A stretch of 64,000 nucleotides of DNA from BD2-11 clade cluster bacterium bin43 (GTDB taxonomy: Bacteria; Gemmatimonadota; Gemmatimonadetes; Longimicrobiales; Gaopeijiaceae): contig MPMR01000004.1 of NCBI GenBank assembly GCA_002238605.1, positions 1-64,000 on the forward strand, read 5' to 3'. Each line of letters begins with the position of its first letter. The stretch's first letter is position 1. The notes below the pieces were generated by a model. It saw nothing but the letters and a program-made list of their open reading frames with translations, ran no database searches and was not told the DNA's origin. Below are positions 1 through 64,000 of the stretch, in pieces. The translations under genes were made by a program, and so were the position numbers.

Positions 1-272
1 TCGGGGAAGCCGCTGATGGTGACCGTGTAGGTCCCGGCTTCCACGCCCGAGAAGGCGAAGCTGCCACCCGACCCGGTCGTCGTGGTCGCACCCGACGACA
101 GGGTGGCGGTGATGCCGCTGGCGGCCGAGCCTTCAATCGTCACCGTCCCGGAGATGGTTCCCACGGGAGTGGGCGGCGGGGGCGGCTCCACAGGCGGTGG
201 AGTGCCCTCGTCGCAGGCGGTGAAGGCCAGGGCCATCAGCGTAGCTGTGGCGAAGAGTCTGAGTCGATTCAT
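1..272 (-). CDS. Lipoprotein with carboxypeptidase-regulatory-like fold (3' end missing)
   Basis: The gene reads leftward and runs off the window, so only about 90 N-terminal residues are visible. It starts at an ATG at 272, preceded by a good AGGAG ribosome site. The N-terminus is a short basic segment, a hydrophobic stretch (LFATATLMALAFTAC) and a lipobox cysteine near residue 20, which indicates a lipoprotein. A proline-rich linker follows. Then comes a module with the pattern GTISGTVTIEG, a small-residue strand region and GVEAGTYTVTISG, typical of CarboxypepD_reg / Ig-like beta-sandwich domains that precede larger secreted proteins. The full function cannot be seen. It is probably surface-anchored. 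Confidence 0.75.
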   Translation of the reverse strand, partial: MNRLRLFATATLMALAFTACDEGTPPPVEPPPPPTPVGTISGTVTIEGSAASGITATLSSGATTTTGSGGSFAFSGVEAGTYTVTISGFP

Positions 273-782
273 GGAATCTCCTGAGTGATGGGAATGAATA
301 CCGGCCTGAGGCGGCTGGAGAGAGTCGCGTGCCTTCGGATAAGCAAAGGTGGTGCCAGTTTGGGAACCTTCATATTTCTCAAGCAGTTACGGACTATCCT
401 TCTGCTCCACGGCACAGGCTCATCGGTGAAAATCCTCGGATAATCGAGGATCAACGCTGTTTTCTGAATATGACGAAAGCGATGGTTATACATCGATATT
501 GACCTACACTGTCCTCCCGCTTGTCGCATGCCGTGATCAGAAACCCGGCTCTCAAGATACCGGCTCACCTTCCGTCGCCATAGTGACAATAACGAGGACT
601 TGAAAGGACACAAACGATGACGGCTACCCGGCTCGCGCCCCTGCTATTTGATAGGCGCCTATGATTTGATAGGCGTGACAAAATGGTGACTCTGCCCTAC
701 TGGTATTGTCGGGCTCACTAGTGGGCAAGGAAGTCGCCGCGATGGTCGCTCGCGCATCCTGCTCCCAGGGACGGCGTGGCGG
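273..782. other. Intergenic region with hairpin and short direct repeats
   Basis: About 510 bases separate the left lipoprotein gene from the AraC-like regulator. It is AT-richer than its surroundings and I recognise no gene in it. It contains an inverted repeat with 7-bp arms (ATCCTCG / CGAGGAT, 432-451) and two copies of TTTGATAGGCG 18 bp apart (647-657 and 665-675). The second repeat lies about 110 bp before the regulator start and could be part of its control region. An open frame of 114 codons on the minus strand has no recognisable protein character. Confidence 0.5.
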
Positions 783-1646
783 ATGGAATCGGAACGAACT
801 GTCTACTCTCTGTATTGCACGGACGACGATCTTGGAGACCGACTCGAGCGGGTGCTCCGCGGTGTCGCCGTCCAGCGAGTGAGGTCAAGAAGGGCACTCG
901 TGGCGGCGTCCGTGAGCACTCGGGCGGCGGTCGTCGGCATCACCGCGTGCTCCGATACCGAGATCGCATGGCTGCGGTCGGGCTTCGGGCTTCTGGGTCC
1001 GCCTTGCGTCGTGGTGGCGCGCCTCTCGGTGGGCTGCGTGCGACGATTGCAAGCGCTCCGTTCCGGCAGGGTGCGGGTCATCTGGGCGGACGAAGTGGAA
1101 AGCCGCCTCGTCGAGGTCCTGGAGGGCTTCGCGGGGACGCACCGGGGTCCGATGTGGCGGCTCGGCGTGAAGCTGCTCTCCGATCACTCCTTCAGACCTT
1201 CACTCCGGGAGACCATCAGCCGGGTCTGCGGCCTGCACGACGATGTCGGGGACGCCCCGTTCATCCCGGCAAACTCGGTCGGCCGACTGGCGCGCCGCGT
1301 CGATCTGGCCCCTCCTACGCTGAGGCAATACTGGAGGGAGGACATGCCCCTCCGGTGCAGCCTGAAGGAATTTCTGAGCTGGGCGGTCATCCTCTGGGCC
1401 GTGCGCGCTCGCTCGCGGGACGGCTGGAACGCCATCGCCGACCGGGCGGGACTGCAGCGCCGCACCCTGCAGAGGAACTTCAACCGGCTGGCTGGCTGTA
1501 CGCTCACCGCGGCGGCCGAGGATCCGGAGCAGGTCGTTCGGCGATTCAACGAATGGGTCGATTCGGTGTGGGAGCCCCACGCCGGCAACGGGCCCGGGAA
1601 ATCCCATCCGGTTCCCGCGCGGGCAGCCGTCGAGCGGATATCGTGA
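783..1646 (+). CDS. AraC-like helix-turn-helix transcriptional regulator
   Basis: This 287-residue protein has a C-terminal DNA-binding half that fits the two-HTH layout of AraC/XylS regulators. The first HTH is near residues 166-186 (GRLARRVDLAPPTLRQYW) and the second near 214-236 (WNAIADRAGLQRRTLQRNF). The N-terminal half resembles a degenerate receiver-like alpha/beta domain without a clear phospho-acceptor motif. The stop codon overlaps a GTG start of the following TnpB-like frame (GTGA, 1643-1646), so the two may be translationally coupled. The target genes are unknown. A link to the downstream TnpB-like gene is suggested by position only. Confidence 0.75.
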   Translation: MESERTVYSLYCTDDDLGDRLERVLRGVAVQRVRSRRALVAASVSTRAAVVGITACSDTEIAWLRSGFGLLGPPCVVVARLSVGCVRRLQALRSGRVRVIWADEVESRLVEVLEGFAGTHRGPMWRLGVKLLSDHSFRPSLRETISRVCGLHDDVGDAPFIPANSVGRLARRVDLAPPTLRQYWREDMPLRCSLKEFLSWAVILWAVRARSRDGWNAIADRAGLQRRTLQRNFNRLAGCTLTAAAEDPEQVVRRFNEWVDSVWEPHAGNGPGKSHPVPARAAVERIS

Positions 1647-2689
1647 CCGTGGCCGGATCGACTTCCCGGCGTTACGTCGGCTGGCGCTGCAGGCTCTATC
1701 CGAGTCCCTCACAGGACGCGGCGCTGCACCGATGCAGGAACGGCCTGCGCGAGCTCTCCAATGAACTGCTCGTCGCCTCCCAACTCAGGTACGGGGAATC
1801 CGGACGGCGGCTCTCCCTGACCGAGATGCGCGCCTTCGCGCGGGACTGGAAGCGGCAGCCGGAGCACAGGGGGTTCCCCGCCAGCGCCACCTACCGCGTC
1901 GCCGACGATCTCGACCGCGCCTTCCGCATCTGGTTCAGCAAGCCCGGCCGACGTGGGCGCAGCGGGTTCCCCCAGCTGAAGGCCATCGGGGGAGAGCCCG
2001 GCATCTACTTCAGCAACCAGGGCATCCGCATCGAGGGCAGCCGGGTGTGGCTGCCCAAGTACGGCTCGGTGCGCTGGAAGGGCGGGAGGCTGCCCCCCGG
2101 GAGACTCGCGGGACCGTCCGGACGCAAGACCCTCGGTCTGCTCTCCGGACGAGTCTGGCTGGACGCGGGAAACCGGTGGATGCTCTCCTGCCTGTTCGAG
2201 TGCGAGCCGCTCACCCCTTCCAGGGCGAGAACGGACAAGGCCGCGGTCCGACAACACGGCCGCGAAATCACGGTGTCGGTCGACGGGGAATCCGTCCACG
2301 TGATCCGCGAGAGCAGGGCGCTCCGCAACGCCAGACGCCGCCTGGCAAGGCTCGAGCGGCGGCTGGAGCGATGCGAATTCAAGTCCGAAGGCCGCAAGCG
2401 CACCCTGGCTCTCATGCGCAACCAGGCGCGCAAGGTCCGGAACCATCAGGCGGATCTGCAGCACAAGGCCACGACCGGCGTCGTGCATGAAGCCCGCGAG
2501 ATCGAAGTCGAAGGCGCGAGCTCGGAACTGCTGCGCCAACTCGAATACAAGGCGGAGTGGCACGGCCGCCGACTGAAGGTACGGCGAGGCCCGCCGGAAC
2601 CGGGGACCGGCAATCCCCGACGCGCGCGGAGACCGGGGAGCCGGTCGCTGAAACGCGAATCGCGGACGCGAAGGTCGAAAGCCCTGTAG
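1643..2689 (+). pseudogene. TnpB/OrfB-like (IS200/IS605) gene, nuclease-dead and C-terminally truncated
   Basis: The 348-codon frame begins with the OrfB N-terminal pattern (WRCRLYPSPSQ, then CRNGLRELSNELL). It continues through the TnpB middle region (IYFSNQGIRIEG; VWLDAGNRWMLSC) to the helix-rich ALRNARRRLARLERR and QLEYKAEWHGRR signatures. Three lesions are visible. The RuvC-I motif expected as G-x-D-x-G reads R-Q-H-G-R near residues 203-207. Only about ten residues separate the RuvC-II glutamate (near 290) from QLEYKAEW, where family members have several dozen. The zinc finger and RuvC-III Asp are absent, because after about residue 313 the frame is unrelated arginine-rich sequence. It should not cut DNA. 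It may be a dying transposon gene or a domesticated RNA-guided binding protein. No TnpA partner is visible. Confidence 0.6.
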
Positions 2690-2761
2690 CCGTCTGCGAA
2701 GGCCGGAACGAATCAGGGGGGCCAGGCGATAGCCGACGCGAGGCCCGGGCGGGAACGAAAC

Positions 2762-2823
2762 CACAGAGCTCGGTGCTACACGTCTGGATGGACACCGAGA
2801 TGAAGCGGAGGACGACGACGGCG
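2762..2823 (+). pseudogene. DinJ/RelB-type antitoxin 5' fragment fused in frame to a lipoprotein gene
   Basis: These 62 bases match 44953-44892 (minus strand), the start of the intact antitoxin gene in this window, at 54 of 62 positions. Most differences are synonymous. In the frame of the downstream lipoprotein they encode SSVLHVWMDTEMKRRTTTA, against SSMLHVRMDTEMKRKATTA in the antitoxin. Similarity ends where the lipoprotein's hydrophobic signal region begins. The fragment therefore supplies the probable start codon (2788 or 2800) and the basic n-region of the lipoprotein. Confidence 0.8.
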
Positions 2824-3990
2824 ATCCTGGCCCTGGCCGCGATGGTTGCCGGTTGCGAAGCGCCCCCCGTCTCGACGAGCACGTCGCGCGACAGCCTCGG
2901 GGTCACGATCGTCGAATCGGTCGCGTCCTTGTGGGGTGCGGGTGACGCATGGCAAATCGAGGAGCAACCGGTCCTCGACCTGGCCGGGACCGGCTCGGGC
3001 GAAATGCACACCTTCTTTCGCGTGCGGGATGTGCTCCGCGCGGGATCCGGGCATCTGGCCGTTGCCGACCGGGCGTCCCAGCAGGTCCGGGTCTACGATG
3101 CAACGGGGCGATTCGTCCGTGCATTCGGTGGGCCGGGCGACGGACCGGGCGAGTTTCGCTCCCTCTGGACCATCGTGCTGAGGCCTGACGGGCGACTCGT
3201 GGCACTGGACCGCACGGCGGGGGGAAGCGGCGCGGAGTTCGACCTGGAATCGGGGCTGATCGCTTCGTTCCGGTTGCCGGAGGGCGTCTCGCCGGTTCGG
3301 CACCCGGTACCCTCGGACGTGGTCTGGGGGCTGGATCCGGCGCCCGCCGCGGACGAGGAGAGGCGGCGCGCGGGTCTCCGGCGTCCTCCGGTCACCATCG
3401 TTCGGTTGTCGGAGGACCGGATGTCGGGCGACTCGGTCACCAGCCTTCCCGGATACGAGAACTTCATCATTACCGAAGGGGACGACATCCCGATCATGGG
3501 TCGGTTGCCCCATGCAGTGCCGGACGGCGAAGGACGAATCGCAATGGGCACGGCCGACGCGCTGGAGTACTCGATCGTCGACGGCCGAAGCGGAGAGCTG
3601 AGCCTGATCGCGAGAATTCCCGGAGTTCAGCTGACCGTGTCCCGCGCGGAAGTGGACCGTGAAAGGGAGGAATGGCTGGGACCCGATCCCAGTCCCTTCA
3701 TTCGCGACTTCATGGCCCGCTTGCCCGAGCCCGCGGAGAAACCGGGCTATCAGCGCATGATCGTGGATGCCGACGGAAATGTGTGGGCGGGAGAATACCT
3801 CGGACTCGCCCGGCGCAACGAACCGCAGGAGTGGTACGTGCTGGACTCGTCGGGGGCGTGGCTCGGAATCGTCGACACGCCGGCACGCTTCGAGCTGATG
3901 CGGGTGGGCGCCGATGAGGTGTTCGGGGTGCGGCGTGACGCCAACGACGTCGAGCATCCGCAGGTTCTGCGGCTGGTGAAGCCCCCGTAG
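2800..3990 (+). CDS. Six-bladed beta-propeller lipoprotein
   Basis: This is a secreted protein of about 396 residues. I chose the ATG at 2800 because it gives a compact signal peptide, MKRRTTTAILALAAMVAGC, with the lipobox cysteine at residue 19. An in-frame ATG at 2788 is also possible. The body has the repeating pattern of NHL-like six-bladed propellers: LAVADRASQQVRVYDATGRF, FGGPGDGPGEF, RPDGRLVALD and DADGNVWAGEYLG. Such proteins are abundant in Gemmatimonadota and Bacteroidota and usually have no assigned substrate. The first codons derive from an antitoxin gene start. It converges on galK, with only about 90 bp between the two. Confidence 0.8.
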   Translation: MKRRTTTAILALAAMVAGCEAPPVSTSTSRDSLGVTIVESVASLWGAGDAWQIEEQPVLDLAGTGSGEMHTFFRVRDVLRAGSGHLAVADRASQQVRVYDATGRFVRAFGGPGDGPGEFRSLWTIVLRPDGRLVALDRTAGGSGAEFDLESGLIASFRLPEGVSPVRHPVPSDVVWGLDPAPAADEERRRAGLRRPPVTIVRLSEDRMSGDSVTSLPGYENFIITEGDDIPIMGRLPHAVPDGEGRIAMGTADALEYSIVDGRSGELSLIARIPGVQLTVSRAEVDREREEWLGPDPSPFIRDFMARLPEPAEKPGYQRMIVDADGNVWAGEYLGLARRNEPQEWYVLDSSGAWLGIVDTPARFELMRVGADEVFGVRRDANDVEHPQVLRLVKPP

Positions 3991-3993
3991 GCT

Positions 3994-4030
3994 TCGATGG
4001 GACGTTTCAGCTGAAACGCGAAGGGCGCGA
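3994..4030. repeat. 37-bp repeat with palindromic core, copy 1 (downstream of galK)
   Basis: This stretch matches 5188-5224 inside galK with two mismatches. Its core is the palindrome CGTTTCAGCTGAAACG. It sits between the convergent propeller lipoprotein and galK, four bases after the lipoprotein stop. Inside galK the same bases encode FAPFTFQLKRPIEA, so this copy looks like a displaced fragment of the galK coding sequence. As a hairpin it might end transcription from either side, but no T-run follows. Confidence 0.7.
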
Positions 4031-4082
4031 CACCGGCCCCGACGGCATCGGGTTGACTGGATCACGCCGGCAGGACACCGAG

Positions 4083-5462
4083 CTACAGGTGCTGGACCCC
4101 TGCCCCTCCGCTGGGTTGCGCGGAGAACATCATGTCGCGGGTGGGTGGCCTGCCCAGGCGCGGCTGGTAGAACCGGGCGGTTAACGCCTCCATGACGGGC
4201 GCGACGGTGGCCTCGTCACACAGCGCGACGGCGCAACCACCGAAGCCGGCGCCTGTGAGGCGCGCGCCCGCCGCACCCGCGTCGAGGGCCACTGTGACGA
4301 TCGCGTCCAGCTCGCCCGTGCTCACCTCGTAGTCGTCGCGGAGGCTCTCGTGGGACCGCACCATGAGGTGGCCGAAGCGGTGCAGGTCGCCGTCGCGCAT
4401 GGCCCGCTCGGCGAGCGCCACCCGGCGGCCCTCCGTGACGACGTGGCGGAAGCGGCGGAACAGCACGGGGGAGAGGACGCGGCAGGCGTGATCGAGGAGG
4501 GCGTCCCGGTCGTCCATCGAGACCAGGTCCCGGTAGCTCGGGGGGCGCCCACCGGAGCGCTCGCCGGCCCTCCGCGACGGACCACCCTCGCCGACATCCG
4601 CGTGCTCCGTCGCCTGGCTGCCGTGACCCGTCGCCGTCCGCCGGCGCGACCCGTCGTGGCCGGACGCCGCTCGGGGCGCCCCACCATGCCCGACCCCGGC
4701 CGCTGCTCCGACCCGACTGCCCACCAGCTTGAGCGCCTCCCGGCACTGCCGCGCCCGCTCGTTATACCTACCGCGCGCGCCCGCGGACTTCTCGGCCCGC
4801 ACCAGCGACGACGCCACCACCCACCGCCACCCCTCGGGCACGGGCACCGGAGTCACCCGCAGCGGGTCGAACTCGATGCGGAGGGCGTGTCCGGCAACCC
4901 CGTGAAGGCACGCGGCCTGGTCCATCCCGCCTCCCTCAAGCCCCACGAAGCGCTCGGCGCGCGCCATCAGGGCGGCGAGTTCGAGGCGGGGCAGGGCCAC
5001 CCCGTTCGCCTTCAGCAGCGCCAGCGCCGAGGCCACCACCAGAGCCGACGAGGACGACAGCCCCGACGCGACGGGGACATCGCCGGTCACCGTCCCCTCG
5101 ATGCCTCGCTCCAGCGGCATCCCGTGCTCGAGCAGTCCCCGAGCCGCGGCCCGCACATAGTTTGACCAGTCTCCCTGGTCCGCTGCCTCGATGGGACGTT
5201 TCAGCTGAAACGTGAACGGCGCGAAGCGGGGCGAAGGGCTGTCCAGCCGCACCCCCGGATCGTCCACGACGCAGAAGTCCACGCGGACATCCCGGTCGAT
5301 CGCAATGGGAAAGACCGGCAGGCCGTTGTAGTCGGTGTGCTCGCCGATCAGGTTGACGCGGCCGGGCGCGATGGCTTGCCAGCGTCTGCCGGTTGGCCGC
5401 CTGCCCGAATCGCCTTCGAGCGTCGGTCCGGAGCGCCTGCCTCCTCCATCGTCACCACTCAA
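4083..5462 (-). CDS. galK: Galactokinase with a low-complexity insertion
   Basis: This is a GHMP-family kinase that phosphorylates galactose at C1. Motif 1 is GRVNLIGEHTDY (residues 34-45). The phosphate-binding motif is GLSSSSA (134-140). The catalytic Asp is in GGGMDQ (D181). Motif 3, GARLTGAGFGG, lies near the C-terminus. The start is a TTG at 5462 that overlaps the stop of the upstream symporter gene, so the two are translationally coupled. At 459 residues it is some 70 longer than usual galactokinases. The excess lies mostly between residues about 250 and 308 and is rich in Gly, Arg, His and Ser. It separates the YNERARQCREAL helix from the SYRDLVSMDDRD region. Order of transcription is nucleotidyltransferase, symporter, galK. 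Confidence 0.9.
   Translation of the reverse strand: MSGDDGGGRRSGPTLEGDSGRRPTGRRWQAIAPGRVNLIGEHTDYNGLPVFPIAIDRDVRVDFCVVDDPGVRLDSPSPRFAPFTFQLKRPIEAADQGDWSNYVRAAARGLLEHGMPLERGIEGTVTGDVPVASGLSSSSALVVASALALLKANGVALPRLELAALMARAERFVGLEGGGMDQAACLHGVAGHALRIEFDPLRVTPVPVPEGWRWVVASSLVRAEKSAGARGRYNERARQCREALKLVGSRVGAAAGVGHGGAPRAASGHDGSRRRTATGHGSQATEHADVGEGGPSRRAGERSGGRPPSYRDLVSMDDRDALLDHACRVLSPVLFRRFRHVVTEGRRVALAERAMRDGDLHRFGHLMVRSHESLRDDYEVSTGELDAIVTVALDAGAAGARLTGAGFGGCAVALCDEATVAPVMEALTARFYQPRLGRPPTRDMMFSAQPSGGAGVQHL
5188..5224. repeat. 37-bp repeat with palindromic core, copy 2 (inside galK)
   Basis: This is the partner of 3994-4030 (35 of 37 bases identical). It lies within galK codons for the segment FAPFTFQLKRPIEA, which fits the galactokinase fold, so this is the likely parental copy. 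A related but shorter palindrome, GAGTTTCAGCTGAAACTC, occurs at 26901-26918. Confidence 0.7.
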
Positions 5463-7231
5463 TCCGAATAGCCCAACTTCGGCAGCAGCCGGAAGAGCCA
5501 GACCCCGGCCGAGGCCGAGATCGCCAGCGCGACCACCGCCGAGACCATCTGCCCGTACAGCAGATACCCGGTTCCGAAGAGCGCCGCGTAGACGAGCACG
5601 CAGCCGAGGAACCAGGCCAGGAAGGCCGCGGTGATGGACCCGGCCTCGCTGGGCCCGTCACCCACGTCGACAACCCGCCGCCATCCCCTGCCCATGGGCC
5701 GGATCTTGTCGTAGAAGCCCTGCAGCGTCTCCGAGTCGGCGGGCGACGTGAGGAAGGTCACTCCGAGCCAGCCGACCGTCGTGACCGCCACGCCGATGAC
5801 GAGCTGCGTCCACGCCGGGAGGGGCGCGAAGCCCAGCCCCGTGTGCATCCACGCGAAATAGACCGCCACCAGGAACGAGATGGTCATGCCGGCCAGCTCG
5901 CTCCACACGTTCACGCGGTACCAGAACCAGCGCAGCAGGAAGATGAGCCCCGTCCCCGCGCCGATCTGGAGGAGGATCTGGAACCCCTGCCCCGCGGTGT
6001 CGAGCTGAAGCGCGATCAAGGCGCCCAGCACCATCAGCCCTACGGTCGACAGCCGCCCCATCGTCACGAGCTGCCGATCGCTCGCGGCCGGGTTCACGAA
6101 GCGCCGGTAGAAGTCGCTCACCACGTACGACGAGCCCCAGTTGAGCTGGGTGCTGATGGTCGACATGTACGCCGCCGCCAGCGAGGCGACCACCAGCCCG
6201 AGCAATCCGGCGGGCAGGAACACCAGCATGGCCGGATAGGCCAGGTCGTTGCCCACCAGCCCGGGGTCGAGGTCCGGGAAGCGCGCCTGGATGTCCGACA
6301 GCTCCGGGTACACGAGCATCGAGCACAGCGCCACGATGATCCACGGCCAGGGCCGGAGCCCGTAGTGCGCGATGTTGAACCACAGCGTGGCCTTCATCGA
6401 CTCCTTCTCGTTCTTCGCCGCGAGCATGCGCTGGGCCACGTAGCCACCGCCCCCCGGCTCGGCCCCGGGATACCACGCGCTCCACCACTGCACCGCGATC
6501 GGGATGATGAAGATCCCCGCCGCGACGCTCCAGTCGGAGAAGTCCGGGAAGAAGTTCATCGCCGACTGCAGATCAGGGTGCGAGACGAGCCCCGCGAGCC
6601 CCCCGACCTCGGGCTGGCGCAGCGCGAACACGGCGGCCGCAACCGAACCGATCATCGCCACGACGAAGAGCACCAGGTCCGTGACGACGACGCCCCACAG
6701 CCCCGATGTTGCGGAGTAGATCATGGTCACGGTTCCCGCGATCAGGACCGTGGTCAGCGGATCCAGCCCCAGGAGCACGCCGCCGATCTTGGTCGCCGCG
6801 AGCGTCACCGTCGCGATGATCATCACGTTGTAGAAGACGCCGAGGTAGATGGCCCGGAAGCCCCGCAGGAACGCCGCCGCACGCCCGGAATAGCGCAGCT
6901 CGTAGAACTCGATGTCGGTCAGCGCGCCCGACCGCCGCCACAGGCGCGCGTAGAAGAAGACCGTGCACATGCCGGTGATCAGGAAGGCCCACCAGGACCA
7001 GTTCTGCGCGACCCCGCCGCCGCGCACGAAGTCCGCGATCAGGTTGGGCGTGTCGGTCGAAAACGTCGTCGCGACCATCGACGTGCCCAGCAGCCACCAC
7101 GGCAGCTTCCGCCCCGAAAGGAAGAACTCGTCGGCCCCGGACCCCGCGCGCCGGGCGAAGCGGAGGCCGATGGCGAGGGCGGTGAGCCCGTACAGCGCGA
7201 TGACGATCCAGTCGAGCGTGGTGAGTTGCAT
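5459..7231 (-). CDS. Sodium:solute symporter (SSS family), probable sugar uptake
   Basis: This is a 590-residue polytopic membrane protein of the SSS/SLC5 family. The N-terminus has the family signature DEFFLSGRKLPWWLLGTSM, with the TTFSTDTPNLIADFV region of transmembrane helix 1. Many hydrophobic helices follow, including AYMSTISTQLNWGSSYVVSD, typical of the sodium-coupled core. It starts at an ATG at 7231, seven bases after the nucleotidyltransferase stop, and its own stop overlaps the galK start. Placement between a sugar nucleotidyltransferase and galactokinase makes galactose or a related sugar the likely substrate; this is inference from neighbours. Confidence 0.88.
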   Translation of the reverse strand: MQLTTLDWIVIALYGLTALAIGLRFARRAGSGADEFFLSGRKLPWWLLGTSMVATTFSTDTPNLIADFVRGGGVAQNWSWWAFLITGMCTVFFYARLWRRSGALTDIEFYELRYSGRAAAFLRGFRAIYLGVFYNVMIIATVTLAATKIGGVLLGLDPLTTVLIAGTVTMIYSATSGLWGVVVTDLVLFVVAMIGSVAAAVFALRQPEVGGLAGLVSHPDLQSAMNFFPDFSDWSVAAGIFIIPIAVQWWSAWYPGAEPGGGGYVAQRMLAAKNEKESMKATLWFNIAHYGLRPWPWIIVALCSMLVYPELSDIQARFPDLDPGLVGNDLAYPAMLVFLPAGLLGLVVASLAAAYMSTISTQLNWGSSYVVSDFYRRFVNPAASDRQLVTMGRLSTVGLMVLGALIALQLDTAGQGFQILLQIGAGTGLIFLLRWFWYRVNVWSELAGMTISFLVAVYFAWMHTGLGFAPLPAWTQLVIGVAVTTVGWLGVTFLTSPADSETLQGFYDKIRPMGRGWRRVVDVGDGPSEAGSITAAFLAWFLGCVLVYAALFGTGYLLYGQMVSAVVALAISASAGVWLFRLLPKLGYSD

Positions 7232-7237
7232 TCGGCT

Positions 7238-8263
7238 TCACTCGCGGGAGAAAGGAGATGGCCGGGCGTCCCGGAGGGGTGACCGCGCCTCCCCGAGGGT
7301 CGGCCGGGCGTCGCCGAGGGTTGGCCGGGCGTCCCATAGGCGCATCGGATAGACCCCCGAGTCTACCAGCCCCCGCAGCGATCGGGCCACTCCCGCGTGA
7401 TCGCCGGGGAACGTGACGCCGAGCCACGGCTCCCGGGTGGGCAGGACGGTGCAGCGCGCGCGGTCCGCCGCGATGAGGTCGTTCACGGCCTCCGAGAGGT
7501 AGAACTCGCGGTCGAGCCCCGGTCCCGACGCGAGGAACGCGGCAAACAGTTCGCGCAGGGGCGCAAGGATGTCCGGCTGGAACCCCCAGAGGTTGGTGCA
7601 GACAGGGGCGTGCAGGGGCACCTCGAGCCGGCGGCCGGCCACGTCGCGGCCCACGGCGCGGTCGCCTTCGCGGCGGAGTTCCAGCCCCTCGGTCAGCCGC
7701 TGGAGCGCGCCCGATTCGTCGACCTCGCAGAGGCCGCGGGAGACGCCCCCGCTCTCCGACAGGGTGCCCCCGAGGGGGTATCCGATGGTGAAGGTCTGGA
7801 TCGGTTTGGGCCGCGCACCGCGCACCGCCCACCCATCCGCCTGCTGGTCCACGGCGATACCGAGCGTCGCGTACGCCCCCCGCCCATAGAAGTCGTCCGC
7901 GTTGCACACCGCGAAGGGGCCGTCGACCCGTTCGCCCGCGGTCAGGACCGCGAAGCCCGTGCCCCAGGGGCGGGTTCGTCCGGATGGGGGGTCATCCACC
8001 AGCCCCGGATGGGCCATCCGCTGGTACGCGTAGAGGATGTCGAGGTGGGCTGCCGCGTCGCGAAGATGCGCGTCGAAGTCGGGGCGAAGCGGCTCCTGGA
8101 TGACGAGCAGGAAGCGCTTGAACCCGGCGAGCGCGGCATCGTAAAGGGCGTAGTCGAGGAGGGCTTCCCCGCCCGGGCCGATGGGCGCGAGCTGCTTGAG
8201 GCGGCCGAACCGCGTGGAACGGCCGGCCGCGAGGATGACGAGGGTGAGGGCTGGGCGAGACAT
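7238..8263 (-). CDS. Sugar-phosphate nucleotidyltransferase family protein
   Basis: This protein of about 341 residues opens with the nucleotidyltransferase signature LVILAAGRSTRFGRLKQLAP (GT-A fold, nucleotide binding). The metal-site motif AVCNADDFYG follows. It probably moves an NMP onto a sugar-1-phosphate, such as the galactokinase product, but the exact sugar and nucleotide are not shown. The start chosen is the ATG at 8263, which places the signature at the N-terminus; longer in-frame starts would overlap the divergent epimerase promoter. The last 30 residues are four imperfect seven-residue repeats (DARPTLG, DARPTLG, EARSPLR, DARPSPF). It is first in the symporter-galK operon. Confidence 0.8.
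   Translation of the reverse strand: MSRPALTLVILAAGRSTRFGRLKQLAPIGPGGEALLDYALYDAALAGFKRFLLVIQEPLRPDFDAHLRDAAAHLDILYAYQRMAHPGLVDDPPSGRTRPWGTGFAVLTAGERVDGPFAVCNADDFYGRGAYATLGIAVDQQADGWAVRGARPKPIQTFTIGYPLGGTLSESGGVSRGLCEVDESGALQRLTEGLELRREGDRAVGRDVAGRRLEVPLHAPVCTNLWGFQPDILAPLRELFAAFLASGPGLDREFYLSEAVNDLIAADRARCTVLPTREPWLGVTFPGDHAGVARSLRGLVDSGVYPMRLWDARPTLGDARPTLGEARSPLRDARPSPFSRE
7258..7340. repeat. Four imperfect 21-bp tandem repeats at the 3' end of the nucleotidyltransferase gene
   Basis: Units built around GGCCGGGCGTC followed by CCGAGGG recur about every 21 bases and encode the seven-residue C-terminal repeat units. The period is a multiple of three, so repeat number can vary without breaking the frame. 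Confidence 0.7.
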
Positions 8264-8362
8264 GTTACCGTATACGACACCGAAGTCGACCACCGCGACA
8301 GGGGGAGTTCCGGACACGATGACCGTCCGGGAGCACGCCAGCCAACACCGGAGTTTCCCGCA

Positions 8363-9325
8363 GTGAGCAAGAAGGTCCTGATCACCGGCGGCGCCGGCTT
8401 CGTCGGCAGCCACGTAGCCGACGCCCACATCGCGCGGGGCGATCGGGTGTGGGTCATGGACGACCTCTCATCGGGACGGCTCGCAAACGTTCCCTCCGGC
8501 GCCGAACTCGTCGAGATGGACATCGCCGATCCGCGCGCCAGGGAACTGATCCTCGACGTCGATTTCGATCTGATCAACCACCACGCGGCGCAGATCGACG
8601 TGCGCGCTTCGGTGGCCGACCCGGTTGCGGACGCCCGGGTGAACATCGCAGGCCTCCTCAACATCCTCGAAGCGGCGCGCGACGCCGGGACCGGGCGGGT
8701 GGTGTTCGTGTCCAGCGGAGGCGTGGTCTACGGAGAGCCCGAGGTATATCCCACGCCCGAGGATGCCCCCAAGCGCCCGGTCTCCCCTTACGGGGTGTCG
8801 AAGCTCGCGGGCGAGTACTACCTCGACTACTACCGCGCGGTGCACGACCTCGACTACGTGACGCTCAGGTACAGCAACGTCTACGGCCCCGGGCAGGATC
8901 CCCATGGAGAGGCGGGCGTCGTGGCCATCTTCTGCAATCGCCTGATGGACGGCCAACCCTTGGACATCTATGGCGACGGTGAGCAGACGAGAGACTACGT
9001 CTACGCGGAGGACGTGGCCGCGGCCAACCTGCTCGCCTCCGAGATGCCGCTTCCGGATGGCACCGGCATCGACGCCAGAGCCTACAACGTGGGCACCGGG
9101 GAGGCGACGAGCGTCAACACGCTGGCGACCCTCCTGGAAGAGGTCGCGGGGGTGCGGCCGGGCCGCGTCCACAGGGAGGCCCGTCCCGGCGAGGTTCGGC
9201 GAAGCGTGCTCTCGACGGCGCGGATCCGCGCGAAGGGCTGGGCGCCGGCGCGTACCCTGCGCGAGGGGCTGGCGCGCACGTTCAGGCACATCGCTTCCGA
9301 GAGGGCGGCGGGTCGTTCCGCGTGA
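8363..9325 (+). CDS. NAD-dependent epimerase/dehydratase (UDP-glucose 4-epimerase-like)
   Basis: This 320-residue extended short-chain dehydrogenase has the Rossmann motif TGGAGFVG (residues 8-15). The catalytic set is SSGG near 117-120 and YGVSK (Y143, K147). The sugar-nucleotide region includes LRYSNVYGPGQDP and the conserved GDGEQTRDYVYAEDVA. It begins at a GTG at 8363 and is divergent from the nucleotidyltransferase-symporter-galK operon across a 99-bp intergenic region. Next to galactokinase, a UDP-galactose/UDP-glucose 4-epimerase role completing a Leloir-type route is likely, but other sugar-nucleotide specificities are possible. Confidence 0.85.
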   Translation: MSKKVLITGGAGFVGSHVADAHIARGDRVWVMDDLSSGRLANVPSGAELVEMDIADPRARELILDVDFDLINHHAAQIDVRASVADPVADARVNIAGLLNILEAARDAGTGRVVFVSSGGVVYGEPEVYPTPEDAPKRPVSPYGVSKLAGEYYLDYYRAVHDLDYVTLRYSNVYGPGQDPHGEAGVVAIFCNRLMDGQPLDIYGDGEQTRDYVYAEDVAAANLLASEMPLPDGTGIDARAYNVGTGEATSVNTLATLLEEVAGVRPGRVHREARPGEVRRSVLSTARIRAKGWAPARTLREGLARTFRHIASERAAGRSA

Positions 9326-9461
9326 TCATCGCGGGGTTCCGCCGCTACTCACAGCGTGCCGTCTGATCTCCCGAGGGTGCAAATGACCCACGAGGTGGGT
9401 GATTATCACCCATCAGGTGGTTGGCTCCGGTCCAGCGCGCGAAGCCGTCTCGTCTGCTCGA

Positions 9462-9491
9462 AACCCGAGCCTCCAGACCACCATCTGCGGG
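9462..9491. repeat. 30-bp direct repeat, left copy, flanking hicAB
   Basis: This is identical at all 30 bases to 10159-10188. The right copy encodes the PQMVVWRLGF end of the propeller lipoprotein gene. The left copy lies 697 bp away, on the other side of the hicA-hicB module, just before the hicA promoter. The arrangement resembles insertion of the module at the 3' end of a gene with duplication of the gene tail. Confidence 0.85.
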
Positions 9492-9514
9492 CCAGTTCGG
9501 GTCGGTCTCTCCTC

Positions 9515-9549
9515 TTGACCTCGCTGCGGCGTGTGCATATATGTGCACC
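9515..9549 (+). promoter_or_regulatory. hicAB promoter and overlapping palindromic operator
   Basis: TTGACC (9515-9520) and TATATG (9538-9543) are separated by exactly 17 bases, a near-consensus sigma-70 promoter. The -10 box lies within the imperfect palindrome GTGTGCATATATGTGCAC (9531-9548), a likely operator for autorepression by HicB. The first in-frame GTG of hicA (9550) lies where transcription should begin, suggesting a leaderless transcript. Confidence 0.7.
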
Positions 9550-9744
9550 GTGGAGACACAAACCGGCAAGATCAAGCGGCGGCTGGAAAAGGGACGGGTG
9601 GTACCTCGTCCAGCATGGTTCCAGCCACGACATTACCGGCACCAGGATATCCGGGAGATCATTACGCTGCCCCGGCACAGGACTCTATCCCCCGGCGTGG
9701 CCCGGTCCATCGCCAGGAAAGCGCAGTGGCCAGATGACGAATAG
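9550..9744 (+). pseudogene. hicA: HicA toxin gene inactivated by two compensating frameshifts
   Basis: The first part reads TGKIKRRLEK, and the last part IREIITLPRHRTLSPGVARSIARKAQW, both typical of HicA mRNA interferases. The central segment is out of frame. Removing one G from the GGG at 9591-9593 and adding one T near 9632-9634 restores DGWYLVQHGSSHDIYRH, the HicA core with its catalytic GSSH histidine. As written, about 41 bases are read in the wrong frame and the active site is lost, although the frame stays open. This is either a real inactivation or two sequencing errors. It overlaps the start region of the following hicB gene. Confidence 0.8.
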
Positions 9745-9754
9745 GGAGAAGATC

Positions 9755-10141
9755 ATGCTTCGGTATCCAGCCCTGATCGATGGAGAAAACGGCGCTTACG
9801 GCGTCAGCTTCCCGGATCTTCCCGGTGTCGTGGCGATGGGAGAGACTGTGGATCAGGCTCTGGTCAACGCCGAGGACGCGCTGCGCGACTACGCCATCGA
9901 GACGGAGAAGGATGGTCAGGCCCGAATCGCCCCCAGCGCCCTCGAGGACGTGACGCCCCCGAGGGGGAGCACGCTCGTGTCCGTTCCGCTGATCCATCTC
10001 TCCGGTCGCAGCATCCGCGCCAACATGATGCTTGACGAGGGCGTCATTGCCTTCATCGACAGCGAGGCGAGGCGGCAGGGGATGACGCGTACGGCCTACG
10101 TGGAGTGGATGACGCGCCGCATCGCCCAGGCGGGAGGGTGA
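9755..10141 (+). CDS. hicB: HicB family antitoxin
   Basis: This 128-residue antitoxin begins MLRYPALIDGENGAYGVSF and continues with PDLPGVVAMGETVDQALVNA, the RNase-H-like HicB domain that covers HicA. The C-terminal part (SIRANMMLDEGVIAFIDSEA) is a ribbon-helix-helix DNA-binding domain, probably acting on the palindrome before hicA. I preferred the ATG at 9755, preceded by AGGGAGAAG, over an upstream ATG at 9734 within hicA. The antitoxin is intact while its toxin gene is frameshifted. Its stop lies one base from the tail of the convergent lipoprotein gene. Confidence 0.88.
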   Translation: MLRYPALIDGENGAYGVSFPDLPGVVAMGETVDQALVNAEDALRDYAIETEKDGQARIAPSALEDVTPPRGSTLVSVPLIHLSGRSIRANMMLDEGVIAFIDSEARRQGMTRTAYVEWMTRRIAQAGG

Positions 10142-10142
10142 C

Positions 10143-11315
10143 CTACCTCATCGCGTCGAACCCGAGCCTCCAGACCACCATCTGCGGGTAGTACTGCTCG
10201 TTCTCCACGGTCTCGATGACCAGCCCGTCACCGATGAAGGCCTCAAGCAGCGAATCGTGACGGCGGGTTGCGATGAACGAGCCGCTGGCGAGATCGATCA
10301 GGTCGATGCGCATCTGGAAGATCTCACGGAAGTCATCGTCGATTGGGGCATAAGCTACCCGGCCATTGGGCATGCGCCGTAGCTCCATGTGATCCTGCCA
10401 GTCGTCCTTGCGAGCAGAACTGATCACCCAGAGTCGCTGTTCGTCGACCTGCATCGCGTACATCCGGTTCCGCGGAGGGTTGTCGGGAGACCAGGGTTCG
10501 CGTGACGCTTCCCTCTCGTTCAACCTCGGTCCGCTGAGCCCGAGGATCCTGCGGCCGCTCTCGCTCCATACCTGAATGAGATAGTCGTCGGAGCGAGCGC
10601 TGTAGATCCGCCTCCGCCGGTCGACCGCCAATACCCGAGGTGCGAAGCCCGGTGCGTCAAGGCCCTCCATCCGGTCGAAGGAATGGAGCATGTCAGGTGC
10701 ATCGACGATGTGGAGAGGCATGCCCACCAACCCGGCTCTCGTCGTGCCCATGTTCAGCAGGTACCTCCCATCCTCCCCGAGCGGGACTGCGAGATGGCTG
10801 TACCCCGGGTAGATGGACCTGTCCGAGTGGAATGAGAAGTCGGGATTCACAACGGTCTCTCGTCCGATAGCGAGGTCGACGATGTGTACCCGCCCCTCGC
10901 TGTCGGTGCGGACCGGAGCCGGCCGCTGGAACTCCATGGGTCCGTCCCCCCTTCGGCCGACCTGCCTCAGGAAACTCCCCTCAGCGTCCCAGACCTTCAC
11001 CACGCTCTCCTGCTGCTGGCCGACCCAGTAGTTGCCAGCACCATCGAGCGTCGCGTACCTCGACCAGCTGATGTACCCCGGGCCTGCGGTGTCGCCCAGA
11101 GCTACGACGCGCTCTACGGTGATGCAGCTTGAGCACGTGGCCGAGTTCTCGAGGATGTCGACGGTGGCGGTGCTGTCTTGCAGCGTGTTGAGATCCCGCG
11201 GGGCGTCGGGCGCGCCGCAGGCGGATAGCCAACCGGTTAGAGCAGCAGCGATTGGCAGTGGAGCAACAGCGAAGGGCAACGATGCCCTGGTGGACGTTCC
11301 GAACACTCGATCCAC
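10143..11315 (-). CDS. Beta-propeller lipoprotein
   Basis: This 390-residue secreted protein has a hydrophobic N-terminus ending in a lipobox cysteine (ALTGWLSAC). The body shows propeller blades with patterns like SVVKVWDAEGSFLRQVGRRGDGP, TDSEGRVHIVDLA and AVDRRRRIYSARSDDYLIQVW. It belongs to the same broad six-bladed group as the lipoprotein at 2.8 kb. The substrate is unknown. Its final ten or so residues are encoded within the 30-bp repeat that also occurs beyond the neighbouring hicAB module. Confidence 0.78.
   Translation of the reverse strand: MDRVFGTSTRASLPFAVAPLPIAAALTGWLSACGAPDAPRDLNTLQDSTATVDILENSATCSSCITVERVVALGDTAGPGYISWSRYATLDGAGNYWVGQQQESVVKVWDAEGSFLRQVGRRGDGPMEFQRPAPVRTDSEGRVHIVDLAIGRETVVNPDFSFHSDRSIYPGYSHLAVPLGEDGRYLLNMGTTRAGLVGMPLHIVDAPDMLHSFDRMEGLDAPGFAPRVLAVDRRRRIYSARSDDYLIQVWSESGRRILGLSGPRLNEREASREPWSPDNPPRNRMYAMQVDEQRLWVISSARKDDWQDHMELRRMPNGRVAYAPIDDDFREIFQMRIDLIDLASGSFIATRRHDSLLEAFIGDGLVIETVENEQYYPQMVVWRLGFDAMR
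10159..10188. repeat. 30-bp direct repeat, right copy, in the lipoprotein 3' end
   Basis: This is the exact copy of 9462-9491. On the minus strand it encodes the lipoprotein segment PQMVVWRLGF shortly before its stop codon. Together the two copies bracket the hicA promoter, hicA and hicB. Confidence 0.85.
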
Positions 11316-11412
11316 CCCCTGCGGCGGGCCGCCCGACCGAACGGGCAGCGAGACTCCTCCCTCTCAGCTACCGGTCTTACCCTGTTTGGCGCAAAATGCT
11401 CTCTGCCGCGTC

Positions 11413-11994
11413 TCAGCCAGTCCCGTCCCGAGCATCGCCACTCGCCTTCTCCACGTTCTCCGCGTACGTCAAGGACTTTTCCAGCGCGGGATTCCTGTTG
11501 TAGGCCTCGGACTGGCCCGGCGGAATGCTCAGATACTCCCACTCCTCTCCGCGGAATGACTTGGCCAGGTACACGATCTGCCCGACGTGGGAGGCGGCGT
11601 GGGCGAGGGAGCGGAGCAGCGCTTCGTCTACACGATGAGGTACGCGGCGGATGGTCACTTCGGAGGTCAGATCGTCGTCGGTGAGTTCCCGGAGGGTGTC
11701 GAAGAGGATGCCCCAGCCACGATCCCACTTCGCTGTGACTTCCGAAGGCGACACGTCGCGGGCCTCGAACTCCGACTCCCGGTCGCGCCACGGCTTCTCT
11801 CCGTCCGTGGTCAGGAAGTCGGTGAAGCGCGACTCCAAGTTTCCGGCGACGTGCCAGACGATGGTCGCGATCGAGCTGGCGTGCTCGGAACCGGCGGTGA
11901 GTTGTTCGCCATCCAGCTGGCCGAACGCGCGTTCCCCGAGGATCTTGTAGCGCTGGTATTCGGCTTCGATCAGGGCGACGACTGTGCGGCTCAT
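11413..11994 (-). CDS. DinB-like (DUF1572) four-helix protein
   Basis: This 193-residue protein matches the DinB/YfiT-like metal-binding helical bundle. Helix 1 carries MSRTVVALIEAEYQRYKI. A histidine-bearing segment reads IVWHVAGNLESRF, and a second reads LAHAASHVGQIVYLAKSF, which fits the DUF1572 subgroup. Such proteins are putative thiol-dependent transferases or hydrolases with a divalent metal, with uncertain substrates. It starts at an ATG at 11994. It lies apart from its neighbours and gives no operon clue. Confidence 0.8.
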   Translation of the reverse strand: MSRTVVALIEAEYQRYKILGERAFGQLDGEQLTAGSEHASSIATIVWHVAGNLESRFTDFLTTDGEKPWRDRESEFEARDVSPSEVTAKWDRGWGILFDTLRELTDDDLTSEVTIRRVPHRVDEALLRSLAHAASHVGQIVYLAKSFRGEEWEYLSIPPGQSEAYNRNPALEKSLTYAENVEKASGDARDGTG

Positions 11995-12060
11995 GTTGTC
12001 ATTCCGTGTGTTAATGTTGCGATAATGCGATCAGCCCGAGCCGTCTGCGGATGATGCCCT

Positions 12061-13449
12061 TCAGCGCGCCTCCGGTGGCCTCCTCAACACCCCCGCAAAC
12101 AGGATCGCGCCCGACTCTCGCGCGCGGATCACGTAGGCGAACGGCCGGTTCGCGATCACTGATGGAGGAAGGCTCGTGACCCCGATCCCCACGGACGTTG
12201 TGGCAGCTCCCTCCGCCCCTTCTTCGGCCACCTCGATAAACGTCTTCTGCTTGACTTCGGAAATGTAGAGCGGAGGAGAAGACCCGGAGATGCCTGTGAA
12301 GTCGGCGATGTTCGGGGTGAAGGCGTCCGTCATGCCGAGCGACTGCAGGTCCTCCTTGAGGTTCCTCTCATACTCCACCCGGAACCGGGGAAGCACGACC
12401 CTCACCTTTCTCTCGTTCAGCGTGTCGAGCAGGCCCTGCCAGCGCTTCGCATCCATCGACGCGATCTCCGCATCGATGCTGGTGTTCGTGCCGGGAACCA
12501 GCACCATCATCGAGAAGGCTCCTTCCCCGAACGGCAGCTCGACGATCTGAAGGCCCTCGTCCCCGCCATGGGGGAACTCGGCGGTCTGGTCCATCATGGG
12601 CATCGACTGCGACTCGCCCTCGGCGATGTGGAAAGGAGCAACCTGGGTCTTTTCCGGATCGAATGCGTACGTCCAGGGGCCCTTGAAGTAGATGGCGTTG
12701 ATGAGAAAGAGCATCGTCAGAGCGTCGATGGGGGATTCGATGATCTCTTCGATGCGTCCGTTGGTCCTGTCAGATACCCATTGATTGATGATATCGGCGG
12801 CGGCGGGACTCGAGAAGTCGAGCCCTGCGAACTCCGCGTCGAAGAAGGCCCGGAGCGTGTTCAGGAAGCCCTGGTCGACGGGGAATCCGTCGCGACGCCA
12901 GGCCGAGTTGGCGATCTGCATGCTCACGGAGGAATCCGCTGCCGGCAGCTGGGTCATCAGGCCGTGATAGCCCAGGTTGATCGTGTCCAGCGGGGCATCC
13001 TCGAATCCGAGAGTGGCCTGGATCTGACTGTACGTCGCGCCCCGGGCTCCGTTGAGCGCCATTCCAAGCGCCATCGAGGCGCTGAGCGGCGAGACGAGGA
13101 CATTCTCTTCCGGATCGGCCGCCATCATGGCGGGAAGCAGACTCCAGGCGAAGGCGTTGCTCTTCTCGAGGACTGCCGCCTCGGCGGAGGCCGAGCGCGG
13201 GGGGACGGCGATCGAATCGGCCGGTGGCGGGTCCGGGCGTTCGGCAGGTTCCGGCACGATCGGCTCGGCGGGATCGCCCGAGCAGGCCAGCGCGGCAAGT
13301 ACCGCCGGCATCCACAGAGCAGCAAGGACGCGGAGAGCCGGCGCGATCCGGACCGTCACGATCCGCAGAACGCGCGGGCTGTGTCCGGCGTTGCCAGCTC
13401 TCATCAGCCGACCCGAAGGGGAGGGACGCTTCAACATCAACTCGCTCAT
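12061..13449 (-). CDS. Serpin-family protease inhibitor, lipoprotein-type
   Basis: This 462-residue protein shows the serpin fold throughout: VSPLSASMALGMALNGARG, TMLFLINAIYFKGPW, RVVLPRFRVEYERNLKEDL, and the C-terminal NRPFAYVIRARESGAILFAG. The reactive-centre hinge begins EEGAEGAATTS near residue 409; its small residues fit an inhibitory serpin that can insert its loop, though the P14 position is Ala rather than Thr/Ser. The scissile bond should lie around GVTSLPP. A lipobox-like LAALAC precedes the domain, so it is probably anchored outside the cytoplasm. The exact start is uncertain, since no clear ribosome site precedes 13449. Confidence 0.88.
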   Translation of the reverse strand: MSELMLKRPSPSGRLMRAGNAGHSPRVLRIVTVRIAPALRVLAALWMPAVLAALACSGDPAEPIVPEPAERPDPPPADSIAVPPRSASAEAAVLEKSNAFAWSLLPAMMAADPEENVLVSPLSASMALGMALNGARGATYSQIQATLGFEDAPLDTINLGYHGLMTQLPAADSSVSMQIANSAWRRDGFPVDQGFLNTLRAFFDAEFAGLDFSSPAAADIINQWVSDRTNGRIEEIIESPIDALTMLFLINAIYFKGPWTYAFDPEKTQVAPFHIAEGESQSMPMMDQTAEFPHGGDEGLQIVELPFGEGAFSMMVLVPGTNTSIDAEIASMDAKRWQGLLDTLNERKVRVVLPRFRVEYERNLKEDLQSLGMTDAFTPNIADFTGISGSSPPLYISEVKQKTFIEVAEEGAEGAATTSVGIGVTSLPPSVIANRPFAYVIRARESGAILFAGVLRRPPEAR

Positions 13450-13604
13450 GGTGAAGGTAGCACTGTCCTCGGGGAACCGGCGGCATCTCGGGGATCCGGG
13501 GAAGGCCCCGCAGCACTAGGCAGAGCACCGACCGAACCCCAATATCTTTCCTGTCATCCTGCCTCCAGGCCTCAACAGCCTGACCCAACCCCTGCGGACT
13601 CCTC

Positions 13605-13997
13605 ATGCAACTCGGCGCATTCTCCATCAGCCTTTCCGTCCAGGACCTCGAAGCCTCGAAATCCTTCTACGAAAAGCTTGGCTTCAAGCAGACCGGCGGG
13701 GACGGCACGGGATACCTGATCATGGTCAACGACACCACGATCATCGGCCTCTTCCACGGGATGTTCGAGGGCAACATCCTCACCTTCAATCCCGGGCTCG
13801 CCCAGGACATGTCGCGGCCGGAGATCTTCACGGACGTGAGGGAAATCCGCGCGTCGCTGTTGGCGGACGGCGTGGAGATGTCGACGGATACGGACCCGGA
13901 CGGCAACGGCCCCGCGCACATCGTGGTGGTGGATCCGGACGGGAACCCGGTGCTGATCGATCAGTTCTTCCCGAGACCGGGGAGCGAGGGCACCTAG
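13605..13997 (+). CDS. VOC family (glyoxalase-like) protein
   Basis: This 130-residue protein begins with the beta-alpha-beta pattern of the vicinal oxygen chelate fold, [21 protein letters not shown]. It ends with the matching second module, [17 protein letters not shown]. Members bind a metal and catalyse lyase, dioxygenase or resistance reactions, or simply bind small molecules; this one cannot be assigned. It is followed by an SRPBCC gene on the same strand. Confidence 0.8.
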
Positions 13998-14093
13998 GCG
14001 ACGCCTCCGTTGCCTCCCCGCCGGGGCGCCGTCTATCCTTCGGCCGCCGGAGTCCAGGCCCGGCCGCCCATTCCAACGCCCCGGAGCAGCACC

Positions 14094-14546
14094 TTGAGCC
14101 GAACCGAAGTGCAACGCACGATCGCCGCGCCCGCCGACAAGGTCTTCGCAGCGGTCGCAGACGTGAGACAGTTCTCGCGCGCCGTAGAGAACATCGAGCG
14201 CGTCGAGTTCGTGTCCGACACCCGCACCGGCCTGGGCACCCGCTTCCGCGAAACCCGCCTCATGCGTGGGCGCGAGGCCACGGTCGAACTCGAGATCACG
14301 GAGTTCGCACCGCCCGAGCGAGTCCGGTTTCTGTCGGAGGCGGGTGGTGTCCGGTGGGACACGGTCTTCACGGTCGCGGCAGCCCGGGGCGGGAACACGC
14401 GCCTCGCGATGGTCATGGAGGCGACGCCTCTCACCCTCCCCGCCCGACTCATGGTGCCGCTGATGAAGGGCATGGTCCGCAAGGCGATTGCCGCGGACAT
14501 GGACGCGGTCAAGGCGTACTGCGAGAAGGCGGCTGGCGACGCCTAG
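14094..14546 (+). CDS. SRPBCC (START-like) ligand-binding protein
   Basis: A product of about 150 residues starts at a TTG at 14094, preceded by GGAGCAGC. It opens VQRTIAAPADKVFAAVADVRQF, the typical first strand and helices of polyketide-cyclase/Bet v 1-like folds. It ends with a long C-terminal helix (MKGMVRKAIAADMDAVKAY). Such proteins hold a hydrophobic ligand in an internal cavity. A longer version from an ATG at 14010 would add a proline- and arginine-rich stretch that does not fit the fold. The role is unknown. Confidence 0.75.
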   Translation: MSRTEVQRTIAAPADKVFAAVADVRQFSRAVENIERVEFVSDTRTGLGTRFRETRLMRGREATVELEITEFAPPERVRFLSEAGGVRWDTVFTVAAARGGNTRLAMVMEATPLTLPARLMVPLMKGMVRKAIAADMDAVKAYCEKAAGDA

Positions 14547-14741
14547 CGCGCCGGGTTGGGCCAGGCATGGCTTGGGAGTCGCGACTCGCGGTAACGATCC
14601 CGTCGCAAATCGTCCTGCGTGGCATGCGGCCCCTCGACGCGCGGGCGCCAGGGTTTGCATCGTTGTTCGAGCGCATCCAGCTTTGGGCGCTTAAAGTTCC
14701 GTAGCTGCATCCACCACGACACCCCCCAGAGACGCACAAAC

Positions 14742-17012
<2,271 letters not shown>

Positions 17013-17042
17013 CAGCCCGAACCTCTTCCGAAGGAGCAAGAC

Positions 17043-18464
17043 ATGACATTCGATGCACGCGCGAGGCGCTCCGGCGGCAAGGCGCTCTTCCTGCTCGCGT
17101 TGGCCCCGGCGCTGCTTGCGCTGGCCCCGGCGCTCGCGGGCGATCTTGTGGCCCAGAAGCCGGCTTTCGTCCCGGAGGATGTCCCGGCCCGGGTCCATCC
17201 CCTGCCCTCCCTGCGCGAGCAGGCGGTGGAGCAGCAGGAGTGGCTGGAGCTGCGCATCGGGCGCATTCTGCCGGCGCTGATGGCGGAATACGACGTGCGC
17301 ATGTGGGTCCTGTCGATGCGCGAGTACGCGGAGGATCCGGTTTTCTGGTCGATCACCTCGCCCACCACCTTCGCCGCCCGCCGCCGCTCCATCTACGTCT
17401 TCACCCGCCAGGATGACGGCGCGGTCGAACGGCTGGCGCTGGGCGGGACCGACCAGGGCGGGGTCTTCCAGGCGTACCGCTCCACGCGGCCCGCGCCCAC
17501 CCAGCCCACCGCGGAGCTGGTCGGCAACGAACAGTGGCGGCTGCTGCGCGAGCTGGTGGAGGACCGCGACCCGGAGAACATCGTACTGAACATCGACCCC
17601 GACTGGGCATTCTCCGACGGGCTGCACGCCGGGGAACGCGAGGAGCTGGAGGAGGCGCTGGGCCCGGAGCTGATGGGGCGCGTGAAGCGCGAGCCGCGCC
17701 TGGCCATGAACTACATCGCACTGCGCCTGCCGGAGATGATGCCCCGCTACCGCAAGATCGAGGAGACCGTGCACGCGGTCATCTCGGAGGCCTTTTCGAA
17801 CGCGGTGATCACGCCCGGGGAGACCACGGTCGAGGACGTGGAGTGGTGGATGCGCCAGCGGGTGCGCGACCTGGGCTACACGACCTGGTTCCAGGCCAAC
17901 GTGGACGTGCAACGCGCGGGCGACGTGCCCTCCGACGGCCCGGCGGTGATCGAGCGGGGCGATCTGCTCTGGACCGACTTCGGGGTGGTGGCGCAGAACC
18001 TCCACACCGACACCCAGCACCTGGGCTACGTTCTGCGCGAAGGCGAGACCGAGGCGCCGGCAGGGCTGCGGCAGTGCATCGCCAACTCGAACCGCCTGCA
18101 GGACATCCTGCTGGAGCACATGGAGCCGGGGCTGACCGGCAACGTGATCCTCGCCAACACGCTGGCGCAGATGCGGGAGGAGGGGATCAACGGGACGGTG
18201 TACACGCATCCCATCGGCGATCACGGCCACGGCGCGGGGCCGCTGATCGGGCGCTGGGACGGGCAGGAGGGGGTGCCGGTGCGCGGCGACGCGGTGCTGC
18301 TGCCCTCGACCTGGCACTCGATCGAGCTGCAGGCCACGACCCCGATCCCCGAGTGGGACGGCAAGTCGGCCAGCTGTCGCCAGGAGGAGGAGGCGTACCT
18401 GGACACCGAGGGCGAACGGCACTGGGTGTTCCGGAGGCAGAGCAAGTTCCACATCGTGTGGTAG
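17043..18464 (+). CDS. Secreted M24-family metallopeptidase (Xaa-Pro aminopeptidase-like)
   Basis: This 473-residue protein has an N-terminal signal sequence rich in Leu and Ala, followed by a creatinase-like N-domain. The C-terminal pita-bread domain has candidate metal ligands: Asp in LLWTDFGV, Asp in HTDTQHLGY, His in DHGHGAGP, Glu in HSIELQA and Glu in QEEEAYL. It should remove N-terminal residues next to proline from imported or periplasmic peptides. It starts 30 bases after the malic enzyme stop behind AAGGAGCAAGAC and is followed by an M28 peptidase on the same strand. Confidence 0.85.
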   Translation: MTFDARARRSGGKALFLLALAPALLALAPALAGDLVAQKPAFVPEDVPARVHPLPSLREQAVEQQEWLELRIGRILPALMAEYDVRMWVLSMREYAEDPVFWSITSPTTFAARRRSIYVFTRQDDGAVERLALGGTDQGGVFQAYRSTRPAPTQPTAELVGNEQWRLLRELVEDRDPENIVLNIDPDWAFSDGLHAGEREELEEALGPELMGRVKREPRLAMNYIALRLPEMMPRYRKIEETVHAVISEAFSNAVITPGETTVEDVEWWMRQRVRDLGYTTWFQANVDVQRAGDVPSDGPAVIERGDLLWTDFGVVAQNLHTDTQHLGYVLREGETEAPAGLRQCIANSNRLQDILLEHMEPGLTGNVILANTLAQMREEGINGTVYTHPIGDHGHGAGPLIGRWDGQEGVPVRGDAVLLPSTWHSIELQATTPIPEWDGKSASCRQEEEAYLDTEGERHWVFRRQSKFHIVW

Positions 18465-18640
18465 GGTGCCCCGGGTCCCGCATCCAGCCACACCCGCCCG
18501 GAGAGCAGCTGCGGTCGGGAAGGCAATCGGAGATAACAACAGTAGTTGGCAGTAAATGACAGTTGATGGAGAGGCAACGGCTGGCCATGGCCGTCGGATG
18601 CGATTGTGGCAGAGACACCTGCAGATGGGGAAAGTGTGAC

Positions 18641-20251
18641 ATGAAGACGACGCGAATCACGATGCGGAGTTGGGTCCTGGGGATGCTACTGGCCTCGGGC
18701 GCGGGGCTGACTGGTCCGGCGTACCTGGCGGCGGCCCAGGGACTGGCCGTGCCCGATCCGGTGCTCGAGGGCATCTGGGACGAGGCGTTGGACAACTCGC
18801 AGATCGAGCCCATGGCGCAGGTGCTGCTGGACGCCCTCGGTCCACGACTCACCGGCACGCCGCACATGGAGCGTGCCCAGGAATGGGCGGTCTCGATGCT
18901 GACCGGCTGGGGCGTGGAGGCCCGCACCGAGGAGTACGGCACCTGGGAGGGATGGGACCGGGGGGTCAGCCACGTGGACCTCGTGGCGCCGCGGGTGCGC
19001 TCGCTGGAGGGGCGCATCCTGGCGTGGAGCCCCGGGACCGGGGGTGAGCCCGTGGAGGGCGCGGTCGCCGTCCTCCCGGAGATGCGCTCGCCGGCGGACT
19101 GGCAGGCCTTCCTGGGCACGGTGAGCGGGAAGTGGGTGATGTTTTCCTTCCCGCAGCCGACCTGCCGCGCCGACGAGCAGTGGGTCGAGTTCGCGCAGGA
19201 GGGCTCGTACGAAGCCATGGCCCAGGCGCGCACGGCGGCGAACCGGGCCTTCAACCAGGGTCTGGCCGCCACCGGCTCGCGCGACCCGCGCCGCCGCGAC
19301 CTGCACGCACAGATCGAGGAAGCGGGCGCGCTGGGGATCGTGACCTCGCTCTGGCCGGGTTCGTACGGGACCACGCGCGTCTTCAACGCCTACAACCGCG
19401 AGACCCCCACCTTCGAGTTGGGGTGCGAGGACTACGGGCTCGTCCATCGTCTGGCCGCCAACGGTCAGGAGCCGGTGCTGCAGCTGACCGCGGAAGCCGA
19501 GAACCTGGGCGAGGTGCCGGTGTCCAACGTCATCGGCACGATCCCGGGGACGGAGCTCCCGGACGAGTACGTCATGCTCTCGGCCCACTTCGACTCCTGG
19601 GAGGGCGGATCGGGCGCGACCGACAACGCCACCGGGTCGCTGCTCATGCTCGAGACCATGCGCATCCTGTCCGAGGTCTACCCGAACCCGAAGCGCACCA
19701 TCCTCATCGGGCTCTGGAACGGAGAGGAACAGGGGCTCAACGGCTCGCGTGCCTTCAGCGAGGACCATCCCGAGGTGGTGGAGGGGCTGCAGGTGCTCTT
19801 CAACCAGGACAACGGGACCGGGCGGGTGGTGAACATCTCCGCCCAGGGGTTCACGGGGGTCGGCGCCTCGCTCGCGCAGTGGCTGACGCGGGTGCCGGTC
19901 GAGGTCTCGGGCCACGTCAGCCTGAGGCTTCCGGGCAACCCGGGCGGAGGCGGTTCGGACTACGCTTCGTTCGTCTGCCACGGCGCGCCCGGCATCAACC
20001 TGAGCGCGCTGTCATGGGATTACGGGTCGCACACCTGGCACACCCACCGCGACACCTTCGACAAGCTCGTCTTCGACGACCTGAAGAACAACGCGGTTCT
20101 GGCGGCGTCGCTCGTCTACCTGGCTTCCGAGGATGATCAGCGAGTGAGCCGCGAGCGGCGCGAGCTGATCATGGGGCTGGGCGGAACCGGTGGACGCTGG
20201 CCGGTGTGCACGCCGGCGGTGCGGAGCTCGAGGGACAGCCAGCGGATGTAG
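18641..20251 (+). CDS. Secreted M28-family zinc aminopeptidase
   Basis: This protein of about 536 residues has a signal peptide (RSWVLGMLLASGAGLTG) and a PA-like insert. The M28 catalytic domain has candidate metal ligands in LSAHFDSWEGGSGATDN, in the [11 protein letters not shown] motif with the catalytic Glu, and in HTWHTHRDTFDK. It is expected to release N-terminal residues from peptides outside the cytoplasm. A paralogue with closely similar sequence lies at 49854-51539. The ATG at 18641 gives the signal peptide; earlier in-frame starts do not. Confidence 0.88.
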   Translation: MKTTRITMRSWVLGMLLASGAGLTGPAYLAAAQGLAVPDPVLEGIWDEALDNSQIEPMAQVLLDALGPRLTGTPHMERAQEWAVSMLTGWGVEARTEEYGTWEGWDRGVSHVDLVAPRVRSLEGRILAWSPGTGGEPVEGAVAVLPEMRSPADWQAFLGTVSGKWVMFSFPQPTCRADEQWVEFAQEGSYEAMAQARTAANRAFNQGLAATGSRDPRRRDLHAQIEEAGALGIVTSLWPGSYGTTRVFNAYNRETPTFELGCEDYGLVHRLAANGQEPVLQLTAEAENLGEVPVSNVIGTIPGTELPDEYVMLSAHFDSWEGGSGATDNATGSLLMLETMRILSEVYPNPKRTILIGLWNGEEQGLNGSRAFSEDHPEVVEGLQVLFNQDNGTGRVVNISAQGFTGVGASLAQWLTRVPVEVSGHVSLRLPGNPGGGGSDYASFVCHGAPGINLSALSWDYGSHTWHTHRDTFDKLVFDDLKNNAVLAASLVYLASEDDQRVSRERRELIMGLGGTGGRWPVCTPAVRSSRDSQRM

Positions 20252-20354
20252 ATGGCCGGGGGCGCAGACGGCCGGGCCTGGGCTCTCGCCCGCAGGTGGC
20301 CAGCCGTCAGCGGGCCGACAACCGTCCGCGCAGGCCGCCAGCCTGCGCAAGCCC

Positions 20355-21599
20355 TCAGCCGTCCACGGGCCGATAACCGTCCGCGGGCGGTTTGTCCCCT
20401 CCCCCCACCCATCGGTCCACCAGCACCGACGTGGTGATCTGGCCCCACAGGTTGGTGACCGTGCGGAACATGTCCGGGACGCGGTCGATGCCGAGCAGGA
20501 TGCCCAGCCCGGCGAGCGGCACCCCCGCAACGTCGAGCGCGGGCGCCATGGTGAAGATGCTCGCCGACGGGACCGGCGCGATGGTGAGGGCGACCAGGAA
20601 GACCGCCAGCACCGCCCCGCCGGCCGCGGCGAGCGGGAACGGCACCTCGAACAGGTGTGCCAGGAAGACCACCGCGGCCCCCTGGAAGAGCGCGCTGCCG
20701 GGCCGGTAGAGCGACGCGCCCAGCGGCAGCACCAGGTCGGCGACGTTCTCCGACACCCCCAGCTTCCCGCTCGCCTCCTGGAGGGACGCCGGGAGGGCGG
20801 CCACCGTGCTGGTGCTCGCGAAGGCGATGGAGGTGGCGCCGAACACCCCGGTCACGAAGCGCCCCGGGCCGATGCCGCCCACCCAGCGCAGCAACACCAG
20901 GAACACCCCGCCGGTGAACAGGACGAGCCCCGTGAGCACGGCCGCGACGAACACCGCCAGGCTCTGCACCAGGTCCCACCCGAGCTGCGCGGTCACCGGG
21001 GCGGCCAGCCCGAAGACCCCCACCGGCGCGCACCAGAGCACCCACCAGACCAGCTTGACCAGCGTCGCCGAGACCGCCTCGGCGAAGGCCATCAGCTGCG
21101 CCTTGTGCTTCCCGCCGAGCGCGGCCGCGGCCGCCCCGAAGAGCGCGGTGAACACGATCAGCGGAAGCAGGCTCCCCGCCGAGGCCGCCGCGAAGGGGTT
21201 GGGCGGCACCAGGGTCACCAGGAAGTCGACGATGCCGGGGATCTCGGGGGCGGCCTGCTCGCCGGCGGCCGGCATGGCCACCTCCGGCGCAAAGCGCAGG
21301 AAGAATCCCATCGTCGCCATCCCCAGCACGATCGCCGGCGGGGTGGTGATCCAGTAGAAGCCGAGGGTGGTGCCGCCCAGCCGCCCCAGCTTGCGCAGAT
21401 CGCCGAGGCGGGCCACCCCGATGAAGATCACCGCCATCACCAGCGGGATCACCACCATGCGGATGGCGTTCATGAAGACGGTGCCGATCGGAGCGGAGGC
21501 GAGCGCGACCGCCATGAGCGCGTCCGAACCGGTGGCCGCCGCGAGCAGCCCGACCGCGAAGCCCAGCACGAGCCCCACAGCGATGAGGATGTGCAGCAT
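20355..21599 (-). CDS. Dicarboxylate/amino acid:cation symporter (DAACS family)
   Basis: This 414-residue inner-membrane protein has about eight transmembrane segments plus re-entrant loops. The family signature region includes a serine-rich hairpin equivalent (FASTSTVAALPASLQ), then LVLPLGASLYRPGSALFQG, and the unwound helix with IAPVPSASIFTMAP. Members import glutamate, aspartate or C4-dicarboxylates with sodium or protons. The start chosen is the ATG at 21599, preceded by GGAGGAACCCC. The substrate is not resolved. It is convergent with the M28 peptidase gene. Confidence 0.87.
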   Translation of the reverse strand: MLHILIAVGLVLGFAVGLLAAATGSDALMAVALASAPIGTVFMNAIRMVVIPLVMAVIFIGVARLGDLRKLGRLGGTTLGFYWITTPPAIVLGMATMGFFLRFAPEVAMPAAGEQAAPEIPGIVDFLVTLVPPNPFAAASAGSLLPLIVFTALFGAAAAALGGKHKAQLMAFAEAVSATLVKLVWWVLWCAPVGVFGLAAPVTAQLGWDLVQSLAVFVAAVLTGLVLFTGGVFLVLLRWVGGIGPGRFVTGVFGATSIAFASTSTVAALPASLQEASGKLGVSENVADLVLPLGASLYRPGSALFQGAAVVFLAHLFEVPFPLAAAGGAVLAVFLVALTIAPVPSASIFTMAPALDVAGVPLAGLGILLGIDRVPDMFRTVTNLWGQITTSVLVDRWVGGGDKPPADGYRPVDG

Positions 21600-21812
21600 G
21601 GGGTTCCTCCGGGCTGGAGCTCGGGGCCGGCGGCTGGAATGCGCCGGCGGGGCTGCACCGATGCTACGCCGCCGCCTTCCGGCCCGGCAACCCCACCAGG
21701 TGTTCGGCAACCTCCCCGGCTTCCCGTGTGGCGCCCGCGCTCACCTCCGGGCACCCGGGGACCGCTGGCCACGACCGGGGTATCCCTCTCGACCTCAACC
21801 CGGAGCCCCTGC

Positions 21813-22205
21813 GTGAACGACCCGTACTTCCTCGCGATCGCCATCCTGGGCGGCCTTCTCGCCCTCGCCGCCCTCGTCCTCGCCATCGTGCTGCGGCGCT
21901 ACACCCGACTGCGTCTGGAGCTGCCGGGCATGCTGCGGGAGGCCCGCCAGGACGCGGTGACGCGCAGCACGGCGGTCACGCGCGGCCAGGCCTTCGAGCA
22001 CCTGGCGCCCTTCATGGACGACTTCGGCTACCATCCCCGGGACGCCCGCTTTCTGGGGAGCCCCATCGACCTTGTCGTATTCGACGGCCTCGGCGAGACG
22101 GATGTGCGCGAAATCGTCTTTGTGGAGGTCAAGACAGGCCGGTCCCGCCTGAGCGCCCGTGAGCGGGCGGTGCGGCAAGCCGTGCTCGAACGGCGGGTGA
22201 CCTGA
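21813..22205 (+). CDS. Holliday-junction-resolvase-like endonuclease protein
   Basis: A 130-residue protein starts at a GTG at 21813. It has an N-terminal transmembrane helix (FLAIAILGGLLALAALVLAIV) and a short alpha segment. The nuclease-like end has GSPIDLVVFDGL and REIVFVEVKTGRSRLSARER, the D...ExK pattern of the PF10107-type restriction-endonuclease fold. Such membrane-anchored proteins have been annotated as Holliday junction resolvases from distant similarity, without clear proof of function. It reads away from the DAACS symporter, 213 bp apart. Confidence 0.75.
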   Translation: MNDPYFLAIAILGGLLALAALVLAIVLRRYTRLRLELPGMLREARQDAVTRSTAVTRGQAFEHLAPFMDDFGYHPRDARFLGSPIDLVVFDGLGETDVREIVFVEVKTGRSRLSARERAVRQAVLERRVT

Positions 22206-22377
22206 CGGGAGTTGCGGGCCTGACCGCGTCCGCGCCGACGGAACAGCCCGTGCGTCAGGGTCTGGCACTCGGGCCTGTATCCCTGCTTCAGGGTGAAGCG
22301 CGATCCGCGCAGCCGGAACCGGCTCCAGGGATCGGGCTGGAGTGTGTCCGAGGGGCTGTCGGGGCTAAAATGGTCGC

Positions 22378-24156
22378 ATGACATACGAAATCGTGTTCGT
22401 GCTGCTGGTTGCGGGGGCGGCCCTGGTGCTCTTCGCCATGGACCGCATCCGGCTCGACCAGCTCTCCATGTCGGTTCCCGTGGTGCTGCTGCTGGGCGGC
22501 ATCATCGGTCCGCGCGAGGCGCTCTCCGGCCTCTCGAGCGAGGCGACGGTCACCGTGGCGGCGATGCTCGTGCTGGGGCTCGGGCTGCGCAAGACGGGCC
22601 TGGTGGCGGCGATCGGCATCTGGGCGCGCACGGCGCCGCTGGGCGGCAAGACCCTGCGCATGCTCATCCTCTGCCTGCTGGTGGCCTTTCTGTCGCCGTT
22701 CCTGAACAACACGGCGGTGGTGATCGTGTTCATCCCCGTGTTCGCGGCGCTTGCCGACCAGGCCGACGAGCCGGTCTCGCTGTACCTGATGCCGCTCTCG
22801 TTCGTGGCCATCATGGGCGGGACGGTAACCCTGATCGGGACCGCCACGAACCTGGTCGTGCACGGGGAGGCGGTCGCGCGCGGGTACGACGAGCTGACCA
22901 TGTTCTCCATCGCCCCGGTGGGGTTGATCTGCCTGGCGGTGGGCATGCTCTACCTCTTCACAATCGGCCGCCGCTTCATCCCTCGCCGGAAGCGCCCCCC
23001 GGACCTGTCCAGCCGCTACGGCGTGCGGCGGTTCACGACCGAGTTGAGGGTGGTGCAGGGCTCGCCCGCAGCCGGACGATCGCTCGCCGATTTGCGCTGG
23101 GGAGAGCGTTTCGACGTCATGGTCGTGGGGATCGAGCGGGATGGACGAACCATCTCCCTCCCCGCCGGCGAGCGCGTCCTGGAGGCCGGGGACCGGCTCT
23201 ATGCGCAGGGCGCGGCGGACAACCTGCTGCGTCTCGCGCAGGCGCAGAAACTGGACACCCCCGAGGGCAAGGCGCCCCGGGAAGCGAGCGAGAAGGTCGT
23301 TGGGGGACGCATGGTGGAGGTCATCATGGGGCCTGGTTCGGCGCTGGTGGGGCGGACGCTCAAGGACCTCTCCTTCGCCCAGCGCTACGACGTAACCGTG
23401 CTCGGAGTCCAGAGCCACGGCGCTGCCGTCACCGACCGGATCGCGCAGATGGAGTTCTCCGTGGGCGACATCCTGCTGGTGCGCGGGGGGGCGAGCGCGC
23501 TGGATCGGCTGGCCGACGAGCCGGGCTTCATCCCGATGGCCGAGGTGGACCACCCGGTGGGCAGCAGGCCGCGCGCCGCGTTCGCGGCCGCCATCATGGC
23601 CGGGGTGGTGCTGGTCGCGAGCGTCGGCCTATTCCCCATCTCCACCGCGGCGATGGCGGGGGTGGCGTTCATGGTGTTCACCGGGTGCGTGCGCGTAAAC
23701 GAGATCTACGCGGAACTCGACTGGCTGGTGGTGTTCGTGATGGCCGGGCTCATCCCGCTGGGACTGGCGATGGAGTCGACAGGCGCGGCCGGCTGGATCG
23801 CCTCGGGGGTGGTGGGCGCGACCTCCGGGCTCGGCGAGACGGGGATGATCGGGGCGTTCTACCTGCTGACCGCCGTCATGACCGCGGTGGTGGCCAACAC
23901 CGCCACGGCCGTGATGCTCACCCCGGTGGCCATCCTCGTGGCCCAGGACGCCGGACTGAACCCCTACGCCCTGCTGGTGACGGTCATGTTCGGGGCGTCG
24001 GCCTCCTTCGTGACCCCGTTCGGCTACAAGACCAACGTGATGATCTACTCGCCGGGCGGATACCGCTTCATGGACTTCGTGAAGGTGGGCGGGCCGCTCA
24101 ACCTTCTCCTGGCCATCGTGGCCTCGATCTGCATCCCGTTTTTCTGGCCCAGCTGA
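22378..24156 (+). CDS. SLC13-type permease with two RCK_C (TrkA-C) domains
   Basis: This 592-residue inner-membrane transporter has two hydrophobic halves (VSVPVVLLLGGIIGPREALS; ILCLLVAFLSPFLNNTAVVI). They flank two cytoplasmic TrkA-C-like domains, near FTTELRVVQGSPAAGRSL and VVGGRMVEVIMGPGSALVG. The C-terminal half carries LTAVMTAVVANTATAVML and ends in a transmembrane helix. This layout is typical of the SLC13/DASS anion transporters for sulfate, phosphate or dicarboxylates; the substrate is not evident. The start is an ATG at 22378. Confidence 0.88.
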   Translation: MTYEIVFVLLVAGAALVLFAMDRIRLDQLSMSVPVVLLLGGIIGPREALSGLSSEATVTVAAMLVLGLGLRKTGLVAAIGIWARTAPLGGKTLRMLILCLLVAFLSPFLNNTAVVIVFIPVFAALADQADEPVSLYLMPLSFVAIMGGTVTLIGTATNLVVHGEAVARGYDELTMFSIAPVGLICLAVGMLYLFTIGRRFIPRRKRPPDLSSRYGVRRFTTELRVVQGSPAAGRSLADLRWGERFDVMVVGIERDGRTISLPAGERVLEAGDRLYAQGAADNLLRLAQAQKLDTPEGKAPREASEKVVGGRMVEVIMGPGSALVGRTLKDLSFAQRYDVTVLGVQSHGAAVTDRIAQMEFSVGDILLVRGGASALDRLADEPGFIPMAEVDHPVGSRPRAAFAAAIMAGVVLVASVGLFPISTAAMAGVAFMVFTGCVRVNEIYAELDWLVVFVMAGLIPLGLAMESTGAAGWIASGVVGATSGLGETGMIGAFYLLTAVMTAVVANTATAVMLTPVAILVAQDAGLNPYALLVTVMFGASASFVTPFGYKTNVMIYSPGGYRFMDFVKVGGPLNLLLAIVASICIPFFWPS

Positions 24157-24362
24157 GTCGGGGCGGGATCACCGGCGCGGCACCCCGCACGCACCCGCAG
24201 GCAATCCAGATCGCCCATTCCGCGGCCGGCTACGTGTAGCGATCCGGGCAACCTCCTCGCCACGGAGAGAATCACATCGCACAGAAGGCGTAAGGCGCTC
24301 GGTTCGGTTCCGGGCCTCGTGCGCGCATTGTTTTCGAGCACGAGCAAGACGAGGCGCTTCCA

Positions 24363-25247
24363 TTGACATCGGATCGCGCGGGCGTCGATATCCGGCGCAG
24401 GGACAGCCGCCGGGTGATCGTGGTCTCCCTGGCCACGTCGATCGCGATCCATGCGTTCGTGTTTTCCCTGGGCATCGGCTCATCCGCCGCAACCAGCCCA
24501 CGTGCAGGGGCTGCCCCCGACTTCGCGGGCTCCCGCACGTCACGAGGCGCCCCGTCGGGCATCCGGATCACCAGAATCGTCGTTGGCGAACCGGCCGTGC
24601 AGTCCGAATCGCAGACGGCCATACAGCTTGAATTGCCCGAAACTGCGGCCGGGGCTGTGGCCGAGCTGATCGAACCCGAATCGGAGGACATGCAAGCATC
24701 GGCGCCGGATGATCCGCCGCCGGCACCCGACCCCGCGCCGGGAGATCTGTCGCCCACACACCAACCCGGGGTGCCTGGAGTCGCCGGGAACAGACCAGCC
24801 GCTCGGCTGAGGCCACGCTTCACCAATCCGGCGCTCTGGCGGCGAATCCAGAATGTCGCTGATCCGGCGGTCAACAGCGGCGTACGCGTGCGCGACCGCG
24901 TCGACGACGGCGCATCGCGATACGTGCCGTCCGACGCCTGGGCGTTCAATACGTGGACGAGACGCGACGCGACCGGACGGCTCTGGGGCGCCGCCCCGGG
25001 CGTGATCTACCTCAGCGGGTTCAGCATAAGCACCTGTGGTGGACGCTTCGACGCCTCGAACTGCGGGTTCGGCGTACCTGGCTGGCGGCGAAGAGAATAC
25101 CAGCGCTTCCTTCAAGCCGTAACGGAGATCGAGGAACAACAACGATGGGGGCGTATCATGGAACGCGGCCGGGCAATCACTGAACGGCGGGGCGCGGAAC
25201 GCCATCCGAAAACCGACTCTATCCCCGAAATGCTCGATGGGGATTGA
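24363..25247 (+). CDS. Membrane-anchored proline-rich protein, TonB-like architecture, function unknown
   Basis: This frame of 294 codons uses a TTG at 24363. An N-terminal basic stretch is followed by a single transmembrane helix (VIVVSLATSIAIHAFVFSLG) like the anchor of energy transducers. A proline-rich segment (DDPPPAPDPAPGDLSPTH) and a globular C-terminal half follow. The C-terminal half has no clear TonB beta-sheet motif. Two cysteines (CGGRF and NCGFG) could form a disulfide outside the cytoplasm. It may be a TonB-like transducer or an unrelated envelope protein. Confidence 0.55.
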   Translation: MTSDRAGVDIRRRDSRRVIVVSLATSIAIHAFVFSLGIGSSAATSPRAGAAPDFAGSRTSRGAPSGIRITRIVVGEPAVQSESQTAIQLELPETAAGAVAELIEPESEDMQASAPDDPPPAPDPAPGDLSPTHQPGVPGVAGNRPAARLRPRFTNPALWRRIQNVADPAVNSGVRVRDRVDDGASRYVPSDAWAFNTWTRRDATGRLWGAAPGVIYLSGFSISTCGGRFDASNCGFGVPGWRRREYQRFLQAVTEIEEQQRWGRIMERGRAITERRGAERHPKTDSIPEMLDGD

Positions 25248-25428
25248 AACGGGGTGCCCGGACTTCCACTTCGACTCGATTCCGTAGATCTGCGGGCCGG
25301 CGCCGTCCGCCACCCCCTCCTTGGCACGTTCGGAGCTGGCCGCCGAGCGATCGAGGCGTTGCGCGTGGAGCTGAACGAGGCGTTGGCGCAGGTGGAAGCG
25401 CCGGAACAGGGCCGGGGAACGAGGCTGG

Positions 25429-26679
25429 CTACGGCCCCAGCGCCCCGATCGGAATCACGCTCACGCCATCCTCCCGCGTGTAGCCGTAGCCGCCGCTCAC
25501 GATCACGCCGAGCGCCATCGGCTCTCCCATGCTCACCGGGTCCACCCGTTCCGCCAGTCGCAGCAGGTTGGTGGCGCCGGCGTCCGCCCGGCCCTCGCCA
25601 AGCTTGACCTCGAAGGCCGCCCAACGACCGTCGTTGGCCTGAACGATCGCGTCCACCTCCAGGCCTCCCTTCTCGCGGTAATGAAACACCTCGGCGTCGG
25701 CGGCCTGGGCATAGACCCTCAGATCCCGTACAACCATCGACTCGAAGAGAAACCCGAGGAAGTCGAGGTCGCGGAGCAGCCGCGCGGGCGTTGCGCGGAC
25801 GGCGGCCACGGCGAGAGACGGATCTGCAAGGTGCCGGATCGGCTTGCTCCTCAGCACCGATCTCGATCTCAGATGCGTGGGCCATGCCGGCTGGTTCTCC
25901 ACGATCATGATGCGCTCCAGCGCCCGAAGATAGTCGGCCGCCGTGTGCTCCCTTATGGCGGATACGCCTTCGCCGGTGTCCGATGCGAGGGTCGCGGTCG
26001 CCACGGGCGTCGCGACGTTCCGCGCCAGGGACCGCAGGAGCATGCCCACCCGCACAGGGTCTCGCTTTCTACCGTCGCCATTGGCAATGTCCAGGCGCCG
26101 GATCTCGTCAAGGTGATCCCTGTTGGCGCGGAGCGCCGTTTGTGTGCTGCGCCCAAGGTTGACGGGCCACCCACCCACGCAGATCAGCCCCGCCAGGTCA
26201 TCGAGGAGGATCACCGATCGGCCTGCCCTGGCGGGCATCCCCTCCAGGAGAGCGGCCAGCGAGACTTCGCCGGTGGAATGACCCAGCTCGAACAGTGAGA
26301 GCGGGCGCATGCGGAGACGCGTCAGCCGTCCGGCGCCGGTATGTCGGGTGGCGTCGTCGGCCGGCACCGCCGACCCGGTAAGGATGAACTGACCCGGCTG
26401 GCGCCGATCGTCCACCGCCCTGCGCATGTGATTCCAGATCGCCGGCTCCAGCTGCCATTCGTCGATCAACCGCGGAACATTGCCGACCAGCACGCGAGCT
26501 GGTTCGAGGCTGGCCAGGCGTCGCGCCACATCGTCCACGTCGAGCCGCACTTCGCTGACGGCGATCTGCTGTGCCGTGGTGGTCTTGCCGCAAGCCCTCG
26601 GGCCCTCGATCACGACTGCGCCGGTGGCCTGCAGGCGCTCGGCCAGTTCGCTGTCGACGATTCTGGGCTGGTAGGTCAT
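25429..26679 (-). CDS. AAA ATPase with DUF4143 domain
   Basis: This 416-residue protein carries the Walker A motif GPRACGKTTTA (residues about 26-36). A DEWQ region (LIDEWQLEPAIW) and the sensor-like FILTGSAVP follow, typical of AAA_14 ATPases. The C-terminal DUF4143 part ends with a nuclease-like EVDAIVQANDGRWAAFEVKLG pattern. Families of this kind are widespread, often near mobile or toxin genes, and their role is not firmly known. It is oriented toward a short intergenic gap and away from the repeat cluster at 26.75 kb. Confidence 0.85.
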   Translation of the reverse strand: MTYQPRIVDSELAERLQATGAVVIEGPRACGKTTTAQQIAVSEVRLDVDDVARRLASLEPARVLVGNVPRLIDEWQLEPAIWNHMRRAVDDRRQPGQFILTGSAVPADDATRHTGAGRLTRLRMRPLSLFELGHSTGEVSLAALLEGMPARAGRSVILLDDLAGLICVGGWPVNLGRSTQTALRANRDHLDEIRRLDIANGDGRKRDPVRVGMLLRSLARNVATPVATATLASDTGEGVSAIREHTAADYLRALERIMIVENQPAWPTHLRSRSVLRSKPIRHLADPSLAVAAVRATPARLLRDLDFLGFLFESMVVRDLRVYAQAADAEVFHYREKGGLEVDAIVQANDGRWAAFEVKLGEGRADAGATNLLRLAERVDPVSMGEPMALGVIVSGGYGYTREDGVSVIPIGALGP

Positions 26680-26753
26680 GTGGATACCGGCATGGGTCTG
26701 GTGGGGCGCAGCCGCAGGAGAATGGTAACCATCGGCAGGGCTTGGGGAAAGAG

Positions 26754-26890
26754 ATCAGCGTCAGATTCGGCAGCGTATCAGCGTCAGATATGGCACATTA
26801 TAAATGACAGAAACGGCGCTCCTTTACCGACAGCAATGATACATTTTCAGCGTCAGATTTAGCATTGTATTGGCGTCAGGAACGGCGCAG
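26754..26890. repeat. Cluster of degenerate direct repeats, possible insertion-sequence end
   Basis: The motif TCAGCGTCAGAT followed by a GCA and a TAT occurs three times (26755-26778, 26778-26801, 26846-26870), with a fourth partial copy at 26872-26890. The second and third copies are part of a longer unit of about 43 bp, each followed by an AACGGCGC element. Multiple sub-terminal repeats of this type are seen at ends of IS21-family elements. No transposase gene is nearby, so this may be a solo end or relic. A perfect palindrome GAGTTTCAGCTGAAACTC follows at 26901-26918. Confidence 0.5.
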
Positions 26891-26949
26891 GCCGAGCACC
26901 GAGTTTCAGCTGAAACTCACTTGGGCTCTTCGATCCCGGGGCCGTCCGG

Positions 26950-27537
26950 TCAGGAACCCTCCCTCGGCGCCAGACTGTACGGCTCCCGCGCGAACACCCG
27001 GCGCACCATCGGCTCGAAAAATTCGAGCGGCAGCGACTCGTAGTCCGGATCGAACGCGCACTGGTCCCAGCGGTGACAGAAGTCCACGGCGTCCTGATAC
27101 CAGGGATGGTCGCGGTACTTGTCGCGCGCGTTGCGGTCGCCGCCCAAGTGATGGGCGTAGTAGTAGTACTGGAACAGGCCGTGGTGTTTGACGATCCAAT
27201 ACGTTCGCTCGGTCACGTAGGGGCGCAGCAGCAGCGCGGACAGCTCGCCGTGGCTGTGCGGGGCCATCAGGTCGTCGACGTCGTGCAGGAGCGCCGCCAC
27301 CACCATCTCTTCTTCAGCGCCGTCGCGATGGGCGCGGGTCGCGGTCTGCAGCGAATGCTCCAGCCGGTCGACCTGGTAGCCGGAGAGCGAACCCGACAGC
27401 TCGCGGAGATGCGCCAGCACGCGGTCGGCGGTGCCGGCGGCGAATTCTTCCTCGAGATGATCGAGCAGTTCGTAGTCTTCGCGGGTGCCGTCCGCCATGG
27501 CGGTGAAGCTCACCACGGGGCCGCCGGGCTTTGCCAT
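26950..27537 (-). CDS. HD-domain mixed-valent diiron oxygenase-like protein (TmpB/PhnZ type)
   Basis: A protein of about 195 residues has HSLQTATRAHRDGAEEE (first His near 61), the HD pair in AALLHDVDDL (H85, D86), HSHGE, and IVKHHGLFQYYYY. It ends with the FDPDYESLPLEFFEPMVRRVF block common to one HD-oxygenase subgroup. Characterised relatives PhnZ and TmpB oxidatively cleave alpha-hydroxyphosphonates. The start is the ATG at 27537, preceded by CAGGAACGAT; an ATG at 27564 is possible. It is divergent from a GBBH-like 2-oxoglutarate oxygenase, which is the TmpA-TmpB pairing. The substrate is not proven. Confidence 0.75.
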   Translation of the reverse strand: MAKPGGPVVSFTAMADGTREDYELLDHLEEEFAAGTADRVLAHLRELSGSLSGYQVDRLEHSLQTATRAHRDGAEEEMVVAALLHDVDDLMAPHSHGELSALLLRPYVTERTYWIVKHHGLFQYYYYAHHLGGDRNARDKYRDHPWYQDAVDFCHRWDQCAFDPDYESLPLEFFEPMVRRVFAREPYSLAPREGS

Positions 27538-27854
27538 ATCGTTCCTGCTCGTGACGTCGTCCATGCCTGTCGCGCTCGCAAATGAGGGCTCGTCGCCCCG
27601 CCGCGGATTCGGGCGCCGGGCCGGACGCTCCGGGCGGGATCGTTGCTTGACTCGCGCAGCATCGGCGCACTCTGATACTCGGGAGTGTCCGCGTGCGCTT
27701 CGGCCCGACTTCACCGCTCGGGGGGTGATCGAGGCCACTTCCCGATAAGCTGGTTGTGGTTCAACCGCAAGGGGCGGAGCGGACTGCCGGCAGGCCCGGA
27801 GCCACCGCAACAGCGCATGCCCCGGGCCGGCTACGACGGATGGAGGAAGTCGAC
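27538..27854. other. Divergent intergenic region between the HD oxygenase and TauD/GBBH oxygenase genes
   Basis: About 317 bases carry the start regions of both divergently read oxygenase genes. The plus-strand gene has GGAGGAAGTCGAC before its ATG and the minus-strand gene CAGGAACGAT. I see no clear promoter pair or gene in the rest. Confidence 0.5.
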
Positions 27855-28970
27855 ATGCATGACTCGATCAGCAGCCTCACGCAGAACGGCGATGCCCTGT
27901 CCGCCGTCTGGGCCGGCGGCGAACGGACCGATCTTCCCTACCTCTGGCTGCGCGACAATTGCGGGTGCGGCGAGTGCCGCGTCGTGCAGACGACCGAGAA
28001 GCGATTTCACCTCTTCCGGGTCGAGAAGGACCTGAAACCGCTGCAAGCCACCATCGAACGCGCCGGATCCCGCGACGAAGCGATCTCTCTCGACTGGCCT
28101 GACGGGCACCGCACCCGCTACCGGTCGAGCGAGATCCGCAACCTCCTGAGCAGACCCCGCTTCGACCTGCGCTACTGGGACGGCCGCTTCCAGCCGCGGA
28201 GGTTCGACTATCAGCGGTTTCTGGCGAGCGACCGTGCAGCCGCCGAGCTGATCGAGGAGTTCCTGCGGACAGGGGTGTGCGTGCTGGTCGACGCCCCCAC
28301 CGAACCGGATTCCTCGGAACAGCTCGCGACCCGCCTGGGCCCGGTCCGCGAGGTGCTGTTCGAGCGCATCCACAACGTCGTGCTCGACCCGAAGGGATAC
28401 AACATCGCGCACACCGGGCTGGCGGTCGCGCCGCACAACGACTTCACCAGCTACACCTGGCCGCCGAGCGTACAGGCGCTGCACATGCTGGTGAACGAGT
28501 GCGAAGGCGGCGAGTCCATCGTCGTGGACGGCTTCGGCCTGCTGAACGAGCTACGCAGCAGTCACCCCGACCTGTTCGACGCGCTGTGCCAGGTGCCGGT
28601 GCCGTTCCGCATCTTCAGCGAGCAATACGAGGTCTACGCCGCCAACCCAATGGTCGAGCTGGACAGCGCCGGCGAGATCAGGTTGATGCGCTTCAATACG
28701 GCGCAGATGCAGGCCGTCCCGCTTTCGGAGCCTCGGCTGAGGGACTTCTACGCCGCCTACCACGAGCTCTCCGGGCGCGTGAACGACGCCGGCGCACAGG
28801 TCACCTTCCGGCTGGAGGGGGGGCAGGTTCTGCTGTGCGCCGGGCATCGCGTGCTGCATGGTCGTACCGTATTGCGTTCGAAGGGGCAGCGGCACCTGCA
28901 GGACGCCTACTTCGAGCACGACAACGTGCGCACCCACCTCAGGTGGCTGCGCCTCAGCGGCCGGATCTGA
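27855..28970 (+). CDS. TauD/TfdA family 2-oxoglutarate oxygenase, GBBH/TmpA-like
   Basis: This 371-residue protein has the two-domain layout of gamma-butyrobetaine hydroxylases. The N-terminal zinc-binding domain carries C36, C38 and C41 in NCGCGEC, with H52 nearby. The catalytic domain has the facial triad in APHNDF (H194, D196) and a distal His in AGHRVLHGR (H335). The family hydroxylates quaternary-ammonium compounds. Known members act on gamma-butyrobetaine (carnitine synthesis) or, for TmpA, on 2-trimethylaminoethylphosphonate. The divergent PhnZ/TmpB-like HD oxygenase favours the phosphonate role. The ATG at 27855 has GGAGGA upstream. Confidence 0.82.
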   Translation: MHDSISSLTQNGDALSAVWAGGERTDLPYLWLRDNCGCGECRVVQTTEKRFHLFRVEKDLKPLQATIERAGSRDEAISLDWPDGHRTRYRSSEIRNLLSRPRFDLRYWDGRFQPRRFDYQRFLASDRAAAELIEEFLRTGVCVLVDAPTEPDSSEQLATRLGPVREVLFERIHNVVLDPKGYNIAHTGLAVAPHNDFTSYTWPPSVQALHMLVNECEGGESIVVDGFGLLNELRSSHPDLFDALCQVPVPFRIFSEQYEVYAANPMVELDSAGEIRLMRFNTAQMQAVPLSEPRLRDFYAAYHELSGRVNDAGAQVTFRLEGGQVLLCAGHRVLHGRTVLRSKGQRHLQDAYFEHDNVRTHLRWLRLSGRI

Positions 28971-29034
28971 ACCGCAAACCCGCGCCATCGGCCAGGCAGC
29001 CTGCCGGCGGCGGTCAACCAGCCGCAAGGGACGA

Positions 29035-29931
29035 ATGGCAGCTCCCTCAAAGACGCGGATCCAAGCCGCACTTCTCGACCTTGTCCTCGGCGCCTCGGTG
29101 GAGATCCTGCCGGGTCGGCTGCCGCAGCCGGAAGTCCTCGCCGGCCGCCTCCCGCGCGGGACCTCCGTCTATGTGCCGTTCCCGCCGAAGGGCCGGTGGC
29201 CGGAGACCATCGCCGCCTGCGAACAGGTGCTGGCGGCGGGCATGCAGCCGGTGCCGCACCTGGCGGCGCGCTCGGTGCGAAGCCCGAACGAGCTCGACGA
29301 GTGGTTGTGCGCGCTGGTGGAGGCAGGAGTGGACTCCCTGATGCTGGTGGCCGGAGACCGCGCCACGCCCGCCGGCCCGTACCGCGATACGCCGGCCCTG
29401 CTCGACTCGGGGTTGCTCGCCGAGCACGGTCTTCGGCGGTTCGGGGTCACCTCGTATCCGGAGGGGCACCCCCTGGTCGGCTCGGCTGATCTGGATGAGG
29501 CGCTCCGGCGCAAGACAGAGTATGCCCGGGCGACGGATTCGGAGCTCTGGATCGTGACCCAGTTCGTGTTCTCGCCCTCCCCCGCGCTCGCCTGGCTGAA
29601 GCGGATGAGGGAGACCGGCTGTATGCTCCCTGTTCGTATCGGGATGCCGGGACCGGTCGCGCTGAGCGCTCTGATCGGCTACGCGGTCCGCTCCGGCGTC
29701 GTGGCGTCCGCACGGGCGTTGAGACGCAAGCCCGGCATCGCGCGGTTGGCGGGCAGATGGTCGCCGACGCCCATTGCGCAAGCGCTGGCCCGGCACCTGG
29801 CCGCCCGCGAGAATACACCTGCCGTCGACATGCACCTGTTTACCTTCGGTGGCCTCACGGACGCCGCCGAATGGCTGTCAAACCTGCAGAAACCCGGCGG
29901 AGTGACGGTTTGTCCGCCAGAAAACGGCTGA
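29035..29931 (+). CDS. MetF-like (methylenetetrahydrofolate reductase family) TIM-barrel protein
   Basis: This 298-residue protein follows the MetF pattern. A mid-chain segment reads AAGMQPVPHLAARSV, then VEAGVDSLMLVAGDRA, then FGVTSYPEGHPLVG. KTEYARATDSELWIVTQFVFS and LPVRIGMPGP end the barrel. The match is clear but divergent, and some FAD-contact positions of classical MetF are hard to place. It lies 64 bases after the GBBH/TmpA-like gene on the same strand. If that pathway yields glycine betaine, a folate enzyme could handle released methyl groups; this is inference. Confidence 0.75.
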   Translation: MAAPSKTRIQAALLDLVLGASVEILPGRLPQPEVLAGRLPRGTSVYVPFPPKGRWPETIAACEQVLAAGMQPVPHLAARSVRSPNELDEWLCALVEAGVDSLMLVAGDRATPAGPYRDTPALLDSGLLAEHGLRRFGVTSYPEGHPLVGSADLDEALRRKTEYARATDSELWIVTQFVFSPSPALAWLKRMRETGCMLPVRIGMPGPVALSALIGYAVRSGVVASARALRRKPGIARLAGRWSPTPIAQALARHLAARENTPAVDMHLFTFGGLTDAAEWLSNLQKPGGVTVCPPENG

Positions 29932-30068
29932 TCCGGCAAACAAAAGAGGGCCGATTCGGGAGGTTATGCGATGCGGCGTCGATCAAACGCGCATGACCGG
30001 TAGGCCGGTAGCGGCATGAATGGCGCAGGTAGTTGCCGCCCCGCTGCCGCGACCATCATCTTTCCTTG

Positions 30069-31538
30069 ATGAAAGCGAGTGTCCCCCTGATCGGCGTGGC
30101 CCTGTCTGGCGCACTCGCGGGCTGCGCCCCCGCCAGCGATGCTCCCACCGCCGGCGGCCGGATGGCCGCCCGCGTCGACGCCATTTTCGCCGACTATGCA
30201 AGCGCTTCAGGCCCCGGCTGCTCCCTGGGCGTGATCCGGGACGGCCGCCTGGTCCACGCCACGGGCTACGGCGCCGCCAACCTCGACCACGGCATCCCCA
30301 ACGGGCCCGCGACCATCTTCCGCATCGGCTCGGTCTCCAAGCAGTTCACGGCCGGGGCGATCGCCCTGCTGGCCGTCCGGGGCGAGCTGGAGCTGGATGC
30401 TCCCGTGCAGCGCTACATCTCCGAGTTTCCGGACTACCCCGAGCCTCCCACCGTCCGACATCTAATTCATCATACCTCGGGGGTGCGCGACTACATCGTG
30501 CTCATGTCCCTGGCGGGCAACCGCAGCGAGGACTTCTACACCAACCAGGAGGTTCTCGACGCGATCACGCGGCAGCGCGAGCTCAACTTCACGCCGGGCG
30601 CGGAGTACCTGTACAGCAACGCGGGCTATTTCCTGCTGGGCGAGATCGTGGCCCGGGTCTCGGGGCAGAGCCTGCGCGAGTTCGCCGAAACCGAGTTCTT
30701 CGGCCCGCTGGGCATGACCCTCACGCACTTCCACGACGACCACAACGAGATCGTCCCCAACCGGGCCATCGGCTACGCCCCCAGCGACGATGGCTTCCGC
30801 ATCAACGTGACCACGCTCGACATGGTCGGGGACGGCGGCATCTTCACGTCGGTGGAGGAGTGGGTCGCGTGGGACCGAAACCTCACCGAGGGCACGGTCG
30901 GCGGGCCCGAATGGGTGGCGCTCATCCACGAGCGCGGCGTGCTCAACTCGGGCGACACCATCCCCTACGCCTTCGGCATCTCCCACGGCGAGCACCGCGG
31001 GCTGGCAACGGTTGGGCACGGGGGCTCGTGGGTCGGGTACCGGGCGGCGATGTCGCGCTATCCCGAGGCCGGCCATTCGTTCGTGGCGCTCTGCAACCGT
31101 TCGGCCATCGACCCCGGGACCCTCATCGCGAGCACGGCGGAGATCTACCTGGAAGACCGGATGGAGCCGCCGGAGGACGCCGCGGAGGGGGAAACAACCG
31201 ACGAGGCTGCGGAACAGGCACCGGAGGAGGCCGCCGCAGACGACGCCTCGCAGGATGAACCCGACCTCGACATCCCGAACCGCGCGCGCTACGCCGGATC
31301 GTTCTACAGCCCCGAGCTGGACACCACCTATCGCATTGCAGTGGAAGGCGATGCCGGACTCACGTTGCACGTGGGCCGCCTGGACCCGGCCGCGCTGATG
31401 ACCGTTTCGGACGGCATGCTCACGAGCGAGCGAGGGTGGACGCTCCGGTTCTCGCAGCTGGCCGACGGTCGCCACCAGGCGATGATGGTCGATGCCGGGC
31501 GGGTCAAGAACCTGCGGTTCGCACGGGCCGAGGGGTAG
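30069..31538 (+). CDS. Beta-lactamase-like serine hydrolase, lipoprotein
   Basis: This 489-residue protein has a lipoprotein signal (ALSGALAGC, cysteine at 19). The penicillin-binding/class C beta-lactamase fold follows. The nucleophile motif is SVSK (S88, K91). A YSN motif sits in EYLYSNAGYFLLGE, and GHGGSWVGYRA is the third motif. An acidic linker rich in Glu and Ala leads to a small C-terminal beta domain (RYAGSFYSPELDTTYRI). Such proteins are esterases, peptidases or amidases. It is 12 bases before the sterol-reductase-like gene and probably co-transcribed. An ATG at 30033 is an alternative start. Confidence 0.85.
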   Translation: MKASVPLIGVALSGALAGCAPASDAPTAGGRMAARVDAIFADYASASGPGCSLGVIRDGRLVHATGYGAANLDHGIPNGPATIFRIGSVSKQFTAGAIALLAVRGELELDAPVQRYISEFPDYPEPPTVRHLIHHTSGVRDYIVLMSLAGNRSEDFYTNQEVLDAITRQRELNFTPGAEYLYSNAGYFLLGEIVARVSGQSLREFAETEFFGPLGMTLTHFHDDHNEIVPNRAIGYAPSDDGFRINVTTLDMVGDGGIFTSVEEWVAWDRNLTEGTVGGPEWVALIHERGVLNSGDTIPYAFGISHGEHRGLATVGHGGSWVGYRAAMSRYPEAGHSFVALCNRSAIDPGTLIASTAEIYLEDRMEPPEDAAEGETTDEAAEQAPEEAAADDASQDEPDLDIPNRARYAGSFYSPELDTTYRIAVEGDAGLTLHVGRLDPAALMTVSDGMLTSERGWTLRFSQLADGRHQAMMVDAGRVKNLRFARAEG

Positions 31539-31550
31539 CGGCATCCGACC

Positions 31551-32690
31551 ATGATTGAATGGCTTGGCATCGGCCACCTCTTCGAGCTCTCCCCGCCGGA
31601 AGCGGTTGCGGGCTTTCTCACCCCGCTGGTGATCTTCGCCGCGTTCTTCGTAGCGCAGCTCGTGCTGCCGGGAAGGCGGGTGCCGGGCTACGTCGTCAAC
31701 CCGGAGACCGGCAGACCCCGCAACTATCGGCTGAACGGCATTCTGGTGTTCGCCATCGCGCACATCGCGTGGGCGCTCGAGCTCACCGGGATGCCGCTCG
31801 ACTGGTTCTACCGGTCCTCGGTCTACGCGGTGGCCGGTGGAACGGTCCTGTGCCTCATCCTTGCCCTCCTGGCGGTGTTCGGAGGGTCGCAAGACAAGGT
31901 GGACAAGCCGCTCGCCGCGCTGTGGGAGGGACGCGCCCGGGAGCTGTCCTTCTTCAACGAGCGCATCGACGTGAAGATGTACCTGTACGTCGTGGGCGGG
32001 ACGATGCTGACGCTCAACGCGATGTCCGGAGCTGCATACCACTATGGGTTATTCGGCGAAGATGCCAACCCGGGCGTCTTCCTGTACGCGGGGTTCCTGA
32101 CGTTCTACGTCCTGGACTACTTCATCTTCGAGCGGGTCCAGCTGTACACCTATGACGTGATCCACGAGCGCATGGGCTTCAAGATGTTCTGGGGCGGCCT
32201 CATGGTGTACGGATGGCTCTACATCCTGCCGCTGTGGGGCATGGCCGTGTACCCGGACCCCGGCTTGACGCCGCCGGGGAGGTACGTCTGGCTCATTGGG
32301 TCGGCCGCGCTCTTCCTGGTCGGGTGGGGTATCGCGCGGGGCGCCAACATGCAGAAGTACACCTTCAAGCGATGGCCGGAGCGCAAGTTCCTCGGGCTCA
32401 TCGAGCCGGAGTACATCGAGGCCGGAGACCGCAAGATCCTGTGCAGCGGCCTTTGGGGCGTCGCCCGCCATTTCAACTACCTGGGCGAGGGGTTCTTCTC
32501 CCTGGCCATCGCCCTGGCGTTCGGCTACTTCGCCAACCCATGGGCCTGGACCTACTTCGTCTTCATCGTCGGGCTCTTCATCGTCCGTCAACGCGACGAC
32601 GACAGGCTCTGCGCCGAGAAATACGGCGCCGGGAAGTGGGCGGAGTACCAGGCACGGGTGAAGTACCGGATCATTCCCCGGATCTACTGA
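31551..32690 (+). CDS. ERG4/ERG24-family sterol reductase-like membrane protein
   Basis: This 379-residue polytopic protein is strongly like the sterol C14/C24/C7-reductase family in its C-terminal part: CSGLWGVARHFNYLGEGFFS, the RQRDDDRLCAEKYG block and the ending WAEYQARVKYRIIPRIY. These residues contact NADPH in the family. Roughly eight to ten hydrophobic segments are visible. It should reduce a double bond in a sterol or a related isoprenoid lipid. A serine hydrolase gene lies 12 bases before and a TonB receptor 20 bases after, so they likely form an operon. Confidence 0.82.
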   Translation: MIEWLGIGHLFELSPPEAVAGFLTPLVIFAAFFVAQLVLPGRRVPGYVVNPETGRPRNYRLNGILVFAIAHIAWALELTGMPLDWFYRSSVYAVAGGTVLCLILALLAVFGGSQDKVDKPLAALWEGRARELSFFNERIDVKMYLYVVGGTMLTLNAMSGAAYHYGLFGEDANPGVFLYAGFLTFYVLDYFIFERVQLYTYDVIHERMGFKMFWGGLMVYGWLYILPLWGMAVYPDPGLTPPGRYVWLIGSAALFLVGWGIARGANMQKYTFKRWPERKFLGLIEPEYIEAGDRKILCSGLWGVARHFNYLGEGFFSLAIALAFGYFANPWAWTYFVFIVGLFIVRQRDDDRLCAEKYGAGKWAEYQARVKYRIIPRIY

Positions 32691-32710
32691 GCACGCCGGA
32701 CGTGGAAACG

Positions 32711-35047
32711 ATGCGCGCGCGATGCGCGACGGGAATGCTGCTCTCGCTGTCGCTCCTCGCCCTCACTGCACCCCTTCCCGCATCCGCCCAGACGGACCAG
32801 CTCAGCGGCCGGATCCGGTCGGATGACGGACGTCCCGTCGAGGGCGCGCTGGCGGAGGTTCATCCGGTATCGGACTCGACTCTGACGGCGTATACGCTGG
32901 CGAACGAGCTCGGCTTCTTCGCCTTCCGCGATCTGGAGCCGGCCACGTACGTGCTCAGAGTGACCCGAATCGGCTTTCAGGAATTCCAGGAGCAGGTGAG
33001 TGTCGAGGGGGGCGTGACCGAAGTCGAGGTCGTAATGACGACGCAGGCGATCGTGTTTGCGGGCATCACGGTCGAGGCCGAGCGCAGCCGCGCCAAGACC
33101 CGCTTCGAGGAGTCGGCCGGCATCACCGTCCAGGAGATCGAGGCCGCCGCCCTCAAATCGCTCCCCATCATCGCCGAATCGGACCCGCTCCGGGCCATCG
33201 AGGTGCTTCCGGGGGTGACCACGACGTCGGACTTCTCCGCGGCCTTCAACGTGCGCGGCGGATCCGCCGATCAGAACCTCATCCTCCTCGACGAGGTGCC
33301 GATCTTCAATCCATTCCACCTGGGAGGGATCTTCTCCGTCTTCAATGCCGACATGGTGGACCGGGTCGAACTGCAGTCCGGGGGTTTTGCGGCCGAGTAC
33401 GGGGGCCGGGTGTCGTCGGTGTTGACCATCGAGAGCGATCCCGGCGACGGGGAGTTCGGGGTCGACGCGGGCGTGAGCATTCTGGCATCCCGCGTGGCGG
33501 TGAACGGAGCGCTTCCCCGGGGCGCCACCGAGAAACTGGGGTTCCAGACGACGCGCTGGCGCATGTCCGCGCGGCGTTCCTATCTGGACGTGCTCTTCAA
33601 GCCGTGGATCGACTTTCCGTACCACCTCTCGGACCTGCAGGGGGTCTTCGAGGCCTGGACCGGGAGCAGCAGCCGGCTTCGTTTCGTCGGCTACAGCGGC
33701 CGGGACGTCGTGGACCTCTCGGGCGCCGAGGACACCCCCCTCCCGATCAGCTGGTCCTGGGGGAACGACGCGTTCGGGGGTTCGTGGACGCAGTCCATGA
33801 GCGGGGGCGCTTCGATGGCGGTCCGTGCCTCGCTGTCGCGCTTCAAGTCCGATCTGGCGTTTCCGGAGGCCGACGTCGAGTTCCGGACCGGGGTCGAACA
33901 GGCTTCCGCCGGTGCCGATCTCGAGCTCTTGCCCTCGTGGGCCACGCGCTGGAAGTCGGGCGTAAGCGCGAGACGGGTCTCGTACGACAACGGGCTGTTG
34001 GGGGGCGGCTCGACCTTCCTCGACCAGGAGGGCAGCGGCGTCGAAATCGCGGCATACAGCCAGGTACACTGGGATCCCAGTCCGAGCTGGCTGGTGGAAG
34101 GCGGGGTGCGTGCGGACTACTGGCGGCCGAACGCGGGGGAGACTGCAGCGACACTCTCGCCCCGCTTCGCCGTCAGGCGCTTCCTGCGGGACAGGAATTC
34201 GGCAGTGCGCCTGTCCGCGGGCCGGTACAGCCAGTTCATCCACTCCACCCGGGACGAGGAGTTTCCCTTCGGGATCGACACCTGGGTGCTGGCGGGCGCG
34301 GAGGCTCCGCGCATCATCTCGGACCAGGTGCAGGTGGGGGCCGAGAGCTTCTTCGGCGACGACGATGCCTGGTTCGCGTCGCTCGAGGGCTACTATCGCA
34401 CCTTCGCCGGGGTGGCCGCGGTCAACGCGGTCGACGATCCGAACGACGACTCGGATGCACTGGTCGCGGGTGACGGCAACGCGTACGGCGTGGACCTCTA
34501 CATCAAGCGGGACCGCGGTGCCACCACCGGCTGGATCTCCGTCTCGTTCCTGAAGACCCTGCGGTCCTTCCCGGACACCCGCTCCGGCATGGACCCGCTG
34601 CCGCTCATCACGTATCCGCCGGTCTTCGACCGCCGCTTCGAGGTCGACCTCGCCCTGCGCCGGCCCCTCGACTGGTGGGGGCTCGAGATCGGCGTCAGAG
34701 CCAATTTCGGAACCGGCCTGCCGTACACCCGGCCGCTCGGCATATACCACGTCTACCGCACGCAACTGGTCGGAGGCGTCGCGAGCCTCGAGGACGACGA
34801 CGCGGTGCTGCTCGGACCCCGCAACGGCGCGCGCTTTCCCGCCCGGCACCGGCTGGATCTGTCGTTCCGCAAGACCATCACGAAGGGGTGGGGCACGATG
34901 ACCCCGTATCTGAGCGTGATCAACGTCTACAACCGAAAGAACGCGTTCTTCTACGTCTACAACTACGGCGCCACGCCCCCGACCCGGGAGGGTGTGTCGA
35001 TGATCCCCCTGCTTCCCACGCTGGGCCTCGAGGCCTCGTTCCGATGA
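32711..35047 (+). CDS. TonB-dependent outer-membrane receptor with carboxypeptidase-regulatory N-domain
   Basis: This 778-residue protein has a signal peptide (GMLLSLSLLALTAPLPASA). A CarboxypepD_reg domain follows (LSGRIRSDDGRPVEGALAEV; ATYVLRVTRIGFQEF). The plug domain contains FNVRGGSADQNLILLDEVPI, with LQSGGFAAEYGGRVSSVLTI. The rest is a beta-barrel rich in aromatic residues. It should import a ligand using TonB energy; the ligand is unknown. Its stop overlaps the ATG of the following lipoprotein gene (ATGA, 35044-35047). The pairing resembles SusC/SusD-like arrangements, although the partner is not SusD-like in sequence. Confidence 0.9.
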   Translation: MRARCATGMLLSLSLLALTAPLPASAQTDQLSGRIRSDDGRPVEGALAEVHPVSDSTLTAYTLANELGFFAFRDLEPATYVLRVTRIGFQEFQEQVSVEGGVTEVEVVMTTQAIVFAGITVEAERSRAKTRFEESAGITVQEIEAAALKSLPIIAESDPLRAIEVLPGVTTTSDFSAAFNVRGGSADQNLILLDEVPIFNPFHLGGIFSVFNADMVDRVELQSGGFAAEYGGRVSSVLTIESDPGDGEFGVDAGVSILASRVAVNGALPRGATEKLGFQTTRWRMSARRSYLDVLFKPWIDFPYHLSDLQGVFEAWTGSSSRLRFVGYSGRDVVDLSGAEDTPLPISWSWGNDAFGGSWTQSMSGGASMAVRASLSRFKSDLAFPEADVEFRTGVEQASAGADLELLPSWATRWKSGVSARRVSYDNGLLGGGSTFLDQEGSGVEIAAYSQVHWDPSPSWLVEGGVRADYWRPNAGETAATLSPRFAVRRFLRDRNSAVRLSAGRYSQFIHSTRDEEFPFGIDTWVLAGAEAPRIISDQVQVGAESFFGDDDAWFASLEGYYRTFAGVAAVNAVDDPNDDSDALVAGDGNAYGVDLYIKRDRGATTGWISVSFLKTLRSFPDTRSGMDPLPLITYPPVFDRRFEVDLALRRPLDWWGLEIGVRANFGTGLPYTRPLGIYHVYRTQLVGGVASLEDDDAVLLGPRNGARFPARHRLDLSFRKTITKGWGTMTPYLSVINVYNRKNAFFYVYNYGATPPTREGVSMIPLLPTLGLEASFR

Positions 35048-36144
35048 TGGGCGACGGAACAGCGGGCCACAGCCGGGCGGGGAAAACGGCTTGCCGCCGC
35101 CGTGAAGGCCCAGGCGCCGGTCGCTTGGGGATTCCGTCGCCACTCGGGCCATCGCGGCGGCCCCGCGGGTCGGGTCTGTGTGCGGCCCTGAGCGCTGTGA
35201 CGGTCGCCACCGTCCTGCTCGGCGGTTGCGAGCTCACCGAGGTAACGCTCGCGGAGTCGGAAGACGTGGTCGTCGCCGAGACGCGGCTGATCCTGAATTA
35301 CGACGGCGAGGATGCGGCACCGTGGCTGAATGTGTACGCCTACCTGCACCGGACGCTCAGCGCCGCGCGCGCGGACGAGGTGGAGGGCGCGACCGTGCGC
35401 CTGTCGGGGGCGTCGGGGGCGGTCGTTCATCTTGCACCGGCGGCGAGCGGCGACGACTGCCTCAGTTCCGACCCGGAGAACCCCAACGAGGATGTCGGTT
35501 CCTGCTACCGGGCGGTCGCCTCCCCGTCACCCTTCGCGCCGAGGGAGGTCGTCGACCTCGAGGTGATTCTGGCCGACGGCAGCACCCTCACGGCATCCAG
35601 CCGGATCCCCGGCGCCTTCGAGTTCGTGGGACTCACGCAGGAAGACGGGCACTGCCGCCTTGAGCCGGACACCAACTACCGGTTCAGCTGGACGGAGGCG
35701 GCGGGCACCTGGTCGTATCTCTCCGATACCTGGATCAGGGGATTGCCGGAGGCGCTGGCCGGGGAGGATATCGAGGTGCCGGACTCGCTGTACCTGACCG
35801 GGTTCGGAATCGGCCAGGAGGACACGGACGTCCTCTTCCCCGGGGAATACGGCCTTTTCGACATAGCCGACGAAGCCAACGCCGATCTGCTGCGCATTCT
35901 CGACGACGGCCTGCCCGGCGGCACCTGGGGGAAGGTCGCTTTCGCCGCGACCGACCGAAACTGGGTGAACTGGGTCCGGGGCGGAAACTTCAACCCCTCG
36001 GGCATCATCCGGATTCCCTCCGTCTTCGGAGACGGCACCGGTTTCTTCGGCACGGCCACGCAGCGTGTGCTCCACGTCCGCGCGGGCCCGGACGGCGACG
36101 GAATGCCGCCGCTGTGCGGACCTGCCGCTCCTCCGGACGCCTAG
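35044..36144 (+). CDS. Lipoprotein (DUF4249-like), partner of the TonB receptor
   Basis: The coding frame overlaps the receptor stop by four bases. It contains a lipobox LLGGC (cysteine about residue 62 from the first ATG). The long N-terminus before it is unusual, so a later start such as the TTG at about 35128 is possible. The body begins with an Ig-like beta segment (VVVAETRLILNYDGED) and resembles DUF4249-type outer-membrane lipoproteins that accompany TonB receptors. The cysteine pairs DDCLSS and GSCYRA could form disulfides. It is expected to work at the cell surface in ligand capture with the receptor. Confidence 0.7.
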   Translation: MMGDGTAGHSRAGKTACRRREGPGAGRLGIPSPLGPSRRPRGSGLCAALSAVTVATVLLGGCELTEVTLAESEDVVVAETRLILNYDGEDAAPWLNVYAYLHRTLSAARADEVEGATVRLSGASGAVVHLAPAASGDDCLSSDPENPNEDVGSCYRAVASPSPFAPREVVDLEVILADGSTLTASSRIPGAFEFVGLTQEDGHCRLEPDTNYRFSWTEAAGTWSYLSDTWIRGLPEALAGEDIEVPDSLYLTGFGIGQEDTDVLFPGEYGLFDIADEANADLLRILDDGLPGGTWGKVAFAATDRNWVNWVRGGNFNPSGIIRIPSVFGDGTGFFGTATQRVLHVRAGPDGDGMPPLCGPAAPPDA

Positions 36145-36248
36145 GCAAGGGCCGGGCCGGGTACGCGCGCGCACCAGAGCCTCGGGTCAATCGACTGCGC
36201 GGGACCCCTCTTTTGCCTGCCATTTTTCGGCTTTTGTGGCGGACTAAC

Positions 36249-38402
36249 TCATCTCGCCAGCGGATCCGGCCGCAGCTGGAACTGGAGAACCTTGCTGGGC
36301 GTGCCCTTGCCGCCCTCCATGTGGAACGGCGCGCGCGTGCTCACGGTCGCCCACAGCCCCCTTCCCTTCCAGCCGCCGTCCGGGTCATCGATGCGGCCGT
36401 CCAGCCACTTGGTGTAGAAGCCGAGCGGATACGGGACGCGCAGGACGATCCATTCCCCATCCACCAGGGCCAGCAGCCCTTCGGAGGCGTTGCCGGTGTT
36501 GATGGACACGTTCTCGCCGAGCCCGAAGACGTTGAACTGATCGACCCAGGTGTAGTAGCTCGCCTCGGCGCTGCCGGGCGCGCTCACGCCCCGGATCTGC
36601 GGCAGCGGCTCGCGATGGAAGGTCCAGCCCTCGGGGCAGTGCTGGCCCGTTGCCTCGGGGCCGTTGAGCGGGCCCGTGCACTTCGTGCGGTCGAAGCTGG
36701 CCATGTGCCCGCTGGCGAGCGCCACCCACAACACACCGTTCCGGTCAATGTCCCCGCCGCGCGGCGAGAACCCTTCGATGGGCGCGCCCGACGCGTCGAG
36801 GGGCAGCTCGTACAGCTCGGCGAGCGCCGTGGCCGGGGGGTTCGCGCCCGGATCCAGCCGGACCACCGCCCCCGGATAGCCGAGCGACGTCGCCCATACC
36901 GAACCGTCTGGAGCGGGCGCCACCGAGTAGAAGCCGGCCACGACCCGCTTGTCCATCGTGGGGTCGACCGGCTCGCTGGGCTCGACGTAGTCGTCCCGCC
37001 GGCCGTTGCCGTTGGTATCGAGGATGAGCGCGGTCCAGCCCTGGGAAGCCTCCTCGTCGCCGGTCTCCTCGAACATCCTCGTGTTCAGCCAGCCGACGAC
37101 CTGCCCGCCGCCGCTCGTCCAGAGCGTGTTGTCCTCGTCCTCCGCGAACATGAGGTGGTGCGTGCTGAAACAGGTGCGGATGTGCGTGAGCTCCTGCGTC
37201 TCTGGATCCCACAGCTGCAGATGGCGCCGGGCGCTGTTCGTCGGGAAGAGCAGGGCCGACGGATGCTCCGATCCCTCGCGGCAGAAGTCCGGATTCTCCG
37301 GAGGCGCCACCGTGGACGTGAGCCAGAGCCGCCCGCGCTCGTCCAGCATCGGGTTGTGGACGTTGTTCTTGCTGGTCCAGATAACCTCGTCCCCCCAGTA
37401 GGGCGACGGCTCGGGCATGCCCGGACCCGAAGCGGGCTGCGTGCCCGGATCGCGGACGGTCAGCGGGATCTGGCTCGACGCGTTGCCCACCGGATCAAGC
37501 ACCGGTACGTAGTCCGCGCTGGCCTCCAGCGCCCCGTAGATGGGCCCGTATGCGTTGACCGTGGGATCGCGCCGGTCGGTGGAAACCTCGTCGTGCAGGT
37601 AGGCCTTCGGATCCGCCCAGTCCCACAGCGTGACGACGACATTGCGCTCGATGCCCTCAGGCCGCGGAGGCGCCTCCGCCGGCACCTCGCCCGCCGCGAT
37701 GCGGTCGGTCCAGTCCGCGAACATCTCGAGCATCCGCTGCCGGCCCATGCGGTCGAAGCCGCCGCTCATCCCGCCACCGGCCTGCCCGGACTTGATGCGC
37801 CGGTCCCACGCGTCCACGGACGACGCGAACTCGCCCAGCTCCGCCGGGATGTTCCGGGTGCCGAGGCCGCCCATCTGATGGCATGCCGTGCAGTTGCCCG
37901 ATTTCAGGAGCCGCATGAGCTGCGCCTGGTGCTCGAGGTTCGGCGAGATCCCGTTGCCCGCATCGCCAGTCCCCGGAAACTCGTGATCCTCCGGCACCTG
38001 GAGCAGCGACAGCCAGTAGCCGGCCGGATAGTACTCCGCCGCTGCCCGGGCGTCGGGAGCCGGCACCGCCGTCAGGTCCAGATCGGTGCCGGGCGAAGCG
38101 CTAACCTTGTCGGAATCGACCAGGCCGTAGCCGCGCACCCATACGTCGTAGCTCGCTCCGGGGAGGTCAGGGAGCAGATATCGGCCGTCGTCGTCGGTGA
38201 CGACTATCCGGGCGAAGCGCGTTGGAAGGTCCGTCGTTTCCGCGATCACCCAGACGCCGGCCTCGGGTCCGTTTGCTCCGGTCACGACACCGCTGATGTC
38301 GTCGGTGAGGACGTCGGATGACTCGCCGGCGGGCTCACATGCGGTTAGTGCGGCCAAGACCGCGAGGGCGCCGACGCGCTGGGGTATCGTCCAATTCCGC
38401 AT
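36249..38402 (-). CDS. Lipoprotein with carboxypeptidase-regulatory, c-type haem and propeller parts
   Basis: This 717-residue secreted protein starts at an ATG at 38402 after a GGAGG site. Its signal ends in a lipobox (LAALTAC, cysteine 22). Three parts follow. The first is an Ig-like CarboxypepD_reg domain (ISGVVTGANGPEAGVWV, YLLPDLPGASYDVWVRGYGL). The second has a single CTACH haem-binding motif (residues 171-175) in a context like a cytochrome c domain. The third is a long propeller-like C-terminal part (NVHNPMLDERGRLWLTSTV, GGQVVGWLNTRMFEETG). It may pass electrons during oxidation of an unknown substrate. Confidence 0.8.
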   Translation of the reverse strand: MRNWTIPQRVGALAVLAALTACEPAGESSDVLTDDISGVVTGANGPEAGVWVIAETTDLPTRFARIVVTDDDGRYLLPDLPGASYDVWVRGYGLVDSDKVSASPGTDLDLTAVPAPDARAAAEYYPAGYWLSLLQVPEDHEFPGTGDAGNGISPNLEHQAQLMRLLKSGNCTACHQMGGLGTRNIPAELGEFASSVDAWDRRIKSGQAGGGMSGGFDRMGRQRMLEMFADWTDRIAAGEVPAEAPPRPEGIERNVVVTLWDWADPKAYLHDEVSTDRRDPTVNAYGPIYGALEASADYVPVLDPVGNASSQIPLTVRDPGTQPASGPGMPEPSPYWGDEVIWTSKNNVHNPMLDERGRLWLTSTVAPPENPDFCREGSEHPSALLFPTNSARRHLQLWDPETQELTHIRTCFSTHHLMFAEDEDNTLWTSGGGQVVGWLNTRMFEETGDEEASQGWTALILDTNGNGRRDDYVEPSEPVDPTMDKRVVAGFYSVAPAPDGSVWATSLGYPGAVVRLDPGANPPATALAELYELPLDASGAPIEGFSPRGGDIDRNGVLWVALASGHMASFDRTKCTGPLNGPEATGQHCPEGWTFHREPLPQIRGVSAPGSAEASYYTWVDQFNVFGLGENVSINTGNASEGLLALVDGEWIVLRVPYPLGFYTKWLDGRIDDPDGGWKGRGLWATVSTRAPFHMEGGKGTPSKVLQFQLRPDPLAR

Positions 38403-38507
38403 TTCACTCCTCCCGCTCAGGCTCCCGAAGACAGGCAACTCGGGTACTCTGACTGATAGGCTGGAGCGTGCTGACGGGCCAGCGACGAGGATTCGGGCTT
38501 TGTACCC

Positions 38508-39206
38508 TTAGTCGCCGCCTCCCGCGCGACGTGGGGTCTTCCCCGACGGACCAGCTCGATAGGAACCACTGGGCTCCGGCCTGTCGGTCAGGATTCCCGA
38601 CACCGATCCCTCCGACTGCCGCTGCACGTAGCTGAGCGCTGCCCGAGCCAGCAACCCGGAACGCGACTGTCGTTCTCGAACGGCCGCCTGATCCACGATG
38701 GCCAACACGCGTTCCGGCAACGTGATGTTGATGCGCCTGCTCTTGCTGGAGAGTCTTGAGATATCCACGGTGACGATGGCCCACACGCCACCCCGGTAAT
38801 CGTCGTTTGCCTGGTGTTCTTCGAGCGACAAACGGGGCGGCACGGGCTCGCCGTCCATCAGCAGCCCTTCGATATGGCATGCGATCGCTTCGCGGGCGGA
38901 TTCGATCGCCTCGTCAAGCGTGCCACCGGCCGAGAAACAGCCGGGAAGATCCGGCACCGTGACGCCGTACCCGCTGCATGCGTCCTTGTGAATCACGATC
39001 GGAAAGCGCATCAGCGGCCCTCCCATTTTCCAGTTGGCCTGGCTATAGATGCTGCGGAGCGTCCCCACGGGGACATCCTTGCTGGGGTGCTTCACCGTTA
39101 CTCGGCCGGGCTTGTCAGGATGAATGAATTGGTGGTGGCTTCCACGGGTGTTTCGAAGCATCCAGCCATCCGCCACCAATTTTCGGATGATTTCCCGGCT
39201 CGACAT
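38508..39206 (-). CDS. HicA-HicB toxin-antitoxin fused in one reading frame
   Basis: One open frame of 232 codons joins a complete HicA domain to a complete HicB domain. HicA covers residues 1-61, starting MSSREIIRKLVADGWML, with the catalytic histidine in RGSHHQFIHP and KHPSKDVPVGTLRSI. No stop codon separates the two. HicB begins at an internal ATG (residue 66, position 39011) with a GGGAGG site just upstream and the family pattern VTVPDLPGCFSAGGTLDEAI. Its ribbon-helix-helix end includes RRINITLPERVLAIVD. The cell may make a fusion, a separate antitoxin, or both. The promoter at 39207-39242 starts at the first codon. Confidence 0.85.
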   Translation of the reverse strand: MSSREIIRKLVADGWMLRNTRGSHHQFIHPDKPGRVTVKHPSKDVPVGTLRSIYSQANWKMGGPLMRFPIVIHKDACSGYGVTVPDLPGCFSAGGTLDEAIESAREAIACHIEGLLMDGEPVPPRLSLEEHQANDDYRGGVWAIVTVDISRLSSKSRRINITLPERVLAIVDQAAVRERQSRSGLLARAALSYVQRQSEGSVSGILTDRPEPSGSYRAGPSGKTPRRAGGGD

Positions 39207-39242
39207 GGTGTGTATTATACACATCACCGCTGGCCGTCTCAA
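39207..39242 (-). promoter_or_regulatory. Promoter and palindromic operator of the fused hicAB gene
   Basis: On the minus strand, TTGAGA (39242-39237) and TATAAT (39219-39214) are exactly 17 bases apart. The -10 box lies in the palindrome TGTGTATAATACACA (39223-39209), a probable operator. Transcription should begin about seven bases further, at the hicA start codon at 39206, suggesting leaderless mRNA. Confidence 0.8.
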
Positions 39243-39315
39243 GGAAGTGACGAGAGCCGGAATGACCAGGTGGTGGTAGATTTCCCAGGGTCCAACTACC
39301 AAGGAGAAGCTGGTC

Positions 39316-39603
39316 ATGGCCATGGCTAACCCGCCACACCCGGGTGGCATCGTCAAGCGGCAGTGTCTCGAACCCCTGGGGCTGACCGTGACCCGCGCCG
39401 CGAAGGGTCTGGGCGTTACCCGGCAGGCGCTTTCGGAACTGGTGAACGAACGAACGGGGGTTTCGGTGGAGATGGCCATAAGATTGTCGAAGGCCTTCGG
39501 CTCTACGCCGGAAACCTGGCTGGGAATGCAGACGGCCTACGATCTCTGGCAGGCCCGCGACCGCGGCCGGGAAATCGCCGTAGAACGTTTCGTTGCGGCG
39601 TGA
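39316..39603 (+). CDS. higA: HigA-family antitoxin without a HigB neighbour
   Basis: This 95-residue protein begins HPGGIVKRQCLEPLGLTV and carries the Xre-like helix-turn-helix of HigA/VapI proteins (AAKGLGVTRQALSELVNERT, then EMAIRLSKAFGSTPETW). A ribosome site AAGGAG precedes the ATG at 39316. The gene for the usual toxin HigB, which normally lies just upstream, is absent: the space holds only the divergent hicAB promoter. It may be a lone regulator. The stop overlaps the GTG start of the next gene. Confidence 0.85.
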   Translation: MAMANPPHPGGIVKRQCLEPLGLTVTRAAKGLGVTRQALSELVNERTGVSVEMAIRLSKAFGSTPETWLGMQTAYDLWQARDRGREIAVERFVAA

Positions 39604-40007
39604 AACCCAAACTCCTCTCGGGCGGGAACCCCCAGATTCCCAAGGGCGATGGCGATGCACCCGTGCAGGCCTACCTTGCGGCCATGCCCGGCTGGAAACG
39701 CGAGGTCGGCCGCTACCTCGACACGCTGATCGAGCGCAACGTGCCCGGTGTCCGCAAGGCCGTCCGATGGAACACGCCCTTCTACGGCATCGAAGGCCAA
39801 GGCTGGTTCCTCGCCTACCACTGCTTCACGAAGTACGTCAAGGTGACCTTCCTCAACGGCGCCTCGCTGCGTCCCGTTCCGCCGGTCATTTCAAGGCATG
39901 AGGACGTGCGCTACTTCCACATCCACGAGGAAGACGAGCCCGACGAGGAGCTCCTGGTGAACTGGGTCAAGCAGGCGTCCGCGCTGCCCGGGGACGACGT
40001 CTTCTAG
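39600..40007 (+). CDS. DUF1801 (YdhG-like) domain protein
   Basis: This 135-residue product is read from a GTG at 39600 that overlaps the HigA stop (GTGA), so it is probably co-translated with HigA. The family pattern is VRKAVRWNTPFYGIEGQGWF, then FTKYVKVTFLNGASL, a compact alpha/beta fold related to iron-chaperone-like proteins. The function is unknown. Its stop lies in a CTAG that also forms the stop of the convergent FG-GAP gene. Confidence 0.75.
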   Translation: MKPKLLSGGNPQIPKGDGDAPVQAYLAAMPGWKREVGRYLDTLIERNVPGVRKAVRWNTPFYGIEGQGWFLAYHCFTKYVKVTFLNGASLRPVPPVISRHEDVRYFHIHEEDEPDEELLVNWVKQASALPGDDVF

Positions 40008-41143
40008 TCGCGTCCGGGCGCGACATTCGCGAAGAGTCCGTTCGGCGCGCCTGAGTTCGCGGTCACGATGTCCGGGAACCCGTCGCCGTTCAGATCGCCG
40101 ACCCCCAACCCGTAGGTCGCGCAGTCGACGCACCCGAAGCGGAATTCGTCGAACTTCGGGGGCCCGCCGCCCCGGTTGAAGTAGACGGCGTTCCGCGCGC
40201 CCACGTTCGCAACGACGATGTCCGGGTTTCCGTCGAGATCCACGTCCGCGAGGTGGACCGCGTAACTCTCGTCGTCGTCCGCCCCGAACGGCAGGCTGCG
40301 CTCGAACCCTCCCGAGCCGTCACCGAAGTACACCGCGTTCGGCTCGCCGATGTTCGCCGTGACGATGTCAAGCGCGCCGTCGCCGTCCACGTCGCCCACC
40401 GCCACTCCGCGCGTCTCGTCGCTCCCGGTGCCGTACCCGCTCACCCGATCGAAACTGCCACCATCGTTCCAGTGGATGGTGTTCGCTCCACCGTCCCGGT
40501 TGGCGAGCACGAGGTCGGAGTCCCCGTCGCCGTCGAGGTCCGCGGCAACGACATCGATGGTCGAGTCGTCCCCGGCCCCGAACGGCGCCCCCTCGCCGAA
40601 GGCCCCCGAGCCGTCTCCATGGAAGATGAAGTTCTGGCGGCCCCGGTTGACCACCAGGATGTCCATGTGTCCATCGCTGTCCAGATCGGCCAGCGTCAGG
40701 CTTCGCGTCGAACTTGGCGTGCCGAACGTGGCTCCGGCTTCGAAATGGCCCTTCCCGTCGTTCATGAAGAGGAGGCTCCGCGTGCGGTCGTTTCCCACCG
40801 CGACGTCCAGGTCTCCGTCTCCATCGAAATCGGCGAGCGGAACGGCATAGCTGCCGGCCTCCTCCTCACCCAGCCGCCGCGCCAGGGTGAAGGCGGCTCC
40901 CCCGTCGTTGAAGTAGACCCGATTCTGCTCGGCCCAGTGGCGGCCGTTGGCGACGACGACGTCCAGCGTGCCGTCACCGTTCACGTCGCCGAGGCTCACC
41001 GAGGCCGTCAGTTCGCTGCCGCCGCCGAGCGACCTGAGGGGGCGGAAGGTGCGCTCCTGGCCGGCGAGGGGGTTCGCGGCGAGGGAGGGTGCGAGGAGGG
41101 TCAGCAGCAGGCCGGCGACCTGCAATCTCGTCCGATTCCTCAT
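40004..41143 (-). CDS. Secreted FG-GAP/VCBS-repeat beta-propeller protein
   Basis: This 379-residue protein has a signal peptide (VAGLLLTLLAPSLAANPLAG). At least seven calcium-binding blades follow, with the pattern LGDVNGDGTLDVVVANG, LADFDGDGDLDVAVGND and LADLDSDGHMDILVVNRG, as in integrin-like FG-GAP proteins. The start is the ATG at 41143, behind GGAGAGGACAC. These proteins are extracellular and their partners are usually unknown. Its stop overlaps the DUF1801 stop tail to tail. Confidence 0.85.
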   Translation of the reverse strand: MRNRTRLQVAGLLLTLLAPSLAANPLAGQERTFRPLRSLGGGSELTASVSLGDVNGDGTLDVVVANGRHWAEQNRVYFNDGGAAFTLARRLGEEEAGSYAVPLADFDGDGDLDVAVGNDRTRSLLFMNDGKGHFEAGATFGTPSSTRSLTLADLDSDGHMDILVVNRGRQNFIFHGDGSGAFGEGAPFGAGDDSTIDVVAADLDGDGDSDLVLANRDGGANTIHWNDGGSFDRVSGYGTGSDETRGVAVGDVDGDGALDIVTANIGEPNAVYFGDGSGGFERSLPFGADDDESYAVHLADVDLDGNPDIVVANVGARNAVYFNRGGGPPKFDEFRFGCVDCATYGLGVGDLNGDGFPDIVTANSGAPNGLFANVAPGRD

Positions 41144-41356
41144 GTGTCCTCTCCTGCCAAGGCGGTTCGACGCTTGGAACTCCAGTGCCCGAATTGATAG
41201 AGCAGGGCACGATGCAAGGCCAGTGACCGCGAAGTCCCACTCCGCCATTCTCCCGCCCGCCCATGGAACCCATCGTCCTTCCGAGATCACCGAAGGACGC
41301 GGAGGCCTGACCCGAGACCGACTCGTCGTCCTTCCCGGCCACGAAAACCGCGGACC

Positions 41357-42340
41357 ATGGCCCGGACGCGAAACCGGCGCAGGAAACGGAAGCACGATGC
41401 TTCCTACAAGAAGATCTTCGCCCACAGGCGCACCATCGGGGACCTCCTGCGCGGATTCGCCGGCAAGCTCGCCCGGCACCTCGACTTCTCGACGCTGGAA
41501 CGGCTCCCGGCCAGCTTCGTCACCGAGCACCTGGGCCAGCGACACGCCGACATGTTGTGGAAGATCCAGACCGCCAATGGAGGTTGGCTCTACCTGCTCA
41601 TCTTGCTGGAGTTTCAGTCCACGATCGACTATGACATGGCCCTGCGGATGCTCGACTACACGGTTCGCGTGCTGCAGGGTCTCGGCAGCGACGAACGGGG
41701 CCCCGGTGGCAAGTATCCGCCCCTCCTGCCTGTCGTCATCTACAACGGCGAGGGGCGCTGGACAGCTGCGGCAGACACCGGTGAACTGTTCGCCTCGATG
41801 CCTGACGAGCTGCTTGGGTACCGCCCCCGACATCAGTATCTTCTGCTGGACCTCAGGGCGCTTGATCCCACTGTGTTGCCACCGGAGAATGTCGTCTCGC
41901 TGATCGCGATGCTCGAGCAGGCTCGGTCACAGGGACAGCTTGAGAAGTTGGGGGCTTCGCTGGCGGACTGGCTTCTGCGAGTCGGAGAGACGAGGCTGCT
42001 CGACAGTTTCGTGGCATGGATCACACAGGTGCTGGCGCGAACCGACGCGGCGGGCAGGACGCTCGAATTGCGGACCAGGAGCGAGGAGGAAAGAACGATG
42101 TCGACGTTGGCCGAGCGGGTCAGGAAGTGGGGCGACGAGCTCAATCAGCAGTGGCTGGAGAAGGGGGAGCGGCAGATGGTCTCCCGGCTGGCTGCCCGCA
42201 GATTCGGTCCTGGCATCGCCGAGCAGCTCTCCCCGTTGCTCGATAAGCTGTCGGACCCGGATAGCATCGCCGCGGTCGCCGCCATGGTGTTTGAATGCGA
42301 GAACGGCGCGGACTTCATCGCGCGGGCACATGAGGTGTAG
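41357..42340 (+). CDS. Rpn/YhgA-like recombination-promoting nuclease family protein
   Basis: This 327-residue protein opens with the family pattern HDASYKKIFAHRRTIGDLL. A PD-(D/E)XK-like core follows: RHADMLWKIQTANGGWLYLL then ILLEFQSTIDYDMALRM, with the D and E-x-Q of YhgA-type proteins. The second half holds a helical region with EERTMSTLAERVRKWGDELNQ. Related Rpn proteins cut DNA and promote recombination, and are often exchanged between genomes. There is no clear operon. Confidence 0.85.
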   Translation: MARTRNRRRKRKHDASYKKIFAHRRTIGDLLRGFAGKLARHLDFSTLERLPASFVTEHLGQRHADMLWKIQTANGGWLYLLILLEFQSTIDYDMALRMLDYTVRVLQGLGSDERGPGGKYPPLLPVVIYNGEGRWTAAADTGELFASMPDELLGYRPRHQYLLLDLRALDPTVLPPENVVSLIAMLEQARSQGQLEKLGASLADWLLRVGETRLLDSFVAWITQVLARTDAAGRTLELRTRSEEERTMSTLAERVRKWGDELNQQWLEKGERQMVSRLAARRFGPGIAEQLSPLLDKLSDPDSIAAVAAMVFECENGADFIARAHEV

Positions 42341-42366
42341 GGTTCGGCACCAGTCGCTCCCGCCCC

Positions 42367-43641
42367 TCAATACCCCAACACCCCCGGCAACCACAACACC
42401 ACCCCCGGCACCACCGCGACCACGACGGTAAGCCCCAACATCAGCGCCAGGTACGGCCACAGCGGCCGCGCCACCTCCGCCGGCTCGACGCCGCCCACCG
42501 AGCAGGCCACCAGCAGGCTCACGCCCACGGGCGGCAGGAACACGGAGATGCCCTGGGTCGCCACGATGACGGCGCCATAGTGCACAGGGTCGATCCCGAG
42601 TTGGGTCGCCAGGGGCAGCAGGATCGGCGTCAGCAGAACCACCGCGGGCACACCCTCGAGGATCGCGCCCAGCGGGAGGAAGACGAGGATCGTGAGGATC
42701 ATGAAGCCCGCTTGGCCGCCTCCCATCCCCGCGACCGATGCCGCCAGCGTCTGCGGCACTTGCGTGACGGCAAGCACCCAGCCCAGCAGGCGCGCCGCGC
42801 CCACCACGAACAACACCATCCCCGACACCATGGCGGTCTGGACGACCTTGGCCCACAGGTCGCGGGCGGTGAGGGACCGGTACACCAGCCCGGCCAACAG
42901 CAGCGCGTAGGCGACGGCAACCGCGGCGGCCTCCGTGGGCGTGAAGAGCCCGAAGCGGATGCCGCCCAGGATGACCACGATCATGAAGAGAGGGAGCACC
43001 GCGTCCCCCGCCGCGCGCCGGACTTCCGCGAAGGATGCGCGCTCCCCGGCAGGCCATCCCTGCCTGCGCGCCTGCCATCCGATCTGCGTCATCAGGCCCA
43101 CGGCGATCAGGAGCGCGGGCACGATCGAGGCGACGAACAGGGCGCCGATGGAGACTTGGCCGATGACGCCGTAGACGACCATCACGATGGCCGGCGGAAT
43201 GAGGATTCCCATCCCGCACGCGGCAGAGACGATGGCGGTGGCGCGCGCGCGACCGTACCCGTTCGCGGTCAACTGGGGCACCATGATGCCACCGATGGCG
43301 GCCGCGTCCGCGGACGTGGAGCCCGACACCCCCGAGAAGAACATCTCGGCCATGATCACCACCTGCCCGAGCCCTCCGGGGAGGTGTCCCACGAGCGCCT
43401 GCGCCAGCGTCACCAGGCGGCGGCTGATCCCCCCGACGTCCATCAGGAAACCGGCGAGGATGAAGAGGGGGACGGCGAGCATGGGGAAGGAGTCCATCCC
43501 CGCGACGATCTGCTGCGGGATGATGACGAGCGGGAGGTCCGCCACCACGATGGCGACAACGGCCGCGATCGCGAGCGCAAAGCCGATGGGCACGGCGGCC
43601 AGCACCAGCAGGCCGAAGATGCCAAGGAGGAACGCGCCCAT
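42367..43641 (-). CDS. dctM: TRAP transporter large permease (DctM-type)
   Basis: This 424-residue inner-membrane subunit has about twelve transmembrane segments, including FPMLAVPLFILAGFLMDVGG, the MFFSGVSGSTSADAAAIGGI signature and the C-terminal GISVFLPPVGVSLLVACSVG. It forms the transport core of a tripartite ATP-independent periplasmic transporter, driven by sodium or another ion gradient. Its ATG overlaps the stop of the small subunit gene (TGATG). The ligand is decided by the binding protein, probably the one encoded at 45.0-46.2 kb. Confidence 0.9.
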   Translation of the reverse strand: MGAFLLGIFGLLVLAAVPIGFALAIAAVVAIVVADLPLVIIPQQIVAGMDSFPMLAVPLFILAGFLMDVGGISRRLVTLAQALVGHLPGGLGQVVIMAEMFFSGVSGSTSADAAAIGGIMVPQLTANGYGRARATAIVSAACGMGILIPPAIVMVVYGVIGQVSIGALFVASIVPALLIAVGLMTQIGWQARRQGWPAGERASFAEVRRAAGDAVLPLFMIVVILGGIRFGLFTPTEAAAVAVAYALLLAGLVYRSLTARDLWAKVVQTAMVSGMVLFVVGAARLLGWVLAVTQVPQTLAASVAGMGGGQAGFMILTILVFLPLGAILEGVPAVVLLTPILLPLATQLGIDPVHYGAVIVATQGISVFLPPVGVSLLVACSVGGVEPAEVARPLWPYLALMLGLTVVVAVVPGVVLWLPGVLGY

Positions 43642-44114
43642 CAGCCGGAGTCCTCCCTGACCCATCCCGCCACCATGTGCACCACCATCAGCACCCCGGA
43701 CACCGGCGCAGCCGCGTAGACCAACGCGACAGGCAGGTTCAGTGCCGGAGACCGCTCTCCCATGGTGAGGTCCATGAGGGCGATCCCGGTGCCGATGAGC
43801 AGGAGCGAGAAGAGCAGCACAGCCGCCCGCGCGAACGTCTCCACGACCCTCTTCGCGCTCGGAGCCAACGCCTTCGTGACCTGATCGAACCCGAAATGCG
43901 CCCGATGCTCCACCGCCAGCGACGCCCCCAGCAGCGACACCCAGATGAAGCAGAAGCGCGAGACCTCCTCGCTCCACGGATTCGGGTACGCGAAGAGGTA
44001 GCGCATGAGGACCTGGAGGAGAACCACGGCAGCGACCGTGATCACGAGCCCGCCGGCGGCAAAGGTCTCGAACCGAACCAGAGCCCTGTTCAGGGCGCGG
44101 AGACGTCGGGTCAT
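43641..44114 (-). CDS. dctQ: TRAP transporter small permease (DctQ-type)
   Basis: This 157-residue inner-membrane protein has four transmembrane segments (VITVAAVVLLQVLMRYLFA; FCFIWVSLLGASLAVEHRAH). The conserved W-S-E-E (PWSEEVSRF) of DctQ subunits is present. It works with the large permease and overlaps its start. The expected upstream partner, the binding protein, is separated from it by an inserted toxin-antitoxin pair. Confidence 0.88.
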   Translation of the reverse strand: MTRRLRALNRALVRFETFAAGGLVITVAAVVLLQVLMRYLFAYPNPWSEEVSRFCFIWVSLLGASLAVEHRAHFGFDQVTKALAPSAKRVVETFARAAVLLFSLLLIGTGIALMDLTMGERSPALNLPVALVYAAAPVSGVLMVVHMVAGWVREDSG

Positions 44115-44239
44115 GCGCTCATCGCCCAGGCTCGCGGAATCGGCACTCCGCCTCGGTCCGCGTCATCTGCTTGCTACCTCGGCCCGCGTCACTCGCTTAG
44201 CGCCTCGGGTCCGTGCGCTGTCTTTCCGCTTACATCCTG

Positions 44240-44266
44240 TTTTACGCATTTTACGTATTTTACGCA
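44240..44266. repeat. Three tandem 9-bp repeats
   Basis: Three copies of TTTTACG(C/T)A stand in tandem in the 260-bp gap between the yafQ-type toxin gene and dctQ. The gap holds no gene I recognise. The low-GC block differs from its surroundings and could bind a protein or serve as promoter DNA for dctQM. Confidence 0.7.
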
Positions 44267-44374
44267 TTCCGACCGGTTACCTGGGCTGAACGCTCGAAGC
44301 CATCGCGTCATTCGCTCGCGGTTTCGGCCCCCGTCAGCTTGTGGAAACAGAGGCAGGCCCCTGGGCTGGGGGGG

Positions 44375-44725
44375 TCACTCAAACAGTTCGGCGTGAGTAC
44401 CGGCTCGGGCAAAATAGATGGACCCGCCTGGCCCGTCTGTGTCGTCGACACGATAGATCAGCAGGAAATCACCGCCGACGTGACATTCCCGGTAGCGGGC
44501 CCATGACCCTTTGAGCGCGTGATCTCTCCGTTCGGGACCCAGCGGAGCATCATTGGCGATGAGAAGGAGCATCACCGATTTCAGCCGATTCATGTCGAAT
44601 CGGCCGGAACGCGAAAGCCGCCTCCAGTCCTTGAGGAATTGGCGGGCGTAGTCAACCCGCCGCGGCAGCCGAGCCCCCTTACTCGCGGGAGGCTTCTTCA
44701 AGCTCCGCAAACATCTCGTCGGCAC
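44375..44725 (-). CDS. YafQ/RelE-family mRNA interferase toxin
   Basis: This toxin frame of up to 116 codons has the YafQ core. VDYARQFLKDWRRLSRSGRF leads to LIANDAPLGPERRDHALKG and ECHVGGDFLLIYRVDD. It ends ARAGTHAELF; the His residues of the family active site are present. The GTG at 44725 lies inside the antitoxin gene; a later start after AAGGGGG is possible, since the family usually begins just before the VDYARQF segment. It forms an operon with the DinJ-like antitoxin upstream and looks intact. Confidence 0.85.
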   Translation of the reverse strand: MPTRCLRSLKKPPASKGARLPRRVDYARQFLKDWRRLSRSGRFDMNRLKSVMLLLIANDAPLGPERRDHALKGSWARYRECHVGGDFLLIYRVDDTDGPGGSIYFARAGTHAELFE

Positions 44726-44960
44726 TCATGAGTCGCGCAGCCCGCGTCTTCACCATCTCGTCGACCTCGGCCATGGCCTGCCGGGTTTGCGCGTTCGGTA
44801 CCTTGAGTTCGAGCGGGAAGGCCTGATCTACGGCAATTCGGTGGAAGAGCAGCCGTACAGCCTGCGACGCGGTCATCCCCATCGCCGCCAGCGCCGTCGT
44901 CGCCTTCCGCTTCATTTCGGTGTCCATCCGAACGTGTAGCATCGAACTGTGTGCCTTCAT
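44679..44960 (-). CDS. DinJ/RelB-type antitoxin
   Basis: This 93-residue antitoxin has an N-terminal ribbon-helix-helix region (MLHVRMDTEMKRKATTALAA, then MTASQAVRLLFHRIA). The C-terminal toxin-binding tail is acidic (SADEMFAELEEASRE). An AGGAGG ribosome site precedes the ATG at 44960. An inverted repeat TCTCATTTGAGA (44975-44986) lies just before and may be the operator for autorepression. The module sits between the TRAP binding-protein gene and the permease genes. The first 62 or so bases are shared with the lipoprotein gene start at 2.76 kb. Confidence 0.9.
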   Translation of the reverse strand: MKAHSSMLHVRMDTEMKRKATTALAAMGMTASQAVRLLFHRIAVDQAFPLELKVPNAQTRQAMAEVDEMVKTRAARLMSADEMFAELEEASRE

Positions 44961-45036
44961 CTCGGCCTCCTGTATCTCATTTGAGACAAAATGCCTTTCC
45001 ATGGCGACCGACGTCAACCCGAGGCCGCGCTCAGGT

Positions 45037-46233
45037 CTAGGAACCCGCACCCCCCGCCTCCTCCACCAGCCGTGCGATCAGTGCCTCGCCGTCCGGGAGC
45101 CTGGCCCCCAATTCGTCCCAAATGCTCGGCCGCACCGCCGGCGCGAACGGCGCCAGGTCCGGGCGCGCAATCTCCACGCCTGCCGCGCGCATCTGCTCGA
45201 TGGCCTCCGCCTCCATCCGGCGGGCCTCTTCGCTCTGGTAGGCAAGCGCGTCAGCCGCCGAGCGGTCGACCGTCTCCCTGATGTCCGGGGGCAGCCCCGC
45301 GTAGAACTGCTCGTTCACCAGCAGCGTGATCGGGTTGTAGGTGATGGACGTGAAGCTGTAGAAGCGGGCCACCTCATGCAGCCGGCTGCTCACGAATCCG
45401 ATCGCGTTCGCCTCTCCGCCGTCGATTACGCCCTGCTGGAGCGCGGAGTAGACCTCGCCGTAGTTCATCGGCGTCGCCTGGACGCCGAGCGCCGAATAGG
45501 CCGCCAGGTACGTCGCGTTCTGAAGGACCCGGAGCTTCAGTCCGGCGAGATCCCCGGGCGCCTCTACGGGCCGGCGCCGGTTGTACACGTGGCGGAATCC
45601 GTAGTCGAGGAAGCCCAGCGACCGGACGCCGGTGCGCTCCAGCAGGAGCCCGCGCCACCAGTCCCCAACGGGGCCGTTCATCACCCTGAGCCCGTGATCC
45701 CGGTTCTCGAAGAGGAACGGGAGGTCGAACATCTGCCCCTCGGGCACCCAGCCCGAGAGCACGGGCGTGCCCGTGATGGCCATGTGCACCGCGCCGACCT
45801 GGATCTGCTCGAAGGCCACGCGCTCGCCCCCGAGCTGCCCCGACGGATAGATGACGACCCGGAAGCGGCCGCCGGTGCGCTCGAGCATGAGGTCCCGGAA
45901 GCGCTCCGCCAGGAGATGGAACTCCGAGTTGGTCGAGAGCACGTGGGAGAAGCGGACCTCCCAGGCGGGTGCCTCGCCCCGGGGCGTGCCGTCGGAATCT
46001 GCGGACTCGGAGCCGCGGCAGGACGCCAGCAGAAGCGCTGCCCCCAGCGCCAGCAGTCTTCCACACGCTGCAACGCCGAAGCCACGCCGAACCCCCGCAG
46101 ATCCGAGGACACGCCGAAACCGCGCTGACCGTGCCGCCACGCCGAAACCGCGCCGGACCTGCGCAGCCCGCACGTTCACGAACGAGCCCCGGATTGGGAT
46201 GTCATCCTCGCCCCCACTTCCGGCGCGGCGCAC
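45037..46233 (-). CDS. dctP: TRAP transporter solute-binding protein (DctP-type)
   Basis: This 398-codon frame has a lipoprotein-like signal (LLALGAALLLASC) and the DctP fold: VRFSHVLSTNSEFHLLAERF, then RFRVVIYPSGQLGGERVAFE and FENRDHGLRVMNGPVGDWW, and PMNYGEVYSALQQGVIDGGE. It captures the solute for the DctQM permease. The start is uncertain. The first 50 or so codons contain short repeats encoding VRRGFGVAA and look non-native, so a GTG nearer the signal peptide may be used. The gene is followed by an inserted dinJ-yafQ pair before dctQM. Confidence 0.85.
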   Translation of the reverse strand: MRRAGSGGEDDIPIRGSFVNVRAAQVRRGFGVAARSARFRRVLGSAGVRRGFGVAACGRLLALGAALLLASCRGSESADSDGTPRGEAPAWEVRFSHVLSTNSEFHLLAERFRDLMLERTGGRFRVVIYPSGQLGGERVAFEQIQVGAVHMAITGTPVLSGWVPEGQMFDLPFLFENRDHGLRVMNGPVGDWWRGLLLERTGVRSLGFLDYGFRHVYNRRRPVEAPGDLAGLKLRVLQNATYLAAYSALGVQATPMNYGEVYSALQQGVIDGGEANAIGFVSSRLHEVARFYSFTSITYNPITLLVNEQFYAGLPPDIRETVDRSAADALAYQSEEARRMEAEAIEQMRAAGVEIARPDLAPFAPAVRPSIWDELGARLPDGEALIARLVEEAGGAGS

Positions 46234-46246
46234 TTCCCCCCCACCT

Positions 46247-46732
46247 TCACTCCCGGGGAAGCGGCACGCCTTCCACGATGTGCCGCTGAATCGCCTCGGC
46301 CCAATGCGCCATGTAGTCGTCGAAGGCCTTGCCGAACGCTCGCATGACGTCGTCCGCTTCGGATGACAGCGCTGTCATGCGATACCTCACGGACGCCCGG
46401 CTTTGGCTTTCGCCAGCGGGGGTTACGCGAACGTCGACCAGGGCAGTGTGGTGATCCGGAATCACGTACACGAACGACGCGACGCCGGTGGCGGGCTCAT
46501 ATCGCGTCTGGACCCAGGTCGCAGTTCCGACGCCCTCCTTGATGGTCTGGAACACCAGATCCTCTGCCGCGAGGCCATCGGTCGGATGGACGTAGCGCGG
46601 GTCCCAACCTGCCACCCACCGCCGCTCGCCTTCCGCGCTGAACAGCGGAAACGCCTCCGCAAGCGGCAGGGCCATCGCCACGACGCCCGTCCTCTCTACG
46701 TGAACGCGCTCTCCCGCGTCGTCATTCGCCAT
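46247..46732 (-). CDS. SRPBCC family protein
   Basis: This 161-residue protein from an ATG at 46732, after GGGAGCGAAC, has the START-like pattern VVAMALPLAEAFPLFSAEGE at the N-terminus. A C-terminal helix carries VMRAFGKAFDDYMAHWAEAI. It contains a stretch ERRWVAGWDPRYVHPTDG similar to a group of proteins of unknown role. It may bind a hydrophobic ligand. Next on the strand upstream is an SDR gene, 86 bp away. Confidence 0.75.
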   Translation of the reverse strand: MANDDAGERVHVERTGVVAMALPLAEAFPLFSAEGERRWVAGWDPRYVHPTDGLAAEDLVFQTIKEGVGTATWVQTRYEPATGVASFVYVIPDHHTALVDVRVTPAGESQSRASVRYRMTALSSEADDVMRAFGKAFDDYMAHWAEAIQRHIVEGVPLPRE

Positions 46733-46818
46733 GTTCGCTCCCGGTCCTCGATGTGCCGGCGAAATCGCGGGGCGGCGAAAAGGCCGGCCACCAGCGCAAG
46801 AATTCCCACCGTGCCCCC

Positions 46819-47583
46819 CTACGCACCCCAGATCGTCTGGCCGGCGTCGATGAACAGGCTGGCGCCGGTCACGAGGCGCGCCTCGTCGTTGGACGCGAGG
46901 TACACCACCGCCCCCACCAGGTCGTCCGGGTTGCCGATCAGCCCGAGCGGGATGCGCGCAAGGCGGCGCTCGCGGAACTCCTCCTGCGCGATGTCGGCCC
47001 GGTTGAGGTCGGTCTCGATGAGGCCCGGCGCGATGGCGTTCACCCGGATCCCGTGCGGCGCGAGCTCGAGCGCCATCTGCTTCGTGAGCATCTCGATCCC
47101 GGCCTTCGACACGCAGTAGTGGGCGAGGTTCGGGGCGGCCACCGCCTGCCCGGCGGACGACACGTTGACGATCGCGCCCGGCGTTCCCGCCTCGACCATG
47201 CGGCGCGCCGCCGCCTGCCCGACCAGGAAGTACCCCTTCAGGTTGACGTCCAGGATGGCATCCCACTCCTCCTCGGTGATCTCGAGGAGGGGCGTGCGCA
47301 TCAGGATGCCGGCGTTGTTGACCAGGATGTCGATGCCGCCGAGGAAGTCGTGCGCCTCGGCGACGAAGCGCTCGACGTCGGCCTGCGAGCCCGTCGACCC
47401 CTGCACGGCGACCGCGCGCCGCCCCATCTCCTCGATCTCGCGGACGGCGCTCTCGGCATCCTCACGACTCCGCCGATAGTTGACCGCTACATCCGCGCCC
47501 TCGTGCGCCAGCCCCAGCGCGACCGCCCGGCCGATGCTCCGCGAACCACCGGTAACCAGAGCACGCTTGCTTTCAAGACGCAC
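46819..47583 (-). CDS. Short-chain dehydrogenase/reductase (classical SDR)
   Basis: This 254-residue enzyme has the NAD(P)-binding motif TGGSRSIG near residues 10-17, the structural NNAG motif, the catalytic Ser-Tyr-Lys in NVSSAG and YCVSK, and the C-terminal DAGQTIWG. It starts at a GTG at 47583, two bases after the KatG stop, so the two genes may be co-transcribed. It resembles 3-oxoacyl-reductase or sugar/alcohol dehydrogenase types; the substrate is unknown. Confidence 0.88.
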   Translation of the reverse strand: MRLESKRALVTGGSRSIGRAVALGLAHEGADVAVNYRRSREDAESAVREIEEMGRRAVAVQGSTGSQADVERFVAEAHDFLGGIDILVNNAGILMRTPLLEITEEEWDAILDVNLKGYFLVGQAAARRMVEAGTPGAIVNVSSAGQAVAAPNLAHYCVSKAGIEMLTKQMALELAPHGIRVNAIAPGLIETDLNRADIAQEEFRERRLARIPLGLIGNPDDLVGAVVYLASNDEARLVTGASLFIDAGQTIWGA

Positions 47584-47585
47584 CG

Positions 47586-51539
<3,954 letters not shown>

Positions 51540-51556
51540 GCACCGCACACGCCCGC

Positions 51557-51572
51557 CTCGACGCGCGTCGAG
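51557..51572. other. 16-bp perfect palindrome
   Basis: CTCGACGCGCGTCGAG lies 18 bases after the M28 stop, between two convergent genes. It could form a cruciform or serve as a protein site. There is no loop and no T-run, so it is not a convincing terminator. Confidence 0.4.
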
Positions 51573-51593
51573 CCCGGATAAGGGCCGACGCGG

Positions 51594-51683
51594 CCCGGAT
51601 CAGTGCTCGAGGCATGTCCTCCGGCCCGGATCAGTCCCGAGCCGCTTCCCCCGGCCGGGTCAGTCCCGAGCCATGTCCTCCGG
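51594..51683. repeat. Three tandem copies of the VOC gene tail
   Basis: Three imperfect units of 29-31 bp built on CCCGGATCAGTCCCGAGCC and TCCTCCGG run from just beyond the VOC stop into its last codons. The innermost copy encodes the final residues of the VOC protein including its stop, and the other two lie downstream. Confidence 0.75.
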
Positions 51684-52481
51684 CTTGGAGTGAACCGCGA
51701 AGGCGGCCCCCTGCGCATCCATGCACACAGCGATGAACTCGCCTCCCGGCACCTCCATGGGCCCGTTGAGCACCTTCCCGCCCAGCTCGGTGGCCTTCTT
51801 CGCCGCCGCGAAGGCATCCGGCACCCGGACGTAGCTCAGCCACGCGGATACGGGCATCTCGGGAGGCCGGTTGTAGAGGCCGCCCAGGGGATGCGCGCCC
51901 CCATGGAACATCTGGTAGATGCCCGCCTCCCCCATGTCCATCCGGTCCGCTTCCTGCCAGCCGAACAGCTCCGAATAGAAGGCCCAGGCGGCCTCCCAGT
52001 CGGTAGTCGCCAGTTCGCGCCAGGAGAACTCGCCGAGTTGGGCCGGCTCGTCGTGCCCGGGCGTCACGTCCGAGGGCTGATACGCGATGAAGACCGCGTC
52101 CAGCGGATCCTTGAGCACGGCCATGCGCCCGACCTGGTCGACATCGACCATCTCGAGAACGCTTCCGCCCAGGCTCTCGGCCTTCGCGGCGCACGCATCA
52201 GCGTCCGGCGTCGACACGTAGAGCAGCCAGTGCGGCGGCACGCCCGCGCTCGTGAGATGCTCGGGGAGCTCCATCATCCCGCCGATGGGCACGCCCTCAT
52301 TCATCCACAAATGGTACGGCGTCTCGCTTTCACTCCACTCACCCATGCCCCAGCCGATCACCTCGCCGTAGAAGGCGGCTGCGGCTTCGGGGTCGCTGGT
52401 GAGCAGTTCGTGCCAGCAGAATCGACCGGTGGGTGTCGTCGTCGTGCCTTCGGAAGGCGTGGTAGCGGTGGTGTCGGACAT
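51660..52481 (-). CDS. Two-domain VOC (glyoxalase-like) family protein
   Basis: This 273-residue protein has two copies of the vicinal-oxygen-chelate module: FCWHELLTSDPEAAAAFYGE and FSWRELATTDWEAAWAFYSE, each followed by a GWG or GWQ segment. It starts at an ATG at 52481 after GAGAGGAATCC. It resembles the group of glyoxalase/bleomycin-resistance-like two-module proteins whose ligands are mostly unknown. The 3' end is repeated in tandem downstream. Confidence 0.82.
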   Translation of the reverse strand: MSDTTATTPSEGTTTTPTGRFCWHELLTSDPEAAAAFYGEVIGWGMGEWSESETPYHLWMNEGVPIGGMMELPEHLTSAGVPPHWLLYVSTPDADACAAKAESLGGSVLEMVDVDQVGRMAVLKDPLDAVFIAYQPSDVTPGHDEPAQLGEFSWRELATTDWEAAWAFYSELFGWQEADRMDMGEAGIYQMFHGGAHPLGGLYNRPPEMPVSAWLSYVRVPDAFAAAKKATELGGKVLNGPMEVPGGEFIAVCMDAQGAAFAVHSKPEDMARD

Positions 52482-52710
52482 GACCTGGATTCCTCTCGGG
52501 ATGTCGGGGATGGATGTCGGGATCGGGAAGGCGTTTTCGCGCGGCTCCATCGTTGACTCGATTGCCGGGCTCAACAATCTTGCCTCGATCCTCGATCCAT
52601 TCAACGCCCGCGCGATTCGCGGCTCACACGACATCAGCCGCGACAGGAGACGACGCGGGCCGCGACCCGGCGCGCCGCCACCGCGGCTCAACACGAAAGG
52701 CGACGACTCC

Positions 52711-53184
52711 ATGACACCCATCCGCGTGGGCGCCGATGCGCCCGATTTCACCGCGTTCGCGCCTCCCGGCAGCGCGAACTTCAAGCTCTCCGAGCACCGT
52801 GGTCGGCCGACCGTACTCATGTTCGTGCCGCTGGCCTTCACCAGCACATGCACGGCCGAATTCTGCCACATCGCCGAGAACTGGGGCCAGTGGGGCGAGC
52901 TTGGCGCCGACGTTGTCGGCATCAGCGTGGACTCCCCCTTCGTCAACCAGAAGTGGGGCGAGGAGATGGGCGCACCGTTTCCCATCCTCTCGGACTTCAA
53001 CAAGGAAGCAGTGAGCGCATACGGGGTTCTGCAGGACGAACTCATCGGGTTGCGCGGCGTGGCCCGGCGCTCGGTGTTCGTGGTGGACGGAGATGGGCGC
53101 GTCACCTACGCCTGGGTGGCGGAGAACCCGGGCGTTCTGCCCCCGTTCGACGAGATCGTGGAGGCCGTGCAGGCGGTCGCGTGA
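52711..53184 (+). CDS. Thiol peroxidase of the AhpC/TSA (peroxiredoxin) family
   Basis: This 157-residue protein starts PIRVGADAPDFTAFAPPGS and has the peroxidatic-cysteine motif AFTSTCTAEFCHI (C47), with another cysteine at 52. The motif and length fit a peroxiredoxin such as AhpE or BCP types. It reduces peroxides in the cytoplasm. The ATG at 52711 gives the expected start. It is divergent from the VOC gene. Confidence 0.88.
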   Translation: MTPIRVGADAPDFTAFAPPGSANFKLSEHRGRPTVLMFVPLAFTSTCTAEFCHIAENWGQWGELGADVVGISVDSPFVNQKWGEEMGAPFPILSDFNKEAVSAYGVLQDELIGLRGVARRSVFVVDGDGRVTYAWVAENPGVLPPFDEIVEAVQAVA

Positions 53185-53368
53185 CGGCCGCGGACGGGTC
53201 GGGAGCCGATGCTCCCGGCGGCTGCCGCCCTGCGATTCGTATCGTGGACTCGATCGGACCCGGCGTCCATTCAGCGGTACGGCGTCGCCAGTTGTCCAAG
53301 ATGACGAGGGTTCCTGCGGCTCACGGCAGGGGTTTGTCCGCAACACAAGCAATTTCCAGGAGAGGAAG

Positions 53369-54322
53369 ATGACGCTCACACGACGCGACTGGCTCAGGCT
53401 CACGGCTGGCGGCGGCGCCGCACTCGCTCTCACCCCCGACCTGCTGGCGTCGCTTGCGCGTCAGGAGGTCCTGGCCCGGGCCATTCCGGCAACCGGGGAG
53501 ATGCTGCCGGTGGTGGGCCTCGGCAGTTCCGCCACCTTCTCACGCGTGGCGCGCAGCGAGGACGTGAGCGCCATCAGCGCCGTGCTGCAGACCTTCGTCG
53601 ACAACGGCGGCACGGTGTTCGACACCGCTCCCGGCTACGGGGCCTCCGAGCAGGTGGCCGGCGACGTTGCCAACGACCTCGGCATCCAGGAGCGGATCTT
53701 CTGGGCCACCAAGGTCAACGTCGCGGGACGCGGGGGTGGCTCGGCCGACCCGGCGGCGGCGCGCGCGCAGATCGAGCGCTCCTTCGACCGCTTCCAGCTG
53801 CCGGTCATCGACCTGATCCAGGTCCACAACCTGGGCGACCCGCCCACCCAGATCGGCATCCTCAAGGAAGAGAAGGCGGCGGGCCGGGTGCGCTACATCG
53901 GCATCACCAGCACCAGCGAGCGGCGCTATCCGGACCTCGCGGCGGTCATGCGCAACGAGCCCATCGACTTCATCGGGGTGGACTACGCGGTCGACAACCG
54001 CGCTTCGGCCGACATGATCCTGCCGCTCGCGCAGGAGCTGGACATCGGCGTGCTCGTGTACGCCCCCTTCGGCCGCACCCGCCTCTGGAACCGCGTCAGC
54101 GGACGCGACGTGCCGGAGTGGGCCGGCGAGTTCGACGCCCACAGCTGGGCGCAGTTCTTCCTCAAGTTCGTGGTGGCGCACCCGGCGGTGACCGTGGTCA
54201 CCCCCGCCACCAGCCGCCCCGAGCACATGATCGACAACCTGGGCGGCGGCATGGGCCGGCTCCCGGACGAGAGCCAGCTCGAGCGCATGGTCCAGCTCGT
54301 GGAGGATCTGCCGCCGGCCTGA
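53369..54322 (+). CDS. Aldo/keto reductase with a Tat signal
   Basis: This 317-residue protein starts TRRDWLRLTAGGGAALAL, a twin-arginine export signal. The AKR barrel has VFDTAPGYGASE (catalytic Asp and Tyr), WATKVNV (Lys) and IQVHNLG (His), with RVRYIGITSTSERR later. It should reduce aldehydes or ketones using NADPH. Tat export would put a cofactor-bound enzyme in the periplasm. AGGAGAGGAAG precedes the ATG at 53369. A strong hairpin follows 57 bases after the stop. Confidence 0.85.
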   Translation: MTLTRRDWLRLTAGGGAALALTPDLLASLARQEVLARAIPATGEMLPVVGLGSSATFSRVARSEDVSAISAVLQTFVDNGGTVFDTAPGYGASEQVAGDVANDLGIQERIFWATKVNVAGRGGGSADPAAARAQIERSFDRFQLPVIDLIQVHNLGDPPTQIGILKEEKAAGRVRYIGITSTSERRYPDLAAVMRNEPIDFIGVDYAVDNRASADMILPLAQELDIGVLVYAPFGRTRLWNRVSGRDVPEWAGEFDAHSWAQFFLKFVVAHPAVTVVTPATSRPEHMIDNLGGGMGRLPDESQLERMVQLVEDLPPA

Positions 54323-54797
54323 CGGGGGTAGGAGTCGCGGGCGGGGGAGCGCACAATTCCCTGCGAAATCCTCGTGCAGCGACCGCAGCCCGGCGTTCCT
54401 CGCGCCGGCTGCGGTCGCTTGTGCGCCCTCTGCCAGGTAGGACGCCAGTAGGTGACTGGTTGACCTCGGTTCCCAACGCTCTTTCTCAGTGCCACAAACT
54501 CAAAGAGCCGCGGGGTGGCCGTAGCGTGCTGCCGGTCCAGTGCCGGGGATGCCGTCGTGCCCGAGCTGGACGACCTCGGAGAACCGCTCTCCGCCTTGCA
54601 TGCGGACCACCCTGGCGAGGCCGCCCCAGCAGTGGATGTCCCCGCCGGCGGCGAGGCCGTTTTAGCCATGGATTCGCCCGGCCATCCTGCCGATCGTCAT
54701 GTTCAACGGGATTTCACCCGGAATTGCGGCGGCCGAACGTGGCTGACTCGATCATGGTGGTCTCCCACCCAAGCTGCGGGAAAACGGGATCCATCAT
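54323..54797. other. Intergenic stretch with hairpin, no clear gene
   Basis: About 475 bases with no coding sequence I can support. The segment holds a strong inverted repeat at 54379-54418. On the minus strand around 54530-54660 short runs such as GGDIHCWGGLARVV recall RCC1-like repeats, but a stop interrupts that frame and it is too short to name. Confidence 0.4.
54379..54418. terminator. Hairpin after the aldo/keto reductase gene
   Basis: GCGACCGCAGCC (54379-54390) and GGCTGCGGTCGC (54407-54418) form a perfect 12-bp stem with a 16-base loop. It lies 57 bases after the reductase stop. Only TT follows on the plus strand, so a rho-independent terminator is possible but not certain. Confidence 0.5.
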
Positions 54798-54896
54798 ATG
54801 AGTCGACGCGGAAAGCTACTGCAGAGGTATCAGGTACGGCAGGTCCGTGGCGTTATTCTGAAATACAATCTTGGGGACAACCTGGATGATGCATAA
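54798..54896 (+). pseudogene. hicA: HicA toxin relic with its middle deleted
   Basis: The 32-codon frame from the ATG at 54798 begins MSRRGKLLQR, like the first residues of one HicA group, and then jumps directly to YQVRQVRGVILKYNLGD, which fits the last residues of the same group. The roughly 50 central residues, including the catalytic GSHH histidine, are missing. The frame ends by overlapping the next hicB start, which is the normal hicA-hicB spacing. It is most simply a toxin gene with an internal in-frame deletion. Confidence 0.72.
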
Positions 54897-55101
54897 GTAC
54901 GAGATCATTCTGTATTGGAGCCGGACCGACGGCGCGTTTGTGGCCGAGGTCCCCGAGTTGCCTGGCTGCATGGCCCACGGAGGCACACAGCAAGTCGCTC
55001 TCCGGAACATCACGAGCGCGATGGATCTCTGGATCGATACCGCAAGGGAACACGGAGATCCGATACCGGAACCCAGGGAAAAGCGTCTAATGCCGGCGTA
55101 A
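54889..55101 (+). CDS. hicB: Small HicB-family antitoxin
   Basis: This 70-residue product begins MHKYEIILYWSRTDGAFVAE and has VPELPGCMAHGGTQQVALRN. It ends with WIDTAREHGDPIPEPR, a short HicB type with no DNA-binding domain. An ATG at 54886 is also in frame. It overlaps the remnant of its toxin gene and is the third HicB locus in the window. Confidence 0.85.
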   Translation: MHKYEIILYWSRTDGAFVAEVPELPGCMAHGGTQQVALRNITSAMDLWIDTAREHGDPIPEPREKRLMPA

Positions 55102-55128
55102 GCAAGCGTCCGGCGACCGGCAATTACG

Positions 55129-57504
55129 CTACCCCTCCGGCCTCACGATCTCGTACTGCGGCGGCGGCTCCGCCCCCAGCAGGTGGCGCACGAAGTAGTC
55201 CCAGCGGCGGCGGATGAAGTAGGGCTCGTTGAGGCCGTGGGCGCGGTCCGGGGCCCAGATCAGGTCGAAGTCGCGGTTGGCCTTGATGAGCTCGTCGATC
55301 ACCTGGACCGTCATCGCGGGGTGGACGTTGTCGTCCATGTCGCCGTGCATCAGCAGCAGCTTCCCCTCCAGGTTCGCGGCGTAGGTCTTGTTCGCTGAAG
55401 CCTCGAAGTTGTCGGTGCCGGTCGAGTCCTCTTCCATGGCGCCCTGGTACTTCTCTGCCCAGTAGATGTTGTAGCTGCGGTTGTCGTGGTTGCCGGCCCC
55501 TGACACCGCCACCTTGAAGAAGTCGGGATAGCGCAGGATGGCATCCGTGGAGGCGAACCCGCCGCCCGAGTGCCCGTAGATGCCCACCCGGTCCAGGTCG
55601 ATGAAGGGGTGGCGCGCCGCGAGCTGCCGGATCACGGCGATGTGATCGGGGATGCCGTTGTCGATGAAGTTGCCGTAGTAGTTGTCGTGGAAGGCCTTGG
55701 AGCGGTGCGGCGTCCCCATGTGGTCGATCTGCACCACCACGAAGCCGAGCTGCGCCAGCGCGAAGTTCTCGCCGCCGCCCTTGAACTCCCAGTCCCCGAC
55801 GCTGCCCCGCTGGGGCCCGGGGTAGATGTGCGAGATGATCGGGTATTTCGCGTTCTCGTCCAGGTCGGGTGGGAGATGGAGGATGCCGTACAGGTCGGTG
55901 ATTCCGTCGCGCGCCTTGGCCGTGAAGACCTCGCCGGGGATGAAGCCGATCTCTTCGATGGCGGAGATGTCCGCCCGCTCAAGTTCGCGCACGACGCGGC
56001 CATCGGCTGCGGTCCGCAGGACGGTGACAGGCTCCCCTTCAACGCGCGAGTACGTGTCCACGAAATAGGCGCCACCGGGCGAGAACTCGACGATGTGGTT
56101 GGCGTCCTCCGGGGTGAGCAGCGTCAGCCCCGAGCCGTCGAAGCCGACCCGGTACAGGTGCGCGTAGTACGGGTTCCGCCCCGGCTCGCGGCCGCGCGCG
56201 GTGAAGTAGATGCGCTGCCGCGCCTCGTCGACGAAGACGGCCTGGCCGACCGTCCATGGACCGGAGGTGATGCGGTTCCTGAGGTTGCCCTGCCCGTCGA
56301 AGCGGTAGAGGTGGGCCCAGCCGTCGCGCTCCGACCACCAGATCACGTCGTCGCCGCTCTCCGAGACGTACCAGGACGGAGTGCCCCCGCTCGATCCCCC
56401 GCCCCGGTGCCCGAGCGACACGAAGGTGCGTGTGGAGTCGCCCAGGATGACCCGTGAAGCCCCGGTCGCCGGGTCGATCTCGGCCAGGAACACGCGCTGT
56501 GAGCCGCGGGTGAAGTAGTTGACGTGCAGACGGGCCCCGGCGGCGCTCCAGGCCGAGTCCGGGGCCGAGCCGGCGAATGAGAGCTGATGGGGCGTGGGCG
56601 CCACATCGACCCGGCGATTGGCGGCGGCGCGCAGGGCGGGGACGTTCCCGTCGGCCATCTCGCCCTCCTCAAGCTCCACGATATGCACGGTGGGCAGCGG
56701 GATCACCGAGTCGCCGGGCAGCGCGTACGGCTGGGAGAAGTGCCGCGGCCGCTGCGAAGTGTACGAAACGTAGTGCATGTGCTCGACGTTGCGTTCATCC
56801 CGGCGCGCCACCGCGATGTAGCGCGAGTCCGGCGACCAGGCCAGCGTGGGGGTACGCGGCCCCGGCCCCTCCCGCTGCTGGTTGGGGCGCGGCTCGTTGT
56901 AGCCGTAGGCGTAGTACTTCTCGCCGTCGGTGGTGAGCTGGATCGAGTCGCCGCCCCCCGCCGGGCGGACGTAAAGATCGTACTCGTGCGAGAAGGCTTC
57001 CCAGCGCCCGTCGGGGGACTCCACGAAGGGCAGCCGCGAAGGGAGCGTGTCCGCCACGACGCACGAGTAGCCCGCGATGTCGCAGGTGAAGCGCCGGCTG
57101 TTGGCCGTGAACTCGATTTCGCTCTCGCCCGCGCCGAAGCTGAAGGTGCTGAAGGGCAGCTGGTCCGGGACGTAGGCGGTGTCGTTCGCGAGCGACATCG
57201 CCCCGGCCAGGCGGTAGTGGTCGAAGAGCGGTTCGCGGCTGGCCGCGGCCGGGTTCACCATCACGAACTCGTAGCCCGACCCCGTGTTGTTGCGGTACCA
57301 GAAGCGGTCGGTGTCCCCGGTTTCCAGCCAGTTCGGCACCACTTCGGCGCCCGCGATCATCCGCTCGGTGTTCCAGGTCAGAAAGCGCTCGGCGCGGGAG
57401 TAGTCCACCTCCTGGGCGGCGGCCGTCCCGCCTCCGGCGAAGGCTGCGAACAGGGTCGCCAGAGCGAACGGACGAGCGACGGAAGCATGGACCGGATAAC
57501 GCAT
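55129..57504 (-). CDS. Secreted S9-family prolyl oligopeptidase (DPP-IV-like)
   Basis: This 791-residue serine peptidase has a signal peptide (FALATLFAAFAGGGTAAA). An N-terminal beta-propeller follows (VESPDGRWEAFSHEYDLYVR; RTPTLAWSPDSRYIAVARRD). The alpha/beta-hydrolase domain has the nucleophile in GIYGHSGGGFAS, the Asp in LMHGDMDDNVHP and the His in APDRAHGLNE. It probably cuts dipeptides from peptides, often after proline, in the periplasm. The ATG at 57504 has GGAGGCCCC in front. It is divergent from the glutamate-dehydrogenase-type gene. Confidence 0.9.
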   Translation of the reverse strand: MRYPVHASVARPFALATLFAAFAGGGTAAAQEVDYSRAERFLTWNTERMIAGAEVVPNWLETGDTDRFWYRNNTGSGYEFVMVNPAAASREPLFDHYRLAGAMSLANDTAYVPDQLPFSTFSFGAGESEIEFTANSRRFTCDIAGYSCVVADTLPSRLPFVESPDGRWEAFSHEYDLYVRPAGGGDSIQLTTDGEKYYAYGYNEPRPNQQREGPGPRTPTLAWSPDSRYIAVARRDERNVEHMHYVSYTSQRPRHFSQPYALPGDSVIPLPTVHIVELEEGEMADGNVPALRAAANRRVDVAPTPHQLSFAGSAPDSAWSAAGARLHVNYFTRGSQRVFLAEIDPATGASRVILGDSTRTFVSLGHRGGGSSGGTPSWYVSESGDDVIWWSERDGWAHLYRFDGQGNLRNRITSGPWTVGQAVFVDEARQRIYFTARGREPGRNPYYAHLYRVGFDGSGLTLLTPEDANHIVEFSPGGAYFVDTYSRVEGEPVTVLRTAADGRVVRELERADISAIEEIGFIPGEVFTAKARDGITDLYGILHLPPDLDENAKYPIISHIYPGPQRGSVGDWEFKGGGENFALAQLGFVVVQIDHMGTPHRSKAFHDNYYGNFIDNGIPDHIAVIRQLAARHPFIDLDRVGIYGHSGGGFASTDAILRYPDFFKVAVSGAGNHDNRSYNIYWAEKYQGAMEEDSTGTDNFEASANKTYAANLEGKLLLMHGDMDDNVHPAMTVQVIDELIKANRDFDLIWAPDRAHGLNEPYFIRRRWDYFVRHLLGAEPPPQYEIVRPEG

Positions 57505-57645
57505 GGGGCCTCCAGATGCATTGGGGATGCGGGGTATCGGGATGATTGCGGAATCCGCACGGGGCGGGGATAATCCGTGGTGCCAATGTGCGGAGGTGCC
57601 GGAACGCGCGGCAAACCGTCCGCGACCCCAGCATCGAGAGCCCAC

Positions 57646-59052
57646 ATGAGCGAGATCAGCTTTACCGCACAGGTCGACCGTCACTTCCACAAGGCGGCCG
57701 CCCACACGAGCCACCCCCCGGGCCTCCTCGAGCAGATCCGGGTCTGCAACAGCGTTTATGCGTTCGCCTTCCCCATCCGCAAGGACGACGGCACCATCGA
57801 GGTGATCCACGCCTGGAGGGCGGAGCACAGCATGCACAAGACCCCCACCAAGGGGGGGATTCGCTACGCCTCTCACGCCAACCAGGACGAAGTGGTGGCG
57901 CTCGCAACCCTCATGACCTACAAGTGCGCCCTGGTCGAAGTCCCCTACGGCGGCGCCAAGGGCGCGGTCTGCATCGACCGCCGCCAGTACTCGGACGCCG
58001 AACTCGAGCGCATCACCCGGCGCTACACCTTCGAGCTGGTCGCCAAGAACTTCATCGGCCCGGGCATCGACGTGCCCGCCCCGGACTACGGGACCGGGGC
58101 CCGCGAGATGGCCTGGATCGTCGACACCTACGAGCAGATCGCCACGTCCAAGCTCAACGCCGCAGGGTGCGTGACCGGCAAGCCGATCGCGCAGGGCGGC
58201 ATCCGCGGGCGCACCACCGCCACCGGGCTCGGCGTCTTCTTCGGAATCCGCGAAACCTGTCTGGACGCGGGATTCATGAAGGATCTGGGCCTGCAGCGGG
58301 GCGTCGGCGGCAAGCGCATCGTCATCCAGGGGCTCGGCAACGTGGGCTACCACGCCGCCTGCTTCCTGCACGACGCGGGCGCCGTCATCACGGGCATCGC
58401 CGAATACAACGGCGGCATCTGGTCCGAGTCCGGCATCGATCCGCGGGCGGCCCGGGAGCACTTCCGGGAACACGGCTCGCTCCCCGGCCTGCCGGGAACG
58501 TCCGGCGTGGAAAACGGCATGGATCTGCTGGAGGCCGAGTGCGACATCCTCGTTCCCGCAGCCATCGAGAACGTGATCACCGACGAGAACGCAGGGCGAA
58601 TCCGCGCCTCGATCGTCGCGGAGGCCGCCAATGGTCCCACCACCGCCGCCGCTGCGGAAATGCTCCTCGAGCGAGGCGTGCTGATCCTGCCCGACATGTA
58701 TCTGAACGCAGGAGGGGTCACCGTCTCGTACTTCGAGTGGCTGAAAAACCTCTCCCACGTGCGCATGGGCCGGATGGAGAAGCGATTCGAGGAGGCGAGC
58801 AACCGCCGGCTGCTGGCCGCGATGGAGGCGGTGACGGGGTATCAGCTCTCCGAGGCGGTGCTGGGCACGGCGGCCAAGGGCGCGAGCGAGGAGGACCTGG
58901 TCCGCTCGGGCCTGGAGGACACCATGGTCAACGCCCACAATTCCAGTTGCGAGGTGGCGCGCCGCCACGGCGTCGACCTGCGTACCGCGGCCTACATCAT
59001 GGCCATCGACAAGATCGCGCTGATCTACGCGGAGCGAGGGATCTTCCCGTAG
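57646..59052 (+). CDS. Glu/Leu/Phe/Val dehydrogenase family protein
   Basis: This 468-residue protein has the glutamate-dehydrogenase-like fold. The substrate-site region contains HKTPTKGGIRYASH, then VEVPYGGAKGAV with catalytic lysines, and PAPDYGTGAREMAW. The nucleotide-binding motif is IQGLGNVGYHAA. It should interconvert an amino acid and its 2-oxoacid with NAD(P). The exact amino acid is not given; length and pattern are closest to glutamate-type enzymes. Start: an ATG at 57646; an earlier in-frame start at 57577 is possible. Confidence 0.9.
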   Translation: MSEISFTAQVDRHFHKAAAHTSHPPGLLEQIRVCNSVYAFAFPIRKDDGTIEVIHAWRAEHSMHKTPTKGGIRYASHANQDEVVALATLMTYKCALVEVPYGGAKGAVCIDRRQYSDAELERITRRYTFELVAKNFIGPGIDVPAPDYGTGAREMAWIVDTYEQIATSKLNAAGCVTGKPIAQGGIRGRTTATGLGVFFGIRETCLDAGFMKDLGLQRGVGGKRIVIQGLGNVGYHAACFLHDAGAVITGIAEYNGGIWSESGIDPRAAREHFREHGSLPGLPGTSGVENGMDLLEAECDILVPAAIENVITDENAGRIRASIVAEAANGPTTAAAAEMLLERGVLILPDMYLNAGGVTVSYFEWLKNLSHVRMGRMEKRFEEASNRRLLAAMEAVTGYQLSEAVLGTAAKGASEEDLVRSGLEDTMVNAHNSSCEVARRHGVDLRTAAYIMAIDKIALIYAERGIFP

Positions 59053-59063
59053 GAAGGACCCCC

Positions 59064-60767
59064 CTACTTGAACACGCGCTCGAACTCGTCGCGTTGCGAG
59101 TTGGTGCCGACGAAGAGCACGTGCTCACCCCTGCGGATGACGCGCCCCGGCCGCGGATGGGGGTTGACCACCCCGTTGCTCTCGACGGCGATCACGGCGA
59201 GCCCGGTGCGCGCCAGGATCCCGCTCTCGCGCAACTGCTTGCCGTCCAGCGAGCGCGGCACCTCCGCGTTGAAGAGGTCAAGTCCCTCTCCGAAGATCAT
59301 GGGTTCCCTCCCCCGCAAGGCACCCAGGACCGACTGGATCTTGATCTGCGAGTCGCTTACGGCGAAATCGGCGCCGGCGCGATGGATGGCCTCGACGTTG
59401 GAGGGGTGGCTGACCCGGCTGACGATGATCGTATCCGGGTTGAGCTTCCGACAGTAGACCGCGAGGAAGATGTTCACAGCGTCTTCGTGCGTGGTGAGCA
59501 CGACGGAAGCCGCCTCCGTGATCCCGAGCCGCGTCATGACCCGGCTGTCCGCCGCGTCCCCGATCACTACGTCGTTCGCGACCTCCTCGATGCTCTCCCG
59601 CAGGGTCGGGTCGCGCTCCACGACCCGAACCGACGCCCCCCGGCCCTGCAGCGCACGGGCCACCTCGCATCCGACCCGGCCGCCGCCGATCACCAGCACG
59701 CGCCCACCGCAGGTAATGCCATCGCCCAGATACCCGTTGAGCGCCTCCACCTCGGCCGCGGTTCCCACCGCCAGTCCGATGCAGTCCTCCCTCAGGAGCG
59801 TATCGGGCAGCCCCGGCTCCAGGTGGCCCCTCTTGGCGAGGGCGGCCACGGTCACGCCCGTTTGCGCCCGCACCTGGGCGTCCTCCAGGGTCATCCCGGC
59901 AAGACGGGTATTGCGGATGGGAAACTCGGCGATCGCGATCTGCCTGTAGCGGCCGACGGTCAGCGCGCGCGCCGAACCGACCGACACCCGGTTGGCCAGC
60001 TGCTTGCCGAGCCTCCGGGCGGTCAGCACGACCTGGTTGGCCCCGGCCAGCTCCAGCACCGCCTCCCCCTCGGGGTTCACCGCGGTGGCCACGATGGGAA
60101 TCCGCTCCGATACCTCGCGCGCCGTGAGCACGATGTTGGTGTTGACCTCGTCCGCGGCGTTCGCCAGCAGAAGTCTCGCGCGCCCGAAGGCGCAGTTCTC
60201 GTAGGTGGCCCGCACGCCGAGGTTCCCGCGCACCACCGGCAACTTGTCGGCGTGCAGGGAAGCGGCCTGCAGCGGATCGGACTCGATCACCACGCTCTCG
60301 ATTCCGGAGAGCGCCAGCCGTTCGATGAGCTCCTCGGCCACATCGTCGCAGGTGCTGATGATGACGTGTCCCTCGAGCTCCGCGGGGACGCGCGTGCGCA
60401 CCCGGGTCTTGAACTGGGCTTCCACCCAGGGCGCGTAGAAGCGGACGAAGGCCACCGGCAGGTAGATGAGCAGCATGCTGACCCCGGCCACCAGCACCAC
60501 CATGCTGAATATGCGCCCGAGGTCCGACTGGAACACGATGTCGCCGAACCCCAGCGTACTCATGGTTGTGAGGGTCCAGTAGATGCCCGTGAACCAGTCG
60601 TGCTCCTGGCCCTCGCGCGCCATCAGCAGCTGGAAGATCGCCGAGGACAGGGCAATGAAGGTGACCAGCACGACGGCGAAGCCCAGCAGGTTCAGAGGCC
60701 TCAACTCGGCGTTGCCGCGATGGCTGCCGCCGACCAGGTCGGCGATTGCGCCGATGGTTCCCTTCAT
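59064..60767 (-). CDS. Potassium channel with two RCK domains
   Basis: This 567-residue membrane protein has a two-helix pore with selectivity filter TLGFGD (residues 71-76). RCK-type NAD-binding regions follow: HVIISTCDDVAEELIERLAL and, in the second half, RVLVIGGGRVGCEVARAL. TrkA-C-like segments (AIAEFPIRNTRLAGMTLEDA; FNAEVPRSLDGKQLRESGIL) come after each. Such channels open on ligand or nucleotide binding to the RCK ring. Two full RCK units in one chain are unusual for a simple MthK type but known. It is tail to tail with the dehydrogenase gene, 11 bases apart. Confidence 0.87.
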   Translation of the reverse strand: MKGTIGAIADLVGGSHRGNAELRPLNLLGFAVVLVTFIALSSAIFQLLMAREGQEHDWFTGIYWTLTTMSTLGFGDIVFQSDLGRIFSMVVLVAGVSMLLIYLPVAFVRFYAPWVEAQFKTRVRTRVPAELEGHVIISTCDDVAEELIERLALSGIESVVIESDPLQAASLHADKLPVVRGNLGVRATYENCAFGRARLLLANAADEVNTNIVLTAREVSERIPIVATAVNPEGEAVLELAGANQVVLTARRLGKQLANRVSVGSARALTVGRYRQIAIAEFPIRNTRLAGMTLEDAQVRAQTGVTVAALAKRGHLEPGLPDTLLREDCIGLAVGTAAEVEALNGYLGDGITCGGRVLVIGGGRVGCEVARALQGRGASVRVVERDPTLRESIEEVANDVVIGDAADSRVMTRLGITEAASVVLTTHEDAVNIFLAVYCRKLNPDTIIVSRVSHPSNVEAIHRAGADFAVSDSQIKIQSVLGALRGREPMIFGEGLDLFNAEVPRSLDGKQLRESGILARTGLAVIAVESNGVVNPHPRPGRVIRRGEHVLFVGTNSQRDEFERVFK

Positions 60768-60979
60768 CCGGGGAAATCCCTCATGGCGTGATGTTCTTCA
60801 ACCCTGCGCGTCCCTCGAATGTAATGACTCGAATGGCCGGCGCGGAAATGCCGGGCGAGCGGCCGGCGTCCGGGTCCGCCCTTCCGCCGGAGCGGCGCCG
60901 TCTTCCCGTGCCATTGCGCGAGCACGGCTCCGCAGGCTACGAGTTGCCCACGGCCATCTCCATACGCAAGGGGGGAGCG

Positions 60980-61657
60980 ATGTTGCTCCGCTTGACGCTT
61001 GACCCGCTACGCCGCAGAGCCCGACGCCTCGCCACGCCGGCGGGTGCATTCATTCTCGGCGCCGCCGCACTCGCCTCACAGGCGGCGGGGCAGGACGAGC
61101 CGGGTCCAGGCGAAGCCATACCCTATTTCATCGACAACGGGGCCGGCATCCCCGGGTACCAGCCGTCGGACGACGACCTGGCCCGCGCGGCGTTCGAGGC
61201 CTGGGCGCGGGAAAGCGGCGGGCGGCTGCGGTTCGCGGAAACCGCCGCCGAGGACGCGCTCATCCACGTGGTCTGGATTGACCCCGGGAGCGGCGTGTAC
61301 GGGGAGATGCGCACCGTCCTGATCGACGGCCGCCCCGTGGCCCTTCTCTACGTGACGCCGAGCGTCGACCTCCAGGGACCCGCCATCGCCCGCCTGGCCG
61401 CGGGCGACCCGGTGCTGCGGGACGCGATCGTCTACCTGACGTGCGTCCACGAACTGGGCCACGCCATCGGGCTGCCGCACACCGCCGATTTCGAGGACAT
61501 CATGTACTCGTTCGCCTACGGCGGCGACATCGTGCGCTACTTCATGCGCTACCGGGAACGGCTCGCCGACCGGTCCGACATCGCGAACCACTCCGGGCTC
61601 TCGGCGGGCGACCGGGCGGTCCTCCACGGCCTGTACCCGCCCCGCTATCGCCGGTAG
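60980..61657 (+). CDS. Matrixin-like zinc metalloprotease (M10-type)
   Basis: This 225-residue secreted protein has the HExxHxxGxxH zinc site HELGHAIGLPHT (H157, E158, H161, H167). A signal peptide (GAFILGAAALASQAAG) precedes it. The domain before the zinc site (PYFIDNGAGIPGYQPSDDDL) matches the matrixin fold; the Met-turn is probably the IMYSFAYGG segment. It should degrade proteins outside the cytoplasm. GGGGGAGCG precedes the ATG at 60980. Confidence 0.82.
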   Translation: MLLRLTLDPLRRRARRLATPAGAFILGAAALASQAAGQDEPGPGEAIPYFIDNGAGIPGYQPSDDDLARAAFEAWARESGGRLRFAETAAEDALIHVVWIDPGSGVYGEMRTVLIDGRPVALLYVTPSVDLQGPAIARLAAGDPVLRDAIVYLTCVHELGHAIGLPHTADFEDIMYSFAYGGDIVRYFMRYRERLADRSDIANHSGLSAGDRAVLHGLYPPRYRR

Positions 61658-61725
61658 ACGCGACCGGGCGCGGCGCCTTCCGCTTCAGCCGGCTTTCGGG
61701 AGCTGCCCGACCGCGCGGGCCGCGC

Positions 61726-62889
61726 TCAGCGTCCGTCCGCGGGCTCCAGTCTCAGGACCGGGGTCGGCTCCGCGTCGCGATGGTCGATGGCGAGATAGAT
61801 CAGGCCGTCCGGGCCCTGGCGCACGTCGCGGACCCGCCCCATCCCGTACACCAGCGTCTCCTCCCGCTGCACCATCTCCCCGTCCATGACCAGGCGCGCC
61901 AGCTGCTCGAGCGCCATGCCGCCGGCGAAGATGTCCCCCTTCCAGCGCGGGAAGGCGTCACCCGTATAGAGCATCAGGCCGGAGGCGCCGATGGACGGCA
62001 CCCAGACGTGGCTGGGGTCGGCCATGCTCTCGTCCATGGTGCCCTTGTGGATGGCGAGCCCGCTGCGGTAGTTCACGCCATACCCCACCACCGGCCAGCC
62101 GTAGTTCTCGCCGGCGGCAACCAGGTTGAGCTCGTCGCCGCCCTGGGGCCCGTGTTCGGTCTGCCACACCGCCCCCGTCTCCATGTCGATCGCGAGCCCC
62201 TGCGCGTTGCGATGCCCCCAGGCCCAGATCTCGGGCCGGATGCCGGAGCTGTTCACGAACGGGTTGTCCGCGGGAACGCTCCCGTCCTCGTTGATGCGAT
62301 TGGTGGTGCCGTGGTGATTGGACGGGTCCTGGGCGGGGTGCGCCTCCAGATCCCCGGATGGGGGCGCCTGGCGGTCGCCGACGGTGACGAAGAGGGTCCC
62401 GTCCGGATGGAAGGCCAGCCGGGCCCCGTAGTGGCCCCTCCCCTGGGACCTGGCAAGGAAGATCTCTTCCTCGGGGGTGAAGGTGTCGTTCGCGAAGGTG
62501 CCGCGCAGCACCGACGTGGTGGAGCCTCCCTCGACCGGCTTGGCGTAGCTGATGAAGAGCACGTTGTTGCTGGCGAAGTCGGGATGCGGCAGCACGTCGA
62601 ATAGCCCGCCCTGCCCCTGGGCGAAGACCTCGGGCACGCCGGGCACCGGGTCGGGCAGCAGGTTGCCGTCGCGGACGATGCGCAGCCGCCCCGGCCGCTC
62701 CGTGATCAGCATGTCACCATTGGGAAGCCAGGCCATCGACCATGGGCGGATCAGGCCGTCCGCCACGGTCGCGACGCGGTAGTCGTGTTCGAGCGAGCGG
62801 ATGACGCCCGACTGCGCCGAGACGGGGGTCGGAGCGAGAGCCGACAGCAGAAGGCCGGCGGCGGCGAGTGCGAAGAAGGAGCGGGCCAT
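61726..62889 (-). CDS. PQQ-dependent sugar dehydrogenase (Yli1/GSDH-like)
   Basis: This 387-residue protein has a signal peptide (FFALAAAGLLLSALAPTPVSA) and a six-bladed propeller with the soluble-glucose-dehydrogenase pattern: RPWSMAWLPNGDMLITERPG, GQGGLFDVLPHPDF, ARLAFHPDGTLFVTVGDR and IWAWGHRNAQGLAID. These hold the PQQ cofactor and calcium in the family. It probably oxidises aldose sugars in the periplasm. The nearest genes give no substrate clue. Confidence 0.9.
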   Translation of the reverse strand: MARSFFALAAAGLLLSALAPTPVSAQSGVIRSLEHDYRVATVADGLIRPWSMAWLPNGDMLITERPGRLRIVRDGNLLPDPVPGVPEVFAQGQGGLFDVLPHPDFASNNVLFISYAKPVEGGSTTSVLRGTFANDTFTPEEEIFLARSQGRGHYGARLAFHPDGTLFVTVGDRQAPPSGDLEAHPAQDPSNHHGTTNRINEDGSVPADNPFVNSSGIRPEIWAWGHRNAQGLAIDMETGAVWQTEHGPQGGDELNLVAAGENYGWPVVGYGVNYRSGLAIHKGTMDESMADPSHVWVPSIGASGLMLYTGDAFPRWKGDIFAGGMALEQLARLVMDGEMVQREETLVYGMGRVRDVRQGPDGLIYLAIDHRDAEPTPVLRLEPADGR

Positions 62890-63025
62890 CTGAGTTCTCC
62901 TGTGAGGGTCCGAGTCTCTTGAATGTTATCGCCGGGAACGAGGGCGGGCGAGTGGGCGGGCGATCATCGGGTACCCGGCTGGTTTCCCGGTCCCGGACCC
63001 CGCCGCGACGGCGCCCGGCAGCCCA

Positions 63026-64000
63026 TCAGTTGAAGCCCTGGATCCCCCGGAAACGGTTGTTCACGACATTGTTGAAGATCGAGCCGAACTGAAACGAGAA
63101 TCCCAGGCGCAGGTTGTAGTCGTACGACGTCGCCCGCAGCCGCAGCGCGAGCAGGGCTTCCTCGTCGGTCACGCCCTCCCCCGACAGGTAGATCTGGTCC
63201 TCGACCCGCCGGATGCTGCCGCGCGCGTTGATGCTGAAGCCCCGCAGCACGCGGTAGTCGATGTCGCCGCGTAGCGAGATGTTGTAGAGGCCGGTGTCGT
63301 GGAGGAACTGGGAGCCCTGCAGGGTCAGGCCCGCGTCTCCCCAGTCCTGCCGCTGCGAGAAGTCGACCTCGAAGGAGTGTTCCGCGCGCGTCTCCTGGTC
63401 CTCGCCGTAGGTGGTCGTCTCGAAGTACTCCCGGTACGCCGCGCCGATGCGGTAGGACGCGGTCAGGGAGCGCCGGGTGGCTTCCTCGTAGGGAAAGAAG
63501 CTGTACTCGATGACCGGGCTCACCTCGACCCGGACGCGCTGGTTGAAGCGCGTCGTGCGCGCCGACTGCAGCTGCATCCCGGTCGACCAGTGGTTGGCGA
63601 GCGAGTAGACGGCGGTCTGGTTGAAGTTCCAGTCGATCCGGGTATCCGAGAAATCGCCGTCGTCGAGCTCCACGAGCAGCCGGTTGTAGCTGGTCCGGAT
63701 GTTGGTGCGCACCTTCCAGGTCGGGGTCACCCGGGACACCGAGAAGCTGCCGGAGCTCTGAGTCCTCTTGCGGGTGGACTCGCCGTCGAACTCGCCGCTG
63801 CCGTTGATGCGGAACACCCACAGGTCCCACCGGTCCTCCACCTCGGAGCGCGCGACCACGCGCTCGCCCGTCACGTCCCGCGGAGTGACGCTTACGAGGC
63901 TCACGATGTCGCGAAATCCGGCGCTGGCGGCGAAGCTCGCCAGACCAACGCCCAGTGCGTGGGCGAACCCGTCGAGCTGTTCGCGCTCGGTGTCGGTGGG
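63026..64000 (-). CDS. Beta-rich, probably outer-membrane protein (N-terminus missing)
   Basis: This frame enters from the right edge and ends at 63026, giving 324 visible codons. Alternating polar/hydrophobic strands with aromatic ends (AYREYFETTTYGEDQETRAE; YDYNLRLGFSFQFGSIFNN) fit an outer-membrane beta-barrel. No specific family motif is visible, so the role is unknown. The sequence before the visible methionine remains open to the right edge, showing that the start lies outside the window. Confidence 0.7.
   Translation of the reverse strand, partial: PTDTEREQLDGFAHALGVGLASFAASAGFRDIVSLVSVTPRDVTGERVVARSEVEDRWDLWVFRINGSGEFDGESTRKRTQSSGSFSVSRVTPTWKVRTNIRTSYNRLLVELDDGDFSDTRIDWNFNQTAVYSLANHWSTGMQLQSARTTRFNQRVRVEVSPVIEYSFFPYEEATRRSLTASYRIGAAYREYFETTTYGEDQETRAEHSFEVDFSQRQDWGDAGLTLQGSQFLHDTGLYNISLRGDIDYRVLRGFSINARGSIRRVEDQIYLSGEGVTDEEALLALRLRATSYDYNLRLGFSFQFGSIFNNVVNNRFRGIQGFN

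What the first reader, a model, noticed from the sequence alone, without database searches (positions are those of the whole stretch)
1643..2689. Nuclease-dead, truncated TnpB-like gene coupled to an AraC regulator
The sequence directly shows an open TnpB-like frame whose RuvC-I motif is altered (R-Q-H-G-R instead of G-x-D-x-G), whose RuvC-II to QLEYKAEW spacing is shortened, and which lacks RuvC-III and the zinc finger. Yet it has no internal stop across the OrfB-like region. It overlaps the stop of an AraC-like gene by GTGA. Nuclease-dead TnpB relatives (TldR proteins) are established as RNA-guided repressors beside regulated genes. That this is one of them is inference; simple decay is the alternative.
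Basis: partly seen in the sequence, partly recalled or inferred. Interest (0 to 1): 0.7.

Follow-up and report, generated by a model that had tools for sequence, protein, structure and literature searches.

The report
Domesticated nuclease-dead TnpB with guide-RNA scaffold
In sponge- and coral-associated bacteria of the genus Palauibacter, a DNA-cutting enzyme from a jumping gene has lost its cutting parts but kept its RNA-guide machinery, is maintained by selection, and sits beside genes for giant surface proteins, so it is probably an RNA-guided switch rather than a decaying gene.

Summary
ORF 1643-2689 is a TnpB with the RuvC-I Asp replaced by Arg, a shortened Nuc region, and no RuvC-III or zinc finger. 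Eighteen close copies with the same lesions occur in this genome and 9 of 10 other Palauibacter genomes. More distant ones occur there and in a sister genus. Nearly all are open frames; dN/dS among close copies is mostly 0.14-0.35. The odd C-terminal tail is overprinted on an RNA scaffold (2578-2716). Synonymous divergence falls fivefold there, conservation ends abruptly 27 nt past the stop exactly where a TnpB guide would begin, and a frameshift in two copies leaves the DNA conserved. The upstream partner is a pseudo-receiver plus helix-turn-helix protein (AraC kinship weak), stop/start-coupled in most copies. Wherever flanks are long enough, nearly all close copies sit opposite a ~1,500-1,600-residue lipoprotein; dead TnpBs of other branches also neighbour giant surface proteins. 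No Y1 transposase was found in the genus. I found no guide target, so RNA-guided repression of surface proteins is inference. This is a new, C-terminally truncated TldR-like lineage: a new variant of a known kind.

The parts
3..272 (-). 5' end of a giant surface lipoprotein gene, cut by the contig start; uncut copies elsewhere are ~1,500-1,600 aa with CarboxypepD_reg/SdrD_B/SpaA repeats
   Evidence: three copies in this genome, each beside a dead tnpB
273..782 (.). divergent intergenic region between lipoprotein and HTH gene, presumed promoters; up to about 483 shared with other cassettes
   Evidence: promoter role is inference
783..1646 (+). partner regulator: receiver-like domain without an evident phospho-acceptor Asp, plus C-terminal HTH region (AraC-like only weakly supported)
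1643..1646 (+). GTGA stop/start overlap; xTGA overlap kept in most copies, so translational coupling is likely
1643..2689 (+). truncated nuclease-dead TnpB (dTnpB), 348 aa
2249..2251 (+). codon of Arg203 replacing the RuvC-I catalytic Asp
2510..2512 (+). codon of retained RuvC-II Glu290
2576..2686 (+). C-terminal tail (37 codons) overprinted on RNA scaffold; protein constraint relaxed (pN/pS 0.66), mostly disordered in the model
2578..2716 (+). omega-RNA/gRNA-like scaffold, homologous to the scaffold of full-length TnpB relatives
2682..2686 (+). CCCTG, proposed 5' arm of a pseudoknot
2714..2718 (+). CAGGG, proposed 3' arm of the pseudoknot at the scaffold end
2719..2735 (+). putative guide (approximate start 2717-2719); no target found

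Best explanation
A TnpB of the IS200/IS605 type was captured in the Palauibacter lineage. It lost nuclease function through RuvC-I Asp to Arg and deletion of part of the Nuc region, RuvC-III and the zinc finger, but kept the RNA- and DNA-binding lobes and the RNA scaffold encoded in and just beyond its 3' end (shown by sequence). In one branch it became the second gene of an operon with a receiver-like/HTH regulator, divergent to a giant surface lipoprotein gene (shown). I infer that the protein binds the RNA made from its own 3' end and uses the few bases after the scaffold as a guide to occupy DNA without cutting, so blocking transcription, most likely within the surface-protein regulon, with the HTH partner setting expression or acting at the divergent promoter. 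Domestication with retained gRNA: about 0.9. RNA-guided DNA binding: about 0.6. Control of surface-protein genes: about 0.5.
For: Same lesions in 18 close copies across this genome and 9 of 10 relatives, plus deeper ones in a sister genus; tree compatible with one origin. dN/dS mostly 0.14-0.35 among close copies. Synonymous divergence 0.31 in the core, 0.06 in the tail; nucleotide divergence 0.03 up to base 2716 and 0.53-0.70 just after. Frameshift in two copies leaves the scaffold DNA conserved. Scaffold homologous to that of full-length relatives. TnpB fold. Partner gene in 17/18, overlapping in most. Adjacent giant surface proteins in two genera, and all three lipoprotein genes of this family here lie beside a dead tnpB. 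No Y1 transposase in 11 genomes.
Against: No genomic target for any guide tested, and cognate guides match their own loci no better than non-cognate ones. Guides differ between some orthologous loci, and in G009_C23 and G007_C34 the guide falls in the end of the neighbouring gene. No expression data. Base-pair covariation in the scaffold is minimal because sequences are too alike.
Confidence: 0.6

Rival explanations
1. Simple decay: a broken tnpB that happens to remain open in a GC-rich genome.
For: Active site and C-terminus lost; GC-rich frames stay open by chance (simulated neutral branches stay open 11-54% of the time); one decayed copy seen in the sister genus (G235).
Against: More than 20 copies with identical lesions, almost all open, dN/dS mostly 0.14-0.35 among close copies, overlapping partner, presence in 9 of 10 relatives.
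Confidence: 0.04
2. Passenger of a mobile element: the sharp 3' boundary is just a transposon right end, and copies are moved in trans.
For: Boundary coincides with where an IS605 right end would lie; the window copy is at a site lacking it in all 10 relatives.
Against: No Y1 transposase in 11 genomes; purifying selection on the protein; several copies share flanks across species, i.e. look vertically inherited. IS607-type serine transposases were not searched.
Confidence: 0.1
3. The protein binds its own 3' RNA only to regulate its operon or partner (autoregulation or RNA chaperone); the downstream bases are not a guide.
For: No guide target found; guides vary between orthologs; short hairpins follow the scaffold in the deeper branch (sequences, hairpins read by eye).
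Against: Scaffold ends exactly where a TnpB guide would begin; known dead relatives with this layout are DNA-targeting (PMC13418256).
Confidence: 0.25

Closest known systems
TldR (TnpB-like nuclease-dead repressors), fliC- and csrA-associated (PMC13418256)
   Same: RuvC-inactivated TnpB, retained gRNA scaffold, tight linkage to non-transposon genes including surface-structure genes; csrA-TldR loci also pair the TldR with a second regulator and occur in several copies per genome.
   Different: Here RuvC-III and the zinc finger are deleted, the tail is overprinted on the scaffold, the partner is a receiver-like/HTH protein, the neighbour is a giant lipoprotein rather than flagellin, the host is Gemmatimonadota, and no target is identified.
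ISDra2 TnpB (PDB 8bf8/8exa/8h1j)
   Same: Fold of the N-terminal lobe and RuvC core; gene followed by RNA scaffold.
   Different: Catalytic Asp replaced, C-terminal part missing, no Y1 transposase found in the genus.
Full-length dead TnpBs of the same genomes (G000:C36:30406, G003:C10:34711)
   Same: ~43% identity, homologous scaffold, beside the same lipoprotein family.
   Different: Full length; RuvC-I and RuvC-III Asp changed to Ala; no HTH partner found.

Membership tests
TldR | Homolog of TnpB | tested here: met
TldR | RuvC nuclease site inactivated | tested here: met
   RuvC-I Asp to Arg in all truncated copies, RuvC-III absent
TldR | Guide-RNA scaffold retained | tested here: met
   sequence-level only: constraint and sharp 3' boundary, homology to full-length relatives' scaffold; RNA itself not measured
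TldR | Stable association with non-transposon genes | tested here: met
   HTH partner in 17/18; giant surface proteins in two genera
TldR | Guide matches a genomic target near regulated genes | tested here: inconclusive
   no target; functional guides can be as short as 6 nt (PMC13418256), below what a genome scan can detect
TldR | RNA-guided DNA binding and transcriptional repression | not testable with these tools
   needs ChIP-seq/RIP-seq or reporter assay
Active IS200/IS605 TnpB | Intact D-E-D RuvC site | tested here: not met
Active IS200/IS605 TnpB | Y1 TnpA available in the genome | tested here: not met
   PF01797: 0 of 11 genomes, controls positive; draft assemblies
AraC/XylS regulators (partner gene) | Two-HTH AraC-type DNA-binding domain | tested here: inconclusive
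   HTH_18 E=0.003-0.009, below cut-off; fold search matched mainly the N-terminal receiver-like domain

The most novel reading that the evidence does not exclude
An RNA-guided, TnpB-derived switch that, with a receiver-like/HTH partner, selects which giant surface lipoprotein is expressed in host-associated Gemmatimonadota, each cassette carrying its own short guide.
Probability: 0.3. Interest if true: 0.85.

Novelty: new variant of a known kind. Interest (0 to 1): 0.68.

Why it matters
TldRs were described from TnpBs inactivated in the nuclease domain and, in the best-studied cases, linked to flagellin genes. This lineage suggests that the same exaptation arose in a distant phylum, survived loss of the whole C-terminal nuclease/zinc-finger region, acquired a two-component-style partner and attached itself to giant surface proteins, another case of dead TnpB beside cell-surface genes. 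It makes a minimal RNA-guided DNA binder testable, and points to RNA-guided control of surface properties in sponge/coral symbionts. The overprinting of a new protein tail on a guide-RNA scaffold is an unusual piece of gene evolution in itself.

Tried and rejected
Guide-target searches: whole genome with up to 3 mismatches for the window guide (22 hits including itself against 18 for the reversed control) and the C60 guide (56 against 66); the conserved guide of four orthologs; a sister-genus guide; local cognate versus non-cognate prefix matches. None exceeded chance. A 14-nt match at G000:C28:260942 was inspected: it lies between the ends of two converging genes, not at a promoter, and one such match is within chance. 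Rfam found nothing in the window. RNAalifold gave a structure but essentially no covariation. The solved-structure sequence search of the partner gave nothing significant. No AraC-type chain stood out among the listed fold matches, which proves nothing. The 2024 TldR paper is not held, so TldR features are taken from PMC13418256.

Full report
Observation. The frame 1643-2689 encodes 348 residues and overlaps the upstream gene by GTGA. NCBIfam, PDB sequence profiles and the predicted fold (mean pLDDT 72; Foldseek 8h1j E=4e-20) all say TnpB. Against ISDra2 TnpB, the RuvC-I Asp aligns with Arg203, the RuvC-II Glu is kept (E290), and RuvC-III and the zinc finger are missing.

It is a family, not a wreck. 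The genome holds two more copies (86% and 75% identical) plus a 43% relative. Among 98 related genomes, 9 of 10 other members of the genus carry the same truncated gene in one to several copies; the tenth is only 67% complete. Matching public records name the genus Candidatus Palauibacter, Gemmatimonadota. A profile search of 395 phylum genomes finds the truncated form in a sister genus of the same family at about 50% identity, with the same Arg at RuvC-I and the same deletions. A tree is compatible with one origin of the truncated form, with moderate support, 83/86. One truncated copy, G235, is decayed.

Selection. Pairwise dN/dS over the core is 0.18-0.35 between the window copy and the other close copies and 0.14-0.34 among close pairs; over all pairs, including the deep branch, the median is 0.28 and the maximum 0.59. 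In simulations, neutral branches of comparable length stay open only 11-54% of the time each, and here nearly all of more than 20 copies are open. The stop/start overlap with the upstream gene is kept in most copies.

The 3' end is an RNA. The C-terminal tail (residues 312-348) is mostly disordered in the model, and read one frame over the same DNA resembles the ordinary TnpB C-terminus (read by eye), so the deletion shifted the frame and created a new tail. In that tail synonymous divergence drops to 0.06 from 0.31 in the core, while pN/pS rises to 0.66; nucleotide divergence is about 0.03 over the last 60 bases up to base 2716, 27 bases after the stop, and jumps to 0.53-0.70 in the next bases. 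Two copies have a one-base deletion that ends the protein early, yet the DNA stays conserved to the same base. The 139-nt scaffold aligns with the corresponding stretch of full-length relatives. A covariance model finds it in 10 of 11 genus genomes, including copies without an adjacent intact tnpB. A five-base pairing, CCCTG (2682-2686) with CAGGG (2714-2718), is fully kept in 12 of 18 copies and with one or two mismatches in the other six; the deeper branch has TTGAGT and ACTCAA in similar places (pairing read by eye). If real, the guide starts near 2719.

Neighbours. The partner gene 783-1646 is predicted as a receiver-like domain (best Z 13.5, rmsd 2.6 over 115 residues to the KdpE receiver) plus a helical HTH region; the AraC label is weak. 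It precedes dTnpB in 17 of 18 close copies, but not in the deeper branch, where in three sister-genus loci dTnpB directly faces the lipoprotein gene. Two further paralogs of the partner (G000:C26) have no tnpB, but one lies next to a surface-type gene and near a GAF/histidine-kinase gene. The lipoprotein, seen here only as its first 90 residues because the contig begins inside it, is elsewhere ~1,500-1,600 aa with CarboxypepD_reg, SdrD_B and SpaA repeats. This genome has three close members of that lipoprotein family, each beside a dead tnpB: two truncated, and one full-length with both RuvC-I and RuvC-III Asp changed to Ala. Sister-genus copies face 1,811-1,985-residue lipoproteins, or neighbour FN3 or other giant proteins. 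G000_C36b and the C10/C19 copies lie near what look like conjugation genes.

Mobility. No Y1 transposase is found in 11 genomes while positive controls ring. The gene downstream of the window cassette occurs in all 10 relatives, nine of them with a near full-length match, without the cassette at that site, so this cassette has moved or been rearranged, by an unknown route; several other copies share both flanks across species.

Mechanism. Shown: nuclease motif loss, selection, RNA-level constraint with a guide-like boundary, operon structure, surface-protein neighbourhood. Inferred: that the protein binds this RNA, that the bases after 2716-2718 guide it, that binding represses transcription, and that surface-protein genes are the targets. 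Every guide-target search was negative. That is not decisive, because in a characterised TldR six bases of guide suffice (PMC13418256), but it keeps the claim at TldR-like.

Comparison. The nearest known kind is TldR, particularly the csrA-associated loci that pair a TldR with a second regulator beside flagellin genes, several per genome (PMC13418256). The sequence-testable features other than the guide target are met; the functional ones are untested. The truncation, the overprinted tail, the receiver-like/HTH partner and the lipoprotein association differ from those cases, so I rate it a new variant of a known kind.

Noticed in passing
L044:7730-7944 and 9905-10119 (G003:C50; same in G010:C20): A 215-bp direct repeat of the dTnpB tail plus scaffold (98% identical) flanks about 2 kb that includes what looks like an AbiEi-type gene, as if an element had inserted at the scaffold end and regenerated it.
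   Followed up: partly
L008, G000:C36:30079-30231, 31532-31679, 31837-32003: Three tandem scaffold copies around a full-length dead TnpB, two of them without their own intact tnpB: possibly a small gRNA array.
   Followed up: partly
window 1-272 and G000:C60:1-272: Both contigs begin at the same position inside the lipoprotein gene, suggesting near-identical repeats between copies (recombination or gene conversion) that broke the assembly.
   Followed up: no
window 2762-2823: A ~62-bp intergenic repeat before the beta-propeller-like gene, found again at window 44892-44953 (minus strand) and in G006.
   Followed up: no
L179 and L180 (G344:C120, G412:C455): Sister-genus longer TnpBs with RuvC-I Asp to Ala and an extra Cys-rich insertion, near other giant surface-type proteins; they look like a further dead lineage.
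   Followed up: partly
L178 (G154:C25): A genome of another family in the class carries a near-identical copy of the G003 full-length dead TnpB plus lipoprotein: horizontal transfer or contamination.
   Followed up: no
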